From Lachnospiraceae bacterium GAM79 (GTDB taxonomy: Bacteria; Bacillota; Clostridia; Lachnospirales; Lachnospiraceae): a DNA stretch of 64,000 bases. A program made the translations under genes and the position numbers. The first letter of the stretch is position 1. Every line of letters starts with the position of its first letter. Below the pieces are notes generated by a model. It did no database searches. It was not told the DNA's origin and worked only from the letters and a program-made list of their open reading frames with translations. Location: the NCBI GenBank assembly GCA_003584705.1, contig AP018536.1:2480001-2544000 (forward strand). The letters run 5' to 3'. Of this stretch, positions 1 through 64,000 are shown piece after piece.

Positions 1-120
1 TCTTCCTACGATCACTGTATCCGCCACATTATATACCTGCTGAAAGATATTACCGATCAGCATCGGTATGGCGAAGCCGATGATCAGGTTTAACGGTTTT
101 CCCTGTGTCATGTCTTTCAT
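1..120 (-). CDS. MATE family efflux transporter, N-terminal 40 residues (cut by window edge)
   Basis: The visible start reads MKDMTQGKPLNLIIGFAIP and continues into NIFQQVYNVADTVIVGR, the typical first helix of MATE (multi-antimicrobial extrusion) membrane transporters. An AGAGGA ribosome site lies 7 bases before the ATG. The gene is the fourth reading frame of the leftward GH2-DUF5107-GH35 group, 61 bases after the GH35 stop, so it may be cotranscribed. MATE proteins exchange cations for drugs or metabolites across the membrane; the substrate cannot be told. The rest lies outside the window. Confidence 0.8.
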   Translation of the reverse strand, partial: MKDMTQGKPLNLIIGFAIPMLIGNIFQQVYNVADTVIVGR

Positions 121-181
121 ATACGTATCCTCTTTTTTATCCTTCTGTTTCCAAAGTGAGTCCTGCCAAACCGGGTTCCGG

Positions 182-2206
182 TCAACTTAACCACAGCAGT
201 CTCGCCCCTGCCAGACGGTTCTCCTTTTTCGGCGGCAGATCATAATAGACATCCGGTTTGAAAGGATCCAGTTCCAGGGTCAGTTTTGTCGGATAGCCAT
301 AGCGTTTCAGTGCCACGCGCCATAACTCGCCGTTGGAGAACCAGTCATCCAGGAGTTTCCCGTCCTGATACAGTCTGGCGCAGTCTCCGCCAAAGTCCAG
401 TTCCAACCAGACATCCTCTGTCAAAGTATCCGCCGGACGCTTTCCATATTTCAATGTTAATTCATAGACTTCCGGTTCTGTTCTGCCATAAACATTTTGT
501 ATGCTTTCGGCTGCCTGTCCGGTGTCTTTCATCTGCACCTCTCCGGCTTCTGTGAATTTCAGATCCGGCAGGAGACTTACCTTCCCGCCATCTTCATCCC
601 CGGTATAGAGAAAATGTTCCGCATCGTGTGTCGTAAGGATCTTTACCGCTCCCGCATGGTCTTTGCCGTCGCTCCATTCGAAGTACACATTCTCCGGGTC
701 TTCCTCTGTATAGAAATAATAGATTTCTCCGAAACATCCCAGGAAGGATGCATTCGTTCGGCAGAGTCGCAGTTCTTCTCCCTGTATCACCACAGGCAGA
801 TTATAAGGCAGCACCAGAATCGCATCTGTCCGTACACAGAGCCTGTCAAAAATGATCTGCTTCTTCTCTCCCTCACCGGACGGCACTGCAAATTTCAGCG
901 GCGCTTCCGGTGTGATCTGTTTCTCCGTCATTTTCCGTTTTCTCTGGTGATTATTGATAAATAAGAACCCGCAGTCCGCCGTTTTATTATAGCGGAACGC
1001 TGCCCGCAACGTCTCCATATCTTCTGCACCCATGGGCTCGGGAATATTATCCGGCAGATACACTTTCGCCGGTGCCAGCAGTTCTTCTGTATTTTTGATA
1101 AAAATATGGTGTTTGCGCAGTCGATAATAACTTTCTGACGGCAGACCGTTTTCCCGCAGGCACGTCTGAAAATCATAGCTTTTCACAGGAAGATCATTGG
1201 CATAGCCGGTTGCCTTCGACTCCTGCAGGGTGGTATATTGTCCGTCGGGGTTCACGCCGCCGTGGTACATATAATACCCGATCAGATTTGCCCCTGCTCC
1301 CAACATGCAGATCGTTTGTGCCTCGATATCCTCCGGGTAAGGGTAGGTGCGTCTGCGCGCCGTCACCTGCAGTCCCCCACCCAGTTCCGCCGTCAGGTAA
1401 GGGAATTTTGACGTATCAAAGGTAAAACCACTCTGTCCTTCGGCGAAATCCGATGCAATATTTGCATCGTCGTGAAAAGGCTGAAACAGGAAATTCTCGC
1501 TTGCCGCAAGTTCGTGGGTATGATTCGCCCACGGAGCATCCACATACCCGCCAAGCACCGGCAGGAAGTTTTCCGGTACATAAGCGCCTCCCCATCCGGT
1601 CGCTGAAAAATAGGGAGCGGTCAGTCCCTTTTTCTCCGCCATAGCTCTGAGTGTGCGCATATGCGCCATGCCCTCTTCCCTGTCGGAAGGGCCACCGGCA
1701 TGCCCGTACTCATTCTCGATCTGAATGCCGATGACGGGACCATCGTCCTTATGCATATACCCATCCGCCTGCTCGGCAATCTTGGTAAAAAAGAGGTCCA
1801 CATACTTGAGATACTGCGGATCATCCGTTCTAAGAGACAGTTTACCCCGCTTTTCTTTCTCCACCAGCCAGTCTGGGAAACCGCCGTTCCTGCACTCTCC
1901 GTGTGCCCACGGACCGATACGCAGCCATACTTTCATCCCGGCTTCCTGACAGCAACTCAAAAACGCCTTCAGATTTCTTCTGCCGGAAAAATCCCACTCA
2001 CCTTCCGCTTCCTCATGGTGGATCCAAAACACGTACGTAGCAACGATGTCTACACCGCCCTGTTGCATATTCTTAATTGCTGTTTTCCATTCCCCTTCCG
2101 GATAGCGGGAGAAATGGAATTCTCCCATGATGGGCAGGATCGGTCTGGCGTTGCAGGTTAAGTATTCGCTGTTATAGCTATATACTTCTTTTTCCATGTT
2201 TTTCAT
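182..2206 (-). CDS. Beta-galactosidase, glycoside hydrolase family 35
   Basis: A 674-residue protein that should remove terminal beta-galactose from oligosaccharides. GH35 hallmarks are visible: the GEFHFSRYP start of the barrel, RIGPWAHGECRNGGFPDWL near residues 96-114, the acid/base motif IQIENEYG with Glu166, and a likely nucleophile Glu in TAELGGG near residue 275. There is no signal peptide, so it is probably cytoplasmic and acts on imported sugars. It follows the DUF5107 gene by 55 bases in the same direction. An AAAGGA ribosome site precedes the ATG; an in-frame ATG three codons later is a possible alternative start. The family call is firm; the exact linkage is not known. Confidence 0.9.
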   Translation of the reverse strand: MKNMEKEVYSYNSEYLTCNARPILPIMGEFHFSRYPEGEWKTAIKNMQQGGVDIVATYVFWIHHEEAEGEWDFSGRRNLKAFLSCCQEAGMKVWLRIGPWAHGECRNGGFPDWLVEKEKRGKLSLRTDDPQYLKYVDLFFTKIAEQADGYMHKDDGPVIGIQIENEYGHAGGPSDREEGMAHMRTLRAMAEKKGLTAPYFSATGWGGAYVPENFLPVLGGYVDAPWANHTHELAASENFLFQPFHDDANIASDFAEGQSGFTFDTSKFPYLTAELGGGLQVTARRRTYPYPEDIEAQTICMLGAGANLIGYYMYHGGVNPDGQYTTLQESKATGYANDLPVKSYDFQTCLRENGLPSESYYRLRKHHIFIKNTEELLAPAKVYLPDNIPEPMGAEDMETLRAAFRYNKTADCGFLFINNHQRKRKMTEKQITPEAPLKFAVPSGEGEKKQIIFDRLCVRTDAILVLPYNLPVVIQGEELRLCRTNASFLGCFGEIYYFYTEEDPENVYFEWSDGKDHAGAVKILTTHDAEHFLYTGDEDGGKVSLLPDLKFTEAGEVQMKDTGQAAESIQNVYGRTEPEVYELTLKYGKRPADTLTEDVWLELDFGGDCARLYQDGKLLDDWFSNGELWRVALKRYGYPTKLTLELDPFKPDVYYDLPPKKENRLAGARLLWLS

Positions 2207-2261
2207 TTTGTGATCCTTTCCTCAAAAACCTTCCTATTCAAGTCTTTCTTTTCGAGCTTTT

Positions 2262-5200
2262 TTACAGATCATGTACCAGGATTCCCTGATGAGCATTGTC
2301 CATGGCAAGTAGTTCTTCCGCACACTTTTCCGCTTCGTCTGAACGCCCCAGTCCTTTAAGTCCCAGGCTCATCATGAACAGACAATGCTTCCGGTTCCGC
2401 TCGTCCAGGTTCTCCTCAAAAAGCAGCAGATCCGGCAGGGATACCGCAAAATAGTCTATTTTTATTTCATCCCCGATATGTTTTTTTCCATAATCCTCCA
2501 GTTTCCGGAATCTCTCCACTGCCTGCTCTTCGTCACCCAGTGCCCGGTACGCCAATCCCTGATAATAGATCATCTCGGGGGGCTGATCATTGTAATACAT
2601 CATGCCCACCGGCTCCGACTCTCCGTGACAGGCTTTCGTAAGACTTGCGAAAGCTTCCTCTGTCTCTCCCAGCTTTTCCTGCACCAGTCCAAGCAGATAA
2701 TGCAGATTATTCTCCTGTGCAGACTCCAATTTCCCTTCTCCCAGATTTTGGGGATATTCATCCACTGCCTGCAGGAGAATTGTTTTGGCTTCTACATATT
2801 CTCCTTCTGCCGCAGCCGCTTTTGCCAGCTGATACAAGGCGGTCAGGTACTGGGCTGCCACTTTGCCTTCGCCGCCTTCCCACTGATGGAACTTCCTTGC
2901 TTTGATCAGATTGAGAGCCTTCTCAGATTCTCCCAGAGTGTTTAAAAGTGTCACGTACTCCAGATACAGATCATCCCTGCTTTCCACCAGGTCAAAATGT
3001 TTTTCCATATCACTCCATCGTTCTTTCACGGGAACATTCAGACGCTTTTTTAGCTGATCCAGTTCCAGATACACTCTGGCATCCGTCTCATCCAGTGCAA
3101 AAGCTTTCTCCATTTCCTCGTACGCTCTCTGCGGCTGCTTTTTCACATTGTAATATGCCAGTGCCAGATTCCTGTGTACCGTCGGGAAATCCGGGTACCT
3201 AAGCGCAGCTTCCTCATAATCCGCTATGGCTTCGCCGTACGCTCTCCTGTCATAGAGCAGGCAGCCCATATAATAGTAAACCATATCCAGATAATAATCA
3301 TCTGCCAGACTCTTTAATACGATATAATCTTCCGTTCTGTGAGGGAAACAGCCGTCCGCTACCGCATTTTCTCCCAGTGTCACATACGCTGTCATGTAAT
3401 GATTTGTCTGTTTCGTATTTTCTTTCCTATGCAGGTTCTGGTATCCGTAAGCAATATAATAATATACCAGAGGATAAATATCCTCTTGCCGTGATACGTT
3501 CTGTTGTTCCACCCATTTTTTTGCAAGGGCGATTCCCTGTGCGTAGTCTCCTGCCTCATAGAGATCGATCATCAGCTCCAGCAGGGTGTTATGGTTGATC
3601 TTCTCCGGCTGTCTGTCATAGAGCGGATCGATCTTCAGGCTCTCCTTATGTAATTCTTCCGCTTCCAGCACTCTGCCCATTTTTCTTAAAATATTTTCCT
3701 TCAATGCCCGGGCTTTCATGCACTGGTACTGTCTGAGAATAGATTCGTTTACATGCTCCAGAGCCTCTGCAAATCTTCCCGCTTTCGCATCCAGGCAGGC
3801 AAGTTCATAGAATCCGGGAGCCTGGAAACTGTCGCCCCAGATGGCTTTGTAAAAAGCATCGTAAGCTTCTTTTTCTTTCCCCTGATATTTCAGAGAAAGT
3901 CCCAGATTATAGTACGGCTCATAATCGTAAGGGTTCGGATTGGAACGAATAGCCTTCTCCACTGCCTTCCGAAAATACTTTTCCGCCCCGGTAAAATCAC
4001 ACTTTTTAAGCAGACATCTTCCATAGGCATTGTTCAGGCGGATATCGGTAGGATTCCTACGCAGCCCCTCCAGATAATAATCCTCGGGATGATAAGTGGC
4101 ATGCCGGTATTGTTCCACATGTAAACCGTAGAGGAACAGATCCTCCGTGGTTTCACAGTCTTCAGGAAGTGGTGCTGCCTTCGCCGGTTCCGGCACTTCT
4201 GCTTCAATTTTTTTCGGAAAATGGTAAGAGACCAGTTCTCTCCCATCTGCAGCACAAACACATACCCGCAGACCGCAGAGTACCTCTGTGCCATTCTGCT
4301 CTCCCTCTGTATATGCCGGTATCTGTTGCAATTTTTCACGGTCAATCTTCACTTCATAAGTTTTCTCCGGTGACAGATCTGAGGTTTCCTCATACAGTAC
4401 CTTTTCCTGTCTGCCGTTTTCTCCCGGCAATGTCAGCAGTATCCGTGCTCCTTTTTGCACGGACGTGGTATAGGCCGATACCGTAAGCTGCCCCTTTGTC
4501 TCATCATATTCCGCATTTACCGCCGCATCGATCGTAGCATTTTTCACATAGCCGATATTTTTATAGGGCATAAAATACTGTTTGAAGTTCTTGGTCTCCT
4601 GAGGCTGGATCCAGGTGAAATCCGGCTGATTATCCGTAAAGCATCCTGTCATCAGCTCGATATACGGACCGTCTTCGTCGGTCAGTGCTCTGTCCCATGC
4701 CTTGCCAAATTCTCCGCATCCCCAGGTCCACTGTTTTTTCCCGGGGGCAATATGGTGATCCGCCACATGCAGAAGTCCTGCCTGTTTTCCGTAATCGTAC
4801 TCCCCGATAAAATTGTAATCGGAACGATATGCCATATAGGAGGTGGGAACCGGAATATTTTTATACTGTGCGATATTCACATGATCGTATTTGTGCTTAT
4901 AGTAGGTTCCCTCCGCATAGGGGAAACTGATAACATCCCGCTTGCCGTGGTCATATACCGCCGTCACATCCTCCGGAAATACGGAGATGGTGTCATCATT
5001 TACCGCTACTGCAGGGTTCGCCCACCATAGAAAAGTCTGGGGCATTTTCGTACGGTTGTAGAGTTGTGCAGATAATTCGATATATGCCTTATCCGGATAC
5101 AAAGTCACGCCCAGCACGCCCTCTGTCCGGAACATATTCTCGATCTCTCCCATCCAGACTGTCGCACTTCCGTCCTCATTTTCCGCATAGGTATATTCCA

Positions 5201-5591
5201 CCGGATCAAAGGTACTGGGTCTGTGATGCTGCGGCCAGTTGAACTCAATACCTCCGGATATCCAGGGTCCCGCCAGTCCCACTAACGCCGGTTTGATGAC
5301 ATGATTGTAATAGATAAAATCGTAGCCATTTGTCTTGTCATAAGCTCTCTGGATCCTGCCTCCCAGCTCCGGCAGCATCATTACTTTCAGATAATCGTTC
5401 TCCAGAAAAAGTGCTGTATACTCCTTATCCACTTTCTCATCGCTGATCTTCTCGATCACCGTGTGGGGATAGATCCTTCCCGAGCTTCCCTGATAGACAC
5501 GTTTCTCCAAAAACATCGGATTCTTATCCGGCTTTCCTGCTTCGTATGTGGGAATGATCACTTTTTCTTCCCAGACCTGAACCTTATTCAT
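2262..5591 (-). CDS. DUF5107 domain protein with C-terminal TPR repeats
   Basis: A 1109-residue protein in two parts. Residues 1-350 match the DUF5107 type: the LPELGGRIQRAYDK stretch and the GIEFNWPQHHRPS segment resemble the beta-sandwich folds of aldose-epimerase or galactose-mutarotase-like proteins. From about residue 490 to the end there are repeated helix pairs with TPR spacing (for example YGRCLLKKCDFTGAEKYFRKA). No signal peptide is seen. It sits between GH2 and GH35 enzymes in one leftward operon, so a role in handling the same glycan is inferred. A catalytic function is not established for this family. Its start has a GGAGG site (plus strand cctcc at 5597-5601). Confidence 0.85.
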   Translation of the reverse strand: MNKVQVWEEKVIIPTYEAGKPDKNPMFLEKRVYQGSSGRIYPHTVIEKISDEKVDKEYTALFLENDYLKVMMLPELGGRIQRAYDKTNGYDFIYYNHVIKPALVGLAGPWISGGIEFNWPQHHRPSTFDPVEYTYAENEDGSATVWMGEIENMFRTEGVLGVTLYPDKAYIELSAQLYNRTKMPQTFLWWANPAVAVNDDTISVFPEDVTAVYDHGKRDVISFPYAEGTYYKHKYDHVNIAQYKNIPVPTSYMAYRSDYNFIGEYDYGKQAGLLHVADHHIAPGKKQWTWGCGEFGKAWDRALTDEDGPYIELMTGCFTDNQPDFTWIQPQETKNFKQYFMPYKNIGYVKNATIDAAVNAEYDETKGQLTVSAYTTSVQKGARILLTLPGENGRQEKVLYEETSDLSPEKTYEVKIDREKLQQIPAYTEGEQNGTEVLCGLRVCVCAADGRELVSYHFPKKIEAEVPEPAKAAPLPEDCETTEDLFLYGLHVEQYRHATYHPEDYYLEGLRRNPTDIRLNNAYGRCLLKKCDFTGAEKYFRKAVEKAIRSNPNPYDYEPYYNLGLSLKYQGKEKEAYDAFYKAIWGDSFQAPGFYELACLDAKAGRFAEALEHVNESILRQYQCMKARALKENILRKMGRVLEAEELHKESLKIDPLYDRQPEKINHNTLLELMIDLYEAGDYAQGIALAKKWVEQQNVSRQEDIYPLVYYYIAYGYQNLHRKENTKQTNHYMTAYVTLGENAVADGCFPHRTEDYIVLKSLADDYYLDMVYYYMGCLLYDRRAYGEAIADYEEAALRYPDFPTVHRNLALAYYNVKKQPQRAYEEMEKAFALDETDARVYLELDQLKKRLNVPVKERWSDMEKHFDLVESRDDLYLEYVTLLNTLGESEKALNLIKARKFHQWEGGEGKVAAQYLTALYQLAKAAAAEGEYVEAKTILLQAVDEYPQNLGEGKLESAQENNLHYLLGLVQEKLGETEEAFASLTKACHGESEPVGMMYYNDQPPEMIYYQGLAYRALGDEEQAVERFRKLEDYGKKHIGDEIKIDYFAVSLPDLLLFEENLDERNRKHCLFMMSLGLKGLGRSDEAEKCAEELLAMDNAHQGILVHDL

Positions 5592-5643
5592 GGTTTCCTC
5601 CTTTTATCTCCGTGCAGCTTTCTTTCCGCCGCCCGATATTATT

Positions 5644-8493
5644 TTAACCTCGCACCAGCATGCTTAACTCTTCTTCCGTTATTTCCTCCGCCGGCTCAAA
5701 ATTCTCTTCCGACAGATACGTATAAATTGACGCCTGCAGTGCCCTCACCTCCGGATACTGCTGACTCTTATGCAATTCCATGGTGGATAGCAATACTTTT
5801 CCCTTCAGGCACCGAAACTCGATCAGCTGCGCCATAGGACGCAAGAATGCATAGCTGTCCATCTCCGTAATAATTGTCTTCATGGGGTGCGGCAGAACCG
5901 CCGCCCGCTTCGTTGCCATAATCCACCATTGCCAGTCTGTATGAAAATCTGTCGGGAATTCCTTGAAAATCGGATGCTCCGTATCGATCAGCTGCCCCAT
6001 ACCACCTTCCTGATCTGCAAAAGTTCCCACCGACCAGAAATCCGTCGTAAACTGTGTTTTTATGGAATACGGCAGGCTCTCTTTATCTGCATCCGGAGAC
6101 AGATAGACTCTCCCGCCGTTTTGCAGAACTGCTCTCGTCTGCTCATCAAATACTCTCGTTTCATATACATTTTTCGGACATTCTGGGCTTGTTTTTTTAT
6201 AGACCCACACAGGATAGGTACTGGTGCAGTCACCCATGCTCACCGTCAGCATGAATGCCGCCGATACTCCCTTAACCTCCAGAGGAATGTCCAGTCTTCC
6301 CAGTGAAGTATAAGTCCCCGGAGGACAGTTTTTTTGCCCGTCTGCCCGGCCGCATAGAAACTCCCCGCTTCCGGTATTCACGGCACAGTCCCGATACCCC
6401 AACGTCCAGACAAGCTCACCGCTGATGCTCTCTTTTCCAAAATTTGCCACTTCTACTTCCGCTGTCAGATATTCTCCCTCTTCATAGGTATAGCGGGGCA
6501 TTTTCACAAAAATACGGCTCTCTGTGAAAAACTCCCTGAACCGCTCCGGTCTGGCAAAATCATAGGGCTTCGGTTCTAAATGGGAATTCATCATGCCTAC
6601 CAGTGCCGTCCCCTGCCCCGGGAAATCCTGCAATCCCAATAGTGAAATGCCCGACAGCTCCCTTGTGCGCATGGCGGCTTCAATTTCCTCCCGGTAGGCC
6701 AGCCGTGACAGTTCTCCGGTGGCTTCCACGTATTTTTCCCATGTGGGCAAAAGTCCCCGTTCCTCTACACGTTTTTTGATCAGTTTCAGATTCACCGGAT
6801 CCGATATTCCATGAAAGCTTTCCAGCTCCTCAAAATCCGGCAGCACTTCGAACTGCCCCACTTCAAAACTGAATACCGGCTTCTGATACTCTTTTCGTAT
6901 CTCTGCCATCGCCTCATCATAGGTTCGATCTGTGGAGGGATAGTTTTCATTGAGATACCCCCGCATGCCGGAGAATGTTCCGCGGATCACCACATCCTTG
7001 CAACTCTGCGATGTATAGAAATCGCTCTCTGGGTCACATCCTTCTTCACCATAAAAGGCATTGGATCCGTTCGCATACAGTCTGGTCGGATCCATCCTTT
7101 TCGCCGTTCTGACCAGTTCCCGCATCCGTTCTCTGCCTTCATCTTGTGCCTGCAATTCATTGCCCAGTGTCAGCATTACAAAAGAGGGATGATTGGCATA
7201 GGTTTTCAATAGGTCCACAAGTTCTGCCCGGTAATACCGATAGCTTTCCTCCGTTCCAAAGGCATCCTTCGGATCCCAGTGAGACAGCTCCGGCTGCAGA
7301 AGCATTCCCAGTTCATCCGCTGCCGCAAACGCAGCTTCCGGCTCACAGTGGGAATGGAATCTTACAAAGTTGATTCCATAACTGCGATATTTTAATAACA
7401 TTTCTTTCCATTCCGGAATTGTCATGGGTGGATGCCCGGTCTCCGGGTATTCTGCGCAATTTGCCTCACCCCGCAGAAAAATTGCCCTACCGTTCAGTGC
7501 CAGTCTGCCGCTGCCGTTATCACCAAAAGAGCGGATGCCGAAACGGGTCCTGCACTCAGCAGTGCTACCGCCTTTATCTTCTGCTGACATACCGTTGTCC
7601 AGGGTTACAGCCATCTCATAGAGATTGCCCTCATCTTCGTCCCACAGTTTCACATTCTCCCGCAGAGGCAGATCACGGAACCAGATTTCCATTGTTTTCG
7701 GATTCTCCTCTTTATCTGTTCCGGCTTCCGCTAATCCCTCCCCGGAATAGCTGATAATTTCCGTCAATGTCTGTGTGTCTTCTAACTCTCCTGCCGCCAG
7801 AGCCTCTGACTGTAATATGATTTTCGCATCTTTATATACTTTCTTTGCGCCAGGTGCCAGTTCCACACATACATCCAGCACATATCCGCCTGCTTTATTT
7901 TTCTCTTCCTTTTTCACCGCTCTCGGATATACCCGGAGGCTGTCTATAAAATTCTGCGGTCTGGTATACATGCTGCATTCGCCAAGTATCCCGTTCCAGT
8001 TTGTCTGTGTCTCATCCGTCGCTGCGGAAGAATAATAGATGGCAGCTTTGGGCATTCCCGGATAGCTGTTATCCGAAAGAAACGTAAATTCATGTTCTCC
8101 CGGTGCCGCCCCGGTGAGTTCAAAAATATAAGGTGTACTTAGTGTCCCCTGCCGGAACACCGCACACGCTTCTCCATCCACTAGCAGCCGGAGTGCCCGT
8201 GCCCGCTCCGCCAGTACGAACAGCCTGTCGGTTCCGTAATCCGGTACCGTTATCTTACGACTGATCCTGGCTTCTCCCTCATAGGTATGCCGCCTGGTAA
8301 ATCTCGTAGCGATCGGTGCATCTTTGTCTATCTCTCCCGCCGCATTCCCCAGTACCGCATCCGGATGCCACTGATTCGCCCCCACATCTCTATGTCCGAT
8401 CCCGTTCTCATCCAACGTCCCCGGCAGATCCATCTGTCCCGTGGTTCCGTCCTCCAGTACTACATGCCATTTTCCATTCAACAATATTCTCAT
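5644..8493 (-). CDS. Glycoside hydrolase family 2 enzyme
   Basis: A 949-residue GH2-type enzyme with an N-terminal sugar-binding domain, an immunoglobulin-like middle and a TIM barrel. The GINFVRFHSHCEP segment and the acid/base motif LTLGNELQ are typical of the clan; a likely nucleophile Glu lies in FSFEVGQFE. Family members include beta-galactosidases, glucuronidases and mannosidases, and the substrate is not decided here. I start at the ATG at 8493, with GGAG 5 bases upstream, rather than 10 codons earlier, because a homologous relic at 28497 starts at the matching place. It is the first gene of the leftward operon and lacks a signal peptide. Confidence 0.87.
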   Translation of the reverse strand: MRILLNGKWHVVLEDGTTGQMDLPGTLDENGIGHRDVGANQWHPDAVLGNAAGEIDKDAPIATRFTRRHTYEGEARISRKITVPDYGTDRLFVLAERARALRLLVDGEACAVFRQGTLSTPYIFELTGAAPGEHEFTFLSDNSYPGMPKAAIYYSSAATDETQTNWNGILGECSMYTRPQNFIDSLRVYPRAVKKEEKNKAGGYVLDVCVELAPGAKKVYKDAKIILQSEALAAGELEDTQTLTEIISYSGEGLAEAGTDKEENPKTMEIWFRDLPLRENVKLWDEDEGNLYEMAVTLDNGMSAEDKGGSTAECRTRFGIRSFGDNGSGRLALNGRAIFLRGEANCAEYPETGHPPMTIPEWKEMLLKYRSYGINFVRFHSHCEPEAAFAAADELGMLLQPELSHWDPKDAFGTEESYRYYRAELVDLLKTYANHPSFVMLTLGNELQAQDEGRERMRELVRTAKRMDPTRLYANGSNAFYGEEGCDPESDFYTSQSCKDVVIRGTFSGMRGYLNENYPSTDRTYDEAMAEIRKEYQKPVFSFEVGQFEVLPDFEELESFHGISDPVNLKLIKKRVEERGLLPTWEKYVEATGELSRLAYREEIEAAMRTRELSGISLLGLQDFPGQGTALVGMMNSHLEPKPYDFARPERFREFFTESRIFVKMPRYTYEEGEYLTAEVEVANFGKESISGELVWTLGYRDCAVNTGSGEFLCGRADGQKNCPPGTYTSLGRLDIPLEVKGVSAAFMLTVSMGDCTSTYPVWVYKKTSPECPKNVYETRVFDEQTRAVLQNGGRVYLSPDADKESLPYSIKTQFTTDFWSVGTFADQEGGMGQLIDTEHPIFKEFPTDFHTDWQWWIMATKRAAVLPHPMKTIITEMDSYAFLRPMAQLIEFRCLKGKVLLSTMELHKSQQYPEVRALQASIYTYLSEENFEPAEEITEEELSMLVRG

Positions 8494-8586
8494 ATAAGCT
8501 CCATCCCACAGACCCTTTTCCATACAGAAAATCCCCTAGCGGATCCATAGTAAATTTTCTGATGTTTTCTCCTTGATCACGGAATC

Positions 8587-8622
8587 ATTATATAGCTTAA
8601 CTTTAGTGTTTTAAATTCACTA
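8587..8622 (-). promoter_or_regulatory. Promoter and possible AraC operator of the GH2 operon
   Basis: On the minus strand a TATAAT box (8587-8592) lies 17 bases from TTTAAA (8610-8615). An inverted repeat TAGTG-N9-CACTA (8604-8622) covers the -35 box. The divergent AraC-type gene at 8787 is the obvious candidate regulator. The promoter is seen; the operator role is inferred. Confidence 0.5.
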
Positions 8623-8645
8623 TCATGAACTATTTTTTATATTCA

Positions 8646-8675
8646 TTGCATTATTCTGAACCTTTTTGATATAAT
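8646..8675 (+). promoter_or_regulatory. Promoter of the AraC gene
   Basis: TTGCAT (8646-8651) and TATAAT (8670-8675) are separated by 18 bases, a good sigma-A promoter pointing at the AraC gene. Transcription would begin near 8681-8683. Confidence 0.65.
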
Positions 8676-8762
8676 ATGATGCCAGGGGCGAAAGGTCTAA
8701 GCCAATAAGCACGGAACAATCCGTAGGCATCAAAGTTAAGGGCTTTTGACCCCGACATCATA
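8676..8762 (+). other. Structured leader upstream of the AraC gene (unassigned)
   Basis: About 85 bases between promoter and ribosome site hold several complementary pieces: ATGATG/CATCAT (8676-8681 with 8756-8761), GATGCC/GGCATC (8679-8684 with 8726-8731), GGGG/CCCC (8685-8688 with 8750-8753) and a hairpin ACGGA-ACAA-TCCGT (8711-8724). The first two pairings share bases and exclude each other, as in a switch. I do not recognise a known riboswitch. The predicted start site would leave out part of the first strand, so a DNA operator role is equally possible. Confidence 0.4.
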
Positions 8763-8786
8763 ATACCTGAGAGGAGTGAATCAGAA

Positions 8787-9620
8787 ATGACAGATAGAAG
8801 AACTTTTTTATGCGAAGATTTTGAAATTTCCTATGAAGATACAAAAAAAGGATGGTCCATGCCCTATTCGCATCACCACACCAACTATGAAATCTATATT
8901 CTGCTCTCCGGGGAGCGTCTGGTTACCATCGGCGATATCACCTACCGGGTAAAAGCCGGCATGGCAAGCCTGTTTGAGAGCAATATCTCTCACCGAAGCG
9001 TCGGTGACACGGATTATACCGGGATCTGCATCCATTTTTCAAAAGTCTATCTTGAAAAATACTTTTTACCTGCCGTAGTATCTTCCTACCTGACCTGTTT
9101 CAAGGCACCGATTATTTTCATTCCCGAGGATTACAGACAAAAGCTCGTCGACTGGAACGCAGCTTCCTGCTGCAAATCTCCCACTGCCTACCTGTTGCTT
9201 GCACAGATTCTTACAGATCTGGCAGCTTTTCGCTATCAGTATCCTCTTGAAAATGAAATTTCTGTCAGTGAGAATAAAGCTTCCGGTTTTCAGCGGATCA
9301 TTAATTATATTAACGCAAACTATACAACGCTTCAGACCGTCCGGGATATCGCCGAATCCTGCGGTGTGTCCGAAAGCTATGTCCACCGGGCTGTCCGGCG
9401 GACAGAATCCCTCACCGTAAAAGAATATATTAATAAGCTTCGCCTCCGTCATGCCATACACCAGGTGGAACAGGGCGGCAATTCTCTCTCTGTCATCAGC
9501 AAGTCCTGTGGTTTCCAAAGCGTTTCTTATTTTTACCGGGTTTTTAAAAAACACTACGGCATGACCCCTACACAATATTTTTCCAAAAAAGAACCCCATT
9601 ACTTTCTGCAGATCACTTAG
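8787..9620 (+). CDS. AraC family transcriptional regulator with N-terminal cupin
   Basis: A 277-residue regulator. Residues 1-130 form a cupin-like sensor domain (HHHTNYEIYILLSGE and the later GMASLFESNISHR stretch), and residues 175-270 contain two helix-turn-helix motifs ending in the family signature SYFYRVFKKHYGMTPTQY. It is divergent from the GH2-DUF5107-GH35 operon, so it most likely senses a sugar released from the same glycan and controls that operon. GAGAGGAG lies about 8 bases before the ATG. Confidence in the family is high; the ligand is unknown. Confidence 0.9.
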   Translation: MTDRRTFLCEDFEISYEDTKKGWSMPYSHHHTNYEIYILLSGERLVTIGDITYRVKAGMASLFESNISHRSVGDTDYTGICIHFSKVYLEKYFLPAVVSSYLTCFKAPIIFIPEDYRQKLVDWNAASCCKSPTAYLLLAQILTDLAAFRYQYPLENEISVSENKASGFQRIINYINANYTTLQTVRDIAESCGVSESYVHRAVRRTESLTVKEYINKLRLRHAIHQVEQGGNSLSVISKSCGFQSVSYFYRVFKKHYGMTPTQYFSKKEPHYFLQIT

Positions 9621-9627
9621 TATCCTG

Positions 9628-9765
9628 ATGGATGCCTTAATGGCAAGCCTTCAGGAAATCCTAAAGCTCAGCAATGAGCAGTTGGCTGTATTTACTGCTG
9701 ATTTTGAATCAAGACTACCGAGATATCTGCGGAATGCACTTCATCCGGAAGCAGTAGCGGCTTAA
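9628..9765 (+). pseudogene. Orphan 45-residue reading frame, probably a gene remnant
   Basis: Directly after the AraC stop there is a 45-codon frame (starting MDALMASLQEILKL and ending NALHPEAVAA) with coding-like composition but no ribosome site. It looks like the tail of a larger protein, possibly a transposase, whose front is missing. I do not recognise the parent family. It could equally be a chance frame. Confidence 0.3.
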
Positions 9766-9804
9766 ACCACTATTTTGTTAGCTGAAATTTTCTTTTTGTT
9801 AACA

Positions 9805-10572
9805 TTATCTCTTTTTATAAATCAGAAGCTCCGGATTTTCACCATTCTTCTCATATGTACATACCAGAATAAAATCCATACCTGCCAGAATGCCAAAGCA
9901 TCTGTCTCCTCCGAATTCAGACTCCAGTTGGTTCCCCAGATAGGTTTTCTGATCATCAAGGAATTTCATTTTCTGTCCATTTGGCAGACTATATTCCAGA
10001 TTCACATGTTTCCCCACAAGTGCATTTAGTTTATCTACCCTGGGAAGTCCGTCTATATGCAGATCATTTATTTCATTTATCAACTGCATTTTAAACTCTT
10101 CAAACTGCCCATTGTCACTAAGTTCATCATACCTTTTCCAGTAATCTAACTTTGGAAGCATTTCTTTCAGATAAGAACGTACCTGTTCTTCGGTAAAGTT
10201 TTCATTTACTATATTCTTTACACACACATCAATCAATTCATCCATATCATTATATGTGTACGTTCCATCTGCATAGCACCATTTACAATACTCCTCATTT
10301 AATGTGCCATCCTTATCACGTCCCAATATGGAATCATCATCAATTGGCATTCCGCAGCACTGACAGATCAGCTTTCTGGGTTCTCCCAAAAGCGTATTGA
10401 TGGAGACATCAAATTCTTTTGATAAGAGCTTAAGTGTATCAGTATTGGGAACGGTATCACCGTTTTCCCAACGCGATACCGCCTGCCTTGTAACCATGAT
10501 TTTATCTGCCAGCTCGTCCTGTGACATTCCTCTTTCTGTGCGAAGTTTCAAAATTATATTTTTTGTTTCCAT
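9805..10572 (-). CDS. XRE family regulator with zinc-ribbon domain
   Basis: A 255-residue protein. Residues 1-60 are a Cro/C1-type helix-turn-helix (LRTERGMSQDELADK, then TRQAVSRWENGDTVPN). Residues 65-105 carry four cysteines in CQCCGMPI and EYCKWCYADG, a zinc-ribbon pattern. The rest has no match that I recognise. I start at the ATG at 10572 because GGAGG lies 8 bases upstream; the seven upstream codons overlap that ribosome site. It stands alone, so the targets are unknown. Such fusions occur in Firmicutes as stress or metabolite-related regulators. Confidence 0.8.
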   Translation of the reverse strand: METKNIILKLRTERGMSQDELADKIMVTRQAVSRWENGDTVPNTDTLKLLSKEFDVSINTLLGEPRKLICQCCGMPIDDDSILGRDKDGTLNEEYCKWCYADGTYTYNDMDELIDVCVKNIVNENFTEEQVRSYLKEMLPKLDYWKRYDELSDNGQFEEFKMQLINEINDLHIDGLPRVDKLNALVGKHVNLEYSLPNGQKMKFLDDQKTYLGNQLESEFGGDRCFGILAGMDFILVCTYEKNGENPELLIYKKR

Positions 10573-10885
10573 AGTCATTACCTCCATAACCATATCATAT
10601 AGATAAATTCATGTTATGAAAAGCAACCTGCTGTTGCCATACTCTATGCCTGTCATCCACCAAAATATTTTCGGCACTTTTCGCTTTTAGTGCCAAAAGT
10701 GTATTGACAAAATTATGATTATTTATTACATAATTTCAAATCTTTGTTACACGTTTTCATCTCCGCAATCTTGGAACTGCCCAGCAACGTTCCACACACC
10801 ACTTACAGTACCCCGGCGTCTCGGCGGTGCCAACCCCGACACGGCGAAACCGGATTCTCCCGAGATCCTTGCCTTACAGGACCGC
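10573..10885. other. Intergenic stretch with one palindrome and a GC-rich block
   Basis: No gene is seen. An inverted repeat GGCACT-N10-AGTGCC (10673-10694), flanked by T and A runs, could be an operator for the XRE gene. A plus-strand TTGACA (10704-10709) with TACATA 17 bases later resembles a promoter, but nothing recognisable follows. A GC-rich block (about 10810-10855) stands out from its AT-rich surroundings and has no clear identity. Confidence 0.4.
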
Positions 10886-10932
10886 AAAAAAGAGGGCGAG
10901 ATCGCCGAAAACTCTCTGGTGATCTCACCCTC
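10886..10932 (-). terminator. Rho-independent terminator of the ABC/GH38/GH28/ROK operon
   Basis: On the minus strand GAGGGTGAGATC (10921-10932) pairs with GATCTCGCCCTC (10892-10903), a 12-bp stem with one G-U pair, followed by six T. It closes the operon 35 bases after the ROK stop. Confidence 0.85.
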
Positions 10933-10966
10933 TCTGGATTATCAACCGCTACTTCATCAAGCCTCC

Positions 10967-11860
10967 TCACAGATTCTTCCCACATTCCATCAGGTATGCA
11001 TCCATTCCCAGACACATTGCACCGATGATTCCGGGGTTCTCGCCCAGTGCAGGAGCCACCACATACTGTGACATATCCTTCGGCAGGCTGGTCTCCGGCA
11101 GATAGCCATTCAGAAACTCCACCGCATTCTGTCTCACCATGTCGAAAACCTTCTCCTGGTGCATCACGCCGCCCCAGAGAATGATCTTCTCCGGCGAGTA
11201 AGTCAGCATGTAATCTGCCACAGCCTGTCCGATGTAGTAACTTTCCAGTTCCCAGACATCCTCTCTTCCGGCCAGTTCAGCTCCCTTTCTGCCATACCTG
11301 CCCTGAATCGCAGGACCGGAAGCCAGTCCTTCCAGACAGGCACCGTGATAAGTACAGCAGCCTTCATAGGTATCCTCCGGGTGCCTGCGCAGGAAGATAT
11401 GTCCGCCCTCGGGATGCATCAGGCCATGCAGCAGTCTGCCGTTAATATATGCCCCTACACCTACTCCCGTACCAATGGTGATATAGAGCGCATTCTCACA
11501 CTCCTTGGCTGCGCCGAAGCGTACCTCGCCAAGCACTGCTCCATTGACATCTGTATCAAAACCTACAGGGACTTTCAGTGCTTCCCGGAACGCTCCCGCA
11601 AAATCATAAAATCTCCATGCCAACTTCGGAGTGCTGGTAATATAGCCGTAGGTTGCCGATTTTTTATTCAGATCCACCGGGCCGAAACAGCCGATCCCCA
11701 GTGCCTCGATTCCTTTATCCTGAAAATATGCTATCATTTTCGGCACCGTACTCTCCGGTGTCTCCGTAGGGAATACTGCCCTATCGAAAATATTTCCCTG
11801 CTCATCTCCTATGGCACATACCATCTTTGTGCCGCCGGCTTCAATTCCGCCTAATTTCAT
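10967..11860 (-). CDS. ROK family sugar kinase, fructokinase-like
   Basis: A 297-residue ROK kinase that would phosphorylate an imported hexose using ATP. Visible features are the N-terminal phosphate loop GGIEAGGTKMVCA, the sugar-binding region FDTDVNGAVLGE, the GTGVGVGAY glycine turn and the zinc-type motif HPEGGH...CCTYHGACLEG. The length and this motif fit the YdhR/ScrK fructokinase group, which can also act on mannose. Mannose would be the product of the GH38 enzyme upstream. GGGAGG precedes the ATG. It is the last gene of its operon. Confidence 0.87.
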   Translation of the reverse strand: MKLGGIEAGGTKMVCAIGDEQGNIFDRAVFPTETPESTVPKMIAYFQDKGIEALGIGCFGPVDLNKKSATYGYITSTPKLAWRFYDFAGAFREALKVPVGFDTDVNGAVLGEVRFGAAKECENALYITIGTGVGVGAYINGRLLHGLMHPEGGHIFLRRHPEDTYEGCCTYHGACLEGLASGPAIQGRYGRKGAELAGREDVWELESYYIGQAVADYMLTYSPEKIILWGGVMHQEKVFDMVRQNAVEFLNGYLPETSLPKDMSQYVVAPALGENPGIIGAMCLGMDAYLMECGKNL

Positions 11861-11888
11861 TCTAACATCCTCCCATTACAACTTTTTA

Positions 11889-13055
11889 CTATGCCTGTTC
11901 CCTGTTCAGGATCCGCTTATGGAACACCAGCACAAACAACAGAGTAAAGAGTATCATTGCTGCCGGCATGATCAGAAAGCTCCTGCCATATCCTGTTTTT
12001 TCAGCAATGTCTCCGTAAATATAGTTAAATCCAATATCAAACAGGGATGCCACACTGATGATCAATCCGGACATCGTAGACACCTGCGACGGATCATAAA
12101 GTCTCCCGATGGCCATAACCAGTGTCGGATAAATGATCGAGCAGAACAGTCCGGCCAGACTCAGCATCCAGAGTGCCCCACTGAAGATCCCTGCCGCATA
12201 AAGCACTGCAGAAATCACAGAAAACAAGGCAATGCTCGGGAATACCTTCAGCCGGTCAACCAACGGAGAAAAGACCAGTCTTCCCACCGTCATTCCGCCA
12301 AAAAACAACGCCATATAATTGGCAGCCTTTCCCTGCTCCAGTCCCAGCGCATTGGTTCCGTAGATCACAAACCAGTTCAGCATTCCATGTTCTGCAATAA
12401 AGTATACACCAAAGATCACCACCATGACAATCCAAAGGTAGTTTCCCTTCATTTTCCTTCCCTGCTGATCCTTTTCTGCCTTCTTCACTTCTCCGCTGTC
12501 CGGGATCTGCAGTTTTAAAATGATCAGAAACGCCAGAACGCCGATGGCAAAAAGCACCCCTGTCACAGCTTTCCATCCGCCAAAATCGTTAGCCAGATTT
12601 CCGATCAGACTCTGTCCTCCGCTGGTACCGATTCCCTGCGTAAAGAACAATACATTGACGATCATGGCCGGTGATGTGGCAAAAATGAACGGTGTGATCA
12701 GTGTAATGGACGTATTCAACAGCGTAGAAGCTCCCATTGCCAGGAACATTCCCACCAGCAATGCATAATAGTTATCTGTAAGCAGGAATACCAGCATTGC
12801 ACACATCCATACTGCGAGAAATCCCAAAAAAGCCTTTTTGCGGTCGATCTTATCCATGATTCTGCCTCCGGCCAGCAGGAAGCACAGATTTCCCGCATAG
12901 CTTACGGCTATGATCGTGGACAGCCCCTTTGCCGTCAATGCAAAATGCGTCTGAAAAATGCCGGAGAAAATACCTCTCAGGCTGTCACTGATTCCCAGGC
13001 CGACCATCAGGATTGCAAATCCGATGAGAGCGATCCTTCTATTACTCTTCTCCAT
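11889..13055 (-). CDS. MFS transporter
   Basis: A 388-residue major facilitator superfamily membrane protein with about twelve hydrophobic segments and the loop motif GGRIMDKIDRKKAF between helices 2 and 3. It would move a small solute, probably a sugar or glycoside, using an ion gradient. I choose the ATG at 13055 (GGGAG 6 bases upstream) over one four codons earlier. It overlaps the 3' end of the GH28 gene by 14 bases, so the two are likely translated together. The substrate is unknown. Confidence 0.85.
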   Translation of the reverse strand: MEKSNRRIALIGFAILMVGLGISDSLRGIFSGIFQTHFALTAKGLSTIIAVSYAGNLCFLLAGGRIMDKIDRKKAFLGFLAVWMCAMLVFLLTDNYYALLVGMFLAMGASTLLNTSITLITPFIFATSPAMIVNVLFFTQGIGTSGGQSLIGNLANDFGGWKAVTGVLFAIGVLAFLIILKLQIPDSGEVKKAEKDQQGRKMKGNYLWIVMVVIFGVYFIAEHGMLNWFVIYGTNALGLEQGKAANYMALFFGGMTVGRLVFSPLVDRLKVFPSIALFSVISAVLYAAGIFSGALWMLSLAGLFCSIIYPTLVMAIGRLYDPSQVSTMSGLIISVASLFDIGFNYIYGDIAEKTGYGRSFLIMPAAMILFTLLFVLVFHKRILNREQA

Positions 13056-14400
13056 TCTGGCTCCCATCTTCCGGCTCTTCTACATCGATCCGTACATTTT
13101 CTACATTTCCCAGTGTCACGTCCTCCTCGTAAAAAGGCAGGATTCCTTCTTTCTTCGTGATCTGAATATCATGGAAGGAGACATTCTTCACATAATCCGC
13201 ATAGATTCCGGAAATCTTTGTGTGGATCTCTCCCTCTCCCTGGCAGGGTCTCTTATCGTAGCCGTTGATCTCCCACTTGGATTTCTTATCCAGTGTCAGC
13301 CGAATGCCCTCAAAGGTCACATCTTCAATATAATTGTCTTCACTGCCCAGCAGGAAAATGCCGTTTTCTCCCTCGCAGGTAATATTCTGGAAGCGGATAT
13401 TGCGGATCTTACCGGCCTTAACTCCGGGTTTGCGATCCAGCGCAGTCAGGCAGACAGCCTCCGCTCTTCCCCACCATTCATAAGAGAACCTTCTGGTCTC
13501 CATAATGATGTTGGAAAAGATTACATTTTCCACGTTGCCATTATCTCTGATCTGAATGGAAATTCCACGGTTACTTCTGGAAATACAGCAATTTTCCACC
13601 AGAATATTCCGGAAGTCAGACTCTCCCTCCGTGCCGAATTTGATGGCAGCACTGGTGGATACCAGGGTACAATTGGTGACCACGATATTTTCACAGGGAC
13701 CGTATTTCTTATAATCCCCGGAATTTTTCAATACGATGGCGTCATCTCCACATTCAATGTGACAGTTACTGATCCGGACATTCTGACAGTGATCCGGATC
13801 GATGCCATCGGAATTCGCCATCTTCAGATTATTCAGCAGGCGGATACCGTCGATCAGCACATCCTTACAGCCTACCAGATGCACTGTCCAGAAGGCACAG
13901 TTCGTCAGGCGGACTTCCTTGATGGTCAGATGCTTTACATCCTCCAATAGCAGGAGCGGAACTCTGGGATAATAGGAACCCTCGATATGATAACCCGAGT
14001 CATCTCCGTAAAAGACAGATTCATTGCCATCAATGGTACCCTGTCCGGAGATCGTCACATTTTCCTGTCCCAGCGCATAGATAAAGGCATGGAACGGGCG
14101 TCCTGCATATTCACTGTTCAGGAAAGAAGGCAGGCCGGATTCATGGGCTGTGATTTTACCATTGTTGCTCAGCGGGTAATAATCTTCTATATTGCTGCTG
14201 GCTTTCCAGACAGCGCCCGGCTCCAGATGTACCTCCACATTGGATTTCAACAGCACATATCCGGAAGAATATGTCCTGTCGCCGGGGAAGAGGACTACGC
14301 CTCCTCCCTGTTCTGCACACGTATCGATTGCTTTCTGAATGACAGGGGCATCATTGGTCTGTCCATCGCCCACTGCACCGTATTCTAATATATTGATCAT
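13042..14400 (-). CDS. Glycoside hydrolase family 28 (polygalacturonase-like)
   Basis: A 452-residue right-handed beta-helix enzyme. The N-terminal AVGDGQTNDAPVIQKAID motif and the GH28 catalytic blocks NSDGIDPD and CGDDAIVLK are clear; the later blocks are IKFGTEGE and ISIQIRD, in place of the GHG and RIK of fungal enzymes. Family members hydrolyse pectin galacturonan or rhamnogalacturonan links. No signal peptide is present, so a cytoplasmic exo-acting role on imported oligosaccharides is inferred. I start at the ATG at 14400, with GAAGGAG upstream, 22 bases after the GH38 stop. Confidence 0.87.
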   Translation of the reverse strand: MINILEYGAVGDGQTNDAPVIQKAIDTCAEQGGGVVLFPGDRTYSSGYVLLKSNVEVHLEPGAVWKASSNIEDYYPLSNNGKITAHESGLPSFLNSEYAGRPFHAFIYALGQENVTISGQGTIDGNESVFYGDDSGYHIEGSYYPRVPLLLLEDVKHLTIKEVRLTNCAFWTVHLVGCKDVLIDGIRLLNNLKMANSDGIDPDHCQNVRISNCHIECGDDAIVLKNSGDYKKYGPCENIVVTNCTLVSTSAAIKFGTEGESDFRNILVENCCISRSNRGISIQIRDNGNVENVIFSNIIMETRRFSYEWWGRAEAVCLTALDRKPGVKAGKIRNIRFQNITCEGENGIFLLGSEDNYIEDVTFEGIRLTLDKKSKWEINGYDKRPCQGEGEIHTKISGIYADYVKNVSFHDIQITKKEGILPFYEEDVTLGNVENVRIDVEEPEDGSQNGEE

Positions 14401-14422
14401 AATTTTCTCCTTCGTAACCCTC

Positions 14423-17400
14423 TCACTTTTTTTCATTCACAATACGCAGGGTCTTGATTTCATAAGGCTTCATAGTAAAGCTCCATCCGTCCTGTGCACG
14501 GGTCATATCCGCATTCTCCACCCCGGAAAAATTCTCCATGCAGTCACAGACTGTTACCTGTGCATCCGGAGCAAGTGGGAAGTTCACATGCACTTTGGTA
14601 CGCATTCCCCAAGTCTCATAGATACGTACGATGATGCCATTGCCGTCCTCTGCTGCTTTCACAGTATCTGCCATCACATTTTCCTCTGCTATCTGCAGCA
14701 TTGAGAAGCTGTCTTCATAGATACCCTGTACCTTCTCCCATGCCATCGGGCAGTTCAGATCGTAAGCTTCTCTTACCACACTGCCCTTGCGGAAATCTCC
14801 CTGATGAGGGAACAATGCGTAGGTAAATTCATGCTGTCCCTGATCTGCATCGGGATTGGGGAAAATACCTGACTTGATCAATGTCAGTCCCATCACACCC
14901 TCATGGACATCATAACCGTATTTGCAGTCATTCATCAGTGCCACACCATAACCGGGCTCGGAAAGATCTGCCCATTTGTGTGCGCATACCTCGAATCTTG
15001 CACGATCCCAGGATGTGTTCTTGTGTGTCGGCCGCTTTACATTGCCGAACTGGATCTCATAATCCGCTTCATGTGCCAGAATATCCACAGGGAAGGATAC
15101 TCTGAGCAGCTGTTGATGTTCCTGCCAGTCCACTCTGGTCTGAAAATCGATCCTTGCGGTGTGCCGGTAGAAACGAATGGTCTGTTCGATCATGGAATCC
15201 TGGAACCGTCTGCGCACATGTAATGCCGCCGTCTCCGGTCCGTTCTCCAATACTTTGAATTCTTCCACATCAATGACATCCCAGGATTTCTCCAGATATC
15301 CCTCGTCAATATTCCAGGCATCGAATTCTGCCGGCCGATCCTCATATACGGTGAGACGGTTACCCATCCTGCCCTTTTGGATCAGTTCCCGGTCCTCCCT
15401 GATATCCACCAGGCTTGTGATCTCAGCATTGGCATCAAATCTTACGGTAAAATAGGGCGTTTTGAAGCTTACCGGTCGTCCGTTTTCCTCCATTACAAGC
15501 TCAGTGAAACAGTTGTCCTCTCCGGAGTTCACCGCTCTGCACACAGTAACACCGCTGGGTCCTGCTGTTATTTTCTGCCAACTGCCCTCTGCATTACGGA
15601 TCAGTGCCGTACGTGCAAAGCTCAAAGGATTCCATACTGCGCAGACCTCCTCATTCTTCTCCGCACGATACCGGAACAGCTTTTCCCGGATGCTCTTCTT
15701 CGCTGTTTTCATCATTTCTTCATCCGCAGCAAAAATCTCTTCATACTGTGCGGCGGAATCCTCATACACTTCCTTAATAGAGGAACCGGGCAGAATATCG
15801 TGGAACTGGTTCAGCAAAAGCAGTTTCCAGCTGTGTTCCAGTTGTTCCTGTGGATAGAGATACTTTTGATCCAGAAGTGATGCCATTGCTGCATACAGCT
15901 CGGTTTCGCCGTTTTTGAACTCAGCCTTACGATTATATTTTTTATTCTGTGCCATGGAAGTATAAGTACCACGGTGGAATTCCAGATATAGTTCACCATC
16001 CCATACCGCCAGACGCTTTTTGTCCATTTTGTCTTCCAGAATATGAAAGAATTCCTTCACCCCTGTCTGTCTTGCTGCAGGACATTCCACGATGCTGTGC
16101 TCCAGCCTTCTGCTCTGCTCCAGCATCTCTTCTGTGGGGCCTCCACCGCCATCGCCATAGCCGTAACAGGTCAGCACCTCAGTGCTCACATCCTTATCCT
16201 GATACCGCTGCCAGGTACCCATGAGCTGGGAGGCATTCTGCAGACCATTATAAGTGGTGGAATGGTTTCCCACCATCTTCAGGTCACCCGGCTTCTGATA
16301 GTTTCTGGTAGAAATCAGATGTGTCAACACTTCCGTTCCGTCAATGCCCTTCCAGAGAAAGGTGTCGTGAGGAAACCGGTTGAACTCATTCCATCCGATT
16401 TTCGTGGTCATAAAATAAGGAATCCCGGATTTCTGCAGGATCTGCGGCAGCGCCGCACTGTAACCAAAGACATCCGGCAGCCACAATACTTCATTTTTTT
16501 CCGCACCGAGCTCTTGTTCAAAAAATCTGCGGCCATAGATGATATGCCGGATCAGGGATTCTCCGGAGGAAATGTTGCAGTCCGGCTCCAGCCACATGGC
16601 CCCTTCCGCTTCCCACCTGCCCTCTTTGATCCGTTCCCTGATTCTGGCAAATACCCCGGGAGCATCTTCCTTCACGAACTCATAGAGCTGTGGCTGACTG
16701 GACATAAAACGGTATTCCGGATATCTGTCCATCAGGTTCAGTACCGTCTCAAAGCTGCGCACTGCCTTTTGTCTGGTCTGACGCAGGGGCCATTTCCATG
16801 CCACATCAATATGGGTATGGCCGATACTGTGCACCGTCACCGGATTCGGTCTTCTGTCGGCATAATAAGTACCTTCCAGCTCCTGCGCCGCCATTTTCAT
16901 GCTCTCAAAGCATTCTGCGGATCCGGGTCTGCGCAGATCCAACAGATTTATGCATCTTTCCAGTGCTTTAAAGCCCTCGATCCTGGATAGATTGTCCTCC
17001 GGCAGAAGATCCGCAGCTTCATAGACAGCCTGCATGTCATAATAGAGTCCCGCCGCCTCTTCCCGGTAGACTGCCAGCTCCAGGCGGAAGAAATTCGTAC
17101 CGGTAAACGTGCCTGCATACGCACTGGAATACGCATAAAAAGCCAGTTCGTAAGTCTCTCCTGCTTTGGCATGCTCCGACAGAATGATAAACTGATGGTT
17201 CATATCCAGCGTAGCTGCAAATCTGCCGTTCACATAAGCCATGATCTGGGGATTGTCCGTATTCCAGATATCTGTGGCTCCGGTATTCAGCACGGCACGG
17301 ACTGTATGCCCCTCCATCTGCTCCGGGACCGCCACATCTGCCAGGAAGAAATAATGCTGATCCAGCTCACCCCAGGTCTCATTGCGGCCGAAATCCCGGA

Positions 17401-17545
17401 AATCCTTTCCTTCTCTGTGGAATTCCTCCTCAAAATGGTAATCCGCTTTGGCGATCTTCACGGAAGTTACCGGTTGTCTGTCACTATATATCATCTGCTC
17501 TACGGCTTCGAGAACAGCTTTGATCCGATTTCTAACAGTGTCCAT
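14423..17545 (-). CDS. Alpha-mannosidase, glycoside hydrolase family 38
   Basis: A 1040-residue enzyme that should cleave alpha-mannose from glycans. The zinc-binding HTHIDVAWKWPL motif, the EGAMWLEPDCN block and the nucleophile Asp in LWLPDVFGYS are visible, followed by the long C-terminal beta domains usual for the family. No signal peptide is seen. I start at 17545, where AGAGGAG precedes the ATG, and not at the earlier frame start at 17647, which overlaps the end of the permease gene. It lies between the sugar importer and the GH28 gene, so mannose-containing oligosaccharides are the likely imported substrate. Confidence 0.92.
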   Translation of the reverse strand: MDTVRNRIKAVLEAVEQMIYSDRQPVTSVKIAKADYHFEEEFHREGKDFRDFGRNETWGELDQHYFFLADVAVPEQMEGHTVRAVLNTGATDIWNTDNPQIMAYVNGRFAATLDMNHQFIILSEHAKAGETYELAFYAYSSAYAGTFTGTNFFRLELAVYREEAAGLYYDMQAVYEAADLLPEDNLSRIEGFKALERCINLLDLRRPGSAECFESMKMAAQELEGTYYADRRPNPVTVHSIGHTHIDVAWKWPLRQTRQKAVRSFETVLNLMDRYPEYRFMSSQPQLYEFVKEDAPGVFARIRERIKEGRWEAEGAMWLEPDCNISSGESLIRHIIYGRRFFEQELGAEKNEVLWLPDVFGYSAALPQILQKSGIPYFMTTKIGWNEFNRFPHDTFLWKGIDGTEVLTHLISTRNYQKPGDLKMVGNHSTTYNGLQNASQLMGTWQRYQDKDVSTEVLTCYGYGDGGGGPTEEMLEQSRRLEHSIVECPAARQTGVKEFFHILEDKMDKKRLAVWDGELYLEFHRGTYTSMAQNKKYNRKAEFKNGETELYAAMASLLDQKYLYPQEQLEHSWKLLLLNQFHDILPGSSIKEVYEDSAAQYEEIFAADEEMMKTAKKSIREKLFRYRAEKNEEVCAVWNPLSFARTALIRNAEGSWQKITAGPSGVTVCRAVNSGEDNCFTELVMEENGRPVSFKTPYFTVRFDANAEITSLVDIREDRELIQKGRMGNRLTVYEDRPAEFDAWNIDEGYLEKSWDVIDVEEFKVLENGPETAALHVRRRFQDSMIEQTIRFYRHTARIDFQTRVDWQEHQQLLRVSFPVDILAHEADYEIQFGNVKRPTHKNTSWDRARFEVCAHKWADLSEPGYGVALMNDCKYGYDVHEGVMGLTLIKSGIFPNPDADQGQHEFTYALFPHQGDFRKGSVVREAYDLNCPMAWEKVQGIYEDSFSMLQIAEENVMADTVKAAEDGNGIIVRIYETWGMRTKVHVNFPLAPDAQVTVCDCMENFSGVENADMTRAQDGWSFTMKPYEIKTLRIVNEKK

Positions 17546-17621
17546 AACACACTCTCCTCTGATTTTTATCTGAAAACAAGAAAAGCGGGGAGAACCGGAA
17601 CAGTCTCCCCGCCGGACAGCT

Positions 17622-18476
17622 TTAGCCCTTGATACCGGTGGATGCAATTCCTTCTACCAGATATTTCTGCATAGTCAGGAAAATAACAAATATAGGAATC
17701 AGGGACAAGGTTGCCATTGCAAACATAGCACCCCAGTCAGAACCTGCGGTAGGATCCGAGAACATCTTCAGAGCGTAACTCACCGGATATTTCAGCGGAT
17801 CGCTTAAGTATAACAGTGCTGCCAGGAAATCATCCCATCTCCACATAAAGGAGAAGATTGCACTGGTTACCAGTGACGGTTTGATCAGAGGAAGGATGAT
17901 ACGGAAGAAGATCGTATAGGTAGAACATCCGTCCATTCTGGCCGCCTCATCCAGATCCATGGGAATCCCCTTGATGAACTGGATATTCAGGAAAATGAAG
18001 AATCCCTGACCGAACCACTGGGGAACAATGATAGGAAGGTAAGAACCGACCCAGCCTAATTTATTAAAAATTATGTACTGCGGGATCATTACTACCTGGA
18101 ACGGAAGCATCATGGACAACAGCATGCAGGCGAACCAGAATCCCTTGAATTTGAAGTTAATTCTTGCGAAGCCATATCCGATCACAGCAGAGGAAGCCAC
18201 TGCTCCGATGGTGGATAAACCTGCGATCACAAAAGAGTTTTTGAAGAAGGTTCCGAAATTGTATCCGGCAAATCCCTGCCAGCCTACCTTGTAGTTCTCC
18301 AGAGAGAAGTGTCTTGGGATCAATTCCGATGCCGTTCTTATAATCTCATTGGTATCCTTAAAAGAACTAAGTACCATCCATACTAACGGATATATCATCA
18401 CGCAGGCAAAACAGAAGGTGAAGATATGATAAATCACTCCGATAGCAAATCTTTTTTCTTTATATCCTTTTTTCAT
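17622..18476 (-). CDS. Carbohydrate ABC transporter permease, MalG type
   Basis: A 284-residue inner-membrane permease with about six helices and the ATPase-coupling EAA loop (DEAARMDGCSTYTIFFRIILPLI read as separate pieces DEAARMDG and FRIILPL). It pairs with the MalF-type gene just upstream to import sugar delivered by the binding protein at 19527. I take the ATG at 18476, which lies 10 bases beyond the upstream stop; an earlier ATG at 18503 overlaps that gene. No ATPase gene is present in the operon. Confidence 0.9.
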   Translation of the reverse strand: MKKGYKEKRFAIGVIYHIFTFCFACVMIYPLVWMVLSSFKDTNEIIRTASELIPRHFSLENYKVGWQGFAGYNFGTFFKNSFVIAGLSTIGAVASSAVIGYGFARINFKFKGFWFACMLLSMMLPFQVVMIPQYIIFNKLGWVGSYLPIIVPQWFGQGFFIFLNIQFIKGIPMDLDEAARMDGCSTYTIFFRIILPLIKPSLVTSAIFSFMWRWDDFLAALLYLSDPLKYPVSYALKMFSDPTAGSDWGAMFAMATLSLIPIFVIFLTMQKYLVEGIASTGIKG

Positions 18477-18486
18477 ACGCTCACCA

Positions 18487-19401
18487 TCAACCTTCTGATT
18501 CATAATATACCCACTTGTTCTGGGTCTTGAACAAGATCAGTGTCAAAATTCCTACTACCAGAATCATAAACCATGCAAGTGCACATCCATAGCCAAGTTT
18601 GTTATAGGTAAATGCGTTCTGGTACATATATACAGTATAGAAAAGGGTGGTATCCCTTGGTTTTCCCTGTGTAATAATATAGCTCTGTGTAAATGCCATA
18701 AAGCCGTTGATCAACTGGTTGATCAGATTGAAGAAAATCGTGGGGGTCAGCATGGGGAGTGTGATCTTGAAGAACTTATGGACACCGCCAGCTCCATCCA
18801 TGGTGGCTGCCTCATATAAGCTTACGGGAATCTGCTTTAATCCTGACAGGAAGATCAGCATGGAGGATCCGAACTGCCATACTGCCAAAATGATCAGGGT
18901 CCAGATTGCAGTATCGGAACGTCCCAGCCATGCGATATCCAGTCCGAACAGACCGTTGATCACACCGTCACTGGCGAACATTCTTTTCCACAGAATGGCA
19001 ACCGCCACACTGGAACCGATAATGGAAGGAAGGTAATACACTGCTCTGTAAAAGCCGGACAGCTTGGTGCTCTTCACCAGAAGCATTGCTACGATCAATG
19101 CCATGATCAGACGAAGAGGTACGGAAAATACCACGTAATACATGGTGACACCGAATACCTTCCAGAATTTCGGATCATCCGTGAACATGGTAATGTAGTT
19201 TTCCAGCCCAATGAATGTCGGGGACTGTAAAATATTGTATCTTGTAAATGAAAATGCAAAAGATAAAAGCATGGGAACCATCATGAATGCCAGAAATCCG
19301 ATAATGAACGGTCCGACAAACACATATCCGGATACGTTAGGACTATCCAGCCACTGGCCCAATGTTCTTTTTCTCTTTGGGGAAGTCTTTTCTTTGCTCA
19401 T
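18487..19401 (-). CDS. Carbohydrate ABC transporter permease, MalF type
   Basis: A 304-residue permease with about six membrane segments and the EAA motif YEAATMDGAGGVHKFFKITLP. It is the partner of the downstream MalG-type protein. The basic N-terminus (MSKEKTSPKRKR) and the first helix GYVFVGPFIIGFLAFMMVP are typical for the family. GAAGGAGAGG precedes the ATG. It follows the binding-protein gene by about 125 bases in the same direction. Confidence 0.9.
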   Translation of the reverse strand: MSKEKTSPKRKRTLGQWLDSPNVSGYVFVGPFIIGFLAFMMVPMLLSFAFSFTRYNILQSPTFIGLENYITMFTDDPKFWKVFGVTMYYVVFSVPLRLIMALIVAMLLVKSTKLSGFYRAVYYLPSIIGSSVAVAILWKRMFASDGVINGLFGLDIAWLGRSDTAIWTLIILAVWQFGSSMLIFLSGLKQIPVSLYEAATMDGAGGVHKFFKITLPMLTPTIFFNLINQLINGFMAFTQSYIITQGKPRDTTLFYTVYMYQNAFTYNKLGYGCALAWFMILVVGILTLILFKTQNKWVYYESEG

Positions 19402-19526
19402 TTTTCCTCTCCTTCTGCCGTTTCTATAACAAGCGCCCGGCTCCCGCCCGATGCCGGATGGGATCCAGGCGCCCTTTGATTACAATTTGTTATAACGGTC
19501 TTACTTCAGAAGTCTTACTTCTCGTC

Positions 19527-20861
19527 TTACTTTGCCGCCTCGCTCAGAATCTTCTGAGATGTGGTTACGAATTCTTCTGCTGCTCCCGCTGCATCTGTAT
19601 CTCCATAACGCAGGTTCTCAACAATGGTCTTGGCCTGTGCTTCTACTTCACCCTTACCGGAGGGATCGGGATCATCAATAGGAGTTGCGATCTTGGATAC
19701 TTCTGCGATATAGTCAAATACCTTCTGGGAATTCTCATCCACATTAGGTTTGATTGCTTCTGCTACATCACTGTTCACAGGGATACCTCTCTCTGCCAGC
19801 AGGATATTGTTGCACTCAACACTGTTGGTGAACCAGTCCAGGAATTTTGCAGCTTCCTCTTTATTCTGGGAAGTCTCAGCAATAGAAAAGAACTGGCCGG
19901 GCTTTAAGAACATCGGTTGGGTGGTTGCATCGCTGGTAGTCGGATACATGGTGATTCCCAGATCTCTACCGGCTGTATTGGCAATACTGATGTACTGGTT
20001 GGAATAAGAAAAGTCATTCCATGTGGTTCCATCAATGATGGGCTTGGTCTCTACTACATCCGGGTTCTTCTCTGCCAGAAGATCAGGAGAAATAGCGGAT
20101 TCAGCCTTGTTGAACTTATCTACATTAGCGAAGTGGGTTTCGCTTGCAGTCTTGGTTCCTGCTGCCAGTTCATCGAACAAATGAGATCCCTGGGTTCTTG
20201 CGATGACCTGCATCATATTGATGCCGCCATCGTAGTAGGTCTTCACACCGGTCTTCTCGTAAATGGTCTGTCCGATATCATACAGTTCTTCGATGGTCAG
20301 CTGCTCGGGAAGCTCTACACCGGCCTGTTCTACGATTTCTTTGTCATATACCATCATAGGAGCATTACTGCCAAGGCTTAATGCATAACAGGTTCCATCA
20401 ATAGATCCACTATCGATAACGCTGTCTGCAATCTTGCTGGTGTCAATGACACCGCTGTCAATGAACTGGCTCAGATCAGCAAGCTGGCCGCTCTGCTGAT
20501 ACTGTTGCAGATAGGAGTAATCCATCTGGATAATATCGGGAAGGTTGCCGCCTGCTGCCATTGCAGAAAGCTTATCCCAGTAGCCGGACCAGTCGGTAAA
20601 CTCCACCTTGATCTCTACATTGGGGTTCTGTTCCATGTAAAGGTCAACTGCCTTCTTGGTTACATCATTTCTTGTCTGGTTGCCCCACCAGCAAAGGCTC
20701 AGGGTTACTTTGTCACCACTGGCTGCCTGTGCTGCGCTGTTATCACCTGTGGCAGCGGAGCCTGTGCCAGATGCATCAGAACTGCCTGCGCTGCTTCCAC
20801 ATGCAGCCAGAGACATGGTCATCAATACAGCCATAAGACCTGCAATCATTCTTTTCTTCAT
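19527..20861 (-). CDS. Extracellular sugar-binding lipoprotein of the ABC importer
   Basis: A 444-residue solute-binding protein of the type-1 family. The signal peptide ends in the lipobox LAAC with Cys21 as the lipid anchor, followed by a Ser/Gly/Ala-rich linker to about residue 48. The mature part contains the usual VTLSLCWWGNQTR and IKVEFTDWSGYWDKL segments. It captures an oligosaccharide outside the cell for the two permeases downstream. As the first gene of the operon it has its own promoter at 20932-20960, close to the divergent two-component system that probably controls it. Confidence 0.92.
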   Translation of the reverse strand: MKKRMIAGLMAVLMTMSLAACGSSAGSSDASGTGSAATGDNSAAQAASGDKVTLSLCWWGNQTRNDVTKKAVDLYMEQNPNVEIKVEFTDWSGYWDKLSAMAAGGNLPDIIQMDYSYLQQYQQSGQLADLSQFIDSGVIDTSKIADSVIDSGSIDGTCYALSLGSNAPMMVYDKEIVEQAGVELPEQLTIEELYDIGQTIYEKTGVKTYYDGGINMMQVIARTQGSHLFDELAAGTKTASETHFANVDKFNKAESAISPDLLAEKNPDVVETKPIIDGTTWNDFSYSNQYISIANTAGRDLGITMYPTTSDATTQPMFLKPGQFFSIAETSQNKEEAAKFLDWFTNSVECNNILLAERGIPVNSDVAEAIKPNVDENSQKVFDYIAEVSKIATPIDDPDPSGKGEVEAQAKTIVENLRYGDTDAAGAAEEFVTTSQKILSEAAK

Positions 20862-20931
20862 TTGTTATACCTCCCATACAATCTGTCGGGTATGTGTCCT
20901 GCACATCCCTCGTTGTTGTTTTGATGAATTT

Positions 20932-20960
20932 ATTTTATGTCCATTTTGCATAATGGTAAA
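20932..20960 (-). promoter_or_regulatory. Promoter of the sugar importer operon
   Basis: On the minus strand TTTACC (20955-20960) is 17 bases from TAAAAT (20932-20937). The spacer holds one copy of CATTTTGCATAAT, a 13-base word repeated at 21068. Confidence 0.5.
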
Positions 20961-21080
20961 GTTAAATAACGGTTCTGTCGATGCAAAAAAATGGCTTTTT
21001 AACCATAATCTTACATTTTTTTCGTCACATTTTCATACTTTTTTCAGTTTTTCCATATTCCATATGGCATTTTGCATAAT
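20942..21080. repeat. Two copies of CATTTTGCATAAT in the divergent control region
   Basis: The identical 13-base word occurs at 20942-20954 (inside the importer promoter) and at 21068-21080. They are candidate sites for the YesN-type regulator at 22966. In addition GTGTTCAAAAAA occurs twice near 21084-21117, about 22 bases apart. The binding role is inferred. Confidence 0.4.
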
Positions 21081-21148
21081 TTCGTGTTCAAAAAAAGGTT
21101 TCTGAGTGTTCAAAAAACGGCTTTTTGTTTTCTTCCCACGGATGAAAA

Positions 21149-21177
21149 TTGAACTTCCCATATTTTTACTATATAAT
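21149..21177 (+). promoter_or_regulatory. Promoter of the two-component system
   Basis: TTGAAC (21149-21154) and TATAAT (21172-21177) are 17 bases apart, followed by a CGGAGG ribosome site just before the kinase ATG at 21201. Confidence 0.7.
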
Positions 21178-21200
21178 AACCATGATACGGAGGTTTTTCC

Positions 21201-22991
21201 ATGAGCAATTTATCACAGCGTTTTAATAATCTGTCTTTATATAAGAAAATACTACTGATCCTGTCAACGACATTGCTTTTTGTGTTCTTTGCTTTTGTTG
21301 TGGGCATTCAGCTTCTTTCCCAGTATTATGCCCGTGAGCTGTATACTTCCAATGCACAGTCTCTGAATTATGTATCTTCCTTCGTCTCTGCAAGAATGGA
21401 GACCGTGGAATCCGGTTCTGCCCGGATCCTGTCCGATACCATCATTCAGACGAATCTCACCGATATCATGGATGCTCCCACCAGTATCCGTAATGCCCAG
21501 AGAAAGCAGACGATATATCAGGCTCTCTATCCTTATATTTTTGATGACGACTATATCAAATCCATCAGTCTGGTACTTCCTGACGACACACTGATCTGTA
21601 TGGGAAATACTTCCGCTCTGGATGCTTTTCCTCTGGAGGAACTGGCAGAAAATGCAGCAGCCTGCCAGGGGCGTGCCAGCTGGAGTGCACCGGCTTCCCC
21701 CGGGAATACCATCGTACTTTACCGGGATATCCGGCAGCTTCGCCATCTGACCCTGGATCATCTGGCTTACCTGTACATAGTGATCGACCTGGACCAGCTG
21801 ATCAGTGATGCCCTGGAGAATGCCGGATATTCTCTTTCCACGCATTCCCGTTTTATCCTGTTTGCAGGAAATGCGCAGTTTTACCCACAGGAGACTTACC
21901 ATCCGGAACAGTATTCCAGCCTGCTGCAGTCGCTGAATCATGGCAGCAGCCATTATTCTATTCTTTCCATAGATAAACGAAAGACCTTTGTCATCCAGGG
22001 AGATTTTCCACGTACCGGATGGAATTATCTGTATTTTCAGGATTACGATCCGCTCTTTTCTGCGATCCATACCGTTCTGATCCGGATGATCCTGTTCTCC
22101 GCCGTGGTCGTGATGATCGCTCTGTTTCTGGCACTGTTGCTTCTGCGCAGGATACTGCACCATCTGGATCTTCTGGTAGAGAAGATCCGCCGCTTCGGAC
22201 AGGGACTCCCGGATCCGGAGGACACCGCTCACTACGATTACAGTCTCCGTACCGATGAGATCGGGCAGCTGCATGTCAGCTTTGACGAAATGAAATCCAA
22301 TGTAAAGACTTTGCGGGATAAAAACTATGAAAAGCAGCTGTTGCTCCGGGATACCAATATCAAGATGCTGCAGCAGCAGATCAACCCGCATTTTCTCTAC
22401 AATACCCTGGATACCATCAACTGGATGGCGCAAAAATACGGTGCCGATGACATCTCCACCATGGTCCGGTCCCTGGGGAATCTGTTCCGCGCTGCTGTCA
22501 ACAGCAAAGAAGACCTGATCCCCTTAAAAAAGGAACTGGACGTTTTAAAGGATTATATCCGGATCCAGCAGATCCGTTTCGGAGACCGGCTGGACTTCCA
22601 GCTGCACGTACCGGATGACATTTCCCATATTTATGTCCCGACACTTTGTATCCAGCCTCTGGTAGAGAACGCATTAAAATATGCTCTGGAATTCAGTGAC
22701 GATGTCTGTCATATCACCGTCACCATTTCCGAAAAAGACACCGTCTACCAGATTACCGTAGCAAATACCGGTTCCCATTTCGAGGATGATCTCATCTGGA
22801 AGCTGGAACACAGGCAGGTCACTCCCCAGGGTTCCGGTGTGGGACTGGTGAATATCAACTCCCGCCTGAAGCTGCTCTTCGGCGACCGGTACGGCTTATC
22901 TATATACAATGAAGACGGAATGGCCATTGTACTGCTGTCCATTCCCAAAGAAAGAGAGGATTCTTATGCTCAGATTGATGATTGTAGATGA
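21201..22991 (+). CDS. Sensor histidine kinase, YesM type
   Basis: A 596-residue membrane kinase. There is a first membrane helix near residues 17-38, an extracellular sensor region, a second helix near 293-318, a HAMP segment, then the His_kinase domain with the phospho-acceptor His397 in NPHFLYNTLD, an N box in PLVENALKYA and a G box in GSGVGLVNI. It would sense an extracellular sugar or the loaded binding protein and pass phosphate to the regulator encoded next, whose start overlaps by 26 bases. The divergent sugar importer operon is the likely target. Confidence 0.92.
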   Translation: MSNLSQRFNNLSLYKKILLILSTTLLFVFFAFVVGIQLLSQYYARELYTSNAQSLNYVSSFVSARMETVESGSARILSDTIIQTNLTDIMDAPTSIRNAQRKQTIYQALYPYIFDDDYIKSISLVLPDDTLICMGNTSALDAFPLEELAENAAACQGRASWSAPASPGNTIVLYRDIRQLRHLTLDHLAYLYIVIDLDQLISDALENAGYSLSTHSRFILFAGNAQFYPQETYHPEQYSSLLQSLNHGSSHYSILSIDKRKTFVIQGDFPRTGWNYLYFQDYDPLFSAIHTVLIRMILFSAVVVMIALFLALLLLRRILHHLDLLVEKIRRFGQGLPDPEDTAHYDYSLRTDEIGQLHVSFDEMKSNVKTLRDKNYEKQLLLRDTNIKMLQQQINPHFLYNTLDTINWMAQKYGADDISTMVRSLGNLFRAAVNSKEDLIPLKKELDVLKDYIRIQQIRFGDRLDFQLHVPDDISHIYVPTLCIQPLVENALKYALEFSDDVCHITVTISEKDTVYQITVANTGSHFEDDLIWKLEHRQVTPQGSGVGLVNINSRLKLLFGDRYGLSIYNEDGMAIVLLSIPKEREDSYAQIDDCR

Positions 22992-24489
22992 TGAACAGAT
23001 CATACGTGAAGCACTTTCTTCCATGATCGATTATACCTCCCTCGGCTACAAGGTGATTGCCACCGCCAAAAACGGAATGGAAGCCTATGACCGGATCCGT
23101 GATGACTATCCCGATGTTGTGATCACGGATATCAAAATGCCTATTTTGAACGGGCTGGAACTGATCGAACGTGCCTCCCACATCGACTCCCGGATCACTT
23201 TTATCCTGTTATCCGGTTACGGTGAATTCGAATATGCCAAGCAGGCCATGAAATACGGGGTCCGCTATTATCTCTTAAAACCCACGGACAAGCAGGAGCT
23301 GATCAGCTGTCTGAATACAATCCGTGAAGAAAAAAAGCAAAAAGAGATACAGCAGAAGGCGGAGCAAGAACTTCTGCTGAAGGATATGCAGTCACCATTA
23401 GAACAGGGGCTGGTTATGGAAGCGTTGGATCAGCCTGACAATTTTCCCCAGGTATTCAAAAAGTATCAGGGGCTTCTGTCCTTTCCCGAAAAGGGACTAT
23501 ATGCCTGTATCTGTTCCTTTGTAGAAGAAACCTATCTGAAAAGCTTTCTAAAGGATATCGTGCGGATTCTGCTTTCCTGCGGAGCAGAAAGTGTCTTTTC
23601 TGTTATTTATGTAAAAAACAGTGCGCTTCTGGTCCTGTCCTCTCCCACCCTGGTCCATCAGGAAACGATCCGCCAGTCTTTGGAGGAGCTGCATTATCCG
23701 CAACAGTGTGTAACCTTTGAAGCCTCTTTTCTCCACGGTGACACTTCGGAAGATTTGTTTGCGCAGATCATATCCAAGATAGCCCGCTATGACCGGATCC
23801 TGCTGATCCGCCCCGAAACCGGAGAAACCAGGGAATTCCATAACAACATGGCCGCTCCCTGGCGGATTTCCAGGCTGCGTGAAGCATTTACCGCTTCCCC
23901 GGCCGAAACAGATATTCCATCTCTGCTGGATTCCGTCTTCACTCCTTCCATGACTCCGGATGTTGCGAAGAATATCGCCCTGGGACTTTTCCTGAATCCC
24001 GATAACTCCGGACAAGAGCCGCCGCTGGATATTGCCTGTGACTTTTTCCGCCGCCTGTATTCCTGTACCCAGACCTCCGAAATCCGGAAGCTGGCGGAGA
24101 TCGTACTGCTGCAGGAGAAGGACGAGGCTGCCTCCTCTAAGGGCGGTGCCAACATCAGCCTCTTAAAAGCTTACGTGGAAGCCCATCTGGATTGTGAGAC
24201 CCTGTCTTTAAAATGGCTGGCAGAGAACTATCTCTTTGTCAGTGTCGGCTACCTGAGCAAGCAATTTGTAAAGGAGGAAGGCATCCGCTTTTCCGATTAC
24301 CTGAACAAAAAGCGGATGGAACAAGCCATCCGCCTTATGGTGTACTATCATAATGACAATATCAAAACTATTGCCAGGTCTGTGGGATTCGGCAATAATC
24401 CACAGTATTTCAGCCAGGTATTTAAAAAATATACCGGCTATACTCCCACAGAGTATATTGAGAAGGTGGGTGCCTCTGCGCCCTCCTGA
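22966..24489 (+). CDS. Response regulator with AraC-type DNA-binding domain, YesN type
   Basis: A 507-residue regulator. Residues 1-120 are a receiver domain (MLRLMIVDDEQ, phospho-acceptor Asp in VVITDIKMP, Lys in LLKPTDK). A long linker follows, then a C-terminal pair of helix-turn-helix motifs ending in NPQYFSQVFKKYTGYTPTEY. I start at the ATG at 22966, with AGAGAGGA upstream. It is encoded with the YesM-type kinase and should activate the divergent importer-GH38-GH28 operon. Confidence 0.92.
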   Translation: MLRLMIVDDEQIIREALSSMIDYTSLGYKVIATAKNGMEAYDRIRDDYPDVVITDIKMPILNGLELIERASHIDSRITFILLSGYGEFEYAKQAMKYGVRYYLLKPTDKQELISCLNTIREEKKQKEIQQKAEQELLLKDMQSPLEQGLVMEALDQPDNFPQVFKKYQGLLSFPEKGLYACICSFVEETYLKSFLKDIVRILLSCGAESVFSVIYVKNSALLVLSSPTLVHQETIRQSLEELHYPQQCVTFEASFLHGDTSEDLFAQIISKIARYDRILLIRPETGETREFHNNMAAPWRISRLREAFTASPAETDIPSLLDSVFTPSMTPDVAKNIALGLFLNPDNSGQEPPLDIACDFFRRLYSCTQTSEIRKLAEIVLLQEKDEAASSKGGANISLLKAYVEAHLDCETLSLKWLAENYLFVSVGYLSKQFVKEEGIRFSDYLNKKRMEQAIRLMVYYHNDNIKTIARSVGFGNNPQYFSQVFKKYTGYTPTEYIEKVGASAPS

Positions 24490-24514
24490 TGCAGTCTCCC
24501 TCATCGTAAGGGAA

Positions 24515-25375
24515 TTACATGCAGTTGTCCAGAAGCTTCATCAAAGCATCATGCGCTATGGTAAATGTCTCAAGACCGCTGAGTACCTTCTTTTCTTTGA
24601 CAGCAATGCTCCTGCCGTCCTTTTCCAGTGCATGGAAACCCTCAAACTCAAACAGGTGCGGTTCCAGTGACAGGAATCCATCAAATCCGGAGGCTGACAG
24701 ACGCTTCAGGATCACCGCCACATTTCCGTCACCATAGCCTGCCGGAACTACACTCTGGTCTGACTTCAAGGCATCCTTTACATGGATATAAGCGATGTAG
24801 GATTTTAGCATCTCATAGGCTTCCAGCGTATCCTGCCCACACTGTACAAAGTTGGCAAAGTCAAAAATAGCTTTAAAATGATCCCCGTAAAAGGTATCCA
24901 TGAGTTTTTTGCATTCCGGAGCCATTGCTCCATAGATATCTTTTTCATTTTCATGCAGGAGCAGTGTATCATTCGCAGAGGCATAGTCCACGAATTTACC
25001 GATCCTGTCGAAGACTTCGCCCTCATAGGCTGCCGGATCACTCTCCTGCGGAAGATAGAAGCTGAACATCCGGATCGTCGGGCATTCCATCTTATGGCTG
25101 ATCTCCACTGCCCTCTTGAACTCTTCAAAATGGGGAGTGAAATCATCCGTGATCAGAATTTTACCCAAGGGAGATCCCAGGGCAGAAAGCCGGATTCCAT
25201 TTTCATCCAGTGTCTTCTTGATCTGCGCCACTTTTTCATCCGTGTGATAGATCAGATTTTCTCCATCCACTCCGCGCATCTCCACATAAGACATTCCCAG
25301 TCCTTTCAGACCTGCGATCTGAGCTGTCAGCTCCGGTGCGATTTCATCTGCAAAACCTGTGATTTTTACTGTCAT
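24515..25375 (-). CDS. Sugar phosphate isomerase/epimerase family protein
   Basis: A 286-residue AP_endonuc_2-type TIM barrel protein. Metal-ligand-like motifs are seen in LLLHENEKDIYG, FDFANFVQCG, IHVKDAL and FLSLEPH. Such enzymes isomerise or epimerise keto sugars or inositols. It is encoded 13 bases after the Gfo/Idh/MocA gene with a strong AAGGAGG site, so the two probably work in one oxidation pathway for a sugar or cyclitol. The exact substrate cannot be read from the sequence. Confidence 0.85.
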   Translation of the reverse strand: MTVKITGFADEIAPELTAQIAGLKGLGMSYVEMRGVDGENLIYHTDEKVAQIKKTLDENGIRLSALGSPLGKILITDDFTPHFEEFKRAVEISHKMECPTIRMFSFYLPQESDPAAYEGEVFDRIGKFVDYASANDTLLLHENEKDIYGAMAPECKKLMDTFYGDHFKAIFDFANFVQCGQDTLEAYEMLKSYIAYIHVKDALKSDQSVVPAGYGDGNVAVILKRLSASGFDGFLSLEPHLFEFEGFHALEKDGRSIAVKEKKVLSGLETFTIAHDALMKLLDNCM

Positions 25376-25388
25376 TCTTTTGTCCTCC

Positions 25389-26543
25389 TTAATATGTTCC
25401 TGTCATATCAAATACAATATCAGTGTCTTCCTTTTTTCTGGAAGTGGCACGTTTTTTGTTCAATTCTCGTAAAAACAATTCTTCATCCAACGGCAGTTCC
25501 ACGGTGCGGTCCAGCCAGCTGGACAGATGCATGGCATTGGACAGAGTGAGCCCCCGGATTCCCTCCGTTCCCTCTGCCACCAATGGAGTTCCTCTTAAAA
25601 TATGACCTGCGAATGCTTTCAATACACCAATATGCTGCTCGTTTTGTCCATCCGTCTCAATCTCAATTCTGGAATATTCCGGCTTTTTAAATCCTTCCTT
25701 CTCCGTTTTGCAGAAATCGCTCACATTGGTGGACAGTTTATCAAAAAATAGTCTGCCTTCCTCGCACACGATTTTTCCCATCTCGAAGGTCAGCTCCAGC
25801 CGGTTGGTTCCTGGAGCATCTGCCGTGGTAGTCACGAAGACACCGGTGGCTCCGTTTTCAAATTCCATATAAGCCGTCACATCATCCTCGACCTCGATAT
25901 CATGCCATTTTCCTTCGTGGCAGAAGGCTCTCACCTTCACAGGCATGCCGCACAGCCATTGCAGCAGATCCAGCTGGTGCGGACACTGGTTCAACAGCAC
26001 GCCGCCACCTTCTCCGTCCCAGGTTGCCTTCCAGCCCGCCGCATCATAATAGCTCTGATTACGATACCAGTCGGTGATGATCCAGTTGACACGTCGCAGC
26101 TGCCCAAGTTCGCCACTCTGGATCATTTCGTGAAGTTTTCTGTATACACAGTTGGTTCTCTGATTTAACATGATGGCAAAGGATCTGTCAGACCTTTCCG
26201 CTGCCTCATTCATCTCCCGTACCTGTTTCGTGTAGACTCCTGCCGGTTTTTCGCTGATCGCATGCAGTCCATGCTCCAATGCATAGATGACGAATTCCGG
26301 ATGCAGATAATGTGGTGTTGCCACCAGAACGGCATCACAGCTTCCCGAATCAATCATTTTCCTGCCATCATCAAATACCTTGACCGTCTCCGGAAGATTG
26401 TTCCTTGCCCAGTCCAGGCGGCTCTGCCAGATATCCGCTACGGCGGTCAGTTCCATATCCGGCACCATCCCTTTCAACACATTGCCTGCATGACCGGTTC
26501 CCATACTCCCAATACCAATAATGCCCAGTCTTACCTTTTCCAT
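25389..26543 (-). CDS. Gfo/Idh/MocA family oxidoreductase
   Basis: A 384-residue NAD(P)-dependent dehydrogenase. The N-terminal Rossmann motif IGIGSMGTGHAGN and the AISEKPAGV segment with the catalytic Lys are typical of inositol and glucose-fructose dehydrogenases. The C-terminal part is the usual beta-sheet domain. It is the first gene of a two-gene operon with the epimerase at 24515 and is divergent from an AraC regulator at 26669. The substrate, probably a sugar or sugar acid, is unknown. Confidence 0.88.
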   Translation of the reverse strand: MEKVRLGIIGIGSMGTGHAGNVLKGMVPDMELTAVADIWQSRLDWARNNLPETVKVFDDGRKMIDSGSCDAVLVATPHYLHPEFVIYALEHGLHAISEKPAGVYTKQVREMNEAAERSDRSFAIMLNQRTNCVYRKLHEMIQSGELGQLRRVNWIITDWYRNQSYYDAAGWKATWDGEGGGVLLNQCPHQLDLLQWLCGMPVKVRAFCHEGKWHDIEVEDDVTAYMEFENGATGVFVTTTADAPGTNRLELTFEMGKIVCEEGRLFFDKLSTNVSDFCKTEKEGFKKPEYSRIEIETDGQNEQHIGVLKAFAGHILRGTPLVAEGTEGIRGLTLSNAMHLSSWLDRTVELPLDEELFLRELNKKRATSRKKEDTDIVFDMTGTY

Positions 26544-26668
26544 TTAGACACCTTTCCTTTCATTCTCTGATGTATTTCTTTGATGTTCTTATTGTAACTT
26601 CTCTACGGTTGTAATAATATGTATATAAAATACTAATTTTATGCAAGATAACGACCTTTGGAGTGCCT

Positions 26669-27571
26669 ATGAAAACCCAAATGACTATTCCCTATTTTAC
26701 AATTGATGCACCCTATGAACTGGCTTACCGCAACAACGGAACCTCTTCTCCTGCCAGACCGCATACGCACAACGCTCTGGAAATATATCTTACAATGTCC
26801 GATCTCCCGGATGTCCTCTTAGACGACACTGTCTCCAGTGTTTCGAAAGGATCTCTGATCATCATTCCGCCTCACCATGTGCATCAGCTGTTCAATCAGA
26901 AGCTGACCATCTATGAGCGCTACGTCCTGAATATTAACAGCGACTGGCTGTATACTGTCCTTGGAGCCGGTTCCGGACTCATGCCTTATGCAGATCCGGC
27001 TTTCTCTCCTGCGATCCTCCGGCTTTCTCCCACCGGGCTTACCGGGCTCTGCAGTCAGTTGGATCACTATTTGCAGCTGCATCCTCAGCCCTCCCTTTCT
27101 GCCTATGCGGATTTTTTCTCTCTGCTAAGTATACTGGATAGCCGGATCCAGCACGGCCTACAGGCATCTTCTACCGGACAGCGTTCTATTTCCCAGTCCC
27201 AGAAAAACATCAATGAGGTCATGGCCTTTATCAACCGGCATCTGACAGAGCCACTGACCCTGGAAAGCATTGCTGCAGAATTCTACCTAAACAAGGACTA
27301 TCTCGGGCGCCTGTTCAAGGAACATACCCATGCCACCATCGGGCATTATATCTCCGTGCAGCGGGCTAACCTCGCCCAGACGATGCTGGCAGAGGGCCGG
27401 ACCGTCACCGAGGTACAGGAACTTCTCGGCTTCTCCAGCTATGCCTATTTCTTTAAATTTTTCAAAAAAATGACCGGGATCTCTCCCAGTCAATATCGTA
27501 AAGATAACACTATGCCTCTGTCGCATTCTCCGTCTCCACATTCCAAAAAAGGAACTGTAGCCTGTGTATAA
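26669..27571 (+). CDS. AraC family transcriptional regulator
   Basis: A 300-residue regulator with an N-terminal cupin sensor (RPHTHNALEIYLTM, then GSLIIIPPHHVHQL) and two C-terminal helix-turn-helix motifs ending in SYAYFFKFFKKMTGISPSQY. I start at the ATG at 26669, 5 bases after GGAG; a GTG two codons earlier is possible. Being divergent from the Gfo/Idh-epimerase pair, it probably controls that operon. The stop codon lies inside the terminator hairpin. Confidence 0.9.
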   Translation: MKTQMTIPYFTIDAPYELAYRNNGTSSPARPHTHNALEIYLTMSDLPDVLLDDTVSSVSKGSLIIIPPHHVHQLFNQKLTIYERYVLNINSDWLYTVLGAGSGLMPYADPAFSPAILRLSPTGLTGLCSQLDHYLQLHPQPSLSAYADFFSLLSILDSRIQHGLQASSTGQRSISQSQKNINEVMAFINRHLTEPLTLESIAAEFYLNKDYLGRLFKEHTHATIGHYISVQRANLAQTMLAEGRTVTEVQELLGFSSYAYFFKFFKKMTGISPSQYRKDNTMPLSHSPSPHSKKGTVACV

Positions 27572-27594
27572 ACACACATTGCAGTTCCTTTTGC
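27551..27594 (+). terminator. Terminator at the end of the AraC gene
   Basis: GGAACTG (27551-27557) pairs with CAGTTCC (27582-27588), extended by further pairs, followed by TTTTGCTTTT. An A run on the other side makes it usable from the left-going strand too. It overlaps the AraC stop codon. Confidence 0.75.
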
Positions 27595-27624
27595 TTTTAC
27601 CTGTCTACTTCACAAGCTATCTTA

Positions 27625-27990
27625 TTATTTAGTCAGCAGCATCATAATGTCATTGCTTCTTGCCACGAACTTGGTCATGGCATCGGCAGACAGAGGTGCG
27701 TGCTGAAGCTTTGCCAGATCGTACAGCTGCTCGCAGATCATTTCTGCATTCTCACCATCCTGGTGCTCAGTAATGTACTGTACCAGAGGATGGCTGGCAT
27801 TCAGGATCAGGGTCTCTCCCTCACCGCCGAAGGCACTCATGTCCATACCGGGCATGGAATACAGCTTGCTGATGCTCTCCGCCTGCTCTTCCATCTCTTT
27901 CTCGGCCTTCTTGGAAGTCTTGGACTTCAGGGCATCGGTCACATCCGCATCAATACGCTGGAACTTGATTCCCTCGTTCTTTTTCTTCCG
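27625..27990 (-). pseudogene. htpG: Hsp90 (HtpG) C-terminal fragment
   Basis: The last about 120 residues of an Hsp90-family chaperone are readable, from FQRIDADVTDALKSK through TLILNASHPLVQYI to the natural stop. The normal protein is over 600 residues; the ATPase and middle domains are missing. Its front end is joined, in a different frame, to a dctP fragment near 27975-27990. It cannot work as a chaperone. A complete copy is presumably elsewhere. Confidence 0.8.
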
Positions 27991-28343
27991 CAGAAAGGGT
28001 GCTCACACAAGTTCCGTTGGCAATGGCGGTCTGTCTGGACTGTTCCTCTCTGTCTTTCCAGAGTACTCTTTCATATTCCGCAGACTCTCTGGCACATTCC
28101 CGCAGGATTTCTCCGTCCAATACCCTCCACATATGCTCCGAATCTCTGTACAGATACGGCAATTGCAGTACATTCATCTCCGGTGCCTGTTCTGCGATCT
28201 GCGACAGGGAAACTCTTGCAAAAGCGATCCCGCCGTATTTGATCTGTTCCAGTACTTCGCTTTCCGAACCCAGTTTTGCTTCACTCTCCACGATGATGTG
28301 GATCCGTCCTCCGGTACGCTCCTGCACCAGTTCTGCAAAACCT
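27985..28343 (-). pseudogene. TRAP transporter binding protein (DctP) fragment with internal deletion
   Basis: Residues starting ERTGGRIHIIVESEAKLG and continuing VLQLPYLYRDSEHMW match the middle of DctP-type substrate-binding proteins of TRAP transporters. At about 28105-28111 the text jumps from WRVLDGEI to LRECARESAEYE, skipping roughly 150 residues of the usual protein. Both ends are cut and joined to a GH2 fragment (upstream) and an htpG fragment (downstream). No TRAP membrane genes are nearby. Confidence 0.75.
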
Positions 28344-28497
28344 CAGCGTTACCCAGCGCCGCATCCGGGTGCCATTGATTCGCTCCGACGTCTCTGTGAC
28401 CGATGCCGCTCTCGTCCAAAGTTCCCGGCAGATGCATCTGCGCTGCCGTTCCATCCGTCAATATTACCTTCCACGTTCCCACCAGTGAAATCCCCAT
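28341..28497 (-). pseudogene. GH2 glycosidase N-terminal fragment
   Basis: The first about 50 residues (MGISLVGTWKVILTDG then LPGTLDESGIGHRDV) match the GH2 enzyme at 8493, with about 36 of 46 aligned residues identical. An AGAGGG ribosome site and a promoter (28563-28592) are intact. After GNAEV the sequence runs out of frame into the dctP fragment. It is a paralogue that lost almost all of its gene. Confidence 0.8.
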
Positions 28498-28562
28498 CGC
28501 AATCCCTCTGTTCTTATATAATTTTTTATATTTTTCAGTCATCACGAAATATAGTTAGTTTC

Positions 28563-28592
28563 ATTATAGACTTCACCTCAAATTCAATGCAA
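28563..28592 (-). promoter_or_regulatory. Promoter of the mosaic relic
   Basis: On the minus strand TTGCAT (28587-28592) lies 18 bases from TATAAT (28563-28568). The relic may therefore still be transcribed. Confidence 0.5.
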
Positions 28593-28616
28593 CGGATTCT
28601 CCTTCATGTTCTATGC

Positions 28617-28662
28617 AAAAAAGAACCACATTACCGATATTTCTATCAGTAATGCGGTTCTT
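28617..28662 (-). terminator. Terminator of the DUF4143 ATPase gene (copy 1 of a repeated hairpin)
   Basis: On the minus strand AAGAACCGCATTAC pairs with GTAATGTGGTTCTT, followed by a T run. A close copy of this hairpin ends the ppdK gene at 31968-32011. Confidence 0.8.
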
Positions 28663-28687
28663 GAATTCTTATCAGTATGCCCACGGT

Positions 28688-29983
28688 TCAAATACAAAAT
28701 GCCGCATAAAGCGGAACCACCTTTTTGTTGTCCTCAAACGCAAAGTTTTTCGCGGAAAGTTTGATCGCGTAAGCCGGCTTATAGGTATCCATATAGACCT
28801 TTAAGCTTTTGGCTCTGGTATTATCGGCGGATTTCACCTCAATCGGGATCAGCTGACCATCCCGCTGGATAACGAAATCTATTTCAGCCCCACGCTCGGA
28901 TTCCCAGTAGTAAGTGTTATAACCATTGATGGCAAGCTGTACATTGACATAATTTTCTGTCATGCCACCTTTAAAATCATTCAGTTCCTCCACCATATAG
29001 AGAATATCGTTTGCAGCCAAATCCTTCTTGGCGCAAAGCAGCCCCAGATCCGAAACGTAAATCTTAAACGCATCAATATCCCGATAATTTTCCAAAGGCT
29101 TCTTGATCTGCTCTACCCTATAGACCTGTGACGCAATTCCCGACAGACAGAGCCATTCAATCGCATTTTCAAATTCAGAAGCACGTCCACCCTTTTTGAT
29201 CAGCTTATATTGAAAGCGGGTATTTTTCTTGGAAAGCTGAACCGTAATATTATCATAGGCAAGTCTGGTTTTCTTAATTTCATTCAGATTATTGTATTTG
29301 CCCATATCATTCAGATAACTTGTCAGAATGGTATCCTGCGTATGGCGGATCAGGATATAATCCCCTGTCTGGACAAACTGCATCACACACTCTGGCATAC
29401 CGCCTACCACAAGATACTGACGGTAAAGCTGCATGGCTACATCATGGAGTGCGGATGGCATCGGCCGATTCGTTTCAAAACATTTTTTAATCTGCTCTAC
29501 AAGTTCATCCTCTCTCACAGCAATCATAAATTCTTCCATATCCATCGGATACAGCGTTTTCATATCAACCGTACCAACGGGAAATGAAAATTTTGCTCTG
29601 TTGACGGCAACGCCCAACAGGCTGCCTGCCACAATAATATGATAATCCGGGGCATCCTCACAAAAATATTTCAATGACGTTAAAGCCCTTTCGCAAAGCT
29701 GTACCTCGTCAAATACAATCAATGTTTTTTCTTTTACAATCGTCTGACCTGCAATATGAGATAAAATCGGTATCAAATAATCAGGACTGATCTTTTCCTC
29801 AAAGGTTTCATTCAGTTTTGGATTCGTTTCAAAATTGAAATAGGCTACATTTTCATAATGAATTCGCCCGAACTCTAAAATAGAATAAGTCTTCCCCACC
29901 TGTCTTGCCCCCTGCAAAATAAGAGGTTTGCGGTGTTCATTTTCTTTCCATGCTTCCAGAAAACCCATGATTTTTCTATACAT
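28688..29983 (-). CDS. AAA ATPase with DUF4143 domain
   Basis: A 431-residue protein with an N-terminal AAA_14 ATPase domain (Walker A GARQVGKTYS, Walker B LIVFDEVQLC, sensor region HIIVAGSLLGV) and a C-terminal DUF4143 part containing the nuclease-like segment GAEIDFVIQRDGQLIPIEVKSA. That E-x-D...E-x-K arrangement resembles PD-(D/E)XK enzymes. These proteins are common in gut anaerobes in variable copy number, and their role is not firmly known; defence or DNA processing has been suggested. It is a single-gene unit with its own promoter and terminator. Confidence 0.85.
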   Translation of the reverse strand: MYRKIMGFLEAWKENEHRKPLILQGARQVGKTYSILEFGRIHYENVAYFNFETNPKLNETFEEKISPDYLIPILSHIAGQTIVKEKTLIVFDEVQLCERALTSLKYFCEDAPDYHIIVAGSLLGVAVNRAKFSFPVGTVDMKTLYPMDMEEFMIAVREDELVEQIKKCFETNRPMPSALHDVAMQLYRQYLVVGGMPECVMQFVQTGDYILIRHTQDTILTSYLNDMGKYNNLNEIKKTRLAYDNITVQLSKKNTRFQYKLIKKGGRASEFENAIEWLCLSGIASQVYRVEQIKKPLENYRDIDAFKIYVSDLGLLCAKKDLAANDILYMVEELNDFKGGMTENYVNVQLAINGYNTYYWESERGAEIDFVIQRDGQLIPIEVKSADNTRAKSLKVYMDTYKPAYAIKLSAKNFAFEDNKKVVPLYAAFCI

Positions 29984-30012
29984 GATCCATCCTCCTTAAA
30001 GGTCCTGAATAT

Positions 30013-30041
30013 AGTATAATTATTATTCATGTAAAATTCAA
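30013..30041 (-). promoter_or_regulatory. Promoter of the DUF4143 ATPase gene
   Basis: On the minus strand TTGAAT (30036-30041) and TATACT (30013-30018) are 17 bases apart, with AAGGAGG just before the ATG. Confidence 0.6.
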
Positions 30042-30180
30042 TATGTTTTTGTGCCGTTTTTGCATTAAAATGCATGAATATTTTTATGAAATCATCATTT
30101 TCCGACATGTTTGCTATGGTTTTTACATTTTTACATTTTTTACGTTTTTACATTTTTTTACAAGGAATCGCGTTTGCAGT

Positions 30181-30230
30181 AAAAGCACCCCCCGCCACAG
30201 GTTTTTATTCCTGTAGCGGGGGGTGCTGTA
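30181..30230 (-). terminator. Strong terminator of the InlB-repeat protein gene
   Basis: GCACCCCCCGC and GCGGGGGGTGC form an 11-bp GC-rich stem, extended by ACAGG/CCTGT. On the minus strand a TTTT run follows. It ends the gene at 30256. Confidence 0.8.
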
Positions 30231-30255
30231 AAATATGGGATTCAACTATCGCAGA

Positions 30256-31803
30256 TCAGTATTCCAATACATAGGTTGCTGTCTCGGTAATCGGGAAGCA
30301 TACCTGTCCGCCTGCATTCGAAACTGTCTTGACAATGCGGGTTCTGCCGTTGGCATCTACCTTGTAAACCGTCACTTCTCCGTTTTTCACAGGTACTGTG
30401 GTATGGAATACAACGTTTGTACCCAATGCCTGTTTGTTGGTAAAGTCGATGGTTCTGGAATGCTCTGTAACAGTATCCTTATGTTCAAAGTTGGTTTCCT
30501 TGTAACCGGACAACTTGCTCTTTGCAAGGAAGGTTACTGCATCTGAGTTGCTGATGAATACATGCAGGCCACGCAGAGCTGAGGTGGACACTGCTTTCAC
30601 TGTTGCTGCAGGAATTGTCTTGTCAAAGCCGCTGGCATCTACATGAAGCAGATCCTGGTTGGCACCGGATACATTCTGCTGCTTGTCTTTTGTCTGGGTA
30701 GAGATCACTTTTGTAATGGCATCCCATCCGGTGATCTGCTCTCCTGCGATATTTGTGGTGGTCAGTACCGGTTCAGGAGCTGATGAGCCGGAGTCAGAGG
30801 AATCACTGCTGGTGTCTCCGGCGGACGGTGCAGTTGTCGGGGTCACAGGAGCAGGTGCCGGAGTCGGGGTTACCGATGGATTTTCAGAATCATCCGATGT
30901 TGTGCCCGGAGTTCTCAAAACATAATAGGTATACTTACTCATCCAGTTTTGTTCCAGACTTTCCGGAACCGGGTTATAGCCTACACCTCCTTTTGCGGTG
31001 TTATAAGTAATATAACATACGGTATCAAAATTATAAATTCTTCCTATAATAACAGCATATGCATCATTTGGGTACGGATGTTGCACAAGATATTCATTCG
31101 CAAACTTTTTTGCTTCTGACAAGGTAAAGAAAGGCAGGTCAGCACTTTCCAGTTCTTTTATGGTCGTTGCTTTCACCCAGTCTTTACTTCCTTCAGGCCA
31201 TTTTTTGCACCAGTGCGCATTAATTTCCGTTCTTCCATTATATACGCTTCTTAATGATATGTCCTCCTTATTACTTTGGGGGTCTTCACTCTGAGGATCT
31301 TCATACCACCCAGTAAATATATAGCCCTCTTTCGTAGGTATCGGAAGATCTGTAAATACTCCTGCTACCGTTGTTATAGTATCTGTCTTCCACTCACCGC
31401 CGTCAAGATTTAATTTAACTTCCTGTGAAGGGAAAAAGTAATGATTAGCTACAGAAATATCTATAGTATCAAGAGTCTTAGAACGAACTTCAATGTCCGC
31501 ACCATAAAGGCATATATATTTTCCACCCTTTTTTCCTAATATGTAATACTCGTTTTTACTTGACTTAATATAACTATGAGCCCATTCAGCATTAAAAATA
31601 AAATTATCATATGTAGTCTGGCTCAAATTGTCCAAAACGGCTACCTTTGTGTCCAAGTCGTCTTTATTGTCCTCCGTCACCTGTATCCAGCCCGAGTTTT
31701 CACCCTCTGCTGCTTTCGTGCGCATCTCCGGCACCATACCTGCTATCAATGTAACAACAAGCGCCAGGCTAAGCACCTTTCCTAAAAATTTTGTTTTTCT
31801 CAT
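30256..31803 (-). CDS. Secreted InlB B-repeat domain protein
   Basis: A 515-residue probable surface or secreted protein. A signal peptide covers residues 1-31 (positive MRKTKFLGK, then a hydrophobic run and a cleavage region near TKAAEG). Around residues 150-215 there is one Listeria-Bacteroides repeat (PIPTKEGYIFTGWYED, then NAHWCKK). A Pro/Thr/Ser-rich linker follows at about 300-345, then a beta-rich C-terminal domain. There is no LPxTG motif or membrane anchor at the end. Such proteins act in adhesion, but this one has no known partner. LytTR-like sites upstream suggest quorum or signal control. Confidence 0.75.
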   Translation of the reverse strand: MRKTKFLGKVLSLALVVTLIAGMVPEMRTKAAEGENSGWIQVTEDNKDDLDTKVAVLDNLSQTTYDNFIFNAEWAHSYIKSSKNEYYILGKKGGKYICLYGADIEVRSKTLDTIDISVANHYFFPSQEVKLNLDGGEWKTDTITTVAGVFTDLPIPTKEGYIFTGWYEDPQSEDPQSNKEDISLRSVYNGRTEINAHWCKKWPEGSKDWVKATTIKELESADLPFFTLSEAKKFANEYLVQHPYPNDAYAVIIGRIYNFDTVCYITYNTAKGGVGYNPVPESLEQNWMSKYTYYVLRTPGTTSDDSENPSVTPTPAPAPVTPTTAPSAGDTSSDSSDSGSSAPEPVLTTTNIAGEQITGWDAITKVISTQTKDKQQNVSGANQDLLHVDASGFDKTIPAATVKAVSTSALRGLHVFISNSDAVTFLAKSKLSGYKETNFEHKDTVTEHSRTIDFTNKQALGTNVVFHTTVPVKNGEVTVYKVDANGRTRIVKTVSNAGGQVCFPITETATYVLEY

Positions 31804-31856
31804 TCTCTTTCCCCTTTCTTCTGTACTTCCGATTTCTATAAATCTGAGTTGTGTTT

Positions 31857-31926
31857 ATTATAACAGCATTTCCAGAAAATAAGCGGCAGATTGCACCAAT
31901 CGACCCAAAAACGACATCAATCGACC
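31857..31926 (-). promoter_or_regulatory. Promoter with LytTR-like direct repeat
   Basis: On the minus strand TATAAT (31857-31862) precedes the InlB-repeat gene; the -35 box (31880-31885) is poor. Upstream, GGTCGATTG occurs twice, at 31918-31926 and 31897-31905, 21 bases from start to start. Two 9-base direct repeats with 12-base spacing just upstream of a weak -35 box are the layout used by LytTR-type response regulators. The protein that binds is not in this window. Confidence 0.5.
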
Positions 31927-31967
31927 GGGACGGAAATATCGTGCTTTAATTCAGACGAAATAGTAAC

Positions 31968-32011
31968 AAAAAAGAACCTCATTACTGATATTTCTATCAG
32001 TAATGAGGTTC
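31968..32011 (-). terminator. Terminator of ppdK (copy 2 of a repeated hairpin)
   Basis: A perfect 17-bp stem (31974-31990 with 31995-32011) with a TTTC loop is followed on the minus strand by six T. It is nearly identical to the hairpin at 28617-28662. Confidence 0.85.
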
Positions 32012-32083
32012 TCATCTTATTCTCATATACCCCAATTTATTGCTTGCGCAATACCCTCTCAGATCTGCGTGTTTACCGCCAAA

Positions 32084-34708
32084 TTACTTATCGGCGATAG
32101 CAGCCTGTGCTGCAGCCAGTCTTGCGATAGGTACACGGAAAGGTGAGCAGGATACATAATCCAGACCAATCTTGTGGCAGAACTCTACGGAAGAAGGATC
32201 TCCACCGTGCTCACCACAGATACCAACGTGCAGCTTAGGATTTACAGGCTTACCAAGCTTGATAGCCATCTCCATCAGCTTGCCGACACCGGTCTGATCC
32301 AGCTTAGCGAACGGATCGTTCTCGAAGATCTTGGTATCATAGTAAGCGTTCAGGAACTTACCTGCATCATCACGGGAGAAGCCGAAGGTCATCTGGGTCA
32401 GGTCGTTGGTACCGAAGCAGAAGAAATCAGCTTCCTTAGCGATCTCATCAGCAGTCAGAGCTGCTCTGGGGATCTCGATCATGGTACCTACTTCGTACTT
32501 CATATCTACACCGGCAGCTGCAATCTCAGCATCAGCTGTCTCGACAACTACCTTCTTAACGAACTTAAGCTCCTTCACTTCACATACCAGAGGGATCATG
32601 ATCTCGGGCTCTACATTCCAATCGGGATGTGCCTTCTTAACCTCGATTGCCGCACGGATAACAGCCTTGGTCTGCATCTTGGCAATTTCAGGATAAGTAA
32701 CAGCCAGACGGCATCCTCTGTGACCCATCATAGGGTTGAACTCATGCAGAGAAGCGATGATGGTCTTGATGGTCTCTACGCTCTTGCCCTGTGCCTTAGC
32801 CAGCTTCTCAATGTCAGCTTCCTCGGTAGGAACGAACTCATGCAGAGGCGGATCCAGGAAACGGATGGTAACAGGGTTGCCCTCCAGAGCCTCATACAGC
32901 TGCTTGAAGTCGTTCTGCTGATAAGGCAGAATCTTCTCCAGTGCTGCTTCTCTCTCCTCTACAGTGTCGGAACAGATCATCTCACGGAATGCTGCGATTC
33001 TGTCCTCTTCGAAGAACATATGCTCAGTACGGCACAGACCGATTCCTTCAGCGCCCAGCTCACGAGCCTTCTTAGCGTCTGCAGGAGTATCTGCATTGGT
33101 ACGAACTTTTAACTTACGATATTTGTCAGCCCAAGCCATTACACGGCCGAACTCACCGGCGATGGTAGCATCAACAGTCTTGATCTCGCCATCATAGATG
33201 TTACCGGTAGTACCATCGATGGACAGCCAGTCACCTTCATGGAAGGTCTTGCCAGCCAGAGTGAACTGCTTGTTCTCCTCATCCATAGCGATATCGCCAC
33301 AACCGGATACACAGCAGGTACCCATACCACGAGCAACTACTGCTGCGTGAGAGGTCATACCACCACGAACGGTCAGGATACCCTGGGAAGCCTTCATACC
33401 GGTGATATCTTCAGGAGAGGTCTCCAGACGAACCAGAACAACTCTCTCTCCTCTTGCATGCCATTCTTCTGCATCTTCTGCGGTGAATACGATCTTACCA
33501 CATGCAGCTCCGGGAGAAGCACCAAGACCCTTACCGATAGGAGTTGCAGCCTTCAGAGCAGCGGTATCGAACTGAGGATGTAACAGAGTATCCAGGTTAC
33601 GAGGATCGATCATTGCAACTGCCTCTTCCTCGGTTCTCATGCCCTCATCTACCAGATCACAAGCGATCTTCAGAGCTGCCTGAGCGGTTCTCTTACCGTT
33701 TCTGGTCTGTAACATGTACAACTTACCATGCTCAACAGTGAACTCCATATCCTGCATATCTCTGTAATGATCTTCCAGAGTCTTACATACTTCCTGGAAC
33801 TGAGCAAATGCCTCAGGGAATTTGTCAGCCATCTCAGCGATCTTCATAGGTGTACGAACACCTGCTACTACGTCCTCACCCTGTGCGTTGGTCAGGAACT
33901 CACCGAACAGGCCCTTAGCACCGGTAGCCGGATCTCTGGTAAATGCAACACCGGTACCACAGTCATCACCCATGTTACCGAATGCCATAGACTGAACGTT
34001 AACAGCAGTACCCCAGGAATAAGGGATATCGTTGTCACGACGATAAACGTTTGCACGCGGGTTGTCCCAAGAACGGAATACAGCTTTGATAGCGCCCATC
34101 AGCTGTTCCTTGGGATCATCAGGGAAGTCTACACCGATCTTAGCCTTGTACTCAGCCTTGAACTGGCCAGCCAGTTCCTTCAGATCATCAGCGGTAAGCT
34201 CAACGTCCTGCTTAACACCCTTCTTCTCTTTCATTGCATCGATCAGCTGCTCGAAGTACTTCTTACCTACTTCCATAACAACGTCGGAATACATCTGGAT
34301 AAATCTTCTATAGCAGTCCCAAGCCCAACGAGGGTTGCCGGACTTCTCAGCGATTACGTTAACAACGGTCTCATTCAGACCAAGGTTCAGAATGGTATCC
34401 ATCATACCGGGCATGGATGCTCTCGCGCCGGAACGAACGGATACTAACAAAGGATTCTCGTGGTCGCCGAACTTTTTGCCGGTGATCTCTTCCATCTTAG
34501 TAATGTACTCGTTGATCTGACCCTGGATCTCTTCATTGATCTCGCGTCCATCTTCATAATACTGTGTACATGCCTCTGTTGTAATGGTGAAGCCCTGAGG
34601 AACCGGCAGACCAATGTTGGTCATCTCAGCCAGATTCGCGCCCTTACCACCAAGCAGTTCGCGCATGTTTGCATTACCTTCGGTAAACAAATATACCCAT
34701 TTCTTCAT
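32084..34708 (-). CDS. ppdK: Pyruvate, phosphate dikinase
   Basis: An 874-residue enzyme that interconverts pyruvate, ATP and phosphate with phosphoenolpyruvate, AMP and pyrophosphate. The N-terminal ATP-grasp part begins with LLGGKGANLAEMT; the phospho-His domain has GGMTSHAAVVARGMGTCCV with the catalytic His; the C-terminal PEP/pyruvate barrel contains FGTNDLTQMTFGFSRDD and the end motif VGICGEHGGDP. Length and order are standard. It stands as a single gene with its own terminator. In anaerobes it serves energy-saving glycolysis or gluconeogenesis. Confidence 0.97.
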   Translation of the reverse strand: MKKWVYLFTEGNANMRELLGGKGANLAEMTNIGLPVPQGFTITTEACTQYYEDGREINEEIQGQINEYITKMEEITGKKFGDHENPLLVSVRSGARASMPGMMDTILNLGLNETVVNVIAEKSGNPRWAWDCYRRFIQMYSDVVMEVGKKYFEQLIDAMKEKKGVKQDVELTADDLKELAGQFKAEYKAKIGVDFPDDPKEQLMGAIKAVFRSWDNPRANVYRRDNDIPYSWGTAVNVQSMAFGNMGDDCGTGVAFTRDPATGAKGLFGEFLTNAQGEDVVAGVRTPMKIAEMADKFPEAFAQFQEVCKTLEDHYRDMQDMEFTVEHGKLYMLQTRNGKRTAQAALKIACDLVDEGMRTEEEAVAMIDPRNLDTLLHPQFDTAALKAATPIGKGLGASPGAACGKIVFTAEDAEEWHARGERVVLVRLETSPEDITGMKASQGILTVRGGMTSHAAVVARGMGTCCVSGCGDIAMDEENKQFTLAGKTFHEGDWLSIDGTTGNIYDGEIKTVDATIAGEFGRVMAWADKYRKLKVRTNADTPADAKKARELGAEGIGLCRTEHMFFEEDRIAAFREMICSDTVEEREAALEKILPYQQNDFKQLYEALEGNPVTIRFLDPPLHEFVPTEEADIEKLAKAQGKSVETIKTIIASLHEFNPMMGHRGCRLAVTYPEIAKMQTKAVIRAAIEVKKAHPDWNVEPEIMIPLVCEVKELKFVKKVVVETADAEIAAAGVDMKYEVGTMIEIPRAALTADEIAKEADFFCFGTNDLTQMTFGFSRDDAGKFLNAYYDTKIFENDPFAKLDQTGVGKLMEMAIKLGKPVNPKLHVGICGEHGGDPSSVEFCHKIGLDYVSCSPFRVPIARLAAAQAAIADK

Positions 34709-34989
34709 ACTTCTTTGTCTCCCTTTTTATAATATTTTTGACAAAACTTTGTAACCCAAACCATTACCGGAGCATTTCGGCCTCGGTTTTTAGTACTTTG
34801 ATATTGTAACAATCTACCAATAGAATATCAAGCCGAAATTGATAATTTTTTGACAGACTACCGATTTTCGTGCATATTGTAAAATTTTGTAGTTGCGTTT
34901 TTGTATGTTTTATCTAGTACTTTAGTATTATGTAACCGCTTACAATTGTTCAACTTTCTTTACATGGTTTTTACAGAAGCTTTTTGCAT
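34709..34989. other. Intergenic stretch upstream of ppdK
   Basis: AT-rich with no gene. It should hold the ppdK promoter (minus strand), but no pair of boxes stands out; a TATTAT lies about 30 bases before the ATG. The GGGAG site before the ppdK start is clear. Confidence 0.4.
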
Positions 34990-35022
34990 AAAAAACTCCC
35001 ACCGGTTTTTTCCGATGGGAGT
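34990..35022 (-). terminator. Terminator of the oleate hydratase gene
   Basis: On the minus strand ACTCCCATCGG pairs with CCGGTGGGAGT around an A-rich loop, followed by six T, 28 bases after the stop codon. Confidence 0.85.
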
Positions 35023-35049
35023 CTTTGCACTTTTATTCCATATACAATT

Positions 35050-37029
35050 CTAATCCAGCATGCCGTCTTTGATCACATTGTGGTCACGCAGCAGTTTTTC
35101 CACTACAGTGCCCTTCACTACGCGAAGCAGCGGCTTCTTCAGTGCATTTAAAGGTCCGGGCAGTTCAATCTCCAGAGGAGACATGCCATCCATCAGCTTC
35201 ACGCTGCTGTCCAATAACTCTCTGACATCATATACACTTCCCCATACCTCAGGCACACCTCTGTCTACACCTAACAGTCCGTAGACAGCCTCCATAGCGG
35301 TTCTCACGGAATACTCTGTGGTGAACACGGTGTCTCTCGGGGTCTCTGCAAACTGGCCTAAGAAAGCGAAGTTCACACAGCCGTCGGGAATGACATCGGG
35401 ACGGTCACCCTTGGTTCTGGGCATGAAGAATGCGGTAATATAAGGCATCATGGTAGGTACGCAGACTGCGCTGTGCTCTGCCAGATCCTCGATATCTTCT
35501 ACGGGCACACCTAAGTGATACAGCCACTCTTCGGTGATCTCTTTACCGGTACAATCCTTCATGGGCTTCTTAATATAATCGCCGGGTACGTCGGTAAACA
35601 GACCGTATACCCATACACATACCTGATTTTTGTCCTGTTCCTTGAACTGTCCCTGACGGTTGATTGTCCAGCTCATGAGCCACTTGGAATCCTGGCAGCT
35701 TACGATACCGCCGGTTACGACCTTACCGCTTCTGGGGTCACGCTTGCAGATATTGGTGATATAAGGAATGATCTTGTCATCCAGTGTGGTCACGGTAGCG
35801 GATTCCCAGTTAGTCTTGGAGACATCAGAACAGAACTTCTCGGGATGTCCGAAGGAAGGATCCTGTTTTGCGATATTTTTCCACAGGCTCCATACGCCAC
35901 TGGTGCGAACCTCCGCGTCACCGTTGGGTGCATGGTTCTGGTCACCGTAGATAGTACCCTCGGTACAGCTTCCGTTGGTAACGAATACCAGGTCGTTCTC
36001 GGTGAGGACAATGCCCTTCTCTACACCTTTTACCTTGCACTCGATAGCCTTTGCCACCTTTTTGCCGTCATTGATATCGAAAATAACATTTGTCACTTCG
36101 GTGTTGAACTGGAAGTCCACACCTGCTGCCTCCAGATACTTCTTCATAGGAAGGATCAGAGACTCGTACTGGTTGTACTTGGTGAACTTCAGGGCACTGA
36201 AGTCAGGCAATCCGGAAATATGATGGATAAATCTTTGGAAGTAAAGCTTCATTTCCAGTGCGCTGTGCCAGTTCTCGAAAGCGAACATGGTTCTCCAATA
36301 TAACCAGAAGGTGGAGTTAAATACTTCATCATCGAAAACATCTTCGATGGTCTTGTCATACAGATCCTCGTCCTTGGTCATGAACAGCTTCATGATCTCC
36401 ATGCAGCCCTTCTGGCTTAGATTGAATTTGCCATCGGTATGGGCATCCTGTCCACAATCCTTCGTTGCACGGCACAGGGAATAGTTGGGATCTTCCTTGT
36501 TCAGCCAGTAATACTCATCCAGCACGCTGGCTCCGGGTACTTCCAGAGAGGGAATGCTGCGGAACAGATCCCACAGACATTCAAAATGGTTCTCCATCTC
36601 ACGTCCGCCACGCATGACGTAGCCTCTGGCAGGATCAAAAATACCGTCACAGGCACCGCCTGCGATATCCATTGCCTCTAAGATGTGAATATGGGAACCG
36701 GGCATCTGTCCGTCACGTACCAGGAAGCACGCTGCTGCTAAAGATGCCAGACCGCTGCCTACGATGTAAGCGTTCTTCTCATCCACTCCTGCGGGCTTCT
36801 TAGGTCGTGCGAAGGCTTCGTAGTTACCGTTGGAATAATAGATGCCTTTGCTGTTTTTGTCATATCTGCCAAGTTCAGTGTTTCGGTAGTCCTGCTTTGC
36901 TGCCTTGACGGCTGCCTTTCTCTCTTCTTTCTTCACCTCTGCCTTATGTCCCTTGGTTACTGCTGCCACTGCGCCTGCACCTACTGCCAGCGCTGCCAGT
37001 CCCAGTCCGATATTATTCTTTTTTGCCAT
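35050..37029 (-). CDS. Oleate hydratase (myosin-cross-reactive antigen family)
   Basis: A 659-residue FAD enzyme that adds water to the double bond of oleic or linoleic acid, giving hydroxy fatty acids and detoxifying host or diet lipids. The dinucleotide motif VGSGLASLAAACFL follows an N-terminal extension of about 85 residues with a hydrophobic stretch (GLGLAALAVGAGAVAAV) that may tether it to the membrane; many relatives lack this. FDPARGYVMRGGREMENHFECLWDL is part of the conserved core (read in shorter pieces). I start at the ATG at 37029 with AAGGTGG upstream. A TetR gene lies just upstream in the same direction. Confidence 0.9.
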   Translation of the reverse strand: MAKKNNIGLGLAALAVGAGAVAAVTKGHKAEVKKEERKAAVKAAKQDYRNTELGRYDKNSKGIYYSNGNYEAFARPKKPAGVDEKNAYIVGSGLASLAAACFLVRDGQMPGSHIHILEAMDIAGGACDGIFDPARGYVMRGGREMENHFECLWDLFRSIPSLEVPGASVLDEYYWLNKEDPNYSLCRATKDCGQDAHTDGKFNLSQKGCMEIMKLFMTKDEDLYDKTIEDVFDDEVFNSTFWLYWRTMFAFENWHSALEMKLYFQRFIHHISGLPDFSALKFTKYNQYESLILPMKKYLEAAGVDFQFNTEVTNVIFDINDGKKVAKAIECKVKGVEKGIVLTENDLVFVTNGSCTEGTIYGDQNHAPNGDAEVRTSGVWSLWKNIAKQDPSFGHPEKFCSDVSKTNWESATVTTLDDKIIPYITNICKRDPRSGKVVTGGIVSCQDSKWLMSWTINRQGQFKEQDKNQVCVWVYGLFTDVPGDYIKKPMKDCTGKEITEEWLYHLGVPVEDIEDLAEHSAVCVPTMMPYITAFFMPRTKGDRPDVIPDGCVNFAFLGQFAETPRDTVFTTEYSVRTAMEAVYGLLGVDRGVPEVWGSVYDVRELLDSSVKLMDGMSPLEIELPGPLNALKKPLLRVVKGTVVEKLLRDHNVIKDGMLD

Positions 37030-37077
37030 AATGATTACCACCTTTCTTTGATGACTCTCAAATGTTTTTCTGTTTAC

Positions 37078-37093
37078 AAGTAGTATCCTACTT
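37078..37093. promoter_or_regulatory. Candidate TetR operator before the oleate hydratase gene
   Basis: AAGTAG-TATC-CTACTT is a perfect 6-bp inverted repeat about 50 bases before the oleate hydratase start. It is a plausible site for the TetR regulator encoded next door. Inferred from position and symmetry. Confidence 0.4.
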
Positions 37094-37113
37094 CTTTTTT
37101 ATAAGAAAACCAA

Positions 37114-37166
37114 TTTACAAAAGAGGATAAATGATAAAGTTTTTATCATCCTGCCCTTTTTGTAAA
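37114..37166. repeat. Nested inverted repeat between tetR and the oleate hydratase gene
   Basis: The outer arms TTTACAAAA (37114-37122) and TTTTGTAAA (37158-37166) enclose inner arms ATGATAAA (37131-37138) and TTTATCAT (37142-37149). It could end tetR transcription or bind the regulator; there is no clear U tract directly after it. Confidence 0.5.
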
Positions 37167-37180
37167 GTACTTATACTATT

Positions 37181-37750
37181 TCAGAATTTCTTTTCCGTGT
37201 GCTCAAAATTCTCGATGGAGCGGCTGATGTTTCCGTAAAGAGTGATTGCCAGTTCTTCAACGATCTTATGATAATCGTCCTTCATTCCCCGATCAATCCA
37301 GTCTAACATCACACCCACAAAACCGTATTTGTAAAATCCGGCAATGAATTCCTTGTGTTCCTCCGCTACCTGCATGCCGGTGCACTTTTCCTCCACCACG
37401 TCCGCAATGAGCTGGTAGGTCAACTTGTTTAAGTAGCTTTCGATCTTCTGGCGATCCACGCAGCGGTAGACATTCATAATGAAAGGTTTATTCTCCTGCA
37501 CTGCCTCGAAAATCTGGCAGAAGCCTTCTTGCCAGTTCTCGTAGGTCTTCTTCCCCTGCAGTGCCTTCGTGCCGTCTTCCACGCAGACCCACTCTACCAG
37601 ATCATAGATGTCCTTGAAATGATAGTAAAAAGCCATCCGGCTGATGCCGCAATCCTCTGCAAGTTCGTTAATGGTGATCTTATCCAGAGACTTCGTGAGA
37701 AGTTCTTTTTTCAAAGCTGCTTCCAACGCCAGTTTCGTTGTATTGGCCAT
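37181..37750 (-). CDS. TetR/AcrR family transcriptional regulator
   Basis: A 189-residue regulator with an N-terminal helix-turn-helix (ITINELAEDCGISRMAFYYHFKDIYDLVEW read as ITINELAEDCGIS and AFYYHFKD). The C-terminal part resembles the DhaS-like TetR group. It is transcribed toward the oleate hydratase gene, separated by about 150 bases with inverted repeats, so it is probably a repressor that responds to fatty acids. GGAGG precedes the ATG. Confidence 0.87.
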   Translation of the reverse strand: MANTTKLALEAALKKELLTKSLDKITINELAEDCGISRMAFYYHFKDIYDLVEWVCVEDGTKALQGKKTYENWQEGFCQIFEAVQENKPFIMNVYRCVDRQKIESYLNKLTYQLIADVVEEKCTGMQVAEEHKEFIAGFYKYGFVGVMLDWIDRGMKDDYHKIVEELAITLYGNISRSIENFEHTEKKF

Positions 37751-37816
37751 AGCCTGTCCTCCACTGTTTTATGTATTATTTTCTGTTCTTCCTCGATATA
37801 GCTTATGTAATTCTAT

Positions 37817-37937
37817 TATAAGCTCACGCATTCGTACCATCGTACTCTACATCTTACTTCACAGGATATTCATTCGCTAAGGTTGTCGTTCGTCAATCAT
37901 GTAAACATGTAGACTTCCTTATACTCATTATATTGTA
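37817..37937. repeat. Dispersed intergenic repeat, short form
   Basis: The left half (ATAAGCTCACG to TTCGCTAA, 37819-37880) and right half (GTCGTTCGTCAATCATG to ATACTCATTATAT) both recur, with changes, at 53771-53832 and 53949-54003. The long form there has about 115 extra bases in the middle. No gene is present. It looks like a small non-coding repeat family of this genome. Confidence 0.6.
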
Positions 37938-37984
37938 CGACAATAGACTCAAAATGGGCAAATTAACTTTTTATAAAAAAACTC

Positions 37985-38013
37985 TTGCTTTTTGTAAAAT
38001 TCCATGGTATTAT
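37985..38013 (+). promoter_or_regulatory. Promoter of the first tRNA-Pro
   Basis: TTGCTT (37985-37990) and TATTAT (38008-38013) are 17 bases apart. The same arrangement is repeated for the second tRNA. Confidence 0.65.
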
Positions 38014-38026
38014 CTTACTTGCGTTT

Positions 38027-38101
38027 CGGGGTGTGGCTCAGCTTGGTTAGAGCGCCGTCTTAGGGAGGCGGAGGTCGCGAGTTCGAATCCCGCCACTCCG
38101 A
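38027..38101 (+). tRNA. tRNA-Pro (anticodon AGG), copy 1
   Basis: All arms fold: acceptor CGGGGTG/CACTCCG, D arm around GCTCAGCTTGGTTAGAGC, anticodon stem CCGTC/GGCGG with loop TTAGGGA, T arm with GTTCGAATC. Anticodon AGG reads CCU. The CCA end is not encoded. Confidence 0.95.
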
Positions 38102-38108
38102 TCCATGT

Positions 38109-38147
38109 ATAGGCGTCAAAATCTTTTTACGAGGTTTTGACGTCTTT
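38109..38147 (+). terminator. Terminator after tRNA-Pro copy 1
   Basis: GGCGTCAAAATC pairs with GAGGTTTTGACGTC, followed by TTTTGTTTTG. Confidence 0.65.
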
Positions 38148-38212
38148 TGTTTTGTATTTTATTTGCTGCTTTGGAAAATTGTAGAAAAAATTTGAAAAAT
38201 TTAAAAAATGGC

Positions 38213-38241
38213 TTGCTTTTTATAAAATTCTATGCTATGAT
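38213..38241 (+). promoter_or_regulatory. Promoter of the second tRNA-Pro
   Basis: TTGCTT (38213-38218) and TATGAT (38236-38241) are 17 bases apart. The sequence closely resembles the first promoter, which supports a tandem duplication. Confidence 0.65.
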
Positions 38242-38252
38242 AGTCTTCGTTC

Positions 38253-38327
38253 CGGGGTGTGGCTCAGCTTGGTTAGAGCGCCGTCTTAGGGAGGCGGAGG
38301 TCGCGAGTTCGAATCCCGCCACTCCGA
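38253..38327 (+). tRNA. tRNA-Pro (anticodon AGG), copy 2
   Basis: The 75 bases are identical to copy 1, which starts 226 bases earlier. It has its own promoter and terminator. Confidence 0.95.
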
Positions 38328-38336
38328 TTCATTGTA

Positions 38337-38363
38337 AAGTCCTTGATTTTCAAGGACTTTTTT
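38337..38363 (+). terminator. Terminator after tRNA-Pro copy 2
   Basis: AAGTCCTTG and CAAGGACTT form a 9-bp stem with a short loop, followed by TTTT. Confidence 0.75.
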
Positions 38364-38499
38364 GTGTTACATTTCATGTTGTATCATGGTACTTTTCTGA
38401 TTTCCTCTATGTTTCCTTTTGGTGTTTCCCTATAGCCACATATGCGTATTGAATCTTTCTGCTTGGAAGTCATCGGGGTATACTGTAGAATTTTGGTAG

Positions 38500-38800
38500 A
38501 TTACGCCCCACTATCGAAACACTAACGGGGCTTATCTGAAACATTTTAAAGATTTACGCCCCGCTTTCAGAACGCCAACGGGGCTTATCTGAAACATTTT
38601 AAAGATTTACGCCCCGCTTTCAGAACGCCAACGGGGCTTATCTGAAACATTTTAAGATTTACGCCCCGCTTTCAGAACGCCAACGGGGCTTATCTGAAAC
38701 ATTTTAAAAATTTACGCCCCACTTTCTAAGTTTCAACGGGGCTTAGCACAAAGAAATTATAAATTAAGCCCTAGTACTCAAGATTTAGCGGGGCTTAACA
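38500..38800. repeat. Tandem array of six 53-bp hairpin repeats
   Basis: GCCCC words begin at 38505, 38558, 38611, 38663, 38716 and (as GCCCT) 38768, a period of 52-53 bases. Each unit has GCCCCG...CGGGGC arms about 15 bases apart, then TTATCTGAAACATTTTAAAG. The three central copies are nearly identical; the outer ones have drifted. In the central copies TTTCAGA inside the loop can also pair with TCTGAAA after the stem, so the two pairings interleave. There is no gene inside. It lies between tRNA-Pro and the 3' end of a hydrolase gene. Confidence 0.85.
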
Positions 38801-38835
38801 AACACAATTTCAGCATGCTTATGAGCTCCACTTAA

Positions 38836-39669
38836 TCATCCAGACACTCCTTTCCCATCTACCTCGCTGAAAAATTTTTCTATCAGTCTGTTTACTTCAT
38901 CCGGTTGGTCAGTATTGGAATTATGACCGGCATTTTTTATCCATTTAAGCGGTAAACCTTCTCTCTGATGCCATTTCTTATTATAGCTTTTTGCTGAACC
39001 TGCTTTATCCTTTTCTCCACAGATAAGAAGTGCCGGACAACTGATACGATATGGCAGATCTGCTTTGATTGCCTCAGCAAGCATCCTGTAACCAAAACCG
39101 GCGAGCCTTGCATATTCTTCAGGATCTGAATCATAGGACATCATCATCTTCCGCATAAGATTCTGACCATAATCCGTCTCTGCGCACCCTCTTGACCCTG
39201 CCCTAAGAAGCACTTTCCATGGATATATCTTATATAATGGCTCTGCTCTTTCAAGAAGCCATATTTCCACTGCGGTCATATAAGACTTTTGAAGAGGTGC
39301 GGAATCAATGGAGATAAAGCCTTTTATCTTATCCGGATATAATTCCATATACATTTGAGCCAGATATCCCCCCATAGACTGACCGATAATTATGGGATTA
39401 TAAATTTCTTCTTTTACTAAGATTTCATAAAGCCATTCTGCCATGTCAGACAGACTGTAATTATTCGTAAATGGTCTGGATAATGCATGTGATGGTGCAT
39501 CCCATACAAACACATTCTGTCTCTTCTCAAAATATTCTGTCTGCTTTTCAAAAAGCCTATGGTCTGCCGTAAGTCCCGGTAAAAACACTAACGTAATTTT
39601 CTGCTTGTCTATTATATTTACAAAATAATGAATGCAGCCACAGGGTGTATTATAACTGTTTTCTGTCAT
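38836..39669 (-). CDS. Alpha/beta hydrolase
   Basis: A 277-residue alpha/beta-hydrolase-fold protein with the nucleophile elbow GQSMGG, a late acid in CGEKD and the catalytic His in NAGHNSN. The oxyanion region FLPGLTADHR and the Asp-containing VWDAPSHALS are also typical. There is no signal peptide, so it is cytoplasmic; the substrate (ester, amide or lactone) is unknown. I start at 39669, where AAAGGGG precedes the ATG. Its stop lies about 35 bases from the tandem repeat array. Confidence 0.85.
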   Translation of the reverse strand: MTENSYNTPCGCIHYFVNIIDKQKITLVFLPGLTADHRLFEKQTEYFEKRQNVFVWDAPSHALSRPFTNNYSLSDMAEWLYEILVKEEIYNPIIIGQSMGGYLAQMYMELYPDKIKGFISIDSAPLQKSYMTAVEIWLLERAEPLYKIYPWKVLLRAGSRGCAETDYGQNLMRKMMMSYDSDPEEYARLAGFGYRMLAEAIKADLPYRISCPALLICGEKDKAGSAKSYNKKWHQREGLPLKWIKNAGHNSNTDQPDEVNRLIEKFFSEVDGKGVSG

Positions 39670-39749
39670 TTCCCGTCCCCTTTCCATAAACCATTTCCCA
39701 ATGATTTATCCTTCATATGCCACCTTCATTGACCGATTAACAGAAGACC

Positions 39750-40042
39750 TCATTGGATATCGCATTGACCTGCCTTAGCTTGTTTATAAAGCAGACCGCT
39801 TTTAATAAACAATAATAAGAACATTACGGTTATCGCATACGGCTCTCTTGCCATAGCCAAAAACAAAACAGCAATTATACTAAGTCCTACAGACAAAGCG
39901 GTAATTATCTTTTTACCTTGTTCAAATTTGAAATAGACCATCAGTATTTTTACAATTCCTATAATCGTTAAACTAACAAACAATGCCCAATAACCACTGA
40001 AATGATGCTTAACTGAATGGCATTGGTCATTTCTTTATCCAT
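39750..40042 (-). pseudogene. Small membrane protein gene with a frameshift
   Basis: A good start (GAGGAG then ATG at 40042) opens MDKEMTNAIQLSIISVVIG and stops soon after. In the next frame ALFVSLTIIGIVKILMVYF continues directly to a stop at 39750. One missing base in the GGG run near 39988 explains the break. Together they would make a protein of about 97 residues with three membrane helices. It may be a true pseudogene, a phase-variable site or a sequencing error. I do not recognise the family. Confidence 0.6.
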
Positions 40043-40080
40043 GTGTTTTCTCCTCTGTTCTATACCTCATTGATTACTGA

Positions 40081-40121
40081 TTTTTAAAATTCCGCAAACC
40101 TTTCCCGGCTTGCGGAATCTT
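40081..40121 (-). terminator. Terminator of the threonine aldolase gene
   Basis: On the minus strand ATTCCGCAAGCC pairs with GGTTTGCGGAAT, followed by TTTAAAAA. Confidence 0.65.
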
Positions 40122-40130
40122 CCAAACATA

Positions 40131-41174
40131 TTATAATTTTTCCACGCACCGGATCAGTGCATCCACATTTTCTTCCTTCGTGGCCCAACCGGTACAGAAT
40201 CGCACGCAGCTGTGTGTGGCATCGATCCGCTGGTCATAGCTGTACTCAAACTGTTCTGAAATCTTTGCCAGGTGTGCATCCGGAACAATGACGAAGATCT
40301 GGTTCGTCCGGTTGGGTGCCAGATATGTGTAACCCTTTGCCGTAAATGCTTCCCGCAGCTTCTCCGCCATGGCAATGGCATGGGCGGAGATCTCCTGATA
40401 GAGACCATCTGTAAAAAGCGCATCAAACTGCAGCCCCAGCAGTCTTCCCTTGGCCAGCATGCCGCCGTTCTGCTTGATGAGATATCGGAAATCCTGTGCA
40501 AGCTCCGGGTTTTTGATCACTACTGCTTCTCCGAACAATGCGCCGACCTTGGTTCCACCAATATAAAACACATCACAAAGCGCAGCGATATCCGGCAATG
40601 TCAGATCGTTGTCCGGTGCTGCCAGTCCGTAACCCAGTCTGGCACCGTCTAAGAACAGATACAGTCCGTATTTGTGACAGGTCTCGGACAGAGCGGTCAG
40701 CTCTGCTTTACTGTAAATGGTTCCCACCTCGGTAGGATTGGAAATATATACCATTTTCGGCTGTACCATATGCTCAAAGCTACCGTTGTGAATATGGGCT
40801 TCATAAGCCTCTGCTACCTGCGCTGCCGTGATCTTACCGTCAGGGCTTTCTAATCCCAGTACCTTATGTCCGCAGGCTTCCACCGCACCGGTCTCATGGA
40901 CATTGATATGTCCTGTAACAGCGCAGAGTACGCCCTGGTGCCTGCGAAGTGCCGCATTGATCACAGTGACATTGGTCTGGGTTCCACCTACCAGAAAATG
41001 TACTGCCAGGCTGTCATCCCCACAGGCCTTACGGATCTTCTTGCGCGCCTCTTCACAGTATTTGTCCTCACTGTAGCCCGGTGTCTGCTCCATATTGGTC
41101 TGCACCAGACGTTCCAACACTTTCGGATGTGCTCCCTCATTATAGTCACACTGAAATAAAATCTTATCGCTCAT
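40131..41174 (-). CDS. Low-specificity threonine aldolase
   Basis: A 347-residue PLP enzyme that splits threonine or allo-threonine to glycine and acetaldehyde. The fold-type I features are seen: VHFLVGGTQTNVT near residue 60, the FLDGARLGYGLA segment with the PLP-ring Asp, and the PLP Lys in IGGTKVGALFGE. The ATG follows an in-frame stop two codons upstream, which fixes the start. The strong GGAGG is about 27 bases away, so the ribosome site is not obvious. It is a single gene with its own terminator. Confidence 0.92.
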   Translation of the reverse strand: MSDKILFQCDYNEGAHPKVLERLVQTNMEQTPGYSEDKYCEEARKKIRKACGDDSLAVHFLVGGTQTNVTVINAALRRHQGVLCAVTGHINVHETGAVEACGHKVLGLESPDGKITAAQVAEAYEAHIHNGSFEHMVQPKMVYISNPTEVGTIYSKAELTALSETCHKYGLYLFLDGARLGYGLAAPDNDLTLPDIAALCDVFYIGGTKVGALFGEAVVIKNPELAQDFRYLIKQNGGMLAKGRLLGLQFDALFTDGLYQEISAHAIAMAEKLREAFTAKGYTYLAPNRTNQIFVIVPDAHLAKISEQFEYSYDQRIDATHSCVRFCTGWATKEENVDALIRCVEKL

Positions 41175-41311
41175 TTTTTATTGACACCGCCGTGACAGTG
41201 TATTTCCTCCAACGTTATTTATATTTTAGCTTTTTCTATTTGCTAACTCTTTACATTTTCGATTGTTTCTATCTTATTTGATTCTCCAGACTTTCTGTTA
41301 CTCAAATTCAG

Positions 41312-42766
41312 TCAGTCCTTTGTCTCCAGAACCCTTACCAGATATTCCCACACTCTCTTCGTGGAAGATATGCTTAAGGTCTCCTCGGTCGTATGAATAT
41401 CCTTCATATCCGGTCCCATGGATACACAGTCAAGGTCTGAGATTTTGCTGCCTAACAGTCCGCACTCCAGTCCTGCATGGATAGCCTCCACCCTGGGCTC
41501 AGTGCCGTACATTTCCGCATACAGCTTCACCATTTTTTCCCGCAACGGAGAATGCACACGGTATTTCCAGCCGGGATAATCTCCGGTCACCACGTAATCG
41601 CCGCCTGTCAGTTCCACCAGTGCAGAAAGCTTTGCGATCAGGTTATCCTTCTCACTTTCCACGCTGCTTCTGACAGAATACTCTGCCCGCAAAACTTCCA
41701 CATCTGCTTTCAGTATACCCAGATTCAGAGAAGTCTGTACCAGCCCCGGCATATCTGCGCTCATCGCCTGTACGCCGTTGGGAGTCGCCTGCAAAAAGGC
41801 TGCCACACGTTTTGTAGCTTCCGGCGCAGCACAGGTGATTGTCTCTGCAGTGTCTGCTAATCTTTTTGCGGTTACCTTTACGTCCGGATCCTTGGTGGCA
41901 AGTTCGTCACCCAGTTCTGCTTCCAAAGCTGCTACCTGCTGCTCTAAGCTTTCTGTATCTTTTTCCTCTACTACGACTACTGCTTTCGTCTGTCTGGGGA
42001 TGGCATTGTCTGCCAGTCCTCCGTCCGCAGATACCAGTCCTACAGGCATTTTCTCAGACAGCTTCCACAGAAGTCTTCCCAGGATACAATTGGAATTGCC
42101 TCTTTCCTTATGTATCTCTCCGCCGGAATGTCCTCCTAAGAGGCCGGAGACTTCCACCTCATAGCGCACGCCCGTAAGCTCCTGTTTTTTCATCGGGAAA
42201 CGGCAGTTCACTCTGGCACCACCGGCACAGCTGGTCAGGAAAATGCCTTCGTCCTCGGAATCCAGATTGATCATACGATGACCCTGTAACATAGACAGGT
42301 CAATCTCTCTGGCTCCGTCCATACCGACTTCCTCATCCACCGTAATGATGACTTCCAAACGGGGATGCCTGATGTCCTCGGAATCCAATAATGCCAGTGC
42401 ATAAGCCACAGCAATACCATCATCGCCGCCGAGGCTGGTATTCTCCGCATAGACGCTGTCTCCGTCGATCCCTACCTTCAGTCCTTCCGTCTTCATATCC
42501 ATGGTGCAATCCGGTGTCTGCACCGCTACCATGTCCATATGTCCCTGCAGGATCACCACCGGTTCCTTCTCGTATCCGGGAGTTGCCTCCTTGACCATAA
42601 TGACATTTTTCATAGCATCCTGTATATAGAAAAGCTTATGTGCTTTCGCAAAGTCCACCAGGAAATCGCTGATCTGATCCACATTGCCGGAGCCGTGAGG
42701 GATCTTCGTGATCTCTTCAAAATAGTAAAATACTTTCTTCGGTTCTAAGTTCGATAAAACACCCAT
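41312..42766 (-). CDS. pepD: Aminoacyl-histidine dipeptidase (peptidase D, M20 family)
   Basis: A 484-residue zinc dipeptidase. Metal-binding and catalytic motifs are QGHMDMVA, SLGGDDGIAVAY and VDEEVGMDGA, with the later AIHAGLECG His. This is the PepD type, which hydrolyses carnosine-like and other dipeptides in the cytoplasm. I choose the ATG at 42766, 7 bases after GAGGA; the ATG two codons earlier is too close. The gene is monocistronic. Confidence 0.93.
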   Translation of the reverse strand: MGVLSNLEPKKVFYYFEEITKIPHGSGNVDQISDFLVDFAKAHKLFYIQDAMKNVIMVKEATPGYEKEPVVILQGHMDMVAVQTPDCTMDMKTEGLKVGIDGDSVYAENTSLGGDDGIAVAYALALLDSEDIRHPRLEVIITVDEEVGMDGAREIDLSMLQGHRMINLDSEDEGIFLTSCAGGARVNCRFPMKKQELTGVRYEVEVSGLLGGHSGGEIHKERGNSNCILGRLLWKLSEKMPVGLVSADGGLADNAIPRQTKAVVVVEEKDTESLEQQVAALEAELGDELATKDPDVKVTAKRLADTAETITCAAPEATKRVAAFLQATPNGVQAMSADMPGLVQTSLNLGILKADVEVLRAEYSVRSSVESEKDNLIAKLSALVELTGGDYVVTGDYPGWKYRVHSPLREKMVKLYAEMYGTEPRVEAIHAGLECGLLGSKISDLDCVSMGPDMKDIHTTEETLSISSTKRVWEYLVRVLETKD

Positions 42767-42893
42767 TTTCATTTCCTCGTTTCTGCGCTTTTATAGAGAA
42801 CAAAGTGCACTTTCAGTATAAATATTTGTCATTTTTCTGTCAAGGAAACAATCCGAAGCATTCGCAGAACGCAGTTTGCATGGCTTTGAATAG

Positions 42894-44225
42894 TTATGCA
42901 TAATGATATTTTTTTCTCTTGGCGATCAGGAATCCTATTGTCACAAACAGTGCCAGGAACTCTGCCAGTACGATGGACAGCCATACACCGGTAATGCCGA
43001 TCAGTTTCGGCAGGATCAGCACGATGACGATCTGGAACACGAAGGTACGCAGGAAAGAGATTGCTGCGGATACGGCTCCGTTGTTCAGGGCTGTGAAGAA
43101 GGAGGAACCCCACACGTTCATGCCGCGGACCATGAAAGCAATGGCATAGATCCGAAATCCCCAGGTGGTCATCTCCAATAACTCCTGATCGTAGTTTGCG
43201 AAGATTTTTACTAACGGTCCGGCCAGAATCTGAGAAGCGGTCAGCAGAATCACACCGCCGGCCGAGATAATGACCAGACTTTTCCGGCAAAGATTTTTCA
43301 GTTCCGCATGATTGCCCGCACCGTAATGGAAGCTGACGATAGGAGCAGATCCCAGGGAATATCCCAGATACAAGGTCATGAAAATAATGTCCACGTACAT
43401 GATGATGCCGTAAGCCGCCACACCATTCTCGCCTGCTGCTTCCATCAGCTGGAAGTTATACAGGATGCTAACGATAGAGGTAGAGATATTTGTCACCAGC
43501 TCAGAAGATCCGTTGGTCACAGTCTGCCAGATGACTTTTCCATGCCACTTCGCCTTCCCCAGCTGCAGTAAGCTGCCGTTCTCTCTGGAAAAATAGATTA
43601 CAGGGATGATTCCGCCGACGAGCTGTCCCGCTGCGGTAGCCAGTGCTGCTCCCACCAGTCCCAAAGGAAATGCCACGATCAACACATAGTCTAACACCGC
43701 ATTGGTCAGTCCTGCGATCACATTTACCTTTAAACTCAAAGTCGGCTTCTCCGCTGCGATAAAAAAGCTCTGGAACAAATACTGCATAACAAATGCCGGG
43801 GAGGACAAAAACAAGATTCTGGAATAACGCACGCAGTCCGCTTCCAGTTCTCCGTTTGCTCCCAGTGCCAGTGCGATCTGCGGTGCCAAAACAAAACAGA
43901 TGAATCCCACCACGATTGACACCGCCAGTGTCACATATACGATCAGCGAAAAAAATTCGTTAGCCAGTTCCTTTTTCCCTTCTCCCAGCGTCATGGAGAC
44001 CACGGCGCTTCCTCCGGTACCTGCCATGAATCCAAGAGTTCCCACACCCATCAGCACCGGCATCACCAGATTCAGGGCGGCGAAAGGCGTCTTTCCCACA
44101 TAGTTGGATACAAAAAAGCCATCGACGATACTGTACACCGAAGTACATAACAACATTAAAATGGAAGGTGCCACGAAACGCAGCAGCCGTTTATAACTAA
44201 AATGATCAGATAACTGTATTTTCAT
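42894..44225 (-). CDS. MATE family efflux transporter
   Basis: A 443-residue membrane protein with twelve hydrophobic helices. The first helix segment LMLLCTSVYSIVDGFFVSNYVG and the GVGTLGFMAGTGGSAVV loop are typical of MATE exporters. It is encoded about 110 bases downstream of a MarR regulator on the same strand, with the MarR operators visible at the promoter, so drug- or metabolite-induced efflux is likely. I start at the ATG at 44225 (GAGG upstream). Confidence 0.88.
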   Translation of the reverse strand: MKIQLSDHFSYKRLLRFVAPSILMLLCTSVYSIVDGFFVSNYVGKTPFAALNLVMPVLMGVGTLGFMAGTGGSAVVSMTLGEGKKELANEFFSLIVYVTLAVSIVVGFICFVLAPQIALALGANGELEADCVRYSRILFLSSPAFVMQYLFQSFFIAAEKPTLSLKVNVIAGLTNAVLDYVLIVAFPLGLVGAALATAAGQLVGGIIPVIYFSRENGSLLQLGKAKWHGKVIWQTVTNGSSELVTNISTSIVSILYNFQLMEAAGENGVAAYGIIMYVDIIFMTLYLGYSLGSAPIVSFHYGAGNHAELKNLCRKSLVIISAGGVILLTASQILAGPLVKIFANYDQELLEMTTWGFRIYAIAFMVRGMNVWGSSFFTALNNGAVSAAISFLRTFVFQIVIVLILPKLIGITGVWLSIVLAEFLALFVTIGFLIAKRKKYHYA

Positions 44226-44335
44226 AATAACCTCATGCCTTACTATTACCCGCATGCCTTCCGGCACTTTCTCAACAGATACTTCTGCGCATTATGCAGG
44301 CATCGTTTTCGTGTCATCATCGGAGGTTCCTGCGA

Positions 44336-44812
44336 TCACGCGGGATCCCCTTGTCTTGTCAGTTCCTCTATTTCTTCTCGGAAAAATTCCGTATGTTTTT
44401 TCATAGTTTTCAGTAATATTTCTGCCTCCTGCTCTCCTATCGCCGCCAATGCCCGGCGCTCCGCATCCATCAGCGGAACCACGATCCTCTCCACAGTCTC
44501 TTTCCCCTTCTCTGTGAGATATATCCTCTTATTCTTGCGGTTGTCTTCCTCCGCCCGCAGAATAAGCAGACCTTCCTCCGTCATATTTTTCAGTGCGGAA
44601 TTCACTGTCTGGGGCGTGTAGAACCAATAGTCGCAGATCTCCCTCTGGGTAAACGCCTCTTTTTCCCGTTCCCGGATACAATACAGAATCCAGAAAGCCG
44701 TCTCCGACAGATTACAGTTTTTTGCATAGACCCGGTACAGGTCATCCATCTCTTTGATCAGCTGATTGTACAATGTGATCTGCGCAAAAGATTTTCTGCT
44801 TTCCTCTTCCAT
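44336..44812 (-). CDS. MarR family transcriptional regulator
   Basis: A 158-residue winged-helix regulator: TQREICDYWFYTPQTVNSALKNM is the recognition region and LRAEEDNRKNKRIYLTEKG is the wing (both seen as family pattern). It is first in an operon with the MATE exporter and lies 46 bases from a promoter that carries two matching palindromes, so it probably represses its own operon until a ligand binds. AGGAGG precedes the ATG. Confidence 0.9.
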   Translation of the reverse strand: MEEESRKSFAQITLYNQLIKEMDDLYRVYAKNCNLSETAFWILYCIREREKEAFTQREICDYWFYTPQTVNSALKNMTEEGLLILRAEEDNRKNKRIYLTEKGKETVERIVVPLMDAERRALAAIGEQEAEILLKTMKKHTEFFREEIEELTRQGDPA

Positions 44813-44857
44813 ATCGCTTTCCTCCTGTAACTACATCGTTGCATCTGTTTGTTTTTA

Positions 44858-44907
44858 TCCGAAATCGGACTAAGCGGCATTATAATCCGAAATCGGATTA
44901 TTGTCAA
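44858..44907 (-). promoter_or_regulatory. MarR-MATE promoter with two palindromic operators
   Basis: On the minus strand a consensus TTGACA (44902-44907) and TATAAT (44879-44884) are exactly 17 bases apart. The spacer contains the palindrome AATCCGATTTCGGATT (44884-44899), and TCCGATTTCGGA recurs at 44858-44869 just after the -10 box. Binding at either would block RNA polymerase. The sites are seen; the MarR assignment is inferred. Confidence 0.8.
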
Positions 44908-44912
44908 CCCAT

Positions 44913-44959
44913 AAAAAAATACGCAAAACTGACACTTCTCATTGTGTCCTTGAGCGTAT
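44913..44959 (-). terminator. Terminator facing the MarR promoter
   Basis: On the minus strand ATACGC...GCGTAT and GGACAC...GTGTC form an imperfect hairpin followed by seven T. There is no protein gene upstream on this strand, so it may end a non-coding RNA made from 44960-45070. Confidence 0.65.
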
Positions 44960-45070
44960 CGTTATATAATAACTTTGGCATCAGTTCCGGGAGGAGTGCG
45001 GTTCGCCCGTATCGCCAGTGTCTAGGTTCACCTTATTGAATATCCCGTAGAACACTCGGCGGCTGATGCT
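44960..45070. ncRNA. Candidate structured non-coding RNA, orientation uncertain
   Basis: GGCATCAG (44977-44984) and CTGATGCT (45063-45070) close a region with two further hairpins: CGGG/CCCG (44988-45009) and GCCAGTGT-CTA/TAG-AACACTCGGC (about 45014-45061), a three-way junction. A plus-strand promoter, TTGTGT (44942-44947) with TATAAT (44965-44970), would start exactly at GGCATCAG. A strong minus-strand terminator (44913-44959) argues for the opposite direction, for which I find no good promoter. I cannot name the family; a 6S-type RNA is one possibility. Confidence 0.45.
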
Positions 45071-45148
45071 ATTCTGAAATATTCTGTTTTTCAAAATTAC
45101 TGTTTTATATTACCCCAACACACTACTATTACTTCTTTCTTTTTATAT

Positions 45149-45197
45149 GTAATATTACGTATTATTTATTGACATACGTAATATTACATATTACAAT
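45149..45197 (+). promoter_or_regulatory. hicAB promoter with paired GTAATATTAC operators
   Basis: TTGACA (45169-45174) and TACAAT (45192-45197) are 17 bases apart. The palindrome GTAATATTAC occurs at 45149-45158 and at 45178-45187, the second inside the spacer. This is where the HicB antitoxin would be expected to bind to repress its operon. Confidence 0.75.
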
Positions 45198-45227
45198 GGT
45201 TTTGAGGTTGAAAAGGAGATACCAAAG

Positions 45228-45416
45228 ATGCCAATGACCTCACAGGAGATGATCAAACTCCTACTAAGAAACGGTTTTACGGTTACCAGCCAAAATGGCT
45301 CCCATGTAAAACTGAAGAACACAGACACTCATAAAACCGTTATCGTTCCTTATCATTGCAGAGGCATAAAAAAAGGCCTGGAACAGGCAATACTAAAACA
45401 GGCCGGCTTAAAATAA
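45228..45416 (+). CDS. hicA: HicA family toxin (mRNA interferase)
   Basis: A 62-residue protein of the HicA type: a small double-stranded-RNA-binding fold that cleaves mRNA and halts translation. The catalytic His lies in NGSHVKLKN, with the conserved IVPYHCRGIKKGL after it. It comes first in the operon, as usual, and is followed 23 bases later by hicB. AAGGAG precedes the ATG. Confidence 0.92.
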   Translation: MPMTSQEMIKLLLRNGFTVTSQNGSHVKLKNTDTHKTVIVPYHCRGIKKGLEQAILKQAGLK

Positions 45417-45439
45417 CAGCCACAGTAAGGAGAATAAGA

Positions 45440-45835
45440 ATGAAAAAACTTTTTTATCCAGCACTTTTCCATAAAGCGGAAGAAGGAGGATTTTGGATCA
45501 CCTTCCCAGATTTTCCCGAATGCATGACGCAGGGGGAAAATATGCAGAACGCCTACGAAATGGCATGGGATGCGCTTGGTCTTGCCGTAGTCTCCCGTAT
45601 AGAGAATAGGGAATCTCTTCCCCCCGCCACAGAGCCCTACGCCATCACCGCAGTTTCCGATACCTTCTGTATAATTGTGCCCTTTGACCTCATAGCATAC
45701 CAGAAAAAGCATAACTCCAAAGCCATCAAAAAAACTCTTTCCATTCCTGAATGGCTGAATGAAGCTGCTACAGACATGAATGTAAATTTTTCACAGGTAT
45801 TGCAGGATGCTCTTCTTCAAAAATTGAACCAATAA
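45440..45835 (+). CDS. hicB: HicB family antitoxin
   Basis: A 131-residue antitoxin that binds HicA and the operon promoter. The N-terminal partial RNase-H-like fold is visible (YPALFHKAEEGGFWITFPDFP, then MTQGENMQNAYEMAWDAL), and the C-terminal part (SIPEWLNEAATDMNVNFSQVL) resembles a ribbon-helix-helix DNA-binding tail. I start at the ATG at 45440 with AAGGAG upstream; the longer open frame begins inside hicA without a ribosome site. Confidence 0.92.
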   Translation: MKKLFYPALFHKAEEGGFWITFPDFPECMTQGENMQNAYEMAWDALGLAVVSRIENRESLPPATEPYAITAVSDTFCIIVPFDLIAYQKKHNSKAIKKTLSIPEWLNEAATDMNVNFSQVLQDALLQKLNQ

Positions 45836-45892
45836 AACATGTTGCATTCCATGTTGCATTTTGCAAACTATTACGTCAAAATACAAAAAATC

Positions 45893-45934
45893 AAAATGCG
45901 CAAAGACCCATTTCTACAGGTTTTTGCGCATTTT
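45893..45934. terminator. Bidirectional terminator between hicB and tRNA-Gly
   Basis: AAAATGCGCAAAGACC and GGTTTTTGCGCATTTT form a long stem with A and T runs at both edges, so it can end hicAB from the left and tRNA-Gly from the right. Confidence 0.75.
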
Positions 45935-45947
45935 CTATAAATATAAA

Positions 45948-46018
45948 AGCAGATAACGGGAATCGAACCCGCCTTTCCAGCTTGGGAAGCTAGCGTTCTA
46001 CCGATGAACCATATCTGC
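45948..46018 (-). tRNA. tRNA-Gly (anticodon CCC)
   Basis: On the minus strand acceptor arms GCAGATA/TATCTGC, anticodon stem CTAGC/GCTGG with loop TTCCCAA, and T arm with TTCGATT all fold; U73 is as expected for bacterial tRNA-Gly. The anticodon CCC reads GGG. Confidence 0.93.
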
Positions 46019-46118
46019 AAAGGAACATAAGATATTATACTCCATGTTCCTTTATTTTGCCAGTCCTAATTTTTACTATTTTTACATTTTTACCATTTTA
46101 CTTATTTGCTTATCCTTT

Positions 46119-46907
46119 TTACTTATCCAAGACTCCCAACCACTTCAGAGCGTTCCAAATGCCGTCTTTATCCACGTCCGTGGTGATATAATCTGCTGTT
46201 TCCAACACCTGTTTACTGGAATTACCCATAGCAATGCTGGTGTGGGCATACTTTAACATCGGCAGGTCGTTATTGCTGTCTCCGATGGCCACAGTGTCTT
46301 CCATGGGGATTTTCAAATAGTCCGTAATGTAACGGATTGCTGTTGCCTTGGAATATCCTTTGGGGACAATCTCGTAAAACCCTTGTTCTCTATCAATAAA
46401 ATCCAGTATTTCCGACAGGTCACGCTTCATTCCATCCATTCCCGCCGGAGTCTCTGCATAGGCATATAATTTATCATAGTTGCCCGGTGCATTGGCATAG
46501 CGATCGTATTTTCGATTCTCAATCTCACGTGCCATATGGCGGAAAGTTTCGGTAAATACTTCTTCTCCTCTGGGAGCATAGTCTTCCCTGCTGCCTTCCA
46601 GAACCGCATCCACATGATATTTTTTCATTGCTGTCAGAATTGCCTTAGACTCCTCCATGGAAAATGTCTTGTGCATCAGCTGTTTTCCATGAAATTCAAT
46701 CTCCGTTCCGCAGCCCAATAACAATCCGTCGAATTCCACCTGTCCGGTAAGATTTTCCCCTACCAGCCGTTTCGTACGCCCGGTGTTGATCATGCAGATA
46801 TGACCGTTGGCTCTGGCGATGCGGATGGCTTCCTTCGTGCTCTCTGACATCAGTTCACTTCCTCCGCATATTAAGGTTCCGTCAATATCAAAAAATATTA
46901 TCTTCAT
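46119..46907 (-). CDS. HAD superfamily phosphatase, Cof type
   Basis: A 262-residue haloacid-dehalogenase-type phosphatase of the Cof group. Motif I FFDIDGTL with both Asp residues, motif II in MINTGRT, and motif IV in AIGDSNNDLPMLKYA are clear; the cap domain lies between. These cytosolic enzymes remove phosphate from sugar phosphates or cofactors; the substrate is unknown. Its ATG overlaps the stop of the upstream small gene (ATGA), so the pair is translated together. Confidence 0.9.
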   Translation of the reverse strand: MKIIFFDIDGTLICGGSELMSESTKEAIRIARANGHICMINTGRTKRLVGENLTGQVEFDGLLLGCGTEIEFHGKQLMHKTFSMEESKAILTAMKKYHVDAVLEGSREDYAPRGEEVFTETFRHMAREIENRKYDRYANAPGNYDKLYAYAETPAGMDGMKRDLSEILDFIDREQGFYEIVPKGYSKATAIRYITDYLKIPMEDTVAIGDSNNDLPMLKYAHTSIAMGNSSKQVLETADYITTDVDKDGIWNALKWLGVLDK

Positions 46908-47134
46908 CTCAGATTCTTAAGCTCCTCTACCAGATCCAGATCGGATTTCTGTACCTTCAGATTCGTGGACACAGGCTCTTCACCGGGTCTTGTGATCGTG
47001 ATCTCGATAATGGTTCCTTCCGTGATCGCTCCACCCATAAAAAATCTGCTTACAAACGCTACAAATTTGGGATGATTACTCTCGAAGGTATTCTTCGCAT
47101 TCATCAGTTTCATCATCATTCCGGGATTTATCAT
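46904..47134 (-). CDS. Conserved small protein, function unknown
   Basis: A 76-residue protein starting MINPGMMMKLMNAKNTF and containing the beta-rich TEGTIIEITITRPGEEP stretch. No membrane segment or known motif is seen. I use the ATG at 47134, with AAGGAG 8 bases upstream. The stop overlaps the HAD gene start by ATGA. It follows the rplT terminator, so it may start its own unit. I do not recognise a named family. Confidence 0.7.
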   Translation of the reverse strand: MINPGMMMKLMNAKNTFESNHPKFVAFVSRFFMGGAITEGTIIEITITRPGEEPVSTNLKVQKSDLDLVEELKNLR

Positions 47135-47156
47135 AATGGTCTCCTTCCAAATAGTT

Positions 47157-47205
47157 GCAAAAAGAAAGGCTGTCCGCACCATCCGAAAACAGTGTGTCCA
47201 GCCTT
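47157..47205 (-). terminator. Terminator of the infC-rpmI-rplT operon
   Basis: On the minus strand AAGGCTG and CAGCCTT form the outer stem with GACAC/GTG pairs inside, followed by TCTTTTTG. Confidence 0.65.
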
Positions 47206-47220
47206 AACAGTTGCTATTAT

Positions 47221-47577
47221 TTACGCGATCTTGGACTTAGCCAGCTCTGCAAGGGTCTTGAAACCTTCTGCATCGTTAACTGCCAGGTCTGCCAGCATCT
47301 TTCTGTTCATATCAACGCCTGCAAGCTTCAGACCATACATGAATTTGCTGTAGGATAAACCGTTCATTCTGGCTGCTGCGTTGATACGAGCGATCCACAG
47401 CTGTCTGAACTGACGCTTTCTCTCTTTTCTACCTGCATAAGAGCTGGTCAGAGCTCTCATAACAGACTGCTTTGCTACTCTGTACTGCTTGCTTCTTGCG
47501 CCTCTGTAGCCCTTTGCAAGCTTTAATACTCTATTGTGTTTCTTCTTGGCATTTAAGCCACCTTTAATTCTTGCCAT
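47221..47577 (-). CDS. rplT: 50S ribosomal protein L20
   Basis: A 118-residue, very basic protein with the full L20 pattern ([19 protein letters not shown] and [20 protein letters not shown] read as the family signature). It binds 23S rRNA early in 50S assembly and, in Firmicutes, also represses its own operon through the leader RNA. It is the third gene of infC-rpmI-rplT. Confidence 0.98.
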
Positions 47578-47600
47578 GTCTTATTTCCTCCTCGCCTGAA

Positions 47601-47798
47601 TTATAAATAAGGTAAAATCTTCTTCATATTCTTAACATTAGTTGCATCCGTAATTGCAGGCTTTCTCAGATTACGTTTTCTCTTGGTAGATTTCTTGGTT
47701 AAGATATGGCTCTTGTAAGCTTTAGATCTCTTTAACTTACCGGTTCCTGTTGCTTTAAAGCGCTTAGCTGCTGCTCTGCTTGTCTTCATTTTGGGCAT
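47601..47798 (-). CDS. rpmI: 50S ribosomal protein L35
   Basis: A 65-residue basic protein with the L35 start [18 protein letters not shown] and the [15 protein letters not shown] centre. It lies 23 bases before rplT and 66 bases after infC, the standard order. A GGAGG site precedes the start. Confidence 0.98.
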
Positions 47799-47864
47799 AA
47801 CGAGTTCCTCCTAAACTTTACTTAATCTATCGTGCCGGATCCCGGCACTTTTTAACTGTACGAA

Positions 47865-48371
47865 TTAACGCTTCTCAGTTAAAAACATGGTCATGCTTCT
47901 GCCTTCTACCTTGGGAGCTTTTTCCACTACCGCAATATCGGACAGGCTCTGTGCGATATCATCTAAGATATGCTTGCTGTTGTTCATGTGTGCCATCTCT
48001 CTGCCGCGGAATCTCAGGGTGATCTTCACTCTGTCTCCCTTGGTCAGGAACTTCCTGGCTGCACCGATCTTGGTGTTCAGATCGTTAGTATCGATATTGG
48101 GGGAAAGTCTGATCTCCTTGATATCGATGACTTTCTGCTTCTTCTTTGCTTCCTTCTCTTTTCTCACCTGCTCGTATTTGTACTTACCGTAATCCACGAT
48201 CTTACAAACAGGAGGCTTTGCCGTAGGAGCAATCTTTACCAGGTCCAGTCCCGCTTCCTCTGCCATCTTCAGAGCATCTCTGGAAGAAACGATTCCGAGC
48301 TGTTCTCCGTCTTCTCCAATCAGTCGTACTTCTTTGTCTCTGATCTGTTCATTAATCATTAAATCGCTAAT
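47865..48371 (-). CDS. infC: Translation initiation factor IF-3, with AUU start codon
   Basis: A 168-residue IF-3, which binds the 30S subunit and proofreads start codons. The first recognisable ATG (48359) has no ribosome site, but GGAGG lies 9 bases before an in-frame ATT at 48371, giving ISDL before MINEQIRDKEVR. An AUU start is the classic feature of infC and lets IF-3 limit its own translation. The N domain (AEEAGLDLVKIAP) and C domain (VKITLRFRGREMAH) are complete. It is first in the operon, preceded by a long attenuator leader. Confidence 0.95.
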   Translation of the reverse strand: MSDLMINEQIRDKEVRLIGEDGEQLGIVSSRDALKMAEEAGLDLVKIAPTAKPPVCKIVDYGKYKYEQVRKEKEAKKKQKVIDIKEIRLSPNIDTNDLNTKIGAARKFLTKGDRVKITLRFRGREMAHMNNSKHILDDIAQSLSDIAVVEKAPKVEGRSMTMFLTEKR

Positions 48372-48572
48372 GGTTGTGTACCTCCATAAGAAAATGTGTT
48401 AAACAATAAAAAAAGCAGATAGCATAACTATCCACCTGTTCCCTTCACGGACTGCCCTCATTCAAACAAATTCCAAACGAGTTCTCTGTCTATGAAAAAT
48501 CTGAACGCTTACCAGCCTGCGCCGTAAGGTGAGAGTGGATACTCTGCTTGTTGTGTCGTGTTCTTCACACGC
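48372..48572 (-). promoter_or_regulatory. infC operon leader with attenuator (probable L20 leader)
   Basis: The 200-base leader holds a terminator hairpin at 48408-48435 (minus-strand GTGGATAG / CTATCTGC with seven T after it). The 5' arm GUGGAUA can instead pair with UAUCCAC about 100 bases upstream (48535-48541), which would break the terminator. This alternative pairing is the expected layout of the Firmicutes L20 leader, where excess L20 stops transcription before infC. Confidence 0.75.
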
Positions 48573-48578
48573 TTAAAT

Positions 48579-48607
48579 AGAATACCACGAAGTTTTCCTG
48601 ATGTCAA
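48579..48607 (-). promoter_or_regulatory. Promoter of infC-rpmI-rplT
   Basis: On the minus strand TTGACA (48602-48607) and TATTCT (48579-48584) are 17 bases apart. Confidence 0.8.
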
Positions 48608-48749
48608 CCCCGTTTCCGATATTTTCTATTTTTTATTTTACCCTAGAATCTATGTACCGGCGGTCTCCCGCCGAATCCGATCACTTGCTCTATTATCCGC
48701 AGTTTCGGAACATTTGTCAAGCCGGAATACTGATTTACTTTTCCGTGAT

Positions 48750-49070
48750 TTACTTTTCCGAAAAAGTAGCACAGGCGGTCTCTCTGCAGTCGCTGGCTCC
48801 GCAGCCCTTGATATCCACATGATCCGCCACACACTTGTAATTGCTGTTATAAATACATTTTACCGCCTCACAGTCGATACTGATGGTATGGCTTGGATGA
48901 GACAGGGAATTACTGAAAGACTCTCTTCCCTCTCTCTTCTGCGCAAAGCTCTCGCAGCAGGTGCCGTCACAATCACAGGCATGCTTACCTCCCACCATGA
49001 TGTCTCCCTTGCTGCACAGACAATCCTTATTATAGGAACAATTTTCCACAACACATTTTAAATCTGCCAT
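48750..49070 (-). CDS. DUF1540 domain protein (two cysteine-rich repeats)
   Basis: A 106-residue protein with two DUF1540 units: residues 5-43 (CVVENCSYNKDCLC, then ACDCDGTCCESF) and residues 66-104 (CEAVKCIYNSNYKC, then CRETACATF). The eight or so cysteines per unit suggest a metal-binding module. I start at 49070 (GGGAG upstream); the frame stays open for 66 codons further up, but that part has no family pattern. The family's function is unknown; it occurs in Clostridia, sometimes in spore-related sets. Confidence 0.8.
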   Translation of the reverse strand: MADLKCVVENCSYNKDCLCSKGDIMVGGKHACDCDGTCCESFAQKREGRESFSNSLSHPSHTISIDCEAVKCIYNSNYKCVADHVDIKGCGASDCRETACATFSEK

Positions 49071-49334
49071 GTCTCCCTCGCCTTCTGCCGCCGTCCCGCG
49101 GCTCTTCGTCTTCTTTTTTCTGATTTTTAAAAATTTTAAAAGAGGACACGCGGCAAAAGAGCCGATGCAGTCCCGCCACGCGTCATGGATAGTCTGTGCA
49201 GATTTAAAAAAATTATTCATTTGTGGAAACTGCCGGTTTTGAAGTGGTTTCTTTCGAGGCACAGGCAAAAATGCGTGCCCATCTCGTTGCTCGTAAAAAC
49301 TAATATCGAAATACTGTTTCTTGTCATACCATTC
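49071..49334. other. Stretch between the DUF1540 gene and the thrS terminator
   Basis: No convincing gene. The DUF1540 frame is open back to 49268 and could encode a 66-residue basic extension (containing KFLKIRKKKTKSRG), but it lacks a ribosome site. No clear promoter is seen for the DUF1540 gene. Confidence 0.35.
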
Positions 49335-49384
49335 AAAAAATCGCCGTCTCCCTTTTTATTTTTATAAGGAAACGGCGATTTTCA
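49335..49384 (-). terminator. Terminator of thrS
   Basis: On the minus strand AAAATCGCCGT and ACGGCGATTTT form the outer stem with CTT/AAG inside, followed by a T run. Confidence 0.8.
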
Positions 49385-49417
49385 TATTTTCCTACTTGAT
49401 TTTATCCGGCAATCAGC

Positions 49418-51181
49418 TTACTTGCTCAGCTTCTTGGTTGCGATCTCATCCTTTAACATAGCCAGGAATTCGTCTCTGGATACCGTAGTGGTGTTCTGCT
49501 GTCCGTGCAGACGATAGCTTACGGTGCCGTCCTGTGCTTCCTGTTTTCCTAAGATGATCAGGTAAGGGATTTTTTTCACCTGTGCTTCTCTTACACGATA
49601 ACCCAGCTTCTCTGCTCTCTCATCGATGTCCGCTCTGATGTTATTGTCCAGCAGATAACCGTACAGATCATGGGCATAAGCATTCAGCTCTTCGTCATCG
49701 TTCTTGACCGGCAGGATCATAGCCTGTACGGGAGCCAGCCACAGAGGCAGGTTGCCCTTGGTCTCCTCCAGGATATAAGCCATGAATCTGTCCAGAGATC
49801 CCAGGATTGCTCTGTGCAGAACCACGGGAGTCTTCTTCTGACCGTCCTTGTCCACATAGGTCAGATTGAATTTTGCAGGCAGGCAGAAATCCAGCTGACA
49901 GGTAGACAGGGTGTACTCATTACCTACAGCGGGCTTTACGTTTACATCCAGCTTCGGTCCGTAGAATGCAGCTTCACCGATCTCCTCGGTGTACTCGATG
50001 CCCAGATCATTCAGAACCTTACGCAGAGCATTCTCCGCATTGTTCCACATCTCATCATCATCGTGATATTTTACCTTGTCCTCCGGATCTCTCAGAGACA
50101 GGACACATCTGTAATCGGTAATACCGAAATCCTTGTAGGTATTGAAGATCAGGTCTACTACCTTGGAGAACTCGGACTCGATCTGCTCCGGTGTTACGAA
50201 CAGATGGGCATCATTCTGGCAGAAATGTCTGCCTCTTTCGATACCCTTCAGGGTTCCGCTGGCTTCAAAACGGAAGTCATGGGCGATCTCACCGATACGG
50301 ATAGGCAGATCCTTGTAGGAGTGCTGTGTGTTAGCGTAGATCATCATGTGGTGAGGGCAGTTCATGGGACGCAGTACGAAGGACTCTCCTTCCATTTCCA
50401 TGGGAGGGAACATGTTCTCCTTGTAGTGATCCCAGTGACCGGAAGTCTTGTACAGATTCACAGTACCGACACAGGGGGTCATAACATGCAGATAGCCCAG
50501 TCTTCTCTCTTTATCCTTGATATAATTCTCCAGCTCCTGCCATACGGTGTAACCCTTGGGAAGGAACATGGGAAGTCCGCGGCCTACCAGATCATCAGTC
50601 ATGAACAGTTCCATTTCCTTGCCGATCTTTCTGTGGTCACGCTCTTTGGCCTCTTCCAGCTCTTTCAGATGTGCTTCCAGTTCCTCTGCGGTAGGGAAGC
50701 AGACACCGTAGATACGCTGCATTACGTGGTTGTTGGCATCGCCCTTCCAATATACTCCGGAGTGTTTTACCAGTTTGAAGTTCTTGCACAGCTTGGTGTT
50801 GTCTACGTGAGGTCCACGGCACAGATCGGTGAAATCACCCTGATCGTATACAGTGATGTTGCCGTCTTCCAGATTGCTGATCAGATCCAGCTTGTACATA
50901 TCATCCTTGAACATTTCCATGGCTTCTGCCTTGGAAACTTCTCTTCTGTAGATTTTCTTGCCTTCCTTACAGATCTTCTTCATCTCTTTTTCGATGGCAG
51001 CGATCACTTCATCATTGACTACATCGTTGCCGAGATCGATATCATAATAGAATCCTTCCTTTACCACAGGTCCTACCCAGAATTTTGCATGAGGGTACAG
51101 ATGCTTGACAGCCTGTGCCATAACATGGGCACAGGAATGATTCAGAGTTGTCAGTCTTTCGTCTTCCTTAAAATTAACCAT
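49418..51181 (-). CDS. thrS: Threonyl-tRNA synthetase, short form without TGS domain
   Basis: A 587-residue class II enzyme that joins threonine to tRNA-Thr. The editing-domain motif HSCAHVMAQAV, motif 2 (IAHDFRFEASGTLKGI... followed by RHFCQNDAH), zinc-site residues and motif 3 (HRAILGSLDRFMA) are present, with the anticodon domain at the end. The usual N-terminal TGS domain of about 60 residues is missing: the protein starts directly at the editing domain, with AAGGAG before the ATG. A T-box leader upstream matches the need for control by uncharged tRNA. Confidence 0.97.
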   Translation of the reverse strand: MVNFKEDERLTTLNHSCAHVMAQAVKHLYPHAKFWVGPVVKEGFYYDIDLGNDVVNDEVIAAIEKEMKKICKEGKKIYRREVSKAEAMEMFKDDMYKLDLISNLEDGNITVYDQGDFTDLCRGPHVDNTKLCKNFKLVKHSGVYWKGDANNHVMQRIYGVCFPTAEELEAHLKELEEAKERDHRKIGKEMELFMTDDLVGRGLPMFLPKGYTVWQELENYIKDKERRLGYLHVMTPCVGTVNLYKTSGHWDHYKENMFPPMEMEGESFVLRPMNCPHHMMIYANTQHSYKDLPIRIGEIAHDFRFEASGTLKGIERGRHFCQNDAHLFVTPEQIESEFSKVVDLIFNTYKDFGITDYRCVLSLRDPEDKVKYHDDDEMWNNAENALRKVLNDLGIEYTEEIGEAAFYGPKLDVNVKPAVGNEYTLSTCQLDFCLPAKFNLTYVDKDGQKKTPVVLHRAILGSLDRFMAYILEETKGNLPLWLAPVQAMILPVKNDDEELNAYAHDLYGYLLDNNIRADIDERAEKLGYRVREAQVKKIPYLIILGKQEAQDGTVSYRLHGQQNTTTVSRDEFLAMLKDEIATKKLSK

Positions 51182-51264
51182 TTTTGTTCTCCTTTTTGTT
51201 GTTTTCTAAACTATTCAGCACCTTCATTCGCAAAATCGCATCTGCGATGCTACTCTGAATAGTC

Positions 51265-51510
51265 GCAAAATAAAAGTCCCTTGCAACGATCTGCAAGGGA
51301 CGTATCACACGCGGTTCCACCCTGATTGCAATTATCTAAAGATAACTGCCACTCATTTGCTCGTAACGGGAGCTGCCGGGCTGTATTAAAGCCACTCCGA
51401 GACGGTCTTCGTCCGCATCCGGCAAAACCGCTCACAGCGCCTGTCTCCGACAGGGCGGTTCTCTCTGGTGCCTTCACTGCTTCCTACTCTTCTCTTCAAC
51501 GTTTTCTGAT
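51265..51510 (-). promoter_or_regulatory. T-box riboswitch upstream of thrS
   Basis: On the minus strand the canonical T-box word AGGGTGGAACCGCG (51311-51324) is followed by a terminator stem GTCCCTTGCA/TGCAAGGGAC (51269-51302) and a T-rich tail. The upstream part folds into stem I. An ACC in GAAGACCG near 51402-51409 could be the threonine specifier codon, but I am not sure of its register. Uncharged tRNA-Thr would open transcription of thrS. Confidence 0.9.
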
Positions 51511-51567
51511 CTTAAATAATCATAAATTTCTGTTGCTTTAGGACTTATGTTGATATAATAGACCTTT

Positions 51568-52071
51568 TCACACGGATTGTAAAGAGGTATTTATATAGCT
51601 TTCCACATTTTCTCTGGACATATCCAGTGCCACCGCCAGCTCTCCGTACAACTGGTCCTCTGCGATCCGAAAATATCTGGCATCCACCGCCGTCTCCTTG
51701 CGTCCCGCCTCTTCTCTGGCCCGCTTGCGCAGGTAGATGGTCTTGATAATCCGGATCAGATCCTGGCAGTTACAGGCCTTCAGACAATTCTTATATTCCT
51801 GCTCCAGCAGTTTGTCATTGGCAATGGTGATCAGCGGGATCTCCGGAATCTGTCGGATCAGACTCTCCGCCTCCTCATGTGCAAGCACTTTCCGCATGGA
51901 ACCTTCTGCCGTATCCACCGGAATATATACCGTACTGGAAGACAGATACAGAGGTTTTAAAATATAATACTCTCTCTTCTTGTCCACTCCTGCAATATCC
52001 AATGTCGTGATCTCTTCCACCACGCAAACGCCCTTACTGCCACATACTACACGTTCGCCCTTCTGAAACAC
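51568..52071 (-). CDS. CarD family transcriptional regulator
   Basis: A 167-residue protein with the N-terminal CarD/TRCF RNA-polymerase-interacting domain (FQKGERVVCGSKGVCVVEEI, then YYILKPLYLSSSTVYIPVD) and a helical C-terminal DNA-binding part (YLRKRAREEAGRKETAVD). I take the GTG at 52071, with AGGAAGG 5 bases upstream, because it matches the start of the domain; the earlier ATG at 52146 adds 25 unrelated residues. Such proteins bind the polymerase beta subunit and adjust promoter opening. It is followed by the thrS leader. Confidence 0.85.
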   Translation of the reverse strand: MFQKGERVVCGSKGVCVVEEITTLDIAGVDKKREYYILKPLYLSSSTVYIPVDTAEGSMRKVLAHEEAESLIRQIPEIPLITIANDKLLEQEYKNCLKACNCQDLIRIIKTIYLRKRAREEAGRKETAVDARYFRIAEDQLYGELAVALDMSRENVESYINTSLQSV

Positions 52072-52155
52072 CTTGACCTTCCTTTCCTCTGCCCATTGCA
52101 GAAAATTGAAAACACAATTTCCGTTTACTACCAATAGTATACCCATATTTTAACA

Positions 52156-52191
52156 GAAAAAACGCCGAAATGTCAGTATCTTTCGGCGTTT
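52156..52191 (-). terminator. Terminator of the SGNH-GNAT gene
   Basis: AAACGCCGAAA and TTTCGGCGTTT form an 11-bp stem; on the minus strand a six-T run follows. It lies about 50 bases past the stop at 52243. Confidence 0.85.
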
Positions 52192-52242
52192 CTGATTATT
52201 TTCGTGAATATTGCTCATAAGAAATTGGTCAGGTGTTGTGCA

Positions 52243-53409
52243 TTATTTCTGATAGGCGATGCGTGGATCTCCGTTTTTCAGGTAAATAATGCCTCTGCGT
52301 TCGAAGCTGTTCTTCTCTAATAAGTGCTGCATGGTGTGATTGTCAAAATGGGTATCCGCACGCAGGTAAGGTACTTTCTTCTCACAGAAGGCAACACATT
52401 TTGCAAACAGTCCCTTCACTTCCCCGTCTCCTGCCAGGCGATGGATCGTGCCGTAAGGTGTCTCCTCCCTCCAGCTGCCGTCCTCGATATAAGCATAGGT
52501 CGGTTCCTCCTCCAGCAGAAGCATGAATACCCCGTGGATGCGTCCGTCCTTTTTATACACATACAGCCGCTGTTTCTCTATATCTGACCGCAGCGTCTCC
52601 GGATCCGGATAAGCGCCGTTCCACTGGTTCGGATTCCCGTTTGCCCGCATGTAAGCCTTGGCGATGTCATAGATCTCCAGGATTCTGGGCAGATCTGCCT
52701 CTTTTGCCGTTACGATCTCCTCCATCCCGTCGCCATCTTTCCTCTCTTCCACTGCCTCCGGTACCGTTTTCCCCAGAATGTCCCTCACGGCGGTCTCCAT
52801 CCGCTCTGCCAGCTGTCTGTGGCCCTTCGCTGTCAGGTGCACATGATCCGCCTTCGTCAGTTCACAGCCTCCTGCATCTAAGAAATCCGCCCGTTCAGCC
52901 ACTGCCAGGAAAGCATATTCTCTTGCCAGTGCTCTCGTTGTCTCCACGCTTTTTTCATTAAAATCAGGATAAATCACACCCTCTTCGATGGGAACCGGTG
53001 CCACGATCAGGATCTTCGGTCCATTCTTTCCCCAACAGGGAACCGATTTCGCCTCTTCCAAGAGGATATGCATGCCCTTTGCAATCTTCCGCGCATCCGT
53101 ATTGAATTTCACCTTGGAATCATTGGTACCTAACATCAGGATCAGCAGGTCTAACGGCTCGTGGCTGTTCAACAGGACATGCAATACCGGCAGCAGATTC
53201 ACGGAATCCATGTCCGGATCATCATACACACAGGTTCTGCCGCTTAAGCCTTCCTCAATGACCAGATACTCCGCTCCCAATGCCTTCTGTAACAGGCAGG
53301 TCCAACGTTCCTCTTCATTATATCTGCTGCCGTGGTCGGCACTCTCCGACGGATCGGTGCAAAGCCCGTGGGTATTGGAATCTCCGATGCACAAAATATG
53401 TTTTTTCAC
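52243..53409 (-). CDS. SGNH (GDSL) hydrolase fused to a GNAT acetyltransferase
   Basis: A 388-residue two-domain protein. Residues 1-215 form an SGNH esterase with block I CIGDSNTHG, block III LGTNDSK and the final Asp/His pair in KADHVHLTAKG. Residues 225-385 form a GNAT domain (VTAKEADLPRILEIYDIAK, then RLAGDGEVKGLFAKCVAFCEKK, then NSFERRGIIYL). One polypeptide could thus remove and add acyl groups, but the substrates are unknown. The start is a GTG with GGAGAG 7 bases upstream. Confidence 0.87.
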   Translation of the reverse strand: MKKHILCIGDSNTHGLCTDPSESADHGSRYNEEERWTCLLQKALGAEYLVIEEGLSGRTCVYDDPDMDSVNLLPVLHVLLNSHEPLDLLILMLGTNDSKVKFNTDARKIAKGMHILLEEAKSVPCWGKNGPKILIVAPVPIEEGVIYPDFNEKSVETTRALAREYAFLAVAERADFLDAGGCELTKADHVHLTAKGHRQLAERMETAVRDILGKTVPEAVEERKDGDGMEEIVTAKEADLPRILEIYDIAKAYMRANGNPNQWNGAYPDPETLRSDIEKQRLYVYKKDGRIHGVFMLLLEEEPTYAYIEDGSWREETPYGTIHRLAGDGEVKGLFAKCVAFCEKKVPYLRADTHFDNHTMQHLLEKNSFERRGIIYLKNGDPRIAYQK

Positions 53410-53461
53410 TGTTTAACTCTCCGTTTTCTATTTCAGTCTGTAACCATCCAGGATCAATACG

Positions 53462-53710
53462 TCAGGCTTCAATATTAGGGAAAAATACAATAACATCATC
53501 CCCCTGGCATTCCACATACATGCCCTCCAGTTCCAGGTTCACATCATCCACATTGTGATCGTCGAAATATTTGGTCAGGTTCATGATCGTCTCCATATAG
53601 GAATTATCTCCCTTTACCAGGATCCCCAGACCTTTTTCCGGCTCCTGCTCATAGAACTCCAGACCTTCGGTTTCATTGACATATTCACGTATTGCTTCTG
53701 CTATGGTCAT
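53462..53710 (-). CDS. Small acidic conserved protein, unknown function
   Basis: An 82-residue acidic protein (starting MTIAEAIREYVNETEGLEFY and ending VIVFFPNIEA). No membrane segment, cysteine motif or known fold is recognised. AAGGAG precedes the ATG. It lies about 50 bases upstream of the SGNH-GNAT gene on the same strand and may share its transcript. Confidence 0.7.
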   Translation of the reverse strand: MTIAEAIREYVNETEGLEFYEQEPEKGLGILVKGDNSYMETIMNLTKYFDDHNVDDVNLELEGMYVECQGDDVIVFFPNIEA

Positions 53711-53770
53711 TTGATTTTTTCTCCTTCTACTGTTCCTTTGTTCATATTTGCTGCTTCTCTTTATTGTATC

Positions 53771-54003
53771 ATAAGCTCACGAATTCGTGCTATCGCACTC
53801 TACATCCTGCTTCGCAGGATATTCGTTCGCTAATGAGCCCAGAAAAACAAATGTCTGCTTGCAGCCACTTGTTTTTCCTTGAGGCTCATTATATCATGAT
53901 TCGCACCTTCGGTACTTGACGTTGCTTCGCAACTATCATGATCAAATTCGCCGTTCGCCAATCATGCAAGCATGTTGGCTCTCTTGCGCTCATTATATCA
54001 TAA
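53771..54003. repeat. Dispersed intergenic repeat, long composite form
   Basis: The left module (53771-53832) and right module (53949-54003) match the short form at 37817-37937. Between them lie two more inverted repeats: AATGAGCC/GGCTCATT (53832-53839 with 53883-53890, with an inner AAAAACAA/TTGTTTTT stem) and TCATGAT/ATCATGA (53894-53900 with 53935-53941). This fills most of the gap between the small acidic gene and prfA. No gene is seen. Confidence 0.6.
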
Positions 54004-54052
54004 AAGGCGAACCCTGGCACCGCCAAAGTCCGCCCTTCATCATTTTCTTCTC

Positions 54053-55129
54053 TTATTCTTCATTCATCTTAGCCAGCTTGGCTGCCTGGTCGGCTGCGAT
54101 GCAGGCATCGATGATCTCTTCGATATCTCCGTTCATGATCTTGTCTAACTTGTACAGGGTCAGACCAATACGATGGTCGGTGACACGACCCTGCGGGAAG
54201 TTGTAGGTACGGATCTTCTCAGAACGGTCTCCGGTACCGATCTGGCTACGGCGCATCTCTGCTTCCGCATCGTGTCTCTGCTGCTGCTCGATGTCATACA
54301 GCTTGGACTTTAACAGTGCGAATGCCTTAGCCTTGTTCTGGATCTGAGACTTCTCAGTCTGACTGTATACCACGATTCCGGAAGGATAGTGGGTCAGACG
54401 TACTGCGGAGTCGGTGGTGTTGACACACTGACCACCGTTACCGGATGCTCTCATGACATCAATACGGATATCCTTGTCCTCGATGACGATATCAATATCA
54501 TCGTCCACCTCCGGCATAACTGCCACACTGATGGTGGAGGTATGGATACGTCCGCCGCTCTCGGTCTCCGGCACACGCTGTACACGATGTACGCCGCTCT
54601 CATACTTCATCTTGGAGTAAGCACCCTGTCCGCTGATGGTAAACTGTACTTCCTTCATACCGCCGATACCAATCTCATCCACGTTGATCAGCTCTACCTT
54701 CCAACGCTGCTTCTCGGCATAATGCACATACATACGATAGATCTCCGCTGCAAACAGTGCAGCCTCATCGCCGCCGGCACCGGCACGGATCTCCACGATT
54801 ACATTCTTGTCATCATTAGGATCCTTGGGCAGTAACAGGATCTTCAGTTCCTGCACCAGCTCTTCCACGCGCTTCTTGCTGTCGTTTAACGTCTCCTTGA
54901 TCATCTCGCGCATTTCTTCGTCTTTTTCCTCTTCCAGCATGGAAAGAGAATCTTCAATATCCTGCTTGCACTTTTTGTACTCTGTATACGCATCCACGAT
55001 AGGTGTCAGATCACTCTGCTCCTTCATCAGCTTGCGGAAACGTTCCTGGTTATTCGTGACCGTGGGTTCATGCAGTTCGCCCATGATCTCTTCAAAACGA
55101 ATCAATAAATCTTCTAACTTGTCAAACAT
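54053..55129 (-). CDS. prfA: Peptide chain release factor 1
   Basis: A 358-residue class I release factor for UAA and UAG stops. The codon-recognition PxT tripeptide is present as PET in [13 protein letters not shown], and the catalytic GGQ lies in [14 protein letters not shown]. The length is standard. It is the second of two adjacent termination genes with prmC, which methylates this GGQ glutamine. AGAGGA precedes the ATG. Confidence 0.97.
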
Positions 55130-55152
55130 AACTAATTCCTCTCAATATAAGT

Positions 55153-55320
55153 TGTAACAGTTCAGCCATGAACATATTGGAGAGCAAAAATCATGCTTGC
55201 ATGATTTTGTGAACGAATATGTTCATGAACTAAGCGCCAGGTTTATGAGCAAAGATAGTCACGAAGTGACGGAAAGCGTGTCAGCGCGACTTTGCGAATG
55301 GTGCGGGCTGAACTGTTACA
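55153..55320. mobile_element. 168-bp palindromic element overlapping the end of prmC (MITE-like)
   Basis: Perfect 15-bp terminal inverted repeats TGTAACAGTTCAGCC (55153-55167) and GGCTGAACTGTTACA (55306-55320) bound the element. Inside are ATGAACATATT/AATATGTTCAT and a central palindrome AATCATGCTTGCATGATT. It has no gene of its own. The prmC stop (55281) lies inside it. No clear target duplication is visible, so transposition is inferred only from the terminal repeats. Confidence 0.65.
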
Positions 55321-56159
55321 TACGTTCCAAAAACTACCCGGTCCAGACCGGCATAATCCTGCACCACTTGTACCTCGCGGTACCCTTCGGTGCGCATCAG
55401 TTCCGATACAGCCTGTCCCTGGTCATATCCGATCTCAAAAAAGAGCATTCCACTGCTCACCAGATGTTTTCCTGCTTCTTCGATGATACGGCGGTAAAAA
55501 TGTAAACCATCCTCCGTACCGTCCAGTGCCATCCTGGGTTCATGATCCCGTACCTCCGGCATCAGCTTCTCCACTTCCGCACTGGCGATATAAGGCGGAT
55601 TCGACACGATGATCTCGAATTTTCCCTCCACCTTGTCAAACAGGTCACTCTGTAAAAAATGAACCCGATCTGCGTTCACCGCATCCAAAAGCGTCTCCGC
55701 ATTTTGCTCTGCCACTTCCAGCGCATCTGCAGACAAATCCACACCCAGTCCTTCACAGGCATTGCTGTAATGCAGAAGGCTTAACAGAATACATCCGGAT
55801 CCCGTACACATGTCAAGCACCCGCATTCCGTCATGGAGTTCCTTCAATACTTCCTCCACCAGAATCTCCGTATCCTGTCTCGGGATCAGTACGTGCTCAT
55901 TGACAGCAAAGGTCAGTCCCATAAAGTCCTGCTCCCCGGTCAGCTGCTGCAGCGGAATGTGCTCCGCCCGCTGTCCGATCCAGCCAAGATATTTCTCTTC
56001 CGCTTCCGGTGTCACCGACTGTTCCCCGTGCACCAGCAGATCATTACGATTCGTACCGCATACCGCTTCCAGCAGAAGTCTCGCATCCAGTGTGGCTTCT
56101 TCGATTCCCGCTGTCTGTAAAGCCAGACAGCCCTTTTCATAGCATTCCCGATAGGTCAT
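55281..56159 (-). CDS. prmC: Release factor glutamine methyltransferase
   Basis: A 292-residue enzyme that methylates the GGQ glutamine of release factors with S-adenosylmethionine. The N-terminal helical domain is followed by the methyltransferase motif VLDMCTGSGCILLSLL and the NPPYI signature in IIVSNPPYIAS. I start at the ATG at 56159, one base after the DUF1385 stop, with AGAGGA upstream. The last dozen residues (about VTVQPAPFAKSR) are encoded by the palindromic element at 55153-55320, so the natural C-terminus seems to have been replaced. Confidence 0.95.
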   Translation of the reverse strand: MTYRECYEKGCLALQTAGIEEATLDARLLLEAVCGTNRNDLLVHGEQSVTPEAEEKYLGWIGQRAEHIPLQQLTGEQDFMGLTFAVNEHVLIPRQDTEILVEEVLKELHDGMRVLDMCTGSGCILLSLLHYSNACEGLGVDLSADALEVAEQNAETLLDAVNADRVHFLQSDLFDKVEGKFEIIVSNPPYIASAEVEKLMPEVRDHEPRMALDGTEDGLHFYRRIIEEAGKHLVSSGMLFFEIGYDQGQAVSELMRTEGYREVQVVQDYAGLDRVVFGTYVTVQPAPFAKSR

Positions 56160-56160
56160 C

Positions 56161-57156
56161 TTAATCCTCTGGTTCTGCGGATGCATCGTCCTTCATCCAG
56201 CCCTCATCCACTTCGTAACCGAAGGTATCCTGTAAATATTTCTTCCAGTCGAACACAGCTTCTACGGAAGCGATGGCTACCTCTGCCATGCTCTCATCGG
56301 GTTCCCTGGTGGTCATACGTTGGATCCACATACCGGGAGCAGACAGGATCTTAATAAACACATTATCCGTGCGTCCGGCCAGACGGATGATCTCGTAGGA
56401 AATTCCGGCCACAACCGGCATCAGCAGAATACGAAGGATCACTTTCTCCGCCACATTATCCACCTGGATAAAGAAGAACAGCACAATACTTACCAGCATA
56501 ACAAAGAAAATGAAGCTGGTACCGCAACGTTTGTGCAGTCTGGAGCTGCGCATCACATTGTGCACCGTAAGGGGTCTGCCCTTCTCGATACAGTTGATGC
56601 ATTTGTGCTCCGCCCCATGATACTGGTACAGCCTGCGGATATCCTTCATGGCGCTGATGCCCCATACATACAGCAAAAACAGAGCAATACGGATCACACC
56701 CTCAATAATCGCCATCAGGGAGCGGTTGCGGATAAAGCTCTCAAACAGAGAGGAAATGAAATACGGCAATACGATAAAGATGCCTACTGCCAACATAATA
56801 GAGATCACCGTCACAATACCGGACAGCAGCTTTTCTCCGTTGCCACCGCTCATCTTGTCCATTGCCTTATCGAATTTCGTTTCTTTGCCTTCCTCTTCTT
56901 CATAGAAGGAAGCGGAATAATTCAATGCTCTGGTTCCCAGGATCAGGGAATCCAGGAAATTAAAGATACCACGGATAAAGGGAAGCTCCTTGAACTTACT
57001 TCCGTGAGCCAGACCCTGATAGGTCTCCACTTCCACTTCAATCTCGCCGTCCGGCTTGCGGACCGCTACCGCATACTTCTCTTTATTTTTCATCATAACG
57101 CCTTCCAGCACGGCCTGTCCGCCGATACCGGAATAACGACTCTTTCTTCTAGCCAT
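56161..57156 (-). CDS. DUF1385 membrane protein
   Basis: A 331-residue protein of the DUF1385 family. The start GGQAVLEGVMMKNKEKYAVAVR and the YHGAEHKCINCIEKG motif are typical, with three to four membrane helices between and after them (TVISIMLAVGIFIVLPYF and others). Members sit next to prmC and prfA in many Firmicutes, but their role is not established. It is the first gene of the DUF1385-prmC-prfA group. Confidence 0.9.
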   Translation of the reverse strand: MARRKSRYSGIGGQAVLEGVMMKNKEKYAVAVRKPDGEIEVEVETYQGLAHGSKFKELPFIRGIFNFLDSLILGTRALNYSASFYEEEEGKETKFDKAMDKMSGGNGEKLLSGIVTVISIMLAVGIFIVLPYFISSLFESFIRNRSLMAIIEGVIRIALFLLYVWGISAMKDIRRLYQYHGAEHKCINCIEKGRPLTVHNVMRSSRLHKRCGTSFIFFVMLVSIVLFFFIQVDNVAEKVILRILLMPVVAGISYEIIRLAGRTDNVFIKILSAPGMWIQRMTTREPDESMAEVAIASVEAVFDWKKYLQDTFGYEVDEGWMKDDASAEPED

Positions 57157-57212
57157 AAAACCTCATCCTTATAAATGCAGTATTAAATAGGAACATAGTT
57201 TCCTATACGACA

Positions 57213-57245
57213 AGAAAAGGTTGAGATAAGAATACCTCAACCTTT
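57213..57245 (-). terminator. Terminator of rpmE
   Basis: On the minus strand AAAGGTTGAGGTA pairs with TATCTCAACCTTTT, followed by CTTGTC; the U tract is short. Confidence 0.55.
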
Positions 57246-57256
57246 CGCTTGCAATC

Positions 57257-57457
57257 TTATTTAACACCGTATTTCTTATTGAACTTATCAATACGGCCAT
57301 CGGTTCTTGCAGACTTCTGCTGGCCAGTGTAGAATGAATGACACTTGGAGCAAACTTCTACGTGAAGCTCGGGCTTGGTGGAGCCGGTTACAAATGTGTT
57401 ACCACAGTTGCAGGTTACAGTTGCCTGGTAGTAAGCGGGATGGATTCCTTCTTTCAT
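57257..57457 (-). CDS. rpmE: 50S ribosomal protein L31 (zinc form)
   Basis: A 66-residue protein starting [16 protein letters not shown]. The cysteines in TCNCGNTF and [11 protein letters not shown] mark the zinc-binding C+ form, which is made when zinc is available. I use the ATG at 57457 with AGAGGTG upstream, since the longer open frame adds residues not found in L31. Confidence 0.96.
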
Positions 57458-57577
57458 TTCTTTCACCTCTCTATAAAAATGTCGTGTATAAGTTCTTGTT
57501 CTCATCCTCACTGCTTATGGAACCACAAACAGCGGTATTATTGTACCATAAGAGTTTACACGACGCAAGACCTATTT

Positions 57578-57880
57578 TTACATATTTCTCCTCTGATATT
57601 GCACTGTAATGACATAAACTGTTTTTTCAGTCTCATCAATCTTATAAATTGCCATATAATTATCGACCAGAAGCTGTTTATACCCCTTTCCGGCATACTT
57701 TCCCTCTAATCTATCCTGATGTGAACCGGGAAAAGTCTCCAGTTTTTTTATCGCTCTCCAAATTCTGTCTGTTTGTGCTTTTGCATTTTCCGGAACCTGT
57801 TTTTCTATGGCGATATACCTGTAGATTTCTTCCATATCACGATATGCTCTCGGATACAACTTTATATGGTATTTAACCAT
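57578..57880 (-). CDS. RelE/ParE family toxin
   Basis: A 100-residue RelE/ParE-fold protein: YHIKLYPRAYRDMEEIYRYI at the start, the central FPGSHQDRLEGKYAGKGYKQL, and the C-terminal VYVITVQYQRRNM strand. This fits an mRNA interferase or gyrase-type toxin of a type II pair. The start overlaps the antitoxin stop by 8 bases, so the two are translated together. Confidence 0.87.
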   Translation of the reverse strand: MVKYHIKLYPRAYRDMEEIYRYIAIEKQVPENAKAQTDRIWRAIKKLETFPGSHQDRLEGKYAGKGYKQLLVDNYMAIYKIDETEKTVYVITVQYQRRNM

Positions 57881-58136
57881 AATATTTTTTGTCTAGCCGT
57901 TCCATTGCGACATCCATATCCATCGTATCCGCACCCGCAGCAACTTCCTCTTCCGCCTCACAGATGGCCTGGTCGATTTTATGAATTCGTGCAAAATGCT
58001 CATAAAGTTCTGCGCTCATCACTACCAGATCGCTGTAGCCATTCTTAGTAATAAAAATCGGTTCCTGCTTTGTATGTGCTAATTCGGATATTTCACTTGT
58101 TTTTCTCAAATCTCTGATTGGCATGATCAATGGCAT
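57873..58136 (-). CDS. Phd/YefM family antitoxin
   Basis: An 87-residue antitoxin with the Phd/YefM DNA-binding start MPLIMPIRDLRKTSEISELA and the FITKNGYSDLVVMS strand. It should bind the RelE-type toxin encoded next and repress the operon through the palindrome at 58153-58179. I choose the ATG at 58136 with AAAGGAGG upstream, not the earlier frame start at 58214 that crosses the promoter. Confidence 0.88.
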   Translation of the reverse strand: MPLIMPIRDLRKTSEISELAHTKQEPIFITKNGYSDLVVMSAELYEHFARIHKIDQAICEAEEEVAAGADTMDMDVAMERLDKKYYG

Positions 58137-58152
58137 AATAGCACCTCCTTTA

Positions 58153-58188
58153 TGCCATAATTGTAGCACAATTATGGCACATCGTAAA
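58153..58188 (-). promoter_or_regulatory. Promoter and operator of the Phd-RelE operon
   Basis: TGCCATAATTGT-N3-ACAATTATGGCA (58153-58179) is a perfect 12-bp inverted repeat covering the -10 box TACAAT (58160-58165). The -35 box TTTACG (58183-58188) is 17 bases away. This is a typical self-repressed toxin-antitoxin promoter. Confidence 0.8.
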
Positions 58189-58239
58189 GGTATATATTCT
58201 GCCATCATTTCCAATTTTTGTCAATTTTCTATCTCTTGC

Positions 58240-59814
58240 CTAGATAAACCGGTTCTTCTTCACCATATTCACAAATTCCACATTATTGCGGGTATGGGAG
58301 AACATATCAAGGATGCGGTCGGTAGCTTCGTCGGGCTTTAAGCCATTCAGGGCCTTACGCATGATATTGATGGCTTCCAGTTCTTCCGGTGTCAGCAACA
58401 GATCCTCTCTTCTGGTGCCGGATTTTGCCAGATCGATAGCCGGGAAAATACGTTTCTCGGACAGCTTTCTGTCCAGAACCATTTCCATATTACCGGTTCC
58501 CTTGAATTCCTCGTATACCACATCATCCATCTTGCTTCCGGTCTCTACCAGTGCGGTGGCCAGAATGGTCAGGCTTCCTCCCTCACGCATATTACGGGCT
58601 GCACCGAAGAATCTCTTGGGCATGTGGAGTGCGGCGGGATCGAGACCACCGGACAGAGTACGTCCGCTGGGGGGAACCACCAGGTTGTACGCTCTGGTCA
58701 GACGGGTGATACTGTCAAGCAGGATCACGACATCCTTCTTATGTTCTACGAGACGCTTTGCACGCTCGATCACCATCTCTGATACTCTCTTGTGGTGCTC
58801 GGGAAGCTCATCGAAGGTGGAATAGATCACTTCCACATTGTCTCCGTGGATTGCTTCCTTAATATCGGTAACTTCCTCGGGACGCTCATCGATCAGCAGG
58901 ATCAGCATGTGCATCTTGGGGTTACCGTTCAAAATAGACTTTGCCACTTCCTTCAACAGTGTGGTCTTACCAGCCTTGGGCGGGGATACGATCATACCAC
59001 GCTGTCCCTTACCGACAGGGCTTACCAGATCCATGACTCTCATAGCCACGCTGCAGCCGGGAGTCTCCATCTTGATGCGCTCATCCGGGAAGATCGGCGT
59101 CATATCCTCGAATGCCATTCTCTTGGCTGACTCTTCCACTGTATAACCGTTGATGCTCTTGACGAACAGCAGTGCACTGAACTTCTCCTGCTGGGTCTTG
59201 ATTCTCTTGTTGCCCTTCAGGATATCACCGGTCTTCAGTCCGAAACGGCGGATCTGGCTGGGAGCCACATACACATCGTTCTCACCGGGCATATAATTCT
59301 CGCAACGGATAAATCCGTAACCATCCGGCATAACCTCTAAGATACCGCTGGCTTCGATACCGCTGTCCAGTTCCTTGGGATACTGGCTCTCATCGTATGC
59401 CACGTTATTCGGATTGAAGGTACGCTCTCTGGTGTAAGCTTCACTTCTTACGCCGACCATCTCTGTACCGGTTTCGGAACGGTCAGTGCGTTCTGCACGA
59501 TCCGTACGCTCGGTACGGTCTGTCCGATAGTTTCTGTCATTTCTATCCTGTCTATCATATCTGTCCTGTCTGTAATTCCTCTCCTGTCTGACAGGGCGTT
59601 CTGTTCTCTCCGGCTTCTCTGCCTCTTCGCTCTTAGCAGCCTCCTGTTTCTCTTCCGCTGCCTTAGCTTCTTCCTCTTTTTTCAGGCGCTCATCTTCTGC
59701 AAGCATAGCTTCTACCAGATCTGCCTTTTTCATTGTGGAAGTTCCCTTCAGGCCACGTACTTTTGCCAGCTCCTTTAACTGAACTAATGCAAGTGATTCA
59801 TATTTTTCTCTCAT
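58240..59814 (-). CDS. rho: Transcription termination factor Rho with Arg/Asp-rich insert
   Basis: A 524-residue Rho helicase, about 100 residues longer than E. coli Rho. Residues 1-45 hold the Rho N-terminal domain, then an acidic Glu/Ala/Lys stretch (45-70) and a low-complexity segment rich in Arg, Asp, Asn, Tyr and Thr (about 70-112). The RNA-binding domain (GILEVMPDGYGFIR), Walker A PPKAGKTTLLK, the LIDERPEEV block and the Q/R-loop region GGLDPAALHMPKRFFGAARN follow. Similar disordered inserts in other gut and clostridial Rho proteins influence condensation or assembly; that is inferred here. Confidence 0.96.
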   Translation of the reverse strand: MREKYESLALVQLKELAKVRGLKGTSTMKKADLVEAMLAEDERLKKEEEAKAAEEKQEAAKSEEAEKPERTERPVRQERNYRQDRYDRQDRNDRNYRTDRTERTDRAERTDRSETGTEMVGVRSEAYTRERTFNPNNVAYDESQYPKELDSGIEASGILEVMPDGYGFIRCENYMPGENDVYVAPSQIRRFGLKTGDILKGNKRIKTQQEKFSALLFVKSINGYTVEESAKRMAFEDMTPIFPDERIKMETPGCSVAMRVMDLVSPVGKGQRGMIVSPPKAGKTTLLKEVAKSILNGNPKMHMLILLIDERPEEVTDIKEAIHGDNVEVIYSTFDELPEHHKRVSEMVIERAKRLVEHKKDVVILLDSITRLTRAYNLVVPPSGRTLSGGLDPAALHMPKRFFGAARNMREGGSLTILATALVETGSKMDDVVYEEFKGTGNMEMVLDRKLSEKRIFPAIDLAKSGTRREDLLLTPEELEAINIMRKALNGLKPDEATDRILDMFSHTRNNVEFVNMVKKNRFI

Positions 59815-60120
59815 ATACCCTCCTATGGAAATAAGATTTACTATATAGCTGTTAACTAAGGGGAATTACATCCGATTTACATTCGACATGTCAGTTGAAT
59901 AAAAAGATATTAAAACTGCATCTGAAGCCATTATAATACATTTCTTTCCAAATAGGAAGTCCCAAAATAAAAATTTTATTTTTTGTAAAAGTGGTGCTAA
60001 ATCCTTGCGAAGATATCGATTCTATTATATCATTATGAATAGCGTCCGGATTTCGTATCCGGCAAATCATCCATGATTATATGAAGTAATGACCAAACAA
60101 AAAATAAGAGAGGTATTGTC
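59815..60120. promoter_or_regulatory. Divergent control region between rho and the malic enzyme gene
   Basis: No gene in these 306 bases. On the plus strand TTGCGA (60005-60010) and TATCAT (60028-60033) are 17 bases apart and point to the malic enzyme. On the minus strand TATAAT (59930-59935) points to rho, with a leader of about 110 bases and a poor -35 box. The ribosome sites of both genes are clear. Confidence 0.55.
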
Positions 60121-61272
60121 ATGACAACCAATGAAAAAGCGTTACTGATGCATGAAAAATGGAACGGTAAACTGGAGACCGTGTCCAAGACTCCCGTCAA
60201 GACCCGTGAGGATCTGGCTATTGCTTATACTCCCGGTGTTGCGGAGCCCTGCAAAGTAATCGCCCAGGACAAGGAAGCTGCTTACAAATACACCATGAAG
60301 GCCAACACCGTAGCCGTTGTCTCCGACGGAAGCGCGGTTCTTGGTCTTGGCAACATCGGTCCCTACGCAGCCATGCCCGTTATGGAAGGCAAGGCAGTCC
60401 TCTTCAAAGAATTCGGTAATGTAAATGCTGTCCCCATCTGTCTGGACACCCAGGATACCGAAGAGATCATCAAGGCTGTGACCTATCTGGCTCCCGGCTT
60501 CGGCGGCATCAATCTGGAAGACATCAGTGCTCCCCGTTGTTTCGAAATTGAGGAACGTCTGAAGGAGATTCTGGACATCCCCGTATTCCATGATGACCAG
60601 CACGGTACTGCCATCGTCGTTCTGGCCGGTGTCATCAACGCCCTGAAGGTAGTCGGTAAGAAAAAGGAAGACTGCCGCGTAGTGGTAAACGGTGCCGGAA
60701 GCGCCGGGGTGGCTATCACCAAACTGCTTCTGACCTACGGTTTCCCCAATATCATCATGTGTGACAAGGTAGGTATTGTCTCCAAAGATACCGAAGGCCT
60801 GAACTGGATGCAGAAAAAGATGACCGAAGTGACTAACTTAAACAACGAGACCGGCTCTCTGGCCGATGCTCTGAAAGGTGCCGATATCTTCATCGGTGTT
60901 TCCGCTCCGAACATCGTCACTCCCAAGATGGTAGCTTCCATGAACCGCGATTCCATCCTGTTTGCCATGGCGAATCCCATTCCCGAGATCATGCCGGATG
61001 TAGCCAAGGCTGCCGGTGCCCGTGTCGTAGGAACCGGACGCAGTGATTTTCCCAATCAGGTGAACAATGTGGTCGCTTTCCCCGGTATCTTCAAGGGTGC
61101 TCTGGAAGGTCGTGCTACCCAGATCACCGAAGAGATGAAACTGGCCGCTGCCGAAGCCATTGCCGGTCTGGTACCCGCAGACAAGCTCTCCGATGACAAT
61201 ATCATGCCGGAAGCATTTGATCCCCAGGTAGCCGAAGTTGTGGCAAACGCTGTAAAGAGCCACATCCGCTAA
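60121..61272 (+). CDS. NAD-dependent malic enzyme
   Basis: A 383-residue enzyme that converts malate to pyruvate and carbon dioxide with reduction of NAD(P). The N-terminal YTPGVAEPCKVIA with the catalytic Tyr, the metal site FHDDQHGTAIV and the Rossmann motif VNGAGSAGVAITKLL are present. It is the short bacterial form without a phosphotransacetylase tail. AGAGAGG precedes the ATG. The radical SAM gene begins in its stop codon (TAATG). Confidence 0.95.
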   Translation: MTTNEKALLMHEKWNGKLETVSKTPVKTREDLAIAYTPGVAEPCKVIAQDKEAAYKYTMKANTVAVVSDGSAVLGLGNIGPYAAMPVMEGKAVLFKEFGNVNAVPICLDTQDTEEIIKAVTYLAPGFGGINLEDISAPRCFEIEERLKEILDIPVFHDDQHGTAIVVLAGVINALKVVGKKKEDCRVVVNGAGSAGVAITKLLLTYGFPNIIMCDKVGIVSKDTEGLNWMQKKMTEVTNLNNETGSLADALKGADIFIGVSAPNIVTPKMVASMNRDSILFAMANPIPEIMPDVAKAAGARVVGTGRSDFPNQVNNVVAFPGIFKGALEGRATQITEEMKLAAAEAIAGLVPADKLSDDNIMPEAFDPQVAEVVANAVKSHIR

Positions 61273-62246
61273 TGTGTTCGGACAGCATTGTGAGAGACTG
61301 GCACGGCAAGCCCTACTACTCTCTGGATTCCTATTGCAAAAATATGTTTCACCATAAATGCTATAAAATAGCCCTGAATGCCCGGATGTCCTGTCCCAAT
61401 CGGGACGGAACTCTGGACACTCGGGGCTGTATCTTCTGTAGCTCCGGCGGCAGCGGTGACTTTGCTGTGGACATTGCCGGGAAGACTATGGAGGAACAGA
61501 TTGCGGAAGGCATGGCAAAATTCGGTGATAAAGTGACCGGTCATGACCTGATCGCCTATTTTCAGGCATACACCAACACTTATGCACCTCTCCCCTATCT
61601 GGAAGAGGTGTATCGTTCTGCCCTGAGCCATCCCAAAGTCTGCGGCATCTCCATTGCCACCAGGCCGGATTGTCTGGGGCCGGAAGTACTGGCTCTGCTT
61701 GCAAAATTAAAAGGTGAATATCCGGACAAATTCCTCTGGATCGAACTGGGATTACAGACAATCCACGAAGAGACTGCCCACTATATCCGCAGAGGCTATC
61801 CCCTGTCCTGCTTTGAGAAAGCCTGTACCAATCTGAAGACACTCAAAATCCCTTTTATCGTCCATACGATTCTGGGACTCCCCGGAGAGACCGACCGACA
61901 GGTACTGGAAACCATGAAATACTTAAACCATATTGCTCCCTTTGGCATCAAGCTCCAGTTACTGCATATTTTAAAAAATACCGATCTGGCAGAGGATTAT
62001 GAAAAGGGAATATTTGAGGCACTGACTCCGGAACATTATCTGGATCTGTTGGTCTCCTGCCTCGCCCACCTGTCTCCGGATATCGTGATCCACCGGGTCA
62101 CCGGTGATGGGCCAAAAGATCTGCTGATCGCTCCGAAATGGAGTCTGGACAAACGAAAGGTACTGAACTCACTGCACCACCGTATGAAAGAACAGGGCAT
62201 CCGTCAGGGTGACCTTTATGAAGCAATAAATAAAGATAAACATTAG
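61272..62246 (+). CDS. TIGR01212 family radical SAM protein
   Basis: A 324-residue radical SAM protein. The iron-sulfur cysteines lie in MSCPNRDGTLDTRGCIFC, an unusual spacing typical of the TIGR01212 group; the SAM-related GLQTIHEETA and IVHTILGLPGET follow. This group is widespread in Firmicutes and probably modifies RNA or a small molecule; the reaction is not known to me. The ATG overlaps the stop of the malic enzyme by one base, so it depends on translational coupling. Confidence 0.92.
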   Translation: MCSDSIVRDWHGKPYYSLDSYCKNMFHHKCYKIALNARMSCPNRDGTLDTRGCIFCSSGGSGDFAVDIAGKTMEEQIAEGMAKFGDKVTGHDLIAYFQAYTNTYAPLPYLEEVYRSALSHPKVCGISIATRPDCLGPEVLALLAKLKGEYPDKFLWIELGLQTIHEETAHYIRRGYPLSCFEKACTNLKTLKIPFIVHTILGLPGETDRQVLETMKYLNHIAPFGIKLQLLHILKNTDLAEDYEKGIFEALTPEHYLDLLVSCLAHLSPDIVIHRVTGDGPKDLLIAPKWSLDKRKVLNSLHHRMKEQGIRQGDLYEAINKDKH

Positions 62247-62264
62247 AAAGGCTGTTATCCCATT

Positions 62265-62780
62265 ATGTTACAAGATCCGCTTACTTTATATAAACTTATC
62301 GTTCTCTACATGCTGAACCGTGTGACTTTCCCTCTCACGGCCGCACAGGTCAGCGATTTTATCCTTGGAAAGGAATACACGAACTTCCTGACCCTGCAGC
62401 AGGTCATCAATGAACTGACGGATGCCGGAATGATCGCCACCCAGTCGATCCGCAACCGGACCCACCTGTCCATCACTGCCGAGGGCAAGGAAACTCTGAA
62501 TTTCTTCGAGAACCGCATCGGTGATACCATCAAGCAGGAAATTGACAGCTATTTTCAGGAAAACGAGTTCACCCTGCGCAACGAAGTCTCTGTGTTGGGG
62601 GATTATTATAAATCCACCTCCGGTGAATACGAGGCTCACCTGGTAGCAAAAGACCGTGGTATCAATCTGGTGGACATCACATTATCCGTTCCCGTGGAAG
62701 AAACTGCGGCTGCTATCTGCGACAACTGGCAGAAAAAAAATCAGGAAATATACAAATACCTGATTACGGAGTTGTTCTAA
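62265..62780 (+). CDS. DUF4364 family protein
   Basis: A 171-residue protein of the DUF4364 family. The N-terminal part LYKLIVLYMLNRVTFPLTAAQVSDFIL and the ELTDAGMIATQSIRNRTHLSITAEG segment resemble a winged-helix DNA-binding domain, so a regulatory role is plausible but unproven. It follows the radical SAM gene by 18 bases. The ribosome site is weak (AAAGG about 13 bases upstream). Confidence 0.87.
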   Translation: MLQDPLTLYKLIVLYMLNRVTFPLTAAQVSDFILGKEYTNFLTLQQVINELTDAGMIATQSIRNRTHLSITAEGKETLNFFENRIGDTIKQEIDSYFQENEFTLRNEVSVLGDYYKSTSGEYEAHLVAKDRGINLVDITLSVPVEETAAAICDNWQKKNQEIYKYLITELF

Positions 62781-62799
62781 TCCCGCAATCAGGTACCTG
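62757..62799 (+). terminator. Probable terminator between DUF4364 and rarA
   Basis: TACCTGATTACGG (62757-62769) and CCGCAATCAGGTA (62783-62795) can form a 13-bp stem with one mismatch, overlapping the end of the DUF4364 gene. A TGATTTT tail follows. The genes converge here. Confidence 0.5.
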
Positions 62800-62802
62800 A
62801 TT

Positions 62803-64000
62803 TTATGATTCTTTGTTTTCAGAAGAAGCCTCTGCGGCTTCTTTTTTGATTCTCGCCATATGCTCTCTGATCTTCACCTCATAACCGTTACCCGAGGGCT
62901 GATAGAACTCCCTGCCGCTTAATTCATAGGGCAGATACTGCTGTTCCACATAGTCATTCGGGTAATCATGTGCATATTTATATCCTGTTCCGTGTCCCAA
63001 TTTTGCTGCTCCTTTATAATGTGCATCCTGCAAGTGTGCGGGGATCGGCAGATCTCCTGTGGCCTGTACTTCCTGCATCGCCTGAAATACCGCTTCGCAG
63101 CTACGATTGCTCTTGGGTGCTGTAGCAATATAAGTCACTGCCTGCGCCAGAATGATCTGCGCCTCCGGCATGCCTACCCGCTCCACCGCCAGAGAAGCAT
63201 TCACTGCCATCACCAGTGCCTGGGGATCCGCATTGCCCACATCCTCCGATGCACAGATCATAATACGTCTTGCAATAAAAGTAACGCTTTCGCCAGCATT
63301 TAACATCCTTGCCAGATAATATACTGCCGCATCCGGATCTGACCCCCGCATACTCTTGATAAATGCAGAAATCGTATCGTAGTGGTTGTCACCGTTTTTA
63401 TCGTATCTCGCCGCTCTCTTCTGGATACACTGCTGTGCCACGTCGAGCGTAATATGGATCTTGCCATCCGGTCCCGGTTCTGTGGTCATGATGCCCAGTT
63501 CAATAGCATTCAGTGCATGTCTGGCATCGCCGCCGGAGATATCTGCCAGAAAATCCAGTGCATCCTCGTCTATGGTGCCGTTGTAGGCTCCCATTCCCCG
63601 GTCTGTATCGTAGACTGCTTTTTTCAAAAGTTCTTTGATGGCTTCCCTCGGAATCGGCTTCAATTCAAAGATCACCGAGCGGGAGATCAGAGCGCCGTTG
63701 ACTTCAAAATAGGGATTCTCTGTGGTAGCTCCTATGAGAATGATCGTACCGTCCTCCACATACGGGAGCAGATAATCCTGTTGTCCCTTATTGAAACGGT
63801 GGATCTCGTCAATGAACAGAATTGTACGCTTCCTGTACATTCCCTGCAGTTCCTTCGCCTTTGCCACCACTTCTTCCATATCCTTTTTGCCCGCCACTGT
63901 GGCATTAATCTGTTGAAATTCAGCACTGGTAGTATTGGCAATGACTTTCGCCAGCGTCGTTTTGCCGGTACCGGGCGGTCCATAGAAAATGATGGAGCTG
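62803..64000 (-). CDS. rarA: Replication-associated recombination protein A (RarA/MgsA), cut at window edge
   Basis: About 399 residues of an AAA+ ATPase are visible; the N-terminus lies beyond the window. The Walker A GPPGTGKTTLAKVIA, Walker B ILFIDEIHRFNKGQQD, sensor I ILIGATTENPYFEVN and the C-terminal MgsA-type region (YDTISAFIKSMRGSDPDAA) are seen. RarA acts at stalled replication forks, working as a tetramer with SSB. The frame reads through the ATG at 63897 into the conserved P-loop upstream, so that ATG is not the start. Confidence 0.95.
   Translation of the reverse strand, partial: SSIIFYGPPGTGKTTLAKVIANTTSAEFQQINATVAGKKDMEEVVAKAKELQGMYRKRTILFIDEIHRFNKGQQDYLLPYVEDGTIILIGATTENPYFEVNGALISRSVIFELKPIPREAIKELLKKAVYDTDRGMGAYNGTIDEDALDFLADISGGDARHALNAIELGIMTTEPGPDGKIHITLDVAQQCIQKRAARYDKNGDNHYDTISAFIKSMRGSDPDAAVYYLARMLNAGESVTFIARRIMICASEDVGNADPQALVMAVNASLAVERVGMPEAQIILAQAVTYIATAPKSNRSCEAVFQAMQEVQATGDLPIPAHLQDAHYKGAAKLGHGTGYKYAHDYPNDYVEQQYLPYELSGREFYQPSGNGYEVKIREHMARIKKEAAEASSENKES

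Follow-up and report, generated by a model that had tools for sequence, protein, structure and literature searches.

The array of inverted-repeat units at approximately 38497-38813 of the window, by which we mean the whole stretch of 64,000 nucleotides that was analysed (C1:2480001-2544000 in a genome that consists of one contig and has 4,078,671 bases, 4.08 Mb), is one of eight dispersed, homogenising arrays in the chromosome. By analogy with described systems, we consider it rather probable that these arrays constitute a lineage-specific modular intergenic repeat working like STAR of Staphylococcus aureus and BOX of the pneumococcus. We propose the following model. A 52-bp module, made of a core with inverted repeats (T-N-CGCCCC and GGGGC-T-T-A, the arms separated by 17 bp) and a locus-specific filler, is multiplied in tandem and homogenised at each locus, as is shown by a comparison of related genomes, between which the number of units differs. 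Some arrays travel inside a dispersed element with inverted ends, present or absent site by site, and in eight of eight cases the arrays lie 3' of genes and never between divergent ones. Conservation of the arms may reflect recognition by a putative host protein or by whatever multiplies or moves the module. Against this reading stands that no transposase was found tied to the repeat.

In the window, TRF and repeat finding place six units at spacings of 53, 53, 52, 53 and 52, confirming the periodicity described in the earlier note. The pattern GCCCC-N17-GGGGC, with at most one mismatch, matches six times in the 64 kb, each time inside the array, while shuffled windows yield a mean of 1.35 matches and none of 100 shuffles reaches six. 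The features are as follows, + being the strand that reads GCCCC...GGGGC...TTA.

38497-38813, +: whole tandem array, six units of 52-53 bp
38505-38531, +: core of unit 1, GCCCC-N17-GGGGC with A after the left arm (pattern match)
38558-38584, +: core of unit 2 (pattern match)
38611-38637, +: core of unit 3 (pattern match)
38663-38689, +: core of unit 4 (pattern match)
38716-38742, +: core of unit 5, with diverged loop and following linker (pattern match)
38768-38794, +: core of unit 6, left arm GCCCT, a distinct end unit that is kept at the orthologous site of the genome G112
38565-38571, 38618-38624 and 38670-38676, +: TTTCAGA in the loops of units 2-4
38535-38541, 38588-38594, 38641-38647 and 38693-38699, +: TCTGAAA after units 1-4
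38253-38327, +: tRNA-Pro(AGG), second copy, left neighbour of the array
38335-38361, +: hairpin resembling an intrinsic terminator, between tRNA-Pro and the array (terminator scan)
38836-39687, -: alpha/beta hydrolase gene, its stop codon towards the array

Two details of the earlier description need adjustment. The arms GCCCCG...CGGGGC, given there for every unit, are exact in units 2-4, but the left arm is GCCCCA in units 1 and 5 and GCCCTA in unit 6; and a second complementary pair, assigned to the three central copies, holds for TTTCAGA, which occurs in units 2-4, but not for TCTGAAA, which follows units 1-4. A short TTTTTACA tandem repeat is also found in the window, at 30120-30158.

When this genome was searched with a covariance model of the repeat core (R1), 150 of 1976 candidates were scored, and the 62 matches at E<=1 all fell on eight tandem arrays. 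Named by their position in kb, and with units counted at no more than one arm mismatch, the arrays are these.

a1047, -: 5 units
a1217, -: 8 units
a1342, -: 13 units
a1675, -: 14 units
a2518, the window array, +: 6 units
a2918, +: 8 units
a3109, +: 10 units
a3307, +: 4 units

They hold 68 units in all, 4-14 per array. A genome-wide census with GCCCC-N15..20-GGGGC-N24..33-GCCCC returned 58 forward and 53 reverse matches, every one within the eight array loci, and none in the reversed control; it is limited to GCCCC/GGGGC arms, and arrays with other arms would escape it.

How do such arrays spread and change? Three of them, a1047, a1217 and a1675, sit in one shared element with inverted-repeat ends, which measure about 180 bp by BLAST between copies and 136 bp at 92% within a1047; fragments of the element lie near a3307, elsewhere in the genome and in G112, a genome of the same genus. 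Around a1342, a2918, a3109 and a3307 we found no inverted pairs of at least 40 bp, and none around the window array. Since five of the eight arrays thus lack a recognisable inverted-repeat element, mobility is shown for some arrays only. A dispersed repeat family with inverted ends, near 1047, 1217, 1675, 469, 1400, 2874, 2995, 3277 and 3570 kb, was also noted; a 191-base piece of it has 16 matches, only some of which lie beside arrays.

The search in other genomes that the earlier note had suggested, together with its count of units per strain, proved informative in G112, where 11 of 13 queried flank pieces were found. The ortholog of the window array has four units against six, a single copy standing in for three of the window. 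At a3109, one full unit and two partial ones stand against 10, and at a1342 there is an array, interrupted by a contig break, whose consensus differs but whose lengths are the same. No array match was found at a1047, a1217 and a2918, two of which lie in the inverted-end element. The sites of a1675 and a3307 end at contig breaks, leaving six readable in total. These differences between the sequences compared amount to changes in the number of units, to homogenisation, and to sites gained or lost; recombination or slippage would bring about the homogenisation, and the absences in G112 could be deletions. At the corresponding site of G112 the hydrolase gene that adjoins the window array is lacking, and a 178-aa ORF further on has no counterpart in the window; the edge of the array may be a place of gene turnover.

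The behaviour just described recalls several known repeats. STAR is described as a short GC-rich intergenic motif with spacers of 40-44 bp and tandem repeats of about 50 nt, whose spacers are near-identical within a locus and distinct between loci, with a differing last spacer (the 'anchor'), whose unit number varies and whose distribution among species is patchy; the paper states that its function, origin and spread are unknown (PMC3532100). Here too the spacers are constant in size, homogeneous and specific to their locus, and the number of units varies. Unlike STAR, the present arrays have a 27-bp inverted-repeat core, reach 14 units and lie partly in an element with inverted ends. The STAR motif TNTGTTGNGGCCC has no exact match in the window; with up to two mismatches there are nine matches, all carrying two, against a mean of 15.2 in shuffles, and one of them falls inside the array (38790-38802, -).

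BOX, according to PMC3049150, combines fixed ends with a variable number of tandem internal modules, is over-represented between convergent genes with a strand bias that follows the coding strand, and is argued there to be parasitic with some regulatory effects. Fixed ends around variable modules are seen likewise in a1047, a1217 and a1675, and the gene contexts are similar. The comparison, made by description, also brings out differences: five of the eight arrays lack recognisable common ends (apart from the fragments near a3307, none were seen for a1342, a2518, a2918 and a3109), and there is a single module size of 52 bp.

REP and BIME sequences are described as extragenic palindromes that form regular arrays, in many cases 3' of genes, and BIME-2 is reported to bind gyrase in E. 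coli (PMC2817692, PMC3733652). In contrast to these, the arrays here run head-to-tail and do not alternate. In four of the eight arrays the REP tag GTAG stands ahead of the core in the first unit and in some of the later ones, and in the window it does so in one of the six units, short of what a REP assignment would take. The associated RAYT, sought as PF01797 (Y1_Tnp), is represented in this genome by one match that an internal stop interrupts, about 48 kb away from the closest array (the Y1_Tnp-like frame at L292, G000:C1:1723914-1724237, G000 being this genome); G178, a genome of another genus, has four, and neither G191, of a further genus, nor G112 has any, so that G112 carries arrays without a Y1_Tnp match. 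With no exact STAR motif in the window, BOX-like ends in three arrays and REP unlike, we file the repeat with the STAR/BOX kind, as a member of neither.

A repeat of about 30 bp at regular spacing has some likeness to CRISPR. We rejected a CRISPR array, as the earlier note had done: within one array the fillers are nearly the same, and they change in concert. A coding role was likewise set aside, given that window-array units contain stops and that ORFs run in all frames of a1675, 52 not being divisible by 3. We found no title or abstract describing these repeats in the open-licence literature, and a BLAST search of window 38490-38820 for a phage or plasmid origin gave no match.

All eight arrays stand 3' of a gene. 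Four lie between convergent genes and four between co-directional ones, none between divergent genes (for the window array, tRNA-Pro is taken as the left neighbour), and with the array read GCCCC...GGGGC the stop of the right-hand gene faces it in seven of eight. The exception is a1675, to whose left the chorismate synthase gene ends and whose right-hand ORF, with the transposase domain DUF772, is on the other strand. By Pfam, the flanking genes are unrelated: alpha/beta hydrolase, GatB, TPP enzyme, ComEC-type competence protein, MurJ-like, SSF symporter, MatE and chorismate synthase. The 13-unit array (L158:3802-4531) lies between the stop of the ComEC-type gene and a co-directional ORF (245 aa, no Pfam match). 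Beside a1675 we also noted a large serine recombinase gene (L159:980-2605) and the DUF772 transposase ORF (L159:2939-3787).

Such positions invite the view that the units are multiplied terminator-like hairpins that stop read-through between genes. The arms are GC-rich, a terminator with similar arms adjoins the orthologous array in G112, and a scan detects terminator-like sites inside a1342 (nine, on the listed strand) and a1675 (six, on the other strand). The same scan finds none in the other six arrays on either strand, and co-directional genes flank four arrays; we give this explanation very little credence. The special case raised in the earlier note, a transcription block behind tRNA-Pro, fares no better. 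A tRNA-Pro does stand upstream of the array, but there are two near-identical tRNA-Pro(AGG) genes in tandem (38026-38105 and 38253-38327) and not one, the nearer of them followed by its own terminator-like hairpin, and in the loci of the other seven arrays, 8.5-9 kb each, ARAGORN detects no tRNA. The hairpin and the missing tRNAs leave the proposed block unsupported.

Would the arrays act as RNA? A chain of hairpins or an H-type pseudoknot could function in the 3' end of a neighbouring transcript; the hydrolase stop lies about 30 nt from the array, and the terminator scan finds no terminator-like site in between. Whole-array folding gives z-scores of -4.4 and -6.4 on the two strands against 100 shuffles, a pairing potential on both such as inverted arms confer. 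In three window-array units the pair TTTCAGA/TCTGAAA has uncorrected P values of 0.003-0.007. The G112 counterpart of the central copies opposes TTTCAGA to TCTGAGA (7 bp, one wobble, P 0.065), and four of 10 units in a3109 show, at P<=0.02, an 8-bp match that includes wobbles and lies on the other strand. When loops and linkers were compared across 80 distinct pairs with 400 shuffles, however, Watson-Crick complementarity at P<0.05 was found in six (three of six in the window array, three of 10 in a3109, where the match is of 5 bp and unlike the window pair), and with G.U allowed in three on the listed strand, all in the window array, and five on the other (four in a3109, one in a2918). About four in 80 would be expected by chance, and the two or three arrays concerned have unlike matches.

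The stems themselves also lend little support to RNA helices. In partition-function folds of tandem units, for which one unit was taken per array (for G112 C8 a unit other than the ortholog of the central copies), hairpins within a unit compete with hairpins between units, and neither kind prevails consistently. A C.T mismatch sits beside the arms in 55 of 67 distinct units, a flipped pair is seen in just one of the 67, and arm changes are almost all one-sided, eight cells leading to G.T on the listed strand and 10 to A.C, a wobble on the other strand, which is nearly equal per strand. Rfam finds only tRNAs in window 37500-39500. In the window array and its ortholog the second stem is real, yet it does not characterise the family. 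The pseudoknot of the earlier note is thereby confined to one locus, and the covariance analysis it called for found almost no compensatory change in either stem. We regard a folded RNA as very unlikely.

The units are more constant in length than in sequence. Among 87 units (68 here and 19 in G112) the loop between the arms measures 17 in 85, with single cases of 18 and 19, lengths of 14-20 having been allowed when units were sought, and the linker measures 25 in 68 of 72, 26 in three, all in the window array, and 24 in one. The consensus drawn from this genome's six families reads T.CGCCCC[GC]...[C]CGGGGCT[T]A. Units are alike inside each array, and between families identity is 29-76% for loops and 20-56% for linkers, that of the arms being partly built in by the search design. 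The G112 arrays, reached via orthologous sites, provide a fairer test of arm conservation. There, 13 units, each paired with the most similar unit of this genome and including the two worst, edge units, differ at 10/130 in the arms and 132/546 in loop plus linker (Fisher 1.2e-5, with cells that are not independent because the units are homogenised). These rates, with the near absence of covariation, support the view that the arms are kept as DNA sequence and less as RNA pairs, and from them we infer selection on the arms.

For the lengths, flanking non-coding DNA served as the yardstick, with three indels per 54 substitutions in 704 aligned bases, a sum in which at least one shifted stretch is aligned as substitutions and from which a fourth, inter-tRNA stretch was left out (163 bases, seven substitutions, no indel). 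At the ratio 3/54, 7.3 consensus indels would be expected and one is seen (P=0.006); at 1/54 the shortage has P=0.30. The first figure suggests a constraint on unit lengths. Constant lengths of 17 and 25 and conserved, asymmetric arms exceed what a purely neutral repeat needs.

Beyond this genome the repeat is patchy. R1 matches at E<=0.001 occur in three of 138 genus genomes, our own included, under strict filters with 46 candidates scored per genome, and the match in G074 is a single hairpin. Among 397 family genomes a first pattern matched in 41, our own included, mostly once or twice, and the reversed control scatters likewise. A second pattern matched in 26, led by G178 with 30 matches and G191 with 26, both with control counts of 0. 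In G191 there is an array with a 64-bp period, 10.6 copies and GGGGC/GCCCC arms (L314:1660-2335, G191:C94), and in G178 there are short arrays of 71 and 72 bp (L315, L317), which means that tandem arrays with GCCCC/GGGGC arms are found elsewhere in the family at other periods. Alternating GGGGCAT/ATGCCCC palindromes were also noted at several loci of G178 (L252-L257). Of 86 genome-contig stretches, 80 were scanned with R1; L104 contains an array, L071 and L119 show a single palindrome by eye, and the remainder were judged by the R1 table only. Viral contigs yielded 18 stretches, each with one core.

What could account for strict spacing combined with free filler? It is conceivable that the GCCCC/GGGGC half-sites are recognised by a host protein, dimeric or cooperative, which would act on the nucleoid, supercoiling or replication, much as gyrase is bound by BIME-2 arrays in E. 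coli. The half-sites would lie 22 bp (about two turns) apart and recur every 52 bp (about five turns), all on one side of the helix, and fixed lengths amid diverged sequences, the indel shortage at the 3/54 ratio and the conserved, asymmetric arms are in keeping with this. So is orientation. With dnaA at 440 and a GC skew that turns between 2.0 and 2.2 Mb (20 sampled 10-kb stretches), by which we placed the terminus since a search for a dif-like pattern found none, the listed strand of all eight arrays is the lagging strand (sign test 0.0078). This bias may merely follow co-direction with leading-strand genes, seven of eight right-hand genes facing the array, and is weak evidence. That all arrays lie at least 772 kb from dnaA (P=0.022) was noticed post hoc and is not used as evidence.

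Several observations speak against such a binding array. The indel shortage has P=0.30 at the ratio 1/54; the array is absent at three of six readable G112 sites; 135 of 138 genus genomes lack an R1 match at the threshold and filters given above; and the genome searches, with the R1 candidates scored as stated, showed no single core outside the arrays. The periods of 64 and 71-72 bp in two other genera, which correspond to 6.1 and 6.8 turns, also mean that exact helical phasing is not universal. Argued by analogy, a binding array thus seems to us possible but unlikely. A bolder proposal, that chromosome-wide, replication-oriented arrays are read by a putative Lachnospiraceae protein that tolerates any filler if its length is kept, other genera having their own period, is a long shot.

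Were protein binding to prove correct, the arrays would present half-sites two turns apart with five turns to the unit. On the modular-repeat reading that we prefer, the arrays would add a further lineage with STAR- and BOX-like habits, distinguished by strict spacing and by orthologous arrays at different stages of turnover. The arrays break assemblies, the G112 contig ends C5, C7, C28 and C38 lying inside them, and they would serve as variable-number markers. They would also offer a comparative handle on how such repeats arise, move and homogenise.
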